Shown here: positions 1-33,650 of the stretch, in pieces
Layout: the number at the start of each line of letters is the position of its first letter
Position numbering within the stretch: position 1 is the first letter of the stretch
DNA from: an uncultured delta proteobacterium
Lineage (GTDB): Bacteria; Desulfobacterota; Syntrophia; Syntrophales; Smithellaceae
Direction of reading: 5' to 3'
DNA length: 33,650 nucleotides
NCBI GenBank assembly: GCA_903907985.1
Contig: CAIVQG010000079.1
Location: 1 to 33,650 of the forward strand
The notes under the pieces: generated by a model
Told to the model about the DNA's origin: nothing
The model's database searches: none
What the model saw: the letters and a program-made list of their open reading frames with translations, nothing else
Program-made: the position numbers and the translations under genes

Positions 1-139
1 AGTCTTGAGGATGCCCATGCTCTGTTGCTCCAGTCCTCACGGAGGTAAAACCACCAACTGGAGAGCCGGATGCGGGAAATCCGCCAGTCCGGTTCGGAGG
101 GAGGGGCGATACAAACCAATGTATCGTTCCTACCCCTAT
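1..139 (+). mobile_element. 3' end of a group II intron (domains V and VI)
   Basis: Positions 63-95 fold as a group II intron domain V: a 9-pair lower stem (63-71 with 87-95), an asymmetric bulge, and an upper GC helix closed by a GAAA-type loop. The AGC catalytic triad lies at 64-66 by homology. Positions 102-137 form a domain VI-like stem (GGGG with CCCC and CGATAC with GTATCG) whose 3' side carries the CCTAC context of the branch-point A. The intron would end at the AT at 138-139. Domain V is 33 nt rather than the usual 34 because the loop is one base short. Positions 1-62 would be domain IV or the end of the intron-encoded reverse transcriptase region, which lies outside the window. Splicing competence is unknown. 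Confidence 0.8.
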
Positions 140-619
140 AGCATTATCAAACACTTCCTGGATTCCGGCTTTCGTAACCTAAAGGTCACAAGACCGGAAT
201 GACGAACAGGAGATATATATGCAAAGGCCTGAATATGTCTTTTAGTATTATGCCCACTTTAGTTAAGCAGGGTCATATCACAAAGCTGAGTCTGGTCAAT
301 ATTTTTATCGCAGTACTGTCAGGGATTGGCATTGCAAAAATAATCCTTGCTATTTGAAGGATATACCTGTAGAAGACCTTCCAGTGATAGCGATAGTTAT
401 TTGCCTTCCCCTCTTTCTTCTTCAGAAATCCCGGCAGGAAAATCCAGCTAATCGTAACAGAATCCAACTATAAGGCGTTGTTTGTTGCCTGTTATTCAGG
501 TATTGCAACGGCGCATGAAGCGGAGAGTTTGAACAGCCGCGACGATTAGAAATGGGTTCAAATGTCACCACTAATGCATTTCGCATTCTTTGGCTAATTT
601 TGTTGGCAACGAGGCCCGG
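140..619. other. Intergenic gap after the intron; no confident gene
   Basis: Just downstream of the intron, ATTCCGG (near 153) faces CCGGAAT (near 194) around an inner TAACCTAAAGGT. This is a hairpin-like unit related to the repeat at 620-643. A 40-codon reading frame at 235-357 (+) encodes a hydrophobic peptide ending in an Ile/Ala/Gly-rich segment, but it has no convincing ribosome site. I do not call it a gene. The rest shows no coding signal that I trust. Confidence 0.4.
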
Positions 620-725
620 CGCATAACCTGAAGGTTACGAGTGCCTGGGGCTTAGTTGGCTTCCTCAGCGTATTTTGAATACGCCTGCGGAGTCTCCACT
701 TTGCCGTCGCGTTATCCTTGGAAGT
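620..725. repeat. Dispersed palindromic repeat, copy A (upstream of rhlE)
   Basis: 620-643 matches 17711-17734 at 21 of 24 positions and contains the palindrome AACCT-N-AAGGTT. Immediately after it, 655-690 has the core GGCTTCCTC..CGTAT-loop-ATACGCCT, which is closely matched at 25476-25511. The unit ends just before the ribosome site of the helicase gene. An in-frame TTG at 656 inside the repeat makes the helicase frame look longer than it is. Confidence 0.6.
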
Positions 726-769
726 CGAAATGGCATAATAAAACTGAAGGAAAAAGGAAAAAGAAGAAA

Positions 770-2038
770 ATGAGTTTCGAGAAGTTTGAGTTAAATGAAA
801 AAATATTTGCCGGAGTACAGGCGAAAGGTTACACCAAGCCTACACCAATCCAACTGCAATCAATCCCGCCGATTCTGGAAGGCCGGGACGTTATGGGGCT
901 TGCCCAGACCGGTACGGGTAAAACAGCTGCTTTTGTGCTGCCGATCTTACAGCGCCTTATGCAGGGTCCGCGTGGCCATATCCGTGCGTTGATTGTTGCC
1001 CCGACACGCGAGTTGGCCGAGCAAACACATGAAGCCATCGGAGAATTGGGACGCAGGACACAACTGAAGAGTGCATCCATTTACGGCGGGGTTAATATCA
1101 GCGGCCAGATTAAAAAGCTGCGCGAAAAAGTTGAAATAATCTCGGCTTGTCCCGGTCGCCTGCTCGATCATATAAATCGTGGCACTATCGATTTGTCCCG
1201 GGTGGAAGTACTGGTGCTCGATGAGGCCGATCACATGTTTGACATGGGATTTCTACCTGATGTCCGCAGGATCGTGAAGTGTTTGCCGACGCAACGGCAG
1301 ACTTTATTGTTTTCTGCTACAATGCCTAATGATATAAAATCTCTGGCTAATGATCTGCTGAAAAATCCGGTCAATATTAAAATCGGTGGTACTGCACCGG
1401 TAGAATCAGTTTCCCATTGCTTTTATCCGGTACAGATGGAAGGCAAAACTGCTTTGTTGAAAGATATTCTTGATAAGACTCAAACGGAATCTGTTCTTAT
1501 TTTTACCCGGACAAAATCGCGGGCCAAGAGTGTTGCCTTGCAGTTGGATAGATCAGGATACAAAGTTACTTCTCTGCATGGAAATTTAACGCAGCAGAAA
1601 CGTCAGGTCGCGCTGGACGGCTTCCGCGACGGCCGCTATGAGATCATGGTTGCTACCGATATTGCCGCCCGGGGCATTGATGTAACGAGAATTTCCCATG
1701 TTATAAATTATGATATGCCTGCTACCGCTGATGCCTATACTCATCGTATTGGCAGAACGGGGCGTGCTGCCAAAACCGGCGATGCTTTTACCTTTGTTAC
1801 AGGTCAGGACATTGATTTGGCGCATTCTTTAAAAAGAGTGCTCGGCGAAAAACTGGAATACCGCAGTGTTGACGGATTAACGATCATCCTGCCGACAAGT
1901 CAAGTCAATGAGAGAACCGGCCGCAGTGGCAATGGCCGGAATCAGGGCAGGACGCAATTTTATCCTAAAACGGGGTCGAGCAGCCGACCTGCGCAGCGTT
2001 CTTTCACGCCGGCCAACCGCCATTCCTGGGCAAGTTAA
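770..2038 (+). CDS. rhlE: DEAD-box ATP-dependent RNA helicase, RhlE-like
   Basis: A 422-residue RNA helicase that unwinds short RNA duplexes in ribosome assembly or RNA turnover, cytoplasmic. All superfamily 2 DEAD-box motifs are visible in order: Q motif (GYTKPTPIQ, about 20-28), motif I AQTGTGKT (45-52), Ia PTREL (79-83), Ib region ACPGR (126-130), II DEAD (151-154), III SAT (182-184), V ATDIAARGIDV and VI HRIGRTGRA. The Ser/Arg/Gly-rich tail after about 385 is typical of RhlE. Motif Ib is odd: the usual TPGR threonine is a cysteine. The ATG at 770 is chosen because AAGGA/AAGGAAA precedes it and the Q motif then sits at the normal distance. The longer frame from 656 reads through a repeat. 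It converges on folD. RhlE versus another DEAD subfamily is judged from the short basic tail only. Confidence 0.9.
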   Translation: MSFEKFELNEKIFAGVQAKGYTKPTPIQLQSIPPILEGRDVMGLAQTGTGKTAAFVLPILQRLMQGPRGHIRALIVAPTRELAEQTHEAIGELGRRTQLKSASIYGGVNISGQIKKLREKVEIISACPGRLLDHINRGTIDLSRVEVLVLDEADHMFDMGFLPDVRRIVKCLPTQRQTLLFSATMPNDIKSLANDLLKNPVNIKIGGTAPVESVSHCFYPVQMEGKTALLKDILDKTQTESVLIFTRTKSRAKSVALQLDRSGYKVTSLHGNLTQQKRQVALDGFRDGRYEIMVATDIAARGIDVTRISHVINYDMPATADAYTHRIGRTGRAAKTGDAFTFVTGQDIDLAHSLKRVLGEKLEYRSVDGLTIILPTSQVNERTGRSGNGRNQGRTQFYPKTGSSSRPAQRSFTPANRHSWAS

Positions 2039-2069
2039 TTTTCTATAAGAATTGGTTAATAATAACTAC

Positions 2070-2102
2070 AATAAGCCGGTGAGTGTAACTTACCGGCTTA
2101 TT
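2070..2102. terminator. Bidirectional hairpin terminator between rhlE and folD
   Basis: AATAAGCCGGT (2070-2080) pairs perfectly with ACCGGCTTATT (2092-2102) around an 11-nt loop. On the + strand a T-rich run follows (TTTATTTTT), fitting an intrinsic terminator for the helicase gene. The right arm overlaps the folD stop codon (2098-2100, minus strand), so the last folD codons are part of the hairpin. Confidence 0.8.
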
Positions 2103-2940
2103 TATTTTTCTCCGCCGCTTCCACGGTTTGAGCAATCAAGGTAGCAATAGTCATCGGACCGACTCCTCCGGGGACAGGGGTATAGGCAGAGCACCTGTCA
2201 ATGACGGCGGAAAGCTCAATGTCGCCTACGCTACCCGGGTGATAGCCTGCGTCCACAACAACAGCCCCTTCTTTTATCCATGTTCCTTTAATGAATTCCG
2301 GTTTACCCACTGCACCGACAACGATATCAGCAAGGCCGATGATTTCGCTCAATCCTTGGGTTTTGGAATGACAAATCGTCACTGTGGCGTGGGCGTTAAG
2401 CAGCATCATTGCAATGGGTTTGCCTAAGATAGGGCTGCGCCCGACTACGACGGCATGTTTCCCTGCTAGGGAGATTTTGTAATGCTGGAGAAGCCGCATA
2501 ATGCCGGCCGGTGTAGCCGAGCCATAGGCAGACTCGCCCATCGCCATCTTTCCGAAGCCCAACACCGTTACACCGTCAACATCCTTCTCTACATTGATTC
2601 TATCAAAACAGCGCCGTTCATCTATTTGCGCAGGAACGGGGTGCTGCAAAAGAATCCCCTGCACGGAGGGATTGGCATTGAGTTTGTCAATCTCGCTCAG
2701 CAGTTCATCCGTCGTCGTAGTTTGCGGCAGGACAATGCGCAGAGACTCCATTCCCACGCGCTGGCAGGCGTTGCCTTTCATGCGGACATATGTTGCAGAA
2801 GCCGGATCTTCGCCAACCAGGATGGTTGCCAGTATCGGCGTATTACCATGAGACTTATCGTTGATTGCCTTTACGCGAAGCGCCAGTTCGCCCTCCATCT
2901 GCTGGGCCAGGGCCTTACCATCCAGAATTATTGCAGCCAT
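2098..2940 (-). CDS. folD: Bifunctional methylenetetrahydrofolate dehydrogenase / methenyltetrahydrofolate cyclohydrolase
   Basis: A 280-residue cytoplasmic enzyme of one-carbon metabolism. It interconverts 5,10-methylene-, 5,10-methenyl- and 10-formyl-tetrahydrofolate with NADP. The family motifs are present: YVRMKGNAC at 51-59 with the catalytic Tyr and Lys (Y51, K55), GILLQHPVP, the DVDG turn, the dinucleotide-site motif [11 protein letters not shown], and [14 protein letters not shown] near the C-terminus. Length matches the family. AAAGGTG lies upstream of the ATG. It is a single gene. In acetogenic or syntrophic anaerobes it also serves the Wood-Ljungdahl route, but nothing else of that pathway is in this window. 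Confidence 0.97.
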
Positions 2941-3146
2941 TATTTTTTCACCTTTCGAATTCGTGTTTACGATATTATTACTTCGGGTCTATATATATAA
3001 TATTCGAAGTTAGCTTTTTCCGCTATTCTATACAGAATCATAACACAGGTAATTTCATTCCAAAAAGAAAATATTTTATAATTACAAGTGATTGTCTGAC
3101 AGGGAGCGCGAAATGTTCGCTAAAACAGCAAAAACTGCAGCCGAAA

Positions 3147-3175
3147 TAAAAAAGGGCTTCCTTGCGGAAGCCCTT
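3147..3175 (-). terminator. Intrinsic terminator of tRNA-Phe
   Basis: On the minus strand AAGGGCTTCC-GCAA-GGAAGCCCTT (arms 3166-3175 and 3152-3161) forms a perfect 10-bp stem with a 4-nt loop, followed by TTTTTTATTT. It begins six bases after the CCA end of the tRNA gene, so it ends the tRNA transcript. Confidence 0.9.
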
Positions 3176-3180
3176 GTCCC

Positions 3181-3256
3181 TGGTGGGCCAGGACAGAATT
3201 GAACTGTCGACACTCGGATTTTCAGTCCGATGCTCTACCGACTGAGCTACCGGCCC
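3181..3256 (-). tRNA. tRNA-Phe (anticodon GAA)
   Basis: A 76-nt cloverleaf on the minus strand: acceptor GGGCCGG with CTGGCCC (one G-U pair), D arm GCTC..GAGC, anticodon stem TCGGA/TCCGA holding CTGAAAA with GAA as anticodon, a 5-nt variable loop, T arm GACAG-TTCAATT-CTGTC, discriminator A and an encoded CCA. The T loop is standard TTCAATT. It has its own terminator downstream and a promoter-like pair upstream. Confidence 0.97.
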
Positions 3257-3296
3257 GCCAATTTTTTATACATTGTCTGCGGAAAGCAGGCATTCG

Positions 3297-3323
3297 TCTA
3301 TAAAATATGAAATCTTTTGTCAA
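3297..3323 (-). promoter_or_regulatory. Candidate promoter of tRNA-Phe
   Basis: On the minus strand a perfect TTGACA (3318-3323) is followed, after 15 nt, by TATAGA (3297-3302). The predicted start is about 35 nt before the mature tRNA. The -35 box overlaps the stop codon of the RDD gene. The 15-nt spacer is short, so confidence is limited. Confidence 0.4.
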
Positions 3324-3949
3324 GGTATTTTTTGATCATTATCCCCGGGCTGATCAGCTATTGCCCTGGTTTCGCCTGCCGCCAGGGAGCCAGTTTCACC
3401 TTGTCTTCCATCTGTTGGCGGAACAGTTGAAGTGGCATGCGGTTCCGGGATAATCAGGCCTCCCGCGTCATTTTCTTCATGCCGGATAATAACGACTGTT
3501 CCGGCTATCTTGTCGTGCCAGCCCTGCTTTCTTTTATCAAAAGCAGCCCAGATAAAACCAAGGGGGATGGTAAATAATAAACTGGAGACCAGGTAGCCCA
3601 CTGATCTTAAAAAAGCTGTTCCGAAACCAATGGGAGTGCCGTCAGTCGATAAAACCTGCAGGCCCAGCAGCATTTTGCCGGGTGTGCGGCCTTTTATGCC
3701 GTGAAAATAAGTGAAATAGGCAATTGATAAGACGATATATATTGCTCCTACCAGAAGAGCGAGTGAAGCAATGCGTGCCGGATCAGTTAAATCAGCTAAC
3801 CAGGCGCGAGTATTGCCGGACATTGAACCCAAAATAAATGCCGCTGCAATGACTACCGTTAAAATTAAAAAAACAATATTAATAATGATATTATCAACGG
3901 TATAAGCCAAAAAGCGCCGCCAGAAACCGGCATATTTATATACAGTCAT
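3320..3949 (-). CDS. RDD-family integral membrane protein
   Basis: A 209-residue inner-membrane protein of unknown substrate. The RDD family pattern is clear: WRRFLAYTVDN at the N-terminus with the conserved Arg and Asp in the first membrane segment, KGRTPGKMLLGLQV in the middle, and KRKQGWHDKIAGTVVI closing the domain. There are about four hydrophobic segments, then a polar Gly/Thr/Pro-rich tail of about 50 residues. The ATG at 3949 is preferred because AAAGGAGG sits 6 nt upstream. A start 36 nt earlier would have no such site. It overlaps the 3' end of rsmE by 14 bp, so it is the last gene of a prmA-rsmE-RDD operon and probably translationally coupled. Some RDD proteins have been linked to ion exchange, but no function can be assigned here. 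Confidence 0.85.
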   Translation of the reverse strand: MTVYKYAGFWRRFLAYTVDNIIINIVFLILTVVIAAAFILGSMSGNTRAWLADLTDPARIASLALLVGAIYIVLSIAYFTYFHGIKGRTPGKMLLGLQVLSTDGTPIGFGTAFLRSVGYLVSSLLFTIPLGFIWAAFDKRKQGWHDKIAGTVVIIRHEENDAGGLIIPEPHATSTVPPTDGRQGETGSLAAGETRAIADQPGDNDQKIP

Positions 3950-4712
3950 TATTGCCTCCTTTGTTGCTGAATATTCCCTTTTCATACTGGATAATGCAAA
4001 TTATTGCCAGCGCTGCTGTTTCCACCTTGAGAATTTGTTTGCCCAGGCTCACGGAAATAAATCCGGCTTCTTTTGCCGCGGAAATTTCATCTTTGGACAA
4101 ACCGCCTTCGGGTCCGACAACGATAAAAATATCTTTAGTCTGTGCCCGGGTTTGATCAGAGAGAATATCTTTAATGCTCTGTTGATCTTCTTCTTCCCAG
4201 AAAATCATTTTGAGGGCTTGTTTATCGGCGCGGCCCAGCATGTTGTTCCAGGAGTCAACCGGCAAGACGTCTGTTATCTGTGCGCTCCGCGAGCAACGGG
4301 CGGTTTCGCGGGCGATCTTCTGCCAGCGCACGGCTTTCAACGTACTTTTTTCACCGGCAATACGGCTGACCGAGCGCGATGCAGCAAAAGGGATAATCAC
4401 ATCAGCGCCCAGTTCTGCGGCTCCCCGGACAATCAAATCCATTTTGCCGGCCTTGGGGAGGGCCTGAGCTAAAGTGATTTTTATCTCGCGGCCTGATTTT
4501 TCTATCTTTTCTCCTAATTCCAGAGCAACGCCATTTACGGAAAAGTTTTGAATCACCGCCGCAAACTCATTGCCGAATCCATCAAAAACGTTAACGCGTG
4601 TACCTTGTTCCAGTCGTAAAACCTGCTTTAAATATTTGTGGTTGTCTTGCCCCAGTTCGCAGAGCTTTCCTTTTTCCAGGACAATCGGACTATAGATTCT
4701 GGGGATGGTCAA
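3936..4712 (-). CDS. rsmE: 16S rRNA (uracil-1498-N3)-methyltransferase
   Basis: A 258-residue SPOUT-class methyltransferase that uses S-adenosylmethionine to modify U1498 of 16S rRNA. Visible family motifs are ALPKAGKMDLIVRGAAELGA, the RSVSR segment, RWQKIARETARCSR, the knot motif VVGPEGGLSKDE, and LGKQILKVETAALA near the C-terminus, which forms the cofactor pocket. The N-terminal PUA-like domain spans about 1-75. The start is TTG at 4710-4712, the only initiator near the conserved RIYSP beginning, with AAGAGGT about 10 nt upstream. It is 50 bp downstream of prmA, a common pairing, and overlaps the RDD gene. Confidence 0.93.
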   Translation of the reverse strand: MTIPRIYSPIVLEKGKLCELGQDNHKYLKQVLRLEQGTRVNVFDGFGNEFAAVIQNFSVNGVALELGEKIEKSGREIKITLAQALPKAGKMDLIVRGAAELGADVIIPFAASRSVSRIAGEKSTLKAVRWQKIARETARCSRSAQITDVLPVDSWNNMLGRADKQALKMIFWEEEDQQSIKDILSDQTRAQTKDIFIVVGPEGGLSKDEISAAKEAGFISVSLGKQILKVETAALAIICIIQYEKGIFSNKGGNNDCI

Positions 4713-4762
4713 GGTGTGTCTTACCTCTTTTGGGAACTATCTCAAATACATTAATCCCGCAG

Positions 4763-5704
4763 CTAAGCGGCGGATGATTTTTTCTGGAGTATGTAGCAGA
4801 CCCATTCTTTTTCTTGAATCACTCTTTTTTGAATCAACGGCGCAATAGAAAAATTCTCTTCGATCTCTGCGGCATCCTGTTCGATGATGCCGGAAATGAT
4901 CATATAGCCTTCCGGCTCAAGCAATTGCGTTAAGTGTAGGCACAGTTTCAGCAGCAGTTTGGATGTTAAGTTGGCGATGATTAAATTTCGCGGTTCATTG
5001 ATGGTTGTCGCATCTTTACTGATAATATGCAGCCGGTCGTCGACATGATTGATGGCGGCGTTTTCCCGGGCAATTTCCGTCGCCTTTTTGTCGATGTCCA
5101 GACAGATGACATCCTGTGCCCCCAGCTTGGCGGCGGTAATGCCCAGGATTCCGGTGCCGCAACCTACGTCGAGCACTTTCCAGTCCTGCACAGAGCGATC
5201 TTGCATAATGACGTCTTCGAGTGCTTCAATGCACATTCTGGTGGAGGCATGCTGGCCGGTGCCGAAGGCCATGCCCGGGTCAATTTCAATAACAATATCG
5301 CGGCTGGATGGTGCGTATCTTTCCCACGTCGGTTTGACAATAATATTGTTGCTGACGCGAATCGGTTTGAAATATTTTTTCCACTGTTCTGCCCAATCCG
5401 GATCGGAGATGATTTCTGTTTTTAAAGTAGGCGCGGGAAGATCAGAAAAAATTTCGCTTAAACTCTCCAGGTATTTTTGGATGGCGCCAATTCGCTTCTC
5501 GCTGCGCGCATCATGCGGAAAATAAGCCTTGATCGTTTCACTTGCCTGCGATTCCGGAAAATCTTCCGGAGACTGAGGTGCTAAGGTTTCCTGAAATACT
5601 CCCTGAGCTCCCGTTTCCGTAAGAAAATTTCCCAGTGCGTCCATTAAGTCCGCGCTTGCCGCTATCTCAATTTTCAGCCACTTCTCCGGTTCTTTTTCTG
5701 TCAT
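4763..5704 (-). CDS. prmA: Ribosomal protein L11 methyltransferase
   Basis: A 313-residue SAM-dependent enzyme that methylates ribosomal protein L11. The N-terminal substrate-recognition domain (about 1-110) is followed by the linker motif PGMAFGTGQHASTR, then the Rossmann motif I VLDVGCGTGILGITAAKLGA, an acidic motif II (ICLDID), and IIANLTSKLLL at the usual post-II position. Length is normal. The ribosome site before the ATG is weak (AGGT). It is first in the prmA-rsmE-RDD operon. The 220 bases upstream carry no other gene, so the promoter should be there, but I see no strong one. Confidence 0.95.
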   Translation of the reverse strand: MTEKEPEKWLKIEIAASADLMDALGNFLTETGAQGVFQETLAPQSPEDFPESQASETIKAYFPHDARSEKRIGAIQKYLESLSEIFSDLPAPTLKTEIISDPDWAEQWKKYFKPIRVSNNIIVKPTWERYAPSSRDIVIEIDPGMAFGTGQHASTRMCIEALEDVIMQDRSVQDWKVLDVGCGTGILGITAAKLGAQDVICLDIDKKATEIARENAAINHVDDRLHIISKDATTINEPRNLIIANLTSKLLLKLCLHLTQLLEPEGYMIISGIIEQDAAEIEENFSIAPLIQKRVIQEKEWVCYILQKKSSAA

Positions 5705-5958
5705 GAATAAACCTGTGGTTTCGATGGGTTAAGATTAAGTATGCTTTTGATGCTTTGTCTTGTGCTTAGATATAACCTCTTTTAAGTAATATTTCAAGCA
5801 GACTGTAGTTTCGTCAGCCGAATTGGTATGATATATAACGTTCAGTGCTCCTGATCATTCAATCGGGGAACATAGACATCTGACTTTCGGCTATTGCGGC
5901 ACAGGCCAATTATTGGTTGTTTGTCACACTGAAAGACGGGGAAAAACAAGAATAATAA

Positions 5959-6143
5959 GTGCTAGGCGCGCAACAAGACAAGAGAGGAAAATATCTCGAA
6001 GTTTATAAGAAAGGAATAATCTCATTCTTCTCAGCCCTGATGTGGCTGCCGTGTTTCCGGACGATGCCTCTGTCAAAGAATCCCTGCGAAGTTTAATGAA
6101 AATAGCTCGCCAATCTACTGGTCTGACCAAGCGTCCCACCTGA
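5959..6143 (+). pseudogene. Frameshifted remnant of a small protein gene
   Basis: Two overlapping frames together look like one short protein. The first, from GTG at 5959, reads VLGAQQDKRGKYLEVYKKG. The second, open from 6009 to a stop at 6141-6143, reads NNLILLSPDVAAVFPDD and continues with SVKESLRSLMKIARQS. The segment with PDVA, FPD and SLRxLxxIAR resembles a recurring C-terminal pattern of small bacterial proteins of unknown role, recalled from memory and not searched. A single-base shift near 6010-6020 would join the frames. An opposite-strand frame here has no support. It could also be chance. Confidence 0.4.
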
Positions 6144-6170
6144 TCGCGACTTGCTTGCTGCTCAAAGTAT

Positions 6171-6211
6171 TTTCCCCCTCGAAAGCCATAAATAGGTATT
6201 CGAGGGGGAAA
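6171..6211 (-). terminator. Strong hairpin downstream of the redoxin-like gene
   Basis: A perfect 13-bp inverted repeat (6171-6183 with 6199-6211, TTTCCCCCTCGAA) surrounds a 15-nt loop. It begins 28 bases after the stop of the minus-strand gene ending at 6239, where a terminator is expected. The T run after it on the minus strand is poor. On the + strand a mixed T/A stretch follows, so it may act for either side. Confidence 0.55.
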
Positions 6212-6238
6212 TTTTAAAAATTTCAATGTTTGCTGAAA

Positions 6239-6781
6239 TTACTTCGCTGCGGATTCTTTGATCAGCCCGATTATCTTGGGGATGTCCTGCGCAGGTATTT
6301 TGCCTGAATAAATGAAACGAACGATGCGATCTTTGTCGATGAGAATCGATGTGGCGATTTTCTTCGGCACTCCCCAGGTATTGCCAATTGTAAAATCAGA
6401 GTCCAGCAGGACGATGGCGCCGGTTTTCTTCTGCTTACTCTTGGCGACCGATTTGATTACAAAATTGGGCACGCCACTGTCTTTCTGGTTGGCAATCCCG
6501 ACTCCGCGATATTTGTTTTCATTCTTCAAACGTTCCAGGTCTTTGTCGGCCTTCAGCGCTTCCGAGACATGATCATTGTCGTCTGCTGCGCTGGTGCTTG
6601 CATAAACTATGTAAAGAACTTTACCTGCTAATTCCGGAGAGGCCAACGTGTAATCCTTGTCAGCAAGGGCATCTTTGAGTTTAAAGTCCGGTGCTTTGTC
6701 TCCAACCTTAAGTTCGGCAGCCATCGCAAACGAAGCGGTAAGCAACATTGCCAACAACACTACCCAAAACGCTTTCTTCAT
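6239..6781 (-). CDS. Exported thioredoxin-fold (YtfJ/redoxin-like) protein without cysteines
   Basis: A 180-residue exported protein. The N-terminus is a signal peptide (MKKAFWVVLLAMLLTASFAMA, predicted cleavage before AELK). The mature part begins like a redoxin: VGDKAPDFKLKDA, then KVLYIVYAST where a peroxiredoxin or TlpA protein would have its active cysteine, then a late TWGVPKKIATSILIDKD segment like the cis-Pro region of the fold. There is no cysteine at all in the mature protein, so it cannot act as a dithiol oxidoreductase or peroxidase by the usual chemistry. The ATG at 6781 is chosen because AGGAGGAGAAAAG precedes it, a signal peptide follows, and the longer frame runs into the promoter. 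Resemblance to YtfJ is an inference. It appears to be monocistronic. Confidence 0.8.
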   Translation of the reverse strand: MKKAFWVVLLAMLLTASFAMAAELKVGDKAPDFKLKDALADKDYTLASPELAGKVLYIVYASTSAADDNDHVSEALKADKDLERLKNENKYRGVGIANQKDSGVPNFVIKSVAKSKQKKTGAIVLLDSDFTIGNTWGVPKKIATSILIDKDRIVRFIYSGKIPAQDIPKIIGLIKESAAK

Positions 6782-6902
6782 CTTTTCTCCTCCTGTTAAA
6801 GTAAAATTAGTGGAACATGAATACTGAAGACGGGGCTGTTTATTTTCGGTTCCCAGTTTTCGGCCTAGCCTTTTGATAATCATAGGGCTTTTTGGTGGAC
6901 GA

Positions 6903-6931
6903 AATATAGGGAATTTCCATTTGTATGTCAA
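6903..6931 (-). promoter_or_regulatory. Sigma-70 promoter of the redoxin-like gene
   Basis: On the minus strand a perfect TTGACA (6926-6931), a 17-nt spacer, and TATATT (6903-6908). Transcription would start near 6896, giving a leader of about 115 nt before the ATG at 6781. Confidence 0.8.
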
Positions 6932-7128
6932 TTATTTTTTCCGGCAATATATTATTGCGGTCTGATTATAACTGCCGCATTAAATTCAAACCTGCCCGAT
7001 AAACCTGTGGAATTTGTCTGTTGCGAGAGGAGTGTTCTTCTTACAGGTGCCTGCGTTTTCTGTGCATACCCGGCCATCAGGAATGTTAGGTTGACATTAT
7101 CATTGGCGATGATCTTTTGCTTTTTTCC
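6932..7128. other. Intergenic gap, nothing recognised
   Basis: This stretch lies between the redoxin promoter and the end of the SRPBCC-like gene. I see only a short ATCAT/ATGAT inverted repeat near 7098-7111 with a T-rich run on the + strand. I see no gene, repeat or terminator I would defend. Confidence 0.3.
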
Positions 7129-7653
7129 CTAATATTTGGCGGTGTGTTCTGCCCGCCGGCGTTTCTTGGCCAGGAGATTGCGGAGAATATTCACCCTGAT
7201 GTTCCATGCCGCGGGCTTTGCCACGCGGCCAGTCAAGGCCAGTTCAACGCGATCCAGGGCGTCTTCCAGCAAGGCGTCATGAAGTGGTTCGATGACGACT
7301 TTCCATTTTAGCCATGTCTTGAAATCTCCCCTGGCTGCGATTACATGCCGCAGGATGACAGGCCCGTTTCCGGGAATAATTTCGAAATAGTGATGTCCAT
7401 TGAAATCGGCTGTCAGGCCTGTGCCGTCAAAGCGAAAAACCACTTTACGGCCGGGCACATACTCTTCTACTTCATATCTTACTGCTCCGTGACCGCCTTT
7501 CGCTCCGCGTGCGAGGCTTCCGTTAAAGAGCATGGGTGGCCATGTTTCCCGTGGCCAGAGGCGGTCTTCCGGACCGGATAAGGTGTCGAGAATGCTTCCT
7601 AAGGAATCAGTTTTTGCCTGGAAACTCCTCTCATGTCGGCTGTCAATTTTCAT
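7129..7653 (-). CDS. SRPBCC (START/Bet v1-like) family protein
   Basis: A 174-residue cytoplasmic protein. The pattern is that of the SRPBCC fold: an N-terminal strand and helix pair (HERSFQAKTDSLGSILDTLSG), a run of strands (GAVRYEVEEYVPGRKVVFRFDG, then HYFEIIPGNGPVILRHVI), and a long C-terminal helix with LHDALLEDALDRVE. Such folds bind hydrophobic ligands; the ligand here is unknown. The C-terminus is unusually basic (AKKRRRAE). Its ATG overlaps the stop of the upstream TetR gene by 4 bp (ATGA), so the two are translationally coupled and likely co-regulated. Confidence 0.7.
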   Translation of the reverse strand: MKIDSRHERSFQAKTDSLGSILDTLSGPEDRLWPRETWPPMLFNGSLARGAKGGHGAVRYEVEEYVPGRKVVFRFDGTGLTADFNGHHYFEIIPGNGPVILRHVIAARGDFKTWLKWKVVIEPLHDALLEDALDRVELALTGRVAKPAAWNIRVNILRNLLAKKRRRAEHTAKY

Positions 7654-8231
7654 TTTTTCCTCTCCATAATGGTTGTATAGGTTTGCTGGATATAGTCATC
7701 GACCTTTTTCGGCGGCTTTTTGCCCTGTCTGATGTAGCGGATCACAGCGGCATAAGGTACGTCGATGATCGCAAAAATGACACGATCGGCGGTTGCTTGA
7801 TCGTACTTGCCTGATATGCGCACTACATAATTACGAATAGCATAGTTAAGATCGCGAGTGATCCGGTGAGTCTTTTCTTTGAGGTTGTTCGCCCAACTTC
7901 TTTCTGCCAGTTCCTCCCGCCGGTAAAGAAGGAGAATGCGTGCTTCGGTGGGATGCAGCCTAACCCAGCGCGGCGTGTGCAGGGCAGCATTCAGTCCATC
8001 GCCATTTTCCAATATCTCGAGAAAATCTTTCTGAAATGAGGAAACAACGCTGAGCCATGCTTCGGCCAGCAGTGTATCCCGCGACAGAAAGCGGTGGTAA
8101 ACCGATCCGACCGGTGCTCCCACTTCTCCGGCAACAGCGGCGATGGTTACAGCCGCAGGCCCGGAGGCAGCGGCGATCTTTAATGCTGCCGCCACGAATT
8201 GTTCGTTGGTAAAGTAAGCAGTTCGTCCCAT
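7650..8231 (-). CDS. TetR-family transcriptional regulator
   Basis: A 193-residue repressor-type protein. The N-terminal DNA-binding domain shows the TetR helix-turn-helix: VTIAAVAGEVGAPVGSVYHRF followed by LSRDTLL. The rest is a helical ligand-binding and dimerisation domain with no recognisable ligand signature. The frame extends upstream, but ATG at 8231 gives the normal distance to the HTH. No Shine-Dalgarno sequence precedes it. It shares a promoter and operon with the SRPBCC gene, which it probably controls together with itself through the palindrome at 8245-8260. Confidence 0.88.
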   Translation of the reverse strand: MGRTAYFTNEQFVAAALKIAAASGPAAVTIAAVAGEVGAPVGSVYHRFLSRDTLLAEAWLSVVSSFQKDFLEILENGDGLNAALHTPRWVRLHPTEARILLLYRREELAERSWANNLKEKTHRITRDLNYAIRNYVVRISGKYDQATADRVIFAIIDVPYAAVIRYIRQGKKPPKKVDDYIQQTYTTIMERKK

Positions 8232-8240
8232 AGTTGATTT

Positions 8241-8269
8241 ATAATAGAATATGTATTCTAATAAAGCAA
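8241..8269 (-). promoter_or_regulatory. tetR promoter with operator in the spacer
   Basis: On the minus strand TTGCTT (8264-8269), a 17-nt spacer, and TATTAT (8241-8246). An inverted repeat TAGAATA-TG-TATTCTA (8245-8260) fills most of the spacer and touches the -10 box. A repressor bound there would block RNA polymerase. The predicted start, about 8234, is only a few bases before the ATG at 8231, so the message would be leaderless or nearly so. Confidence 0.65.
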
Positions 8270-8417
8270 GCATTATTTATGGTTATTTGCAATATTGTGA
8301 TTAATAAATATGATAATTGAAGGCTTAAACCATCAATAAATGTTATAAAGACGAATGGTTGAGTTAATCTTAACAGGGAATGAACACAAATTAATTCAAC
8401 AGCTTGAATTTTGCACC

Positions 8418-8447
8418 TTGTCGTGATAGCTTCTTTTGCCATATAAA
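8418..8447 (+). promoter_or_regulatory. Weak candidate promoter of the heme operon
   Basis: TTGTCG (8418-8423), an 18-nt spacer and TATAAA (8442-8447) lie 36 bases before the first gene of the heme cluster. The -35 box matches the consensus at only four positions, so this is tentative. I found no convincing Fur-type palindrome in the 250-base gap. Confidence 0.35.
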
Positions 8448-8482
8448 GTTAGTAATTATATGTTGCGTCGGAAAGGAAAATT

Positions 8483-9118
8483 TTGAAATATTATCCCGTC
8501 TTTTTAGATATTTGGGGCAAAAAATGCGTGGTGGCCGGCGGCGGCGAAGTAGCCGCAAGAAAGGTCGCGAGACTGCTCGATTGTGGCGCTAAAGTTCTTA
8601 TTGTGAGTCCGCGGCTAACGCCGGAGCTCACCGCACTGAAAGCTGAAAGTGCCATAGAACATATTGCTGCCGATTATAATATTCAATACATTGAAGGCGC
8701 GGTTTTAATCATCGGGGCGACGGATGATGAAACAATCAATGCGTCGATTTCTTCCGATGCCAGAAGCCTGGGAATATCGGTAAACATAGTTGACGATCCG
8801 CAGAAGTGCGATTTTATTCTACCCTCTATAGTGGAAAGAGGCGATCTGATCCTGGCCATCGGTACGGGCGGCAAAAGTCCGGCGTTGGCCCGCTATTTGC
8901 GCGAAGAGATGGAGGCTGTCTATGGTAATGAATATGCGATTCTTCTTAAAGTATTAGGCCAATTGCGGGGAAAAATGGAGAAAAATACCGGTAAGGGCAG
9001 AGTCTGGTTTGATGAGCTTTTGGCCGGGGGATTATTGGATGCGATCCGAAAAAATGATGCAGGCAGAGTGAAAAAAATCATCCGTGACATTACCGGTGAG
9101 GAGGTGCACATTGATTAG
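8483..9118 (+). CDS. Precorrin-2 dehydrogenase (siroheme synthase, Met8/CysG N-terminal type)
   Basis: A 211-residue NAD-dependent enzyme that oxidises precorrin-2 to sirohydrochlorin; some family members also insert iron to give siroheme. Evidence: YYPVFLDIWGKKCVV leading into the Rossmann GGG loop (AGGGEVAARKVARLL), the GATDDETIN segment, VNIVDDPQKCDFILPSIVERGDL and IGTGGKSPALAR, all hallmarks of the Met8/CysG N-terminal family. There is no methyltransferase domain; that activity is in the CobA-HemD fusion downstream. The start is TTG at 8483, with GAAAGGAAAA upstream. The 3' end overlaps hemX by 8 bp. It supplies siroheme or its precursor to the Ahb enzymes of this cluster. Confidence 0.9.
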   Translation: MKYYPVFLDIWGKKCVVAGGGEVAARKVARLLDCGAKVLIVSPRLTPELTALKAESAIEHIAADYNIQYIEGAVLIIGATDDETINASISSDARSLGISVNIVDDPQKCDFILPSIVERGDLILAIGTGGKSPALARYLREEMEAVYGNEYAILLKVLGQLRGKMEKNTGKGRVWFDELLAGGLLDAIRKNDAGRVKKIIRDITGEEVHID

Positions 9119-9935
9119 TGTGGGAATGATAATTTTTGTGCTGGCTCTGGTGTGCTGTGCTTTTGCCACTGCGGGTTATCTGCTGTCTCTGTCCGTGAAA
9201 AAAATCGGTCTGGCCAAAGTATCCACTTGGATTCTGGCGATAGGTTTTCTTTTCCTGAGCTTGAACCTGCTTGGCGCTGCCATCCAGTCTGCCGGGTGGG
9301 ATAATTTCGGTTCGCGCCATTTCCTGTCGATTTACGCCTGGGCGATTGCCGGCATTTACCTGGGATTGCAATTTAAAACTAAAACACGATTGCTGGGCGC
9401 TTTCATCGCGCCGTTTATTTTATTGTTTTTGATCGCGGCAGCGGGGCAGGGCGCGGATAAAAATCTTGTGCCGCCCCAGTGGCAGGGATGGCTCACGACG
9501 TCTCATCTGGTGCTGGCGATTGCCGGTGAGTCTCTTTTTGTGCTGGCCTCCGCAGCCGGGGCGATGTTCATGATCCAGAACAGTCTGCTGAAACATAAGA
9601 AACCGGGCAAGCTGGGCCGGTTGTTGCCGTCGCTCAGTGACCTGGACAGGATCAATCATCTGGGGCTGTTGTGGGGATTTCCCCTGCTGACGCTCGGTAT
9701 GATCGGCGGAGCTGCTTACGCCGCTTTTGTCTGGGGTAACCTGTGGGCTTACGATTCCAAGGTGATCTGGTCTTTAGCAGTCTGGGTGATTTACGGCTTT
9801 TTACTGCATCAGCGGCTGGCTATCGGATGGAAAGGGATTCGGATGGCGTCATGGTCCTGTGCGGTTTTTGCGCTGTTTTTACTGTCGGCTCTGGTTATTA
9901 GATTCTGTTTTTCAACCGTGCATAACTTTATTTGA
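9111..9935 (+). CDS. hemX: HemX / CcsA-like membrane protein
   Basis: A 274-residue protein with about eight hydrophobic segments, of the cytochrome c assembly (CcsA/CcmC/HemX) superfamily. The C-terminal half has the family features: TTSHLVLAIAGESLFVLAS with a conserved His, LLWGFPLLTLGMIGGAAYA, and WAYDSKVIWSLAVWVIYG followed by LLHQRL. In Bacillus HemX lowers the amount of glutamyl-tRNA reductase; position directly before hemA suggests a similar role, though heme handling in cytochrome c maturation is possible. The TTG at 9111 is chosen because GAGGAGGTG sits 4-5 nt before it; it overlaps the preceding stop. Only 3 bases separate it from hemA. Confidence 0.82.
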   Translation: MISVGMIIFVLALVCCAFATAGYLLSLSVKKIGLAKVSTWILAIGFLFLSLNLLGAAIQSAGWDNFGSRHFLSIYAWAIAGIYLGLQFKTKTRLLGAFIAPFILLFLIAAAGQGADKNLVPPQWQGWLTTSHLVLAIAGESLFVLASAAGAMFMIQNSLLKHKKPGKLGRLLPSLSDLDRINHLGLLWGFPLLTLGMIGGAAYAAFVWGNLWAYDSKVIWSLAVWVIYGFLLHQRLAIGWKGIRMASWSCAVFALFLLSALVIRFCFSTVHNFI

Positions 9936-9938
9936 AAT

Positions 9939-11201
9939 ATGATTGTATTAGTCGGATTAAATCATAAAACGGCGCCGCTTAGCGTGCGCGAAAAACTCTT
10001 TGCCGGATGTCAGGGTGAGAGCAATCTGCTGGGCGATCTGCGGGCGATTGACGGCGTGCTGGAAATCATGTACCTTTCCACCTGCAACCGCGTGGAGCTG
10101 GTTGCTGCCGTTGAGGATGCGCCGCAGGCGCTAAACGCGCTCAAATATTTTCTGGCCGGACAAGGCGGCCTGACCAATGAAGAAGCTGCGGTCTGCCTGT
10201 ATGGATATCAGGATGCAGAAGCGATCCGACATATGTTCCGGGTCACCTCCAGCCTCGATTCACAGGTCATGGGCGAGGCGCAGATCCTTGGTCAGGTGAA
10301 AGATGCCTACCGCCAGGCGCTGGAGAAAAACGCTACCGGTATTGCGCTTAACCGCCTGATGCACCGCGCTTTTCGCACCGCGAAGCGCGTGAGGACGGAA
10401 ACAGGCATTGCCGCTAATCCGGTTTCGGTGAGCTTTGCCGCAGTGGAACTGGCCAAGAAAATATTCGGAACGCTCGCCGGCAAAAAAGTATTATTGATCG
10501 GCGCGGGAGAAATGGCGGAGTTGACCGGCCAGCATCTGATCGGCAACGGTGCGGAGGAAATAACCGTCGCCAACCGGTCGCTGTCTCAGGCCGCGTCGCT
10601 TGCGGAAAAGTTTCACGGTAAAGCCATCGGACTTGCCGTTCTTGACGAAGCGCTTTGCAATGTCGATATTGTTATTAGTTCCACCGGTGCGCCGTCGCAT
10701 ATCGTAACGCAGGAGATGATTCGCCAGTGTTTGCGCAAACGCAAAAACCGCCTGCTGTTTTTAATCGATATTGCCGTGCCGCGCGACATTGATCCTGCAG
10801 TGGATAGCATAGAGAATGTCTATTTGTACAATATTGATAATTTGCAGGATATTGTCGATGAAAACATGAAAAACCGCCGCTGTGAGGCGCTCAAAGCCGA
10901 GCAGATCGTTGCCGAAGAGGTAACGCAGTATAGCAACTGGCTTAAGGAGCTGGGGGCTGTGCCCACTATCGTGTCGTTGCGCAACAAGGCCGAAGCCATT
11001 GTGCGGATGGAGATGATAAAAGCACAAAGCTGGATGTCGAAGCTCGAAAATGGTGACCGCGAAAAGGTGGACGTGTTGGTAAAGGGCATAGTTAACAAGC
11101 TCCTCCACGCGCCGGTGGCGGTAATGAAGGAAGAAAGCGCCGAGTTAAATTCTCAGGATATTGTTGCCGTCGTCCGGCAGCTCTTCCGCCTGGATGAGTA
11201 G
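9939..11201 (+). CDS. hemA: Glutamyl-tRNA reductase
   Basis: A 420-residue enzyme making glutamate-1-semialdehyde from glutamyl-tRNA with NADPH, the committed step of C5-route tetrapyrrole synthesis. Motifs: NHKTAPLSVREK at the N-terminus, YLSTCNRVEL with the thioester-forming C49, VTSSLDSQVMGEAQILGQVK, the NADPH site LLIGAGEMAEL, and a C-terminal dimerisation helix bundle (from about residue 310). Length fits the family. It lies between hemX and hemC. The next enzyme, HemL (semialdehyde aminotransferase), is not in the window. Confidence 0.97.
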   Translation: MIVLVGLNHKTAPLSVREKLFAGCQGESNLLGDLRAIDGVLEIMYLSTCNRVELVAAVEDAPQALNALKYFLAGQGGLTNEEAAVCLYGYQDAEAIRHMFRVTSSLDSQVMGEAQILGQVKDAYRQALEKNATGIALNRLMHRAFRTAKRVRTETGIAANPVSVSFAAVELAKKIFGTLAGKKVLLIGAGEMAELTGQHLIGNGAEEITVANRSLSQAASLAEKFHGKAIGLAVLDEALCNVDIVISSTGAPSHIVTQEMIRQCLRKRKNRLLFLIDIAVPRDIDPAVDSIENVYLYNIDNLQDIVDENMKNRRCEALKAEQIVAEEVTQYSNWLKELGAVPTIVSLRNKAEAIVRMEMIKAQSWMSKLENGDREKVDVLVKGIVNKLLHAPVAVMKEESAELNSQDIVAVVRQLFRLDE

Positions 11202-11212
11202 TAAGGAGTTTT

Positions 11213-12127
11213 ATGAATATAAAAATTGGAACCCGCGGCAGTAAACTGGCTTTGGTTCAGGCCAATACTGTTGTGGAGATTTTAAAAAAAGTTGCCCCGG
11301 AAATATCAGCCGAGATTTGTGTGATCAAAACCAGCGGGGACATCATGCAGGATGTTTCGTTGCTTAAGATCGGCGGCCAGGGCGTGTTTGTCAAAGAAAT
11401 TGAAGACGCGCTGCTGGCGGGAAGTATTGATCTGGCGGTACACAGCATGAAGGATGTGCCCGGTGAAACGCCGGAGGGCCTGACGTTCGGGGCTATCCTG
11501 CTACGGGAAGACGTGCGCGATATTTTAGTATCACGCGGCAATGTTAAGCTCGAATTTATGCCCCGGGGCGCGAAAATCGGCACCGGTTCGCTGCGGCGTG
11601 GCGCTCAGATTCAGGCAATACTTCCCGATGTTATCATTGTACCGTTGCGCGGCAATATCGATACGCGCTTGAAAAAGATTGAATCGGAAAATCTTACTGG
11701 TGTCATCCTGGCGGCCGCAGGAATGAAGCGCTTGGGATATGCGGAAATAATTACGCAGTATCTGCCGATAGAATTAATGTTGCCGGCGGTAGGTCAGGGT
11801 GCGCTGGGCCTGCAGATACGAAAGGCAGATTCCGGTTTGGCCGGGGTTTTAGCCAGACTCAACCATGCGCCAACCGCTGCTGCCATTACCGCAGAGCGCT
11901 CCTATCTGCGAGCGCTGGGGGGTGGCTGCCGTCTGCCGATTGCAGCTTACGGCCTCATCGAAGGCCAGCGGTTGACACTCGAAGGCCTGGTGGCTGCGCC
12001 CAATGGAATAAGCGTTATCCGGGATAAAGTATGGGGCGCTCTGGACGAAGCGGAAGACTTAGGTAAGAGGCTGGCCGACATGATTATGGAAAAAGGCGGC
12101 AAAAAACTCTTGAATCTGGTGTGTTGA
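11213..12127 (+). CDS. hemC: Porphobilinogen deaminase (hydroxymethylbilane synthase)
   Basis: A 304-residue enzyme that joins four porphobilinogen units into hydroxymethylbilane. Evidence: IGTRGSKLALVQA at the start, HSMKDVP (78-84), LRRGAQIQA and LRGNIDTRL for substrate-carboxylate binding, PAVGQGALGLQ, and ALGGGCRLPIAAYG with C239 as the attachment site of the dipyrromethane cofactor. AAGGAG precedes the ATG at normal distance. It follows hemA by 11 bases; the stop lies 5 bases before the ATG chosen for the next gene. Confidence 0.97.
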   Translation: MNIKIGTRGSKLALVQANTVVEILKKVAPEISAEICVIKTSGDIMQDVSLLKIGGQGVFVKEIEDALLAGSIDLAVHSMKDVPGETPEGLTFGAILLREDVRDILVSRGNVKLEFMPRGAKIGTGSLRRGAQIQAILPDVIIVPLRGNIDTRLKKIESENLTGVILAAAGMKRLGYAEIITQYLPIELMLPAVGQGALGLQIRKADSGLAGVLARLNHAPTAAAITAERSYLRALGGGCRLPIAAYGLIEGQRLTLEGLVAAPNGISVIRDKVWGALDEAEDLGKRLADMIMEKGGKKLLNLVC

Positions 12128-12132
12128 ATAAT

Positions 12133-13677
12133 ATGAATCAAAATACTAAAACAGGTAAAGTCTATATAATAGGAGCGGGGCCGGGTGATGCGGGTTTAAT
12201 CACGCTCAAGGCCGTGGAGTGTTTGCGTCTGGCCGATGTGGTCATCTACGATAATCTGGTCAACGAAGAATTGCTGAAATACGCGCCGCCTTATGCCCGT
12301 TTCATATACGCCGGTAAAAAAGGCGGCGATCACACGCTGTCACAGGATAAGATCAACGCTCTGCTGGCCCAAGAGGCTCTGGACGGCAACACTGTAGCCC
12401 GTCTCAAAGGCGGCGATCCTTTTATTTTCGGGAGGGGTGGGGAAGAGGCGGAAATATTGGCTCTCAATGATGTGCCGTTCGAAATAATTCCCGGCGTGAC
12501 GTCGGCCATCGCCGTTCCGGCCTACGCTGGTATTCCGCTGACTCATCGGGGACTCACGTCCACGGTGGCTTTTATTACCGGCCATGAAGATCCGACCAAA
12601 GACAAAAGCGACATCGACTGGCAGGCTTTATGCGGCATAGGCACGCTGGTATTTCTGATGGGTGTGAAAAATATCGGGCAAATTACCGAAGCTTTGATCT
12701 CGCACGGCAAGTTACCGGACACGCCAGCGGCGCTGATTCGCCGGGGCACGACGCCTCATCAGGAAGTGATTACAGGCACGCTGGCCACGATTGTTGAGCA
12801 GAGTCAAACCAATAATTTCAGACCTCCGGCCATCCTTGTTGTCGGGAAGGTTGTTGAATTAAGAGAAACACTTTGCTGGTATGATACAAAACCGCTGTTT
12901 GGCAGGGGAGTTGTCATTACCCGTCCCGAAAGGCAGGCAGATGATCTGGCCAGGCTGCTTGCGGCCCAAGGTGCTTCTCCCATTGCCTTTCCGACGATCA
13001 GCATTGTGCCGCCGAAAGATTGGAACGAACTGGATCGCGCACTTGATCATCTGGAATCATACCACTGGCTGATTTTTACGAGTGCCAACGGCGTCAATTT
13101 CTTTTTTAAGCGTTTGCGGGAAAAAAGCAGAGATATTCGCGATCTCCAAGGAATAAAGATCTGCTGCATTGGACCGGCCACGGCACGGCAGATTGAAGAC
13201 AGAGGCATTAAAGTTGATCTGGTGCCCCAGGAGTTTATCGCCGAGGGCATTCTGAAATCATTTGCCTCGCTGGATTTGTCAGGAAAGAAGATTCTGGTCC
13301 CGCGTGCGGCAGTAGCCCGCGATATTCTGCCGGAAGGTCTGAAAAAGCAAGGCGCAACAGTCGATGTTGTCACAACGTATCAGACGGTTAAATCCGGGAG
13401 AAAAAAGGAGGAGCTCATGAAATTGATCGACGCAGGCGAAGTGGATATTATCACCTTCACCAGTTCTTCCACCGTGAACAACTTTATGGAAATTATGGGG
13501 GCGGAGTATGTGCTGCCTTCGTCCATTCAGATTGCCTGCATCGGCCCGGTGACAGCGGCAACCGCAAAAAAAGCAGGATTTCCAATTGATATTTCCCGGG
13601 AAGAATACACCATGGAGGGACTGGTACAGTCTCTGATTAATCATGTGCAAGCAAAATTGTCCCGAACGAATGCGTGA
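12133..13677 (+). CDS. cobA-hemD: Fused uroporphyrinogen-III C-methyltransferase / uroporphyrinogen-III synthase
   Basis: A 514-residue two-domain protein. Residues 1 to about 250 are the SAM-dependent methyltransferase making precorrin-2 from uroporphyrinogen III ([61 protein letters not shown]). Residues about 260-514 are uroporphyrinogen-III synthase, which cyclises hydroxymethylbilane ([47 protein letters not shown]). The fusion channels HemC product straight to the siroheme branch and is common in anaerobes. I chose ATG at 12133; a GTG at 12121 that overlaps the hemC stop is also possible, and neither has a strong ribosome site. Confidence 0.95.
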
Positions 13678-13686
13678 GGAAAAAGT

Positions 13687-14874
13687 ATGATCGGTATTTC
13701 CAAACTATATTGTGGAGCGGTAGAACCATCCGATGTGCTGCGCTACAACCGGCACTCCGGGCAATTACCTTCGCATTTGCTACAATTTTCAGCGGATAAA
13801 AAACCGGTGGTGGTCTGGAACATGACGCGCCGCTGCAATCTGAAGTGCATTCACTGCTATTCTAATTCCGCCAACATCGACTACCCCGATGAGCTAACCA
13901 CTGAGGAGGGCAAAAAGCTGATTGACGATCTGGCGGCATTTGGTGCTCCGGTAATCCTGTTTTCCGGCGGCGAACCGCTGATGCGGCATGATCTGCTGGA
14001 ACTGGCGCAGTACGCGACAGACAATGGTCTGCGCGCAGTCATTTCCACCAACGGTACGCTGATCACCAAAGAGATCGCCGTGAAACTCCAGAAGATTGGC
14101 CTTTCGTATGTCGGCGTGAGCCTGGATGGCCTGGAAAAAACGCACGATCGTTTCCGGGGAAAGAAGGGAGCATTTGCCGAAGCTATCGCCGGCATCAGAA
14201 ATTGCCGCGACGCCGGTATCAAGGTAGGTATCCGCTTTACTGTCAATAAGCACAATCTGGCCGATGTTCCGGCCATGTTTGATCTCCTCCGGAAAGAAAA
14301 TATTGAAAGAATGTGTTTCTATCATCTGGTTTATACCGGTCGCGGCTCCAAGTTGCGCGAGGAGGATTTGACCCATGAAGAAACCCGCCGGCTGCTGGAT
14401 TTAATTGCCGGTGAGACGAGAAAGATGTTCGACTGCGGTCTGTCACCGGAAATACTTACTGTGGATAACCATGCCGACGGGCCGTATCTGTATCTGAAAA
14501 TGAGGCAGGAAGATCCTGAACGGGCCAGGGAAGTGTTGGAGCTACTCGAAATGAACGAAGGCAACAGTTCCGGGCACGGCATTGGTTGTGTAAGCTGGGA
14601 TGGCGAAGTCTATCCAGACCAGTTCTGGCGCAACCAGCCGCTGGGAAATGTGAGGCTCAAGCCCTTCAGCGAAATCTGGCTGGATGAAAAAAACGAGTTG
14701 CTGGTCAAATTGAAAGACAAGAAGAAACACGTTCACGGGCGTTGCGCTGCGTGCTGCTGGCTTACCGTCTGTGGCGGCAACTTCCGGGCCAGGGCCGAAT
14801 CGGCAGGCGATCTCTGGGGGCCTGATCCCGCCTGTTATCTTTCCGATGAGGAAATTACAGCAAAGGAGGTTTAA
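13687..14874 (+). CDS. ahbC: Radical SAM 12,18-didecarboxysiroheme deacetylase AhbC
   Basis: A 395-residue radical SAM/SPASM enzyme. In the siroheme-dependent pathway AhbC removes two acetate chains from 12,18-didecarboxysiroheme to give Fe-coproporphyrin III. The AhbC-type N-terminus is present (MIGISKLYCGAVEPSDVLRY), then the cluster motif CNLKCIHC (C50, C54, C57), the GGEP motif, and a cysteine-rich C-terminal SPASM region (GIGCVSWDGEVYPDQFW; CAACCWLTVCGG). The ATG follows 9 bases after cobA-hemD, with GAGGAAAAAGT upstream. The position within a heme operon and the homologous AhbD downstream support this over the related heme d1 enzyme NirJ. Confidence 0.92.
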   Translation: MIGISKLYCGAVEPSDVLRYNRHSGQLPSHLLQFSADKKPVVVWNMTRRCNLKCIHCYSNSANIDYPDELTTEEGKKLIDDLAAFGAPVILFSGGEPLMRHDLLELAQYATDNGLRAVISTNGTLITKEIAVKLQKIGLSYVGVSLDGLEKTHDRFRGKKGAFAEAIAGIRNCRDAGIKVGIRFTVNKHNLADVPAMFDLLRKENIERMCFYHLVYTGRGSKLREEDLTHEETRRLLDLIAGETRKMFDCGLSPEILTVDNHADGPYLYLKMRQEDPERAREVLELLEMNEGNSSGHGIGCVSWDGEVYPDQFWRNQPLGNVRLKPFSEIWLDEKNELLVKLKDKKKHVHGRCAACCWLTVCGGNFRARAESAGDLWGPDPACYLSDEEITAKEV

Positions 14875-14876
14875 GT

Positions 14877-15383
14877 ATGGAAACGGAGCAGTTGAAAGAA
14901 AATTTAGAATTAGTAGAAAAATTAAAAAATGTTCCGGTACTGCATTCCTTCGGCAAAAAAGATATTAACAAACTTCTCAGCTTCAGTAATGTAAAAAAAT
15001 ACTCAGCGGGTGAAATGATTATTGAGGAAGGAAGTTATGATAACTGGATTTATTTTTTAATAGACGGCAATGTTCGCATTATCAAAAATTCAGAGGAGAT
15101 AGACACTCTGAGGCGTACCGGAGATATCTTCGGAGAAATGTGTGTGATTGACGGCTGTCCGCGGTCGGCTTCGATTCAGGCCATGGACGATGTTTCTTGT
15201 CTGGCAACAGATGTATCCTTTATAGATCGCCTCTACAATGAAGACAAGGTGGCATTCTGTTCGATATTTTATCAGATGGTGGCTGAAGTGTTAGCTTGCC
15301 GGTTGCGGGAAACAAGTGGTGAACTGGCCAGAGTTAAAGAAGAGCTTCAGATGCTGAAAAGCGTCAACAACAAAGGAGGTTAG
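14877..15383 (+). CDS. Cyclic nucleotide-binding domain protein without output domain
   Basis: A 168-residue soluble protein. Residues about 20-135 form one cNMP-binding beta-barrel of the CRP/FNR superfamily: YSAGEMIIEEGSYDNWIYFL, IDGNVRII, and the phosphate-binding cassette GDIFGEMCVIDGCPRSASIQA, with the Glu and the Arg-Ser pair that contact cAMP in CRP. Behind it is a helix of about 30 residues (ETSGELARVKEELQML) but no helix-turn-helix, so it is not a DNA-binding regulator by itself. AAAGGAGG precedes the ATG; 2 bases separate it from ahbC and 3 from hemB, so it belongs to the operon. It may sense a nucleotide or a tetrapyrrole and act on a partner protein. That is inference. Four cysteines are present in the chain. 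Confidence 0.85.
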   Translation: METEQLKENLELVEKLKNVPVLHSFGKKDINKLLSFSNVKKYSAGEMIIEEGSYDNWIYFLIDGNVRIIKNSEEIDTLRRTGDIFGEMCVIDGCPRSASIQAMDDVSCLATDVSFIDRLYNEDKVAFCSIFYQMVAEVLACRLRETSGELARVKEELQMLKSVNNKGG

Positions 15384-15386
15384 AAA

Positions 15387-16361
15387 ATGCAGTTTCCGGA
15401 TTACCGTCCCCGCCGATTAAGAAAAAATGAGAACTTCCGTCGTTTGATACGGGAAACACAGTTGAGTATCAATGATTTTATCTATCCGCTTTTTGCAGTT
15501 CCCGGTAAAAATGTTAAAAAGCCAATCCAAGCGATGCCGGGCATTTTTCAGCTGTCGACAGACAACATAGTCGCGGAAGCTCAAAAGGCGCGAGAGCTGG
15601 GGATACCCGGTATATTGCTGTTTGGGATTCCCTCAAGTAAAGATGATCTGGCCACCGGTGCCTTTGCTAAAGACGGGATTATTCAACAGACTGTTCGCCG
15701 GGTGAAAAAGGAAGTGCCGGACATTCTAGTTATCACTGATGTCTGTCTTTGTGAATACACCAGTCATGGCCATTGCGGTATGATCGAAAAAGGAGCTGTG
15801 GACAATGACATGACGCTGGAAGTACTGGCGGAAACCGCTGTTTCCCATGCGCGTGCCGGTGCCGATATGGTTGCACCATCAGCTATGATGGATGGGCAGA
15901 TAGCGGCAATCCGCGAAGGTCTCGATGAACAAAATTATGAGAATATTCCCATTATGGCTTATGCGGCTAAATATGCTTCCTGTTTCTACGGTCCTTTCCG
16001 TGAAGCGGCACAAAGCGCACCTCAGTTTGGCGACCGGAAAGATTACCAGATGGATCCGGCCAACGGTGATGAAGCTATTCGGGAAATTACACTTGATGTT
16101 TCAGAAGGCGCAGATATTATCATGGTGAAACCGGCGCTTGCTTATCTGGATATTATCTGCCGTGCAAAACAGGAGTTTGATTTGCCGCTTGCGGCATATA
16201 ACGTTAGCGGTGAATATTCGATGATTAAAGCCGCGGCGCAAATGGGCTGGCTTGATGAAGAAAAGGCCATGCTAGAATCACTGACGGCAATCAAACGCGC
16301 CGGTGCGGATATAATTATTACCTACTGGGCAATGCAGGCAGCAAAGGTGCTGAGCAAGTAA
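15387..16361 (+). CDS. hemB: Delta-aminolevulinic acid dehydratase (porphobilinogen synthase)
   Basis: A 324-residue enzyme joining two aminolevulinate molecules into porphobilinogen. The active-site lysines are visible at K195 (AYAAKYASCFYGPFR) and K248 (IIMVKPALAYLDI). DVCLCEYTSHGHCG carries C120, C122 and C130, which mark the zinc-dependent type. AAAGGAGG precedes the ATG. This is the last gene of the tightly packed part of the operon; a 216-base gap with nested inverted repeats separates it from ahbD. Confidence 0.97.
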   Translation: MQFPDYRPRRLRKNENFRRLIRETQLSINDFIYPLFAVPGKNVKKPIQAMPGIFQLSTDNIVAEAQKARELGIPGILLFGIPSSKDDLATGAFAKDGIIQQTVRRVKKEVPDILVITDVCLCEYTSHGHCGMIEKGAVDNDMTLEVLAETAVSHARAGADMVAPSAMMDGQIAAIREGLDEQNYENIPIMAYAAKYASCFYGPFREAAQSAPQFGDRKDYQMDPANGDEAIREITLDVSEGADIIMVKPALAYLDIICRAKQEFDLPLAAYNVSGEYSMIKAAAQMGWLDEEKAMLESLTAIKRAGADIIITYWAMQAAKVLSK

Positions 16362-16394
16362 AAAAGAATTATAACACTACAAGATTTATATTAG

Positions 16395-16557
16395 TCGTCA
16401 TTCCGGCCTACGAGAATGTGTCGTAATTGGAAAAAATGTCATTCCGAACGTATGTGAGGAATCTTAAAGTTTTGAATTTATTGAAAACAAGATTTCTCGC
16501 TTCGCATCGAAATGACACAAAAACAGATTCCGACACAGTCTCCACGAGGAATGACGA
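16395..16557. repeat. Nested inverted-repeat element between hemB and ahbD
   Basis: Outer arms TCGTCATTCC (16395-16404) and GGAATGACGA (16548-16557) are exact reverse complements. Inside them a 28-nt imperfect inverted repeat (16438-16465 with 16489-16516) begins GTCATTCCGA on the left and ends CGAAATGAC on the right, with a 23-nt AT-rich loop. Similar ATTCCG-type palindromes are scattered through many anaerobe genomes. It contains no gene and could fold in the mRNA or mark a processing site. Confidence 0.75.
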
Positions 16558-16577
16558 AGTTGTAAGGTAATCGAGAT

Positions 16578-17648
16578 ATGGAATCAAGACATGTTCCAGT
16601 AATATCCGGTAGCAAAGTGCGCATGATTGCGTGGGAAGTGACGCGCAGCTGCAATTTGAATTGCCTGCACTGCCGCGCTGCTGCCAATTGCGGTCCTTAT
16701 CCCGGAGAACTGTCCTCTGAAAAGTGCTTGGCGCTGATCGATGAAATTGCCGCCGTATCATCACCGGTAATTATTCTGACCGGCGGCGAGCCGCTACTGC
16801 GTCCGGACATTTTTGAAATTGCCGCCTATGGAACCAAAAAGGGCTTGCGCATGGTCATGGCGACCAACGGCACGCTTGTGGATGAGCAAATAGTGCGCAA
16901 GATGAGGGATAGTGGAATCCAGCGTGTCAGCATCAGCATTGACGGTAAGGACGCTCAAAGCCATGATGCTTTCCGCGGTGAATCAGGCGCGTTTGCCGGG
17001 GCAATGCGGGGCATAGAAGCAATGAAATCTGTGGGGATGGAGTTTCAGATCAATACGACGATTACAACCGCCAATCTTCAGCAGATCAAAGATGTCCACA
17101 ATATGGTCTTAAAGTCAGGCGCGGTGGCGCATCATATTTTTCTGCTAGTGCCAACCGGAAGGGGCAGAGATCTGGCAGCGCAGGCCATCACCGCCGCTGA
17201 TTACGAAGAAACGCTAATGTGGTTTCATCAGGAAAGTCTGACTTGTGCCATTCAGCTCAAAGCCACCTGCGCGCCTCATTACTTCCGCATTATGCACCAG
17301 AATAAGGCGAAAGGGACTGAGCCGGTGAAGAAAGCGGGTGGCCACTTTCACGAATCCACCCGAGGCTGTCTGGGCGGCATTTCCTTTTGTTTCATATCTC
17401 ATTTAGGCCAAATTCAGCCTTGCGGTTATCTGGAGCTTAACTGCGGCAATGTGCAAAAACAGAGCTTTGCCGAAATATGGGAACGCTCCGAGGTGTTTTG
17501 CAATCTGCGCGATTACGGCAAATACGGCGGCAAGTGCGGCCGCTGTGAATTTATCAAAGTCTGCGGGGGCTGTCGGGCGCGGGCATACGAGGCGACGGGT
17601 GATTACTTGTCAGAGGAACCGTTGTGCTTGTACGAACCAGGCCGTTGA
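16578..17648 (+). CDS. ahbD: Radical SAM heme synthase AhbD (Fe-coproporphyrin III decarboxylase)
   Basis: A 356-residue radical SAM/SPASM enzyme that oxidatively decarboxylates two propionates of Fe-coproporphyrin III to give heme b, the last step of the alternative pathway. CNLNCLHC (C25, C29, C32) binds the SAM cluster, TGGEP follows, and the C-terminal half has the cysteines of a second cluster (GCLGGISFCFISHLG, QPCGYLELNCG, CGRCEFIKVCGGC). It resembles AhbC but lacks the AhbC N-terminal extension. The ribosome site is moderate (TAAGG). It stands apart from hemB by a repeat element and may be transcribed by read-through or from its own promoter. Confidence 0.92.
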   Translation: MESRHVPVISGSKVRMIAWEVTRSCNLNCLHCRAAANCGPYPGELSSEKCLALIDEIAAVSSPVIILTGGEPLLRPDIFEIAAYGTKKGLRMVMATNGTLVDEQIVRKMRDSGIQRVSISIDGKDAQSHDAFRGESGAFAGAMRGIEAMKSVGMEFQINTTITTANLQQIKDVHNMVLKSGAVAHHIFLLVPTGRGRDLAAQAITAADYEETLMWFHQESLTCAIQLKATCAPHYFRIMHQNKAKGTEPVKKAGGHFHESTRGCLGGISFCFISHLGQIQPCGYLELNCGNVQKQSFAEIWERSEVFCNLRDYGKYGGKCGRCEFIKVCGGCRARAYEATGDYLSEEPLCLYEPGR

Positions 17649-17669
17649 AATACCCTGAAGGGCACGCGA

Positions 17670-17783
17670 GCACTAATCTGCGTTGTTGCGCTGCAAATCC
17701 ATCCGCTCAACGTATAACCTAAAGGTTACGCGTGAAACTATACGCCTCGCGGCGGTATTCTTGCGCGCCTAGCATCTTAGCGC
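17670..17783. repeat. Dispersed palindromic repeat, copy B (ahbD to ahbA/B gap)
   Basis: The ends GCACTAATCTGC (17670-17681) and GCATCTTAGCGC (17772-17783) are imperfect inverted repeats (9 of 12 positions). In the centre, 17711-17734 repeats the 24-nt unit of 620-643 (21 of 24), with AACCT-AA-AGGTT as an inner palindrome, and ATACGCCT follows at 17739-17746. The whole is an imperfect palindrome of about 114 bp, MITE-like in form, with no coding capacity. Confidence 0.6.
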
Positions 17784-17820
17784 TTTTGAACAGCCTGACA
17801 ATAAGTAAAGAGAATATTAA

Positions 17821-18267
17821 ATGGACGATATCGACAAAAAAATATTAAATATACTGCAAAAGGAATTTCCGCTTACGGAACGGCCTTTTTGGGCCGTAGC
17901 GGAAAAATGCGGCATCAGCGAAGACGAAGTAATCAGCCGCGTTCAAAAGTTGAAAGAGAAGGGAATTCTTCGTCGAATCGGAGCGATCTTCAACGGTGCT
18001 AATTTGGGCCGCGTCAGCACTCTTTGCGCGGCCCGGGTGCCGGAAGAAAAGCTGAAAAATTTTGTTAGTGCCGTTAACGCTTACTCCGGTGTGACGCATA
18101 ATTATCTGAGAAACAATGACTATAATGTGTGGTTCACGGTGAATGCAGCAAACAGGAAAGAAATTGCCCGGTTTCTTGCGCAGCTAAAAGAGAATACAGG
18201 CGTGATAGATATTCTGGAAATGAATGCAGTACGTACTTTTAAAATAGATGCTTCCTTTGAAATGTAA
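17821..18267 (+). CDS. Siroheme decarboxylase subunit, AhbA/AhbB family (Lrp/AsnC-like)
   Basis: A 148-residue protein with an N-terminal winged-helix-like part (LDEDE-type: DKKILNILQKEFPLTERPF) and a C-terminal RAM-like domain. It is not a normal Lrp regulator: RRIGAIFNGANLG, STLCAARVP and VTHNYLRNNDYNVWFTV are signature segments of AhbA/AhbB, the pair that removes the C12 and C18 acetate carboxyls of siroheme. Known systems use two different subunits; only one is in this window, and I could not decide between A and B. It follows ahbD after a repeat and precedes polA by 47 bases. Its product feeds AhbC. Confidence 0.85.
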   Translation: MDDIDKKILNILQKEFPLTERPFWAVAEKCGISEDEVISRVQKLKEKGILRRIGAIFNGANLGRVSTLCAARVPEEKLKNFVSAVNAYSGVTHNYLRNNDYNVWFTVNAANRKEIARFLAQLKENTGVIDILEMNAVRTFKIDASFEM

Positions 18268-18314
18268 TTCCCCCAAAAAACAAAATGCTGACGCTGATTG
18301 GAGCAGTTTAGATT

Positions 18315-20978
18315 ATGTCCAGTGAAAACAAAGTACCCGTTGTCGCTCTTGTTGATGGCAGCAACTATGTCTATCGTGCCTTTTACGGGATTCCGCAACT
18401 GACGAATTCCAAAGGTTTCCCTACCAATGCCATTTACGGTTTTACCATCATGCTGCTGAAACTTCTGCGTGATCTTCAACCGGATTACATTGTTGTTACG
18501 TTTGATCTTAAAGGTGCAACCTTACGCCATGAAGAATTTGCCGATTATAAAGCAACCCGCAAGCCAATGCCCGATGACCTGATCCCGCAGATTCCTTTCA
18601 TTAAAGAAGTGGTTCGCGGCTTATCCATTACGGTATTGGAAAAACAGGGTGTCGAAGCTGACGATATTATCGGTACGCTGGCGGGGAGTGCAAACGGACT
18701 GGGCTGGAAAACCATCCTTGTCTCCGGTGATAAAGATCTGATGCAGCTCATTGATGAAAATGTCACCATGATTGATACAATGAGGGATAAAACTTACGAT
18801 GTGGCGGCAGTGAAAGAACGCTTCGGCGTGGGCCCGGAAAAAGTTACGGAAATACTCGGCCTGATGGGTGATACATCGGATAACATTCCGGGGGTGCCGG
18901 GTATCGGCCCGAAAACGGCTCAACGGTTGATCGAGGAATATGGTTCCGTCGAGGAAGTTATCCGGAATACGGAAAATTTAAGGAACGTCAAACTGCGGGA
19001 GAGCTTCCGCCAGCATGCCGAACAGGCGCGGATGAGCCGCCAGCTGGCGCTGATCAGAAGAGACATTGAAATTGATTTTGATCTGAAAGATGCAGTGCGA
19101 AGAGAGCCGGATAAAGAAGTTCTTTCTCGGCTTTTTAGTGAATTTGAATTTTCATCTCTCCTGCAGGAGATTAAACGTGGTACCGAAAAAGTTGTTCAGG
19201 ATTGTAAGATCATTCAGGATTGCCAAAAGTTGGAACATCTTGTCGCTCAATTGCAGGATTTACCGGAAATATCACTGGAGCTTATCCGTGGTAAAACGCA
19301 ACCGGCTGATTTAATCGGCCTGGCTGTAAGCACTGGTATTAATGCTTTCTATGTACCCTTCGGGCATACGAGCCAGCAGGCGCAGTTGACGGCAAAAGAT
19401 GTTTTGGCCGCGCTGGCTCCTGTTCTGAGTGGCACCAAAATAAAGAAACACGTGCATGACCTCAAGACTGCGCTTCTGGATATTGGAAACTTGGGTGTGG
19501 AGATACAGGCAGGAAATGATGTCATGCTTGCTGCTTATCTTCTCAATCCTTCCCGGAATTCTTATGACCTGGGCGAAATTTCCTGGGAATATTTGCATGA
19601 GCAGATTCCCTCCGTAAATGATGTGGCCGGCGGCAAGGGCAAAACTTATCCGCTTAATCTGGTGCCCATAGACAAAATGGCAGCATATGCCGGAGCGCGG
19701 GCTACTGCCGTATTTGCGCTGGCGCCGATTCTGGCCGGGAAAATGAAGGAAATCGATGCCACCGATCTCTTTGGCAAAGTTGAAATGCCGCTTTTGCATG
19801 TCCTATCCGCAATGGAGAAAAAAGGCGTGCTTGTGGATGTTAATCTTTTAGGGCAAATGTCCAAGGAACTGGCTCAATTGTTGTCTATTTCCGAAGAGAA
19901 AATATTTCGCCTGGCGGGTGAGAAATTCAACATCAATTCCCCGAAGCAATTGCAGAGTATTTTGTTTGACAAGCTCAAACTGCCCACCGGCAAGAAAACA
20001 AAAGAAGGTTTCTCTACAGACGTGGATGTTCTTTCTTCTCTGGCGCAAAGTCATGAATTGCCCGCGGAAATTCTCGCTTACCGCAGCCTGGCCAAGCTCA
20101 AATCTACTTATGTGGATGCGCTGCCGGTCCTTGTCGATCCGCAGACCGGCCGGATTCATACATCATACAATCAGACGGTGACGGCAACAGGCAGGCTCTC
20201 GAGCAGCAATCCTAATTTACAGAATATCCCTATTCGAACTCTGGAAGGCAAAAGAATCCGGCAGGCCTTTATTGCGGAACCTGATTGTGTGCTGATCTCT
20301 GCGGACTATTCGCAAATAGAACTGCGGGTGCTGGCGCATTTCTCTCAAGACGAGACCCTGCTCGAAGCCTTTACTTCAGGAGAGGATATCCATAGCCGCA
20401 CGGCGTCAGATATCTTCGGTGTCTTCCCACAAATGGTTAATGCCGATATGCGTCGGCAGGCCAAAGTAATTAACTTTGGCATCCTTTATGGTATGAGCGC
20501 TTTTGGTTTAGCAAAAGAACTGGGCGTTTCCCAGAGAATGGCTCAGGTCTACATTGACGGATATTTTGCCCGCTATAAAAAGGTGCGGTCTTATCTGGAT
20601 GGGATTTTGGAAGGAGCCCGCCAGAACGGCTTTGTCTGCACACTATTGAATCGCCGCCGCTATTTACCGGAATTAAAGAGTCCGGTGGCGATGGTGCGGC
20701 AATTTGCCGAGCGCATGGCGATTAATGCGCCCATTCAGGGAACCGCCGCCGATTTGATTAAAGTGGCCATGATTAATATTGCTTTTCTGCTGCAAAAGCA
20801 AAATCTTTCGGCCCGGCTGATCATGCAGGTGCATGATGAACTTGTTCTCGAAGCACCGATTCAAGAAAAAGACGAAGTCATGGCGTTGGTAAAAAAGGAA
20901 ATGGAAGAAGTCATCAAACTTAAAGTGCCGCTGAAAGTGGAGATTGCGGCTGGCAATAACTGGGACGAGGCGCATTAG
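18315..20978 (+). CDS. polA: DNA polymerase I with degenerate 3'-5' exonuclease domain
   Basis: An 887-residue family A polymerase for gap filling and RNA primer removal. Residues 1 to about 290 form the 5' nuclease (SGDKDLMQLI, MGDTSDNIPGVPGIGPKTA). Residues about 310-475 align with the 3'-5' exonuclease fold, but the metal ligands are mostly lost: the D-x-E of Exo I is replaced by E-L-I (322-324) and the Exo III Asp by Arg (R462 in YAGARA), with only the Exo II Asp (D382) kept. The polymerase domain is intact: ADYSQIELRVLAHF (motif A), RRQAKVINFGILYGMS (motif B) and VHDELVLE (motif C). This resembles Taq and Bacillus Pol I, which do not proofread. The ribosome site is weak (GGAG, 10 nt upstream). 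Confidence 0.95.
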   Translation: MSSENKVPVVALVDGSNYVYRAFYGIPQLTNSKGFPTNAIYGFTIMLLKLLRDLQPDYIVVTFDLKGATLRHEEFADYKATRKPMPDDLIPQIPFIKEVVRGLSITVLEKQGVEADDIIGTLAGSANGLGWKTILVSGDKDLMQLIDENVTMIDTMRDKTYDVAAVKERFGVGPEKVTEILGLMGDTSDNIPGVPGIGPKTAQRLIEEYGSVEEVIRNTENLRNVKLRESFRQHAEQARMSRQLALIRRDIEIDFDLKDAVRREPDKEVLSRLFSEFEFSSLLQEIKRGTEKVVQDCKIIQDCQKLEHLVAQLQDLPEISLELIRGKTQPADLIGLAVSTGINAFYVPFGHTSQQAQLTAKDVLAALAPVLSGTKIKKHVHDLKTALLDIGNLGVEIQAGNDVMLAAYLLNPSRNSYDLGEISWEYLHEQIPSVNDVAGGKGKTYPLNLVPIDKMAAYAGARATAVFALAPILAGKMKEIDATDLFGKVEMPLLHVLSAMEKKGVLVDVNLLGQMSKELAQLLSISEEKIFRLAGEKFNINSPKQLQSILFDKLKLPTGKKTKEGFSTDVDVLSSLAQSHELPAEILAYRSLAKLKSTYVDALPVLVDPQTGRIHTSYNQTVTATGRLSSSNPNLQNIPIRTLEGKRIRQAFIAEPDCVLISADYSQIELRVLAHFSQDETLLEAFTSGEDIHSRTASDIFGVFPQMVNADMRRQAKVINFGILYGMSAFGLAKELGVSQRMAQVYIDGYFARYKKVRSYLDGILEGARQNGFVCTLLNRRRYLPELKSPVAMVRQFAERMAINAPIQGTAADLIKVAMINIAFLLQKQNLSARLIMQVHDELVLEAPIQEKDEVMALVKKEMEEVIKLKVPLKVEIAAGNNWDEAH

Positions 20979-21102
20979 AAAGGGCTGAAGGCTGAAGCAA
21001 AGGAAGGATGTTGGAGCCGCTGTGGTTGTTCTAAATACGGACTCATCCGCGTTCTGATAAATCAAAAACGAATTGTGCATTACTTGAAAATATAGAGCCC
21101 TT

Positions 21103-21672
21103 TCAGGGTGTCGCTGCTTTCTTCCCCAACTCAAATGCCTGCTCAATAGCTGCTTTGTTATCGACGATTTCTCCTTTTTCATTGGCGGAAGTCATGACGG
21201 TGCCAAGCCAGTGCATTTTGGACATTTCCACTGTTGGCTTAAAGCAGTTGACGATGGGGTCGGCCATATGTACATCCGTATTTCCGCAAACGGTGATCAG
21301 TCCGATGCGTTTGCCCCGCATTTTAGGATAATAAATTTTCTGCCAAAGCCATTTTTCATCAAAGAAAACACACCACCTGTCCAGATAGGCTTTCATCTGA
21401 GCGGTCATGGAGAAGAAATAAACGGGCACACTGTGGATGATGGCATCTGCTTCCAGTATCTTTTTCTGGATTTCCAGCATGTCGTCCTTAATGGCGCAGA
21501 TGCCCATTTTGTTGCATTTCTTGCAGTCTTTGCAGCCGGAGATTTTCTTCCTGTCAAGGATGACCTTTTCCACGTCCGCACCGGCCTCTTTGGCTCCGGA
21601 TAAAGCCTGGCTCAGGAGGATATCGCTATTGCCTCCGACTCGCGGACTTCCCATAATGCCTAGTACTTTCAT
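21103..21672 (-). CDS. Iron-sulfur flavoprotein / NADPH-dependent FMN reductase family
   Basis: A 189-residue flavodoxin-fold protein. The FMN phosphate loop is GIMGSPRVGGNSD near the N-terminus. A compact cysteine motif CKDCKKCNKMGIC (CX2CX2CX5C) follows at about 47-59, then DDM, as in the Isf-type iron-sulfur flavoproteins that carry a 4Fe-4S cluster and pass electrons from ferredoxin in anaerobes. SVPVYFFSMTAQMKAYLDR is the second FMN-contact segment. ATG at 21672 fits the family start; AAAGGA lies 9 nt upstream. A longer TTG start at 21681 is less likely. It is monocistronic, tail-to-tail with polA. Confidence 0.85.
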   Translation of the reverse strand: MKVLGIMGSPRVGGNSDILLSQALSGAKEAGADVEKVILDRKKISGCKDCKKCNKMGICAIKDDMLEIQKKILEADAIIHSVPVYFFSMTAQMKAYLDRWCVFFDEKWLWQKIYYPKMRGKRIGLITVCGNTDVHMADPIVNCFKPTVEMSKMHWLGTVMTSANEKGEIVDNKAAIEQAFELGKKAATP

Positions 21673-21861
21673 ATAACCCAATCCTTTTGATATTTCATTG
21701 CTATAATTATATCGTTAGCCGATTATATTGGTATATCTTTTGATCTGATTTGTAAATATTAAATTAGCACGGCAAAATATTCAACAGAATCATCTTGCTT
21801 GCTTCTAACCTTCTAATAGTTTATATTTTGGCCAACCTGTGGATTGAAAAGGGGATTAAAT

Positions 21862-22710
21862 ATGAAGGAATTTGCTAAATCCAGCGGTTTTTTTCTGGCA
21901 GGTATTCTCCTATCAATTGTTTTAAGCTCCGCATGTTTGGCGGGGGAGCTTAAGGAAAAAAGCCTGCGGGTCAGCCCGTCAGTATCCGGGGGGAAAATCA
22001 CTGCATCAAAGGTTATGATCAAAGCGGCGAATGGCGGACCTAACGTCAATACTTTGCAACTTGATTATCCCGATTCCACGATACTGATAACGACTGTGTC
22101 TTTAACCGTTAAAAAAGGGTTTTATAAAATAGAACTGTTGGAGAAGGGCAAGTCAACTTTGACGCTTAAGGCGCAAAATGGAAAGACGGTCAAAGGCAGT
22201 GGCCGCCTGAGTGTAAATGCAGGTGGTACTGTGCAATACAGGGTGACAGCAAAGAAAGCAAAAGATGTTGTTTTCGATTTCTCCTTTAGCCAGCTTAGCG
22301 CCCCGGATGAATCGCGAGTCAGCCGGACATCCTCGGAAGTAGTGGAAAGTGACGGGCTTAATTTGCGATTAACCTGCAGCACAGGGAAAAATTGCCTTCT
22401 CCAGGTGCAGAATATGAGCCGGTCGAAAGCCTACCGGAATATTTTATTCCGGATTGATTATAAAATGATGACGAGAGAAGGTACTATTGAGAAAAGCAAA
22501 AGCGGCGGCATCGAAGATGCTCTTTCCCCTAATAAGACCGGCGAATGGCCAATAGGCCTCGTTTTTGGAGAGACGCCCAAGGATATCAAAGTATTACTTA
22601 TAAAAGCGGATGAGGTTGATTCTGCAGCTATAACGGCGCCGGGCATTGATCAACAGAAAAATAGTATTATCCCGCTTGTGTCTACAGAAAACCAGAAGGA
22701 AAAAGATTAA
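21862..22710 (+). CDS. Exported protein of unknown function
   Basis: A 282-residue protein I do not recognise. Residues 1-27 are a signal peptide with a hydrophobic core (FFLAGILLSIVLSSACLA); cleavage before GELKEK is likely. The CLA cysteine does not sit in a good lipobox, so a lipoprotein is less likely. The rest is predicted mostly beta strand and polar, with two cysteines close together (TCSTGKNC) that could form a disulfide. AAAAGGGGA precedes the ATG at good distance, while the upstream in-frame TTG lacks one. The thioesterase gene follows after 17 bases with the same orientation, so they may form a two-gene unit. Confidence 0.75.
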   Translation: MKEFAKSSGFFLAGILLSIVLSSACLAGELKEKSLRVSPSVSGGKITASKVMIKAANGGPNVNTLQLDYPDSTILITTVSLTVKKGFYKIELLEKGKSTLTLKAQNGKTVKGSGRLSVNAGGTVQYRVTAKKAKDVVFDFSFSQLSAPDESRVSRTSSEVVESDGLNLRLTCSTGKNCLLQVQNMSRSKAYRNILFRIDYKMMTREGTIEKSKSGGIEDALSPNKTGEWPIGLVFGETPKDIKVLLIKADEVDSAAITAPGIDQQKNSIIPLVSTENQKEKD

Positions 22711-22727
22711 TAACAAGGTGAGTCATT

Positions 22728-23165
22728 ATGGAAAATATTTTATTAGCTTGTCCGATCGTAGTTGAGATTCCCGTTGCCTGGGGCGAAATGGATGCTTTCG
22801 GTCATGTCAACAACATTATCTATTTCCGTTATTTTGAAAATGCGCGGATCGCTTATTTTGATAAACTTGATCTCATAAATTTTATGAATGAAACAGGAAT
22901 CGGGCCAATACTTGCTTCCACACAATGCAAGTTCCGGCTGCCTATGACTTATCCGGATACGGTTTCCGTCGGGGCAAAAATTATAACGCTGAAAGATGAT
23001 GCCATGATTATGGCCTACTATGTAGTCAGCCATAAACATCAGAAGATCGCTGCCGAAGGTGAAGGTATGATTGTCAGTTATGATTACCGCGGCAATAAAA
23101 AAGTATCAATACCTGCTGAAATAAGAAAACGTATTTTAGCGGTGGAAAAAGTGGATAAGTTATAA
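22728..23165 (+). CDS. Acyl-CoA thioesterase, 4HBT hotdog family (YbgC/FadM-like)
   Basis: A 145-residue hotdog-fold hydrolase expected to cleave acyl-CoA thioesters. The signature WGEMDAFGHVNNIIYFRYFE contains the catalytic Asp and the His/Asn that follow it; ARIAYFDKL continues the active-site helix. Length is normal for the family. AAGGTGA is 6 nt before the ATG. The chain length or aromatic specificity cannot be read from sequence. Its stop lies 8 bases from the stop of feoB on the other strand, with no room for a terminator between them. Confidence 0.88.
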   Translation: MENILLACPIVVEIPVAWGEMDAFGHVNNIIYFRYFENARIAYFDKLDLINFMNETGIGPILASTQCKFRLPMTYPDTVSVGAKIITLKDDAMIMAYYVVSHKHQKIAAEGEGMIVSYDYRGNKKVSIPAEIRKRILAVEKVDKL

Positions 23166-23173
23166 TTCCATTT

Positions 23174-25414
23174 CTAAATCCCGAACCATTTAACAATATT
23201 GAAGGCCAGTACTCCTCCGCAATAGGATGCCAGCAGGGTCAGCAGAATAGTCGAATAAAACCATTTATTGCTGTTCATTTCTTTTTTCAAAACGGCAATG
23301 GTTCCGGCGCAGGGAATAAAAAGCATCATGACCACCAGGAAAGCCGCGGCTGAGGCGTGGCTCATAACCTGCGGCAGCACATGCACCAATCCTTCTTCAC
23401 CGACCGCATAAAGGACACCCAGAGTAGCAACTACATTTTCTTTAGCCACCAGTCCTGTTAACAACGCGGCAATCATTTTCCAGTTCAAGCCCAGCGGCTC
23501 TCCGACGGGTTCGAGTAATTTACCCACTGCAGCCAGCCAGCTTTCTTCGACAATTCCGGAAGGATAATACGACAAAAACCAGACCAGTATGGCAACACCG
23601 AGAATTACAGTTCCCGCTTTTTGCACGAAGGAAACTGTTCTCGACCAGACAACCATCATAATCGTTCTTAAATCCGGCCGGTGATAAATGGGCAGCTCCA
23701 TAATAAAAGGAGCATCCTGCTTCCAGATGGTTTTATTTACAAAAATACCGGCGATACCCAGAGCAACAATATTTAGTGCCAGAATGCTCCAGGAAACATA
23801 AGGTGCCTTCGGCCCGAAAATGGCGGCGGAAACGAGTGTCAGGACGGCAAGCCTTGCCGTGCAGGGGACAAAGGGAATCAAAAGTAGGGTAATCATCCGG
23901 GCCTTGCGTGTTTCGATAATCCGAGCTCCCAATACGGCCGGGACATTGCAGCCGAAACCCAGGCACATCGGGATAAAACTTTTGCCGTGCAATCCGACGA
24001 GATGCATGATTCTGTCCATTACGTAGGCTGCGCGAGCCATATAGCCGATGTCTTCCAGGAGCGCCATCGTGACGAAGAAAATAATCAGGATGGGCAAAAA
24101 TGTAATTACCGAACCGGTACCGCCGATGATGCCGTTAAAAAATAAGCCCTTCAGCCAGACGGGCAATCCAATGAATAAAGGTTCACACCAGCCGGTAAAT
24201 CGGTGAATTAAACCATCCAGCCAGTTTTGTAAAGGGATGCCGATGGAGTAAGTGAGGAAGAATACAGCTGCCATAACTCCCAGCAAAATCGGAATGCCGA
24301 ATACCGGCCGGGTAAGAATGTGGTCGATCCGGTCGGTCAGCACTACCTGTCCCATCTTGAAACGGGAAAGCGCAGCTCTGGTTATTTCTTCAATCCAGTC
24401 ATAACGTCCATTGACGACAGCATGCAAAGAATCTTCATGCTCGGTGAAGAGCGCCAGAATTATTTTCCAGGAGTCTGCCGGAAGCTGCGCTTCCATTTGT
24501 CCGGATACGTCAGGGTCTCCCTCCATCAATTTTATTGTGAGCCATTCCGGGGTATAAGGGGCAATACAGTTAGGCCGCACCAGTTCCAGTATTTCCCGAT
24601 AAACACGGATGTGGTCAGCGGATACTTCCGGTAAATGCGGGTTGAGGTTGACATCACCGGCAGCGAAAGAGTTGATTTGCGCAACGAGTTCTTTAATGCC
24701 GCTGTTGCGTTTGGCAATCATCGGAATTACGGGAATGCCCAGTGCATTCTGCAAGGCCTGCGTATCGATTTGCATTCCCTGTTGTGAGGCAACGTCAAGC
24801 ATGTTGAGGGCGACAATTACTGGACGGTTGAGCAAGAGGACTTCCGAGAGAAGATAAAGGCTCCTCTCCAGTGCTGCTGCATTCAAAACCAGAACGACAA
24901 GATCAGGTATTTCTTGAATAATAAATTCGCGGGCGACTCTTTCTTCCTCGGAAAACGCTGTTAGGCTGTATGTTCCCGGTAAATCGACAATGCGAATCAA
25001 AGTGTTGGCAGTGCGGTGAAATCCTTCTTTCTTTTCGACGGTTTTACCCGGCCAATTGCCGACGTGCTGAGATAATCCGGTGAGGATGTTAAAAACAGTA
25101 GATTTGCCGACATTGGGTTGGCCGGCCAGCGCAACGAAAATTTCTTTATCTACAGGGGGGGCACAGGCATCATCCTTAGCAGCCGCAGTTTGATAAACCA
25201 TTATTTTTGCTGTTTCGCCCTGGCCTAAAGCAATTCTTGTATCCGCCACCTGCACGATCACAAGGCCGCCGCTCACCTGAACAATTTTAAATTTGGCATT
25301 AGTAGCAATACCCATTCCAGCCAGACGGCTGGTTAAGGCAGAGTCACCTTCAATAGAATGAATAATGCCCTGATCGCCGTCCTGCAATTGGGCTATGGAA
25401 ATCGGATTGGTCAT
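23174..25414 (-). CDS. feoB: Ferrous iron transporter, FeoA-FeoB fusion
   Basis: A 746-residue inner-membrane protein for Fe(II) uptake. Residues 1 to about 80 are a FeoA-type SH3-like domain (SRLAGMGIATNAKFKIVQVSGG). The G domain follows: G1 GQPNVGKST (98-106), GNWPGKTVEKKEG (G2 region), G3 DLPGTYSLTAF (from 144), G4 NMLD (204-207). The membrane part begins near residue 370 with two Gate motifs, including FIPMCLGFGCNVPAVLGAR and LIPFVPCTARLAV, each with a conserved cysteine. The ATG at 25414 is chosen over one 27 bases earlier because CTGGAG lies 4 nt upstream. No FeoC gene is seen. Iron from this transporter would serve siroheme synthesis in the cluster 5 kb away (inference). The gap upstream holds a repeat. 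Confidence 0.95.
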   Translation of the reverse strand: MTNPISIAQLQDGDQGIIHSIEGDSALTSRLAGMGIATNAKFKIVQVSGGLVIVQVADTRIALGQGETAKIMVYQTAAAKDDACAPPVDKEIFVALAGQPNVGKSTVFNILTGLSQHVGNWPGKTVEKKEGFHRTANTLIRIVDLPGTYSLTAFSEEERVAREFIIQEIPDLVVLVLNAAALERSLYLLSEVLLLNRPVIVALNMLDVASQQGMQIDTQALQNALGIPVIPMIAKRNSGIKELVAQINSFAAGDVNLNPHLPEVSADHIRVYREILELVRPNCIAPYTPEWLTIKLMEGDPDVSGQMEAQLPADSWKIILALFTEHEDSLHAVVNGRYDWIEEITRAALSRFKMGQVVLTDRIDHILTRPVFGIPILLGVMAAVFFLTYSIGIPLQNWLDGLIHRFTGWCEPLFIGLPVWLKGLFFNGIIGGTGSVITFLPILIIFFVTMALLEDIGYMARAAYVMDRIMHLVGLHGKSFIPMCLGFGCNVPAVLGARIIETRKARMITLLLIPFVPCTARLAVLTLVSAAIFGPKAPYVSWSILALNIVALGIAGIFVNKTIWKQDAPFIMELPIYHRPDLRTIMMVVWSRTVSFVQKAGTVILGVAILVWFLSYYPSGIVEESWLAAVGKLLEPVGEPLGLNWKMIAALLTGLVAKENVVATLGVLYAVGEEGLVHVLPQVMSHASAAAFLVVMMLFIPCAGTIAVLKKEMNSNKWFYSTILLTLLASYCGGVLAFNIVKWFGI

Positions 25415-25450
25415 GGTTCTCCAGTTATTGTTTGATTCCATTTCCAGATT

Positions 25451-25532
25451 AAGCGCTACCTTTGTTGGCGTTGTAGTCGGCTTCCTCTACGTATAGGTAA
25501 TACGCCTTGTTGCCTCCTCCTAGCCGCCGCGG
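25451..25532. repeat. Dispersed palindromic repeat, copy C (upstream of feoB)
   Basis: GGCTTCCTCTACGTAT-AGGTA-ATACGCCT at 25479-25506 matches the core at 658-685, with GTAT/ATAC as the centre of an imperfect palindrome whose flanks are rich in GTTG and CCTCC. It fills nearly the whole gap between feoB and the DUF2156 gene. I see no Fur-like site in this gap. Confidence 0.55.
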
Positions 25533-25534
25533 TA

Positions 25535-26410
25535 TCATCTGTGATCTGAAAACGGAATAAGACTGACACGATATTTTTTCAACAGCACTTCCGGCCCGTA
25601 TGAACCCTTAGTCCGGCGCAGATTTTTATTGCCCATGTCCTCTTCCAGATTGAGAAACTTATACTGAGGCAATAAACGCTTGGCCGTGTCGTTAAACATA
25701 AACTCATAAATGCCGTGATACTTCTTTGATGCCTTGGCAAAATGCAGGACAAATGTTTCCGTGTTTAAGGCCTCGCCAAGAATAAATCCGGCCGGCTCGT
25801 TGTCAATGTAATAAATAGTTCCCCATAAATCAAGCGCGGAAAATTTATCCAGAGCTTCCCGGCATTGCTCAAAATCTGTTTTATTTAACTCCATTCCGGA
25901 ATCATTTTGCCAGGTCTGTAAGATTGTCATCGCTTGTTGAGCATTATTATCAGCTATCGCTTCCGTCCGGGGATTATATGCGGAAAAGAATTGATTTAAA
26001 TGATTTCTGTGACGGTTATATTGATTCCCTTTGAAAGACGCCATCTTTTCCGTCAGATAAATATAATCCGATTCACTTTCGTCGCAGGTTATCACAAATT
26101 TATCTTCCGGGAAAAAGGAAAGCCATTCTTCGGGGATTGGGAAAAAGAAGTTTTGTTTATCCAAAAGAATTTCAAATGTCTGCTGTTCGCATTTTCGCAA
26201 GTCGTTTAACGGCATTATATAATTCTGACCCTGCCGGTTACAGCCGGATATAAATAATCCGCAATCAGTCTTCAAAAATTCGTAGTGACTGATGCTCCGG
26301 AAAAGGAATATATTGGCAAACGTGTAATCGGAAATCGGCAGATTAAGTTGATTAAACATCTCCAGAAGAAGTTCGCGGTGTTGAAAATCAATTGTTTCTA
26401 ATATCTTCAT
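25535..26410 (-). CDS. DUF2156 protein (phosphatidylglycerol lysyltransferase C-terminal-like)
   Basis: A 291-residue soluble protein of the DUF2156 family, a tandem GNAT-like fold related to the C-terminal domain of MprF. Supporting segments are YIYLTEKMASFKGNQYNRHR, the second-domain strands WGTIYYIDNEPAGFILGE, and the C-terminal FLNLEEDMGNKNLRRTKGSY followed by LKKYRV, which are typical of the family. There is no membrane domain, unlike full MprF. The acceptor substrate is unknown; aminoacyl transfer is only suggested by homology. The ATG has no clear ribosome site (TTAACAGTT upstream). The YgjP-like gene ends 35 bases upstream on the same strand, so the two may be cotranscribed. Confidence 0.85.
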   Translation of the reverse strand: MKILETIDFQHRELLLEMFNQLNLPISDYTFANIFLFRSISHYEFLKTDCGLFISGCNRQGQNYIMPLNDLRKCEQQTFEILLDKQNFFFPIPEEWLSFFPEDKFVITCDESESDYIYLTEKMASFKGNQYNRHRNHLNQFFSAYNPRTEAIADNNAQQAMTILQTWQNDSGMELNKTDFEQCREALDKFSALDLWGTIYYIDNEPAGFILGEALNTETFVLHFAKASKKYHGIYEFMFNDTAKRLLPQYKFLNLEEDMGNKNLRRTKGSYGPEVLLKKYRVSLIPFSDHR

Positions 26411-26445
26411 AAAATAACTGTTAATTAATCCTTTCTTTGTGCTGC

Positions 26446-27132
26446 TTAAAGAATAAATTTGTTACCGTTTTCTTTAAGCCAGCGCCTATGTAATTTATAT
26501 TCCGGCATGACTTTTTCTATCAATTTCCAGAATTGGGCAGAATGATTTTTTTCTTTAATGTGCATTAATTCATGAATAATCACATAATCAATTACCGGCG
26601 CCGGCGCCATGATCAACCGGAAGCTGAAAGCTAAATTGTTTTCTGGCGAACAAGAGCCCCAGCGTGTTTGGGCGGATGTAATTCTAATACGCTGCGGCAG
26701 CAACTGCAACTGGCGGCTAAGATTGTCAACTTGTCCAGCAAAATATGCTTTAGCTTTTGTCTTATACCATTCAATAAAATAACTTTTCCGCCGATCCACT
26801 CCATCGGGGCAGTTAAGATAAAAACGATTGCTCCAAAAAACAAGGCCCGGCGGCAGGTTTTGTTGAAAAAAAACTTCAAGAGGGTAAGGTGTGCCCAGAT
26901 AATGGAAATATTCGCCGGATATATATAGTTTTTCTCCTTCCCGAACCTGTTGCTCTTTTTGCTTTTGAATATTCTTTTGAATCCAAGCGTATTTTTGTTC
27001 GACAAAACTGTTAATCTCACTTGTGGGTGTAAAATAAGGCGCGGAGACAATAACAGCAGATTGTCTGGTGATATGCAGTGACATGGTCCTTCTTCTTTTT
27101 CGGCTTCTTTTCAGAATGTAGGGGACTGCCAT
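26446..27132 (-). CDS. YgjP-like M48-type metallopeptidase (DUF45)
   Basis: A 228-residue putative zinc hydrolase. The C-terminal half has the diagnostic pattern TRWGSCSPENNLAFSFRL, then VIDYVIIHELMHIKEKNHS and AQFW, where HELMH is the zinc-binding HExxH helix and the later His (NHS) the probable third ligand. The N-terminus is YILKRSRKRRRTMSL, as usual for the family. No signal peptide or membrane segment, so cytoplasmic. Some relatives are annotated as UTP pyrophosphatase, which the sequence cannot settle. The ATG at 27132 keeps the conserved N-terminal strand; GGAT upstream is a weak ribosome site. It is the first gene of a pair with the DUF2156 gene. Confidence 0.88.
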   Translation of the reverse strand: MAVPYILKRSRKRRRTMSLHITRQSAVIVSAPYFTPTSEINSFVEQKYAWIQKNIQKQKEQQVREGEKLYISGEYFHYLGTPYPLEVFFQQNLPPGLVFWSNRFYLNCPDGVDRRKSYFIEWYKTKAKAYFAGQVDNLSRQLQLLPQRIRITSAQTRWGSCSPENNLAFSFRLIMAPAPVIDYVIIHELMHIKEKNHSAQFWKLIEKVMPEYKLHRRWLKENGNKFIL

Positions 27133-27428
27133 TATTTATATCCAATTATAAAGATTGGTCAGGTGGCGCTGAATCTCGCAATTGCGTATAACGCCTTTTT
27201 CTTATCATAAATAAACCGCAATCACCATTTATTGTGAAACTTCAATTCCACAAGCAGAATCGTAATGGAATTGGCAAGATGAACTATCCTGCGCAGCGGA
27301 GGGCATAAATACTGGGTAGCGAGTTCGCAGAACTGGTTCCCATAGGATACTGCGAATGATTAAACAGAACTTTCCAATAAATCAATAGTATGCTAGGGAA
27401 TGAGTAAAATTTTACGAGCCTGAGAGCG

Positions 27429-27773
27429 ATGGAAAAAATCAACAGACGTCCCTGGGGGTATTACGAGGTTCTGGCAGATGCCTCCGATCATAAAGTGAAA
27501 ACAATCGTGGTTGAACCGGAAGGGCGGCTAAGTCTGCAGCGCCATAGATTGCGCAATGAGCACTGGTTTGTTGTTTCCGGTGAGGGCTGTGCGGTGGTTG
27601 AAGGCAAGGAGTTACCGCTTCGTGCCGGGACTGTAATTGATATACCGGCTCTGGCTAGGCATAGGGCCCAAAATTCCTCGACCGAAAACCTCGTTATCAT
27701 TGAAGTGCAGACTGGAGCATACTTCGGTGAAGATGATATCGAGCGATTTGAAGACGACTACGGCAGAACCTGA
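27429..27773 (+). CDS. Phosphomannose isomerase-type cupin
   Basis: A 114-residue single-domain cupin equal to the C-terminal domain of bifunctional mannose-1-phosphate guanylyltransferase/mannose-6-phosphate isomerase. Evidence: RRPWGYYEVL, LSLQRHRLRNEHWFVVSGEG with the metal-binding His and Glu residues, IPALARHRAQN, and IEVQTGAYFGEDDIERFEDD. It may isomerise fructose-6-phosphate and mannose-6-phosphate for GDP-mannose synthesis, but no guanylyltransferase domain is attached or nearby. The ribosome site is weak (GAGAG). It is followed on the same strand by the kinase-like gene after 66 bases. Confidence 0.85.
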   Translation: MEKINRRPWGYYEVLADASDHKVKTIVVEPEGRLSLQRHRLRNEHWFVVSGEGCAVVEGKELPLRAGTVIDIPALARHRAQNSSTENLVIIEVQTGAYFGEDDIERFEDDYGRT

Positions 27774-27839
27774 AGAGAGTAATATCCTTTTTCTGAAAGA
27801 ATCCAGGCAACATCTAATCAAATAATCGAGGTTTTTTTG

Positions 27840-28379
27840 ATGAAAGTATTTGTTGTAGTCGGAATGCCGGCTTCCGGCAAAAATATCGCCAGAGTTTATG
27901 CCGAAGCCAGAGGTATTCCTTATTTTGCCACCGGTGATCTTGTTCGTAATGAAGTCCGGAAGCGTGGTCTGGAGCATGATGCGGTTGCCGCTGCTACCGT
28001 TTCGACTGAGCTTCGTGGAGCGGACGGACTCGGAGTGACGCGACTGGCGCTGGCATCGGCGATGGAAAGCGGCGCAGATATTTTGTTTATGGAGGGGATG
28101 CGTTCACAACCGGAGATTGAACTGATTCGTAAAGAAGCCGAGTGTGTCGTTATTGCCTTTTTAGCGCCTAAACAATTACGCCTCCAAAGAATCATCTCAC
28201 GGCAAAGGGCGGATGATTCATCTTCATTATTTGACGTAAGAGATTTAAGGGAAATCGAATACGGTACTGCGATTCCGATTGTCCTGGCGGATGAATATAT
28301 CCTGAACACGGGAACCATGGCGGAAGCTGTCGAGCAAATCGATCAAATCATCCGGCGGAGAAAAAAAGGTTCAGGTTAG
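27840..28379 (+). CDS. UPF0200-type nucleoside/dephospho-CoA kinase-like P-loop protein
   Basis: A 179-residue P-loop protein resembling UPF0200, a family best known in archaea and related to adenylate/dephospho-CoA kinases. Features: Walker-A VVGMPASGKN, YFATGDLVRNEVRKRG, FMEGMRSQPEIEL, a lid-like RQRADD segment, and DVRDLREIEYGTAIPIVLADEYILN. The residue after the Walker lysine is Asn instead of Ser or Thr, which would weaken Mg-ATP binding unless compensated. The ATG at 27840 follows GAGGTTTTTTT; an in-frame TTG one codon earlier is less likely. The substrate is not known. Confidence 0.75.
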   Translation: MKVFVVVGMPASGKNIARVYAEARGIPYFATGDLVRNEVRKRGLEHDAVAAATVSTELRGADGLGVTRLALASAMESGADILFMEGMRSQPEIELIRKEAECVVIAFLAPKQLRLQRIISRQRADDSSSLFDVRDLREIEYGTAIPIVLADEYILNTGTMAEAVEQIDQIIRRRKKGSG

Positions 28380-28554
28380 CAGGCTTTTGAATAAGACCCC
28401 GCGGATGAGAAGGAGTCGTAATCGGGAAATTGGCTGAGCACGATGTTTTGTTGAGAGGTTTTCCTTCCTCCCTTCCTCTATAGCTCCGCCGGCAAAAAGA
28501 GACAAAAGGTTACGAGGCTGCACAAACAGAACGGACATTATGCTGGAGGTTCTT

Positions 28555-29865
28555 ATGGCGGATGCAATCATCATCGGAGCAGGTTACGCCGGAATGAGCG
28601 CCGCGGCGCTTCTGGCCCACTCCGGCAGAAAAGTTATTGTCCTGGAGGCTGCAGGCACAATCGGCGGTAGGGCGTACGCTTACAGAAACGAGAAAGGATA
28701 TCTCTGGGAGTACGGTGCGCATTCACATAGGCTTGCTCATAAGGGTATCGCCAACGAGGTGTTTAAAAGGCTCGGCGAAGAAATTGATTTCCTGCCCGAG
28801 GCCAAAGACGCTAAGCTGATATTTCAGGAAAAGCTCTGGGAAAGACCGGAAGGCTCGGCGGGATTTTTGAAAACGCCCATGCTTTCCTTGCGGGCAAGGC
28901 TTACGCTCCTTGTTTTACTGATAAAGATTAAAAAGGCCAATCCTATAGAGTGGTACGATAAAACCCTGCTCGATTTTTATAAAACATCATTTCAGAATCC
29001 TGAAGTTGAAGCATTCCTGCCATTCCTCGGCATGACCGTCATGTGCCCTGCACCGGATAAGGTCAGCGCAGGCGAAGTCATTGCATTCCTGCAAAGGGCA
29101 TTAAAAGCCGGGGTTGGTGTTGGCGAGCCCAGAAGCGGCTCCGCCCAGATATTCTCCAGACTGGAGAAACACATCGAAAAAAGCGGTGAGATACATCTTC
29201 AGGAAAAGGCTCAAAAGATAATTATTGAAAACGGCCGGGCGGTTGGTGTGGAAACGGACAGGGTAAAATATTCCGCCCCAAACATAATCTTTGCCGCAAG
29301 ACTACCACTCGTCCTCGACCTGATGGACAATCTTCTCCTGCCCAAAGACCTGGTGGATTACGCAAAAAATATCGAGAACAGCTCCGGTCTCACCATCGAT
29401 TTCATAACAGACATGCCGGTTACAAATATTCGCTCAAGCCTTCTCGGCGTTGATGTCCCCATATGGGCGCGCTTCCAGTCCAATGCCGATGATTCATTTA
29501 CGCCTCCGGGAAAATATCTCTCGACCTGGGGGATCATGCTCCCGTGGCACTTTAACGGCGATGAGAAAACCGTCGAACAGACGGAGAAAAGGCTTAAAAG
29601 TACAATCTCAGCCATCTTTCCTGATTTTATGTCTAAGGTTGTCGCCGAAAGAAAGACCGTTGTGCCGGTAATGAACGGAAATGTCCTTACGCCAGCCCAG
29701 TCCAAGCCTTACCGGCCGGACATCGAATGCTCCACAATTAAAGGCCTCTATTTTATCGGTGACACGGTCAAGGGAGACGGCTGTTCCGGCGACATCAGCT
29801 TTTCCTCGGCACTGATCGCGGCAGATAGAATACTGGGTTCCCGGATGGGCAAGTCAAACGTTTGA
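28555..29865 (+). CDS. FAD-dependent oxidoreductase, phytoene desaturase / amine oxidase-like
   Basis: A 436-residue flavoprotein. The N-terminal dinucleotide-binding motif is IIIGAGYAGMSAAALLAHSG, ending with the acidic VLEAAGTIGGRA that contacts the FAD ribose. The C-terminal FAD motif is GLYFIGDTVKGDGCSGDISF. The domain order matches the phytoene desaturase/carotenoid isomerase and protoporphyrinogen oxidase superfamily. The substrate is unknown; a PgoX-type protoporphyrinogen oxidase role would be redundant here because heme is made through siroheme. ATG at 28555 has GGAGG 5 nt upstream. An earlier ATG at 28540 lacks such a site. Confidence 0.85.
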   Translation: MADAIIIGAGYAGMSAAALLAHSGRKVIVLEAAGTIGGRAYAYRNEKGYLWEYGAHSHRLAHKGIANEVFKRLGEEIDFLPEAKDAKLIFQEKLWERPEGSAGFLKTPMLSLRARLTLLVLLIKIKKANPIEWYDKTLLDFYKTSFQNPEVEAFLPFLGMTVMCPAPDKVSAGEVIAFLQRALKAGVGVGEPRSGSAQIFSRLEKHIEKSGEIHLQEKAQKIIIENGRAVGVETDRVKYSAPNIIFAARLPLVLDLMDNLLLPKDLVDYAKNIENSSGLTIDFITDMPVTNIRSSLLGVDVPIWARFQSNADDSFTPPGKYLSTWGIMLPWHFNGDEKTVEQTEKRLKSTISAIFPDFMSKVVAERKTVVPVMNGNVLTPAQSKPYRPDIECSTIKGLYFIGDTVKGDGCSGDISFSSALIAADRILGSRMGKSNV

Positions 29866-29918
29866 AAGAAAGATTGTCAGGAAAATATAGTAAAAACGAG
29901 ACCCCGTCGTCAGGTATT

Positions 29919-29961
29919 AAGCCCATATTTATAGGAACGAATTATTGCCTATATCCGGCTT
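29919..29961. terminator. Imperfect hairpin, candidate bidirectional terminator
   Basis: AAGCCCATATTTATAGG (29919-29935) pairs with CCTATATCCGGCTT (29948-29961) with a few bulges around a 12-nt loop. It lies between the flavoprotein gene (+) and the helicase gene (-), which converge, so it probably ends one or both transcripts. A/T-rich sequence follows on the + strand, but a clean T run is missing. Confidence 0.5.
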
Positions 29962-30003
29962 AAAATAAAAAGGACGGATCTCGGATGAAAAAGAAAGTAC
30001 TTG

Positions 30004-31740
30004 TTATCTTCCCTTGCGGGTGTCCTTCGTCCTTTTGCGCGCAAAAAAAGAATTACCCGGTTTTATATATCGTTTTGTTTCTTTGCTTTGGCTGTCTCTG
30101 CTTTTGTGTTTTTCGGCATATTCAATCTGTACCCGGCGGTCCTGGAATTTTTCTTTTTTCAATTTGGCCATGAGAATGTCTACCTGACCGGGATCTATTT
30201 CGAAAAACGAACAGGAACGCGTTACCTCAATATGGGAAATGCGCAGGTTAGGTATATTGGCCGCGTCGGACAGATATGTTCTGAGGCTGCGGTCATTAAA
30301 TTTTTCCATTTGCCCCAGATTTATAAACAGGCGAACAGAACCGGAAGAACTGCCAGAGCCTGAAGACTTCCTTTCCGGCCTGCTTACTTCCTTTCTCATT
30401 TCCACATTGATATCGGCAGCACGGCTGTAATAACTCAAAAAGCGGTTAAATTCAGTGGAGATGAACCGAGCAATGATATCTTCCTTGCTGAGCGGCTTTA
30501 ATTTTTCGTAAACAGCGGGCAGAAATTCTTCAATTTCTTTGTGTTTAATCTCGGTATTCTTTAATTTTTCCACCAGGTGCAATAACTGCCTGTTGCAGAC
30601 TTCTTTGCCGGTAGGTATTTTAACCTGCTCAAACTTTTTGCCTATTTGCTTCTCGATCTGTTTGATCCGGAAATGCTCTTTTAAATTGATAATGACAATG
30701 GAAATGCCGGATTTGCCCGCACGTCCGGTTCGTCCGCTGCGATGAGTGTAATGTTCAATATCGTCCGGGAGATTATAATTGATGATGTGCGTTAAATCCG
30801 TGACATCAATTCCCCGGGCAGCAACGTCGGTAGCCACCAGCATTTGCAGATTTCGGGTTCTAAAGCGGTTCATGACGCTGTCTCGTTGCGTCTGGGAAAG
30901 ATCGCCGTGCAGGGAGTCCGCGTTATAGCCGTCTTTCATTAAGGAGTCGGCAATTTCCTGGGTTTCAATTTTTGTCCGGCAAAAAATAATTGCATAGATA
31001 TCGGGATAATAATCGGCAATCCTTTTGAGGGCGACATAGCGGTCTTTGGCATGCGCCACATAGTACTGGTGTTGAATATTTTCCGCTCCCGTATTCCTGG
31101 AGCCGACTGTTATTTCCGCCGGTTTTTTCATATAGCTGCGGGCGATACTTTCAATGCCCTTAGGCATCGTCGCCGAAAACAGCAGGACTCTTTTCTCCGC
31201 GGGCGTTCCGGATAAGATTTCATTCAAATCGTCTTTGAAGCCCATATCCAGCATTTCGTCGGCTTCGTCGAGCACCAGCCAGCTGATTGCGGAAACATTT
31301 ACCTTTTTCCGTTTGAGCATGTCGAGCATGCGTCCCGGTGTGGCCACGACAATCTGCGCTCCGGCGGCCACCTGCCTGATCTGAGTGAGAATATTTGCGC
31401 CGCCGTAAATCGGGACGATATTCAGGCCGTCAATGTGCCGGGAAAAATTGCTGAGATCATCGGTTATTTGCAGGCAAAGCTCTCTGGTGGGTGCCAGAAT
31501 CAAGGCCTGTGTCTTAGGTGAGGAGGTATCAATCTGTTGAATAATGGGTATGCCGAAGGCGGCTGTCTTGCCTGTTCCTGTATGAGCCAGGGCAACCAGA
31601 TCTCTGGTATCCTCTAATAAAAAGGGGATAACCTTTTCCTGAACGGCCATGGGTGCAATAAATCCCATTTCCGTTATTGCTTTGAAGATTCGTTTGTCTA
31701 TGCCTAATTCTTTAAATGTCTTAGTATCCGTTTTTATAAT
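30004..31740 (-). CDS. DEAD-box RNA helicase, DeaD/DbpA type, probable ATT start
   Basis: A cytoplasmic RNA helicase of 578 residues if it starts at ATT (31738-31740), or 554 if at ATG 31666-31668. Motifs: I AHTGTGKT, Ia PTREL, II DEAD in VLDEADEMLDMGF, III SATMP, V ATDVAARGIDV, VI HRSGRTGRA, followed by a DbpA-type RNA-binding domain (SVRLFINLGQMEKFND, YLSDAANIPNLRISHIEV) and a basic tail ending KRTKDTRKGR. Such domains bind 23S rRNA, so ribosome assembly or cold adaptation is likely. The 24 codons before the ATG keep the conserved pre-Q region (TFKELGIDKRIFKAI), have no ATG, GTG or TTG, and are bounded upstream by TGA. GAGG lies 4 nt before the ATT. The ATG alternative would lose the N-terminal part of the Q-motif region. 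Confidence 0.9.
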   Translation of the reverse strand: MIKTDTKTFKELGIDKRIFKAITEMGFIAPMAVQEKVIPFLLEDTRDLVALAHTGTGKTAAFGIPIIQQIDTSSPKTQALILAPTRELCLQITDDLSNFSRHIDGLNIVPIYGGANILTQIRQVAAGAQIVVATPGRMLDMLKRKKVNVSAISWLVLDEADEMLDMGFKDDLNEILSGTPAEKRVLLFSATMPKGIESIARSYMKKPAEITVGSRNTGAENIQHQYYVAHAKDRYVALKRIADYYPDIYAIIFCRTKIETQEIADSLMKDGYNADSLHGDLSQTQRDSVMNRFRTRNLQMLVATDVAARGIDVTDLTHIINYNLPDDIEHYTHRSGRTGRAGKSGISIVIINLKEHFRIKQIEKQIGKKFEQVKIPTGKEVCNRQLLHLVEKLKNTEIKHKEIEEFLPAVYEKLKPLSKEDIIARFISTEFNRFLSYYSRAADINVEMRKEVSRPERKSSGSGSSSGSVRLFINLGQMEKFNDRSLRTYLSDAANIPNLRISHIEVTRSCSFFEIDPGQVDILMAKLKKEKFQDRRVQIEYAEKHKSRDSQSKETKRYIKPGNSFFARKRTKDTRKGR

Positions 31741-31820
31741 GTTTCCTCACTTATTTCACGAGATTGGTGGATTGTTTGCCGGCAGTATTCCGGCGGAAAT
31801 TATGGAAATAGATATGGTTC

Positions 31821-31847
31821 ATTATACTTAATTTGTAAAATATTCAA
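31821..31847 (-). promoter_or_regulatory. Promoter of the DeaD/DbpA-type helicase gene
   Basis: On the minus strand TTGAAT (31842-31847), a 15-nt spacer, and a perfect TATAAT (31821-31826). The start would be near 31814, about 75 nt before the ATT, and includes a short GCCGG/CCGGC hairpin. The spacer is short. Confidence 0.5.
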
Positions 31848-31859
31848 GGAAAGGTTTTG

Positions 31860-32222
31860 CTGGCTTATTTCCGTGTTTCCGATGAAATGTAACGCAGAAG
31901 TCAGAATTTATTAGCTGTTGGAAAGAAAATGTGCCTGCTTTTTAACTTACATCCGGCAGATCAAGAAGACATCCGTGCCACAACGACGGGGATGAACCGA
32001 TAGAAAAAGCTGGATTCTCTACTAAAATAATGCGGCATAAGAATGACTACTTGAACCATGCTTGACTTGACAGACAGCATCAAAATAAGTCGTGTCTCGG
32101 TAGTTGTTACACCTAACAAATGTTTTTGAAAAGTTGTGCCGGTGTGAATTACAATTTGAAAGGTGCAGCGAAAAACTAAGCAGGAGCGGTTTGTTGGACA
32201 ATTATTAAACTGTATATTTTCT
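31860..32222. other. Intergenic gap, no feature recognised
   Basis: About 360 bases between the helicase promoter region and the membrane-protein gene, with stop codons in all frames at short spacing. I see no tRNA, terminator or repeat here. Confidence 0.35.
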
Positions 32223-32981
32223 TTACGCTAGATGTTTGAATTCAGGATATAATTTTGCAATACATTCCGGGCAGATACTGTGGCTGAAGTCTGCCCCGGA
32301 ATGATCTCTTATATAATTTTCAATCTGTTCCCAGTAACCATCATCATTCCGGATTTTTTTACAGTTACTGCATATAGGGATAAATCCGCTGAGAGTCTTT
32401 ATTTCATTCATTGCCAGTTCAAGTCGCTGTTTCTCCTGAAGCAATGACTTGTTTTTTTCTTCCAGTAATATATTGCAACGGTCACGTGATGATTCCAGTC
32501 CGTAAGCGACCATCGTAACTATACCGAGTGTAACGATAAAACGTAAAACAGTGGTATAACCATAAGAGTACCAGCCAAAGACGGATGGCGTTAGAATTAC
32601 GAAAAACAGGCAAGAGGAAAAAACAATGAACCATATCAGGCCTTCCCGTTTGCCGAAAAAGAAAAAGAATAAAAGAGGTAAAATGTAAATCCAATACAGT
32701 GATGTTCCCTGGCCTGCTCCATTTGGTACCGAGTAAAATAAACTCAGGCATAACAGAAATAAACAGATGCGGTAAATTAATATGTCAGAATCAAGTCTTT
32801 TCAGAGCCATGTAGGCAGTAACGATTATTGATACAAGAACTATACTGATCTTTATTTCACGGATGCCCTCGTTCATAAAATTGTATATAGAAAGAACAGC
32901 AATTGCGAGAATGGTCACAGAACTGCACAGGACGAAAAGGAAACGTTTCCGCTTCTTATCACTGTCTATTGATTCCTGCAT
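32223..32981 (-). CDS. Multi-pass membrane protein with coiled coil and four-cysteine C-terminal tail
   Basis: A 252-residue protein. Hydrophobic segments at about 13-35, 44-60, 68-84, 94-110, 114-132 and 143-162 give around six membrane passes. A charged helix (about 165-197, SLLQEKQRLELAMNEIK) looks like a coiled coil of the sort that joins sensor domains to output domains. The end is a compact cysteine domain: ICSNCKKIRNDDGYW, then IENYIRDHSGADFSHSICPEC and KLYPEF, with C204, C207, C237 and C240 forming two CxxC pairs, as in a zinc-binding module. I have seen this type of tail on signalling proteins of Deltaproteobacteria. No kinase, GGDEF or HD-GYP domain is present. GAAAGG lies 6 nt before the ATG. 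Function unknown. Confidence 0.8.
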   Translation of the reverse strand: MQESIDSDKKRKRFLFVLCSSVTILAIAVLSIYNFMNEGIREIKISIVLVSIIVTAYMALKRLDSDILIYRICLFLLCLSLFYSVPNGAGQGTSLYWIYILPLLFFFFFGKREGLIWFIVFSSCLFFVILTPSVFGWYSYGYTTVLRFIVTLGIVTMVAYGLESSRDRCNILLEEKNKSLLQEKQRLELAMNEIKTLSGFIPICSNCKKIRNDDGYWEQIENYIRDHSGADFSHSICPECIAKLYPEFKHLA

Positions 32982-33098
32982 AGGATACCTTTCACAAATG
33001 GCATTTCAGATGGAACAGGCCGCGGCTTTCACATATTTCCAGTGTGCATCCTTGTGAACCAATATTTTTGTTTTATAAGAATTTGCTTTTATTACAAA

Positions 33099-33127
33099 AG
33101 CATATGAGTTTTGAGATTATATGTCAA
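33099..33127 (-). promoter_or_regulatory. Candidate promoter of the membrane-protein gene, with adjacent palindrome
   Basis: On the minus strand TTGACA (33122-33127), a 17-nt spacer, and TATGCT (33099-33104). A perfect inverted repeat GCTTTT-ATTAC-AAAAGC (33085-33101) overlaps the -10 box and the predicted start, a position where a repressor could act. Confidence 0.45.
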
Positions 33128-33463
33128 TGAAAACTGACAAAAAATTATGGTTGAGTGTGGTGCAGACATTTGGCGGGCGAGAATTGTATTTATTACGGAT
33201 TGAACTCCTCTATTTTGTTCAGGCTGGCTATTTGTGGATAACTAAGGAAAGATTGCTTGCTGTCTGCGCCTACAACTAAAGTGTTTTCGATTTGGAATTG
33301 ACCTACAACAATCCTTTTCATCATTTCGTTCAATCAGTTTTAAAGCTTCATTAAAAAAGCATCTATAATCAGGCCTGAAAAGTATATCTTGTCAATATTG
33401 CAAATTTGATTATATCAAAGTTATTCAACAACTTACGATACATTATGTTGCCTATCACTCGAC
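33128..33463. other. Intergenic gap between divergent promoters; no feature recognised
   Basis: About 335 AT-rich bases between the divergent promoters of the membrane-protein gene and the last gene. If the downstream promoter depends on sigma-54, enhancer sites for an activator should lie here or nearby, but I could not identify a clear repeated site by eye. Confidence 0.3.
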
Positions 33464-33480
33464 TTGGCACGCTTTAAGCT
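33464..33480 (+). promoter_or_regulatory. Sigma-54 promoter
   Basis: TTGGCACG (33464-33471) matches the -24 consensus exactly, and the GC of the -12 element lies at 33478-33479. The first G of GG and the G of GC are 12 bases apart, as required. The -12 flank is AAGCT rather than TTGCA/T. Transcription would start near 33491, about 46 bases before the next ATG. Confidence 0.7.
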
Positions 33481-33536
33481 ATAGATAAAGGTAAATGAAA
33501 ATAAATAATAAAAATGAACATAGGAGGTCACAGATC

Positions 33537-33650
33537 ATGAAAAAGACTTTAGGAACAATGATGGTAGCGGCAACGGTAGTCCTTTTAACAGCAACTTTCG
33601 GCTTTGCCGAATACGCAGCAGCAGGAACAACTAATTTCCCGTATTTCCAG
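33537..33650 (+). CDS. Partial CDS of an exported protein (runs off the window)
   Basis: The first 38 codons of a gene continue to the window end without a stop. AGGAGGT (33522-33528) precedes the ATG. The N-terminus is a signal peptide (MKKTLGTMMVAATVVLLTAT, then FGFA with likely cleavage before EYAAAG), and the mature part begins EYAAAGTTNFPYFQ. I do not recognise the family from so little sequence. Its promoter is of the sigma-54 type, so expression is probably conditional and needs an activator. Confidence 0.75.
   Translation, partial: MKKTLGTMMVAATVVLLTATFGFAEYAAAGTTNFPYFQ

Follow-up and report, generated by a model that had tools for sequence, protein, structure and literature searches.

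A stand-alone cyclic nucleotide-binding (CNB) protein is encoded directly behind ahbC in the heme operon of the 33,650-nucleotide stretch of DNA analysed here (the window), and among relatives the linkage of this gene goes with ahbC, not with hemB or hemA. The kind of protein is known and its gene association is new; its occurrence in about a dozen related anaerobes suggests, from gene order and residue conservation, that cyclic AMP may be linked to heme synthesis. We tentatively favour the reading that the protein is a CRP-like, dimeric cAMP receptor lacking a helix-turn-helix, which would tune AhbC through protein contact; we regard this as quite possible, though short of probable.

The CNB gene is co-directional with both neighbours and, as the initial annotation had described, lies 2-3 bases from each, with 2 bases between the ahbC stop and its start and 3 bases between its stop and the hemB start. 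The sequence also provides the CNB gene and hemB each with a Shine-Dalgarno of its own, located within the 3' end of the preceding gene. The features concerned are:

9939..13677, + strand: hemA, hemC and cobA-hemD, in the same operon as the CNB gene (Pfam/NCBIfam matches)
13687..14874, + strand: ahbC, 12,18-didecarboxysiroheme deacetylase (radical SAM), directly 5' of the CNB gene (TIGR04546, E 3.9e-211)
14862..14876, + strand: Shine-Dalgarno AAAGGAGG and spacer of the CNB gene, within the ahbC 3' end and stop (sequence)
14877..15383, + strand: stand-alone CNB protein gene, ATG start, open reading frame of 168 aa (PF00027)
15123..15176, + strand: phosphate-binding cassette, residues 83-100, DIFGEMCVIDGCPRSASI (alignments with E. 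coli CRP)
15300..15329, + strand: C-helix motif RLRETSGELA, residues 142-151, with T146-S147 aligned with CRP T127-S128
15372..15386, + strand: Shine-Dalgarno AAAGGAGG and spacer of hemB, formed by the closing KGG codons and the stop codon of the CNB gene (sequence)
15387..16361, + strand: hemB, porphobilinogen synthase (PF00490, NF006762)
16578-17648, + strand: ahbD (TIGR04545)
17821-18267, + strand: ahbA (NF040708)

The operon order is sirC, ccsA-like gene, hemA, hemC, cobA-hemD, ahbC, CNB, hemB, ahbD, ahbA. The genes from hemA to ahbA were named by curated families and the CcsA-type gene by Pfam, and the open reading frame at 8483-9118 is what we take to be sirC. The ahbC product scores 700.8 bits against the TIGR04546 cut-off of 650 and is the sole above-cut-off copy among the genome matches listed. 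The operon holds ahbA without ahbB, for which the above-cut-off match lies on another contig (G000:C51:56346-56768). The G+C content of the CNB gene is 41%, compared with 48-53% in its neighbours. The gene is not a chance open reading frame, since orthologues occupy the same position in other genomes, and it is under purifying selection where present (dN/dS of 0.04-0.14 in pairs with unsaturated dS).

PF00027 is the sole Pfam domain of the CNB protein (E 2.2e-15; 56.8 bits, cut-off 27.5) and occurs once; Pfam detected neither a helix-turn-helix family nor a kinase domain, and the alignment with CRP stops at the C-helix. NCBIfam gave only sub-threshold CNB/CRP-type matches, and the PHROGs comparison gave no match. 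With the cassette residues kept, the initial description of a cyclic nucleotide cassette without a DNA-binding or catalytic domain therefore holds. Gly86-Glu87 and Arg96-Ser97 align with Gly71-Glu72 and Arg82-Ser83 of E. coli CRP, and Cys108 aligns with CRP Cys92; Glu87 is found in 54/54 and Arg96 in 53/54 members of the wider family. In the AlphaFold2 model (mean pLDDT 71, from a 13-sequence alignment), N-terminal helices at residues ~2-34 precede a β-barrel at ~37-112, with the cassette helix at 87-92, and a long C-terminal helix at ~121-166 that is modelled with modest confidence (pLDDT blocks of 59-76). The solved structures matching this model include the CNB domains of PKA, PKG, HCN and CRP together with Geobacter 3MDP (Z 13-15), and cAMP- and cGMP-bound CNB domains are among them at Z about 15. 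Thr127 and Ser128 of CAP are the central-helix residues touched by cAMP in both subunits (PMC10127613). The corresponding Thr146 and Ser147 are each present in 12/12 members of the ahbC-linked clade, and in 46/54 and 33/54 members, respectively, of the whole family. Because they match the cAMP-contacting C-helix residues of CRP, a CRP-like cAMP-bound dimer is the natural reading of the aligned sequence.

The distribution of the gene was followed by a search of 59 relatives and by a profile search of the order (155 genomes) and of 395 genomes of the phylum. Among the 59 relatives, orthologues were found at 46-85% identity. The order ahbC-CNB-hemB occurs in seven genomes (G000, G034, G028, G002, G036, G006 and G043), and G000 and G034 share both the gene order and the 2-3 base spacing to ahbC and hemB. 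In G090, G091, G093 and G094, all of family f16, the CNB gene follows ahbC and hemB was not seen beside it. Wherever the upstream side is assembled (11 genomes), the ahbC-linked CNB gene comes immediately downstream of ahbC in the same orientation, and these genomes belong to four families of one Desulfobacterota order. In G060 the contig ends just before the CNB gene, and the gene that follows is of the same TPR kind as in f16. None of the other fetched members of the wider family adjoins ahbC. In a tree of 54 proteins, all ahbC-linked CNB proteins and that of G060 form one clade (support 96/89), the sister of which is the CNB protein of G044, whose gene is not linked to ahbC. The G044 stretch (L168, G044:C22:48000-64000) contains cobA-hemD, hemB and ahbD; no ahbA match was found in that stretch and no ahbC in the assembly (92% complete), and either a pathway change or an assembly gap is possible for the missing ahbC.

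The expectation that the gene would be conserved between ahbC and hemB in relatives was borne out in part: G034, G028, G002 and others carry it there, but in many Syntrophales nothing lies at this position. In G001, G003, G007, G012, G021 and G008, ahbC is followed by hemB after 3-20 bases with no gene between, and no CNB orthologue was found at E 1e-28 in G001, G003, G008 or G012; the remaining genes of the operon, counted without ahbB, are present. Since many relatives have ahbC and then hemB directly, including two (G001 and G003) from the same genus as the window genome, the CNB gene is an accessory gene and not a core enzyme of siroheme-dependent (Ahb) heme synthesis. On the ahbC tree, its presence requires at least five gains or losses, and on the hemB tree the presence label clusters no more than in shuffles. 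The synonymous divergence of the CNB gene is below that of the flanking genes in several genome pairs. Among the f1 genomes, the branching order of the CNB tree (G006, G002, G000, G034/G028) agrees with the flanking-gene tree, so an ancient gene lost repeatedly is as good an explanation as recent horizontal spread, and both histories are possible.

Family f16 separates the candidate partners. The only ahbC found in this family sits apart from the heme operon and is followed by the CNB gene, and hemB, hemA and ahbD lie on a contig other than that of ahbC and CNB; in G091 and G094 the remaining heme operon, from sirC to polA, is on another contig and lacks ahbC. The joint movement of the two genes may go back to a single relocation, and the arrangement persists in four sampled genera. 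G049, also of f16, has the relocated ahbC and lacks the CNB gene. In f16, the gene immediately 5' of the relocated ahbC encodes a YihY/BrkB-type membrane protein with a C-terminal CNB domain of its own (L145:2608-4230, + strand; L167:5374-7071, - strand). In G090, ahbC is thus flanked by CNB-containing genes on both sides, and in G049 by the YihY/BrkB-type one only.

Because the CNB gene stays beside ahbC when ahbC is outside the operon, AhbC is the partner to suspect, and not HemA or HemB, which the initial annotation had put forward; HemB was dropped as a candidate since the f16 CNB gene adjoins ahbC and not hemB. A cAMP-binding protein that acts on another protein of the heme operon (HemB, AhbD or HemA) or on overall flux would be in keeping with the shared order and spacing in G000 and G034, but the same f16 arrangement makes this improbable. 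More serious is the possibility, which we consider real if somewhat doubtful, that the protein binds cAMP and has its target outside the heme pathway, the gene being an operon passenger that gains steady expression and owes its place behind ahbC to inherited chance. The wider family is found in many unrelated settings in other Desulfobacterota. The order carA-carB-purF-CNB-radical SAM occurs in G379 and G335, and purF-CNB-radical SAM in G285; these form a second clade (L172:4632-7599; L173:4785-7946; L129:47-3066). Other stand-alone CNB genes follow a nagZ-like gene (G140, G141 and G142), precede a gene for a TPR protein (G355, G507, G397 and G332) or lie alone; the carAB, nagZ-like and TPR names are our reading of the sequences. 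The stand-alone CNB protein is thus a general module, of which one clade alone is tied to ahbC. Many relatives whose operon is otherwise intact lack the ahbC-linked form, and G044 retains a CNB gene without a detected ahbC; both observations also favour a passenger. What speaks against a passenger is that a single clade has kept its position behind ahbC in four families, and that the gene remains the neighbour of ahbC even when ahbC lies apart from the other operon genes. Radical SAM genes beside CNB genes comprise ahbC, the gene of the purF-CNB-radical SAM order (3 genomes) and a B12-radical SAM gene (1 genome); the independent cases are too few to claim a general pairing, and the radical SAM proteins of L172 and L173, the two scanned, matched no NCBIfam model above cut-off.

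The nature of the ligand allows two further readings. Class III cyclases are matched four times in the genome; at the substrate positions of two of these matches, the motif residues are Lys and Asp (L086) and Lys and Thr (L087), and the remaining two fell outside the motif filter. In class III cyclases, K/D and K/T substrate residues represent the adenylyl pattern. A barrel ligand other than 3',5'-cAMP or cGMP, for example another cyclic nucleotide, could do the same job, as sequence cannot reveal barrel specificity and the fold matches include PycTIR bound to cUMP (Z 14.3); however, the retained CRP contacts T127/S128 and the two cyclases of apparent adenylyl type render this quite improbable. 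The place in a heme operon had also led to the proposal of a heme or siroheme carrier, and a carrier or sensor of heme, siroheme or iron-coproporphyrin could be imagined to use the CNB barrel in the manner of the heme sensor CooA. In CooA-type heme sensors, a conserved histidine of the barrel binds the heme. No histidine column is conserved in the alignment of the ahbC clade, and the search for conserved His or Cys residues yielded only Cys108, shared with CRP Cys92, and the clade-specific Cys89 (11/12), which directly follows Met88 in the cassette helix and would speak for such a role. With the phosphate cassette (E87 and R96) intact and the CRP-type adenine contacts kept, we did not retain the carrier proposal and consider a heme-binding barrel very improbable. 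Because no histidine is conserved and two cyclases look adenylyl-type, cAMP is the likely ligand and heme is unlikely.

What we infer about the CNB protein, namely a cAMP ligand, dimer formation, an AhbC partner and an effect on flux, can be combined into the following mechanism. The barrel would take up a 3',5'-cyclic mononucleotide, with cAMP the likeliest, while the long C-helix would pair two copies of the protein. Filling of the sites with cAMP would rearrange the C-helices, as in CRP, and the output would be contact with a partner protein, not with DNA; for the ahbC-linked clade, AhbC would be the likeliest such partner. The reaction of AhbC from Methanosarcina barkeri, the conversion of 12,18-didecarboxysiroheme into iron-coproporphyrin III, is established (PMC3942049). 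The cellular cAMP level would thereby either raise or lower the flow from siroheme towards heme. The full proposal, in which a dedicated CRP-like cAMP receptor without a helix-turn-helix binds AhbC and sets the share of siroheme-derived precursor turned into heme, is rather unlikely to be correct. We count against tuning of AhbC the many relatives without the CNB gene, the repeated gains or losses on the ahbC tree, the related stand-alone CNB genes far from ahbC, the sister G044 with its CNB gene and no ahbC found, and, in f16, the possibly single origin of the joint movement together with the ahbC of G049 that lacks a CNB neighbour of this kind.

AhbAB is reported not to be inhibited by heme in vitro, in a paper that leaves feedback control of the pathway open (PMC3942049). 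If true, a cAMP receptor linked to ahbC would offer a concrete, testable candidate for a step at which the route from siroheme to heme is controlled. Bacterial cAMP would then act through something other than a transcription factor, and a radical SAM tetrapyrrole enzyme would be under second-messenger control at the protein level. Our literature search, with most subscription journals outside its reach, found no paper joining cyclic nucleotide binding with heme biosynthesis and ahbC, and none joining cyclic nucleotide binding, siroheme and Desulfovibrio.

Several known systems resemble the CNB protein in part. CbpA and CbpB are, to our knowledge, without a known link to heme genes. The effector half of CRP/CAP is similar in its barrel, and its cassette residues G71, E72, R82 and S83 and C-helix residues T127/S128 align position by position; in contrast to CRP, the CNB protein has no helix-turn-helix, its C-helix is followed by only a short helical tail, and its gene is set in a heme operon. 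Gmet_1532 from Geobacter metallireducens (3MDP, Z 15.2) and Mfla_1926 from Methylobacillus flagellatus (3GYD, Z 13.5) are likewise small CNB proteins with a matching fold, but have about 20% identity to the CNB protein over the aligned parts. The regulatory CNB domains of PKA and PKG give the highest matches both in sequence (E down to 4e-28) and in fold (Z about 15); theirs are tandem CNB domains with a kinase partner or domain, whereas here there is one domain and no kinase. CooA-type heme sensors differ in the conserved barrel histidine, which the ahbC-clade proteins lack. CbpA of Pseudomonas aeruginosa and CbpB of Brucella melitensis are named bacterial cAMP-binding proteins besides CRP (PMC4830989, PMC11139211).
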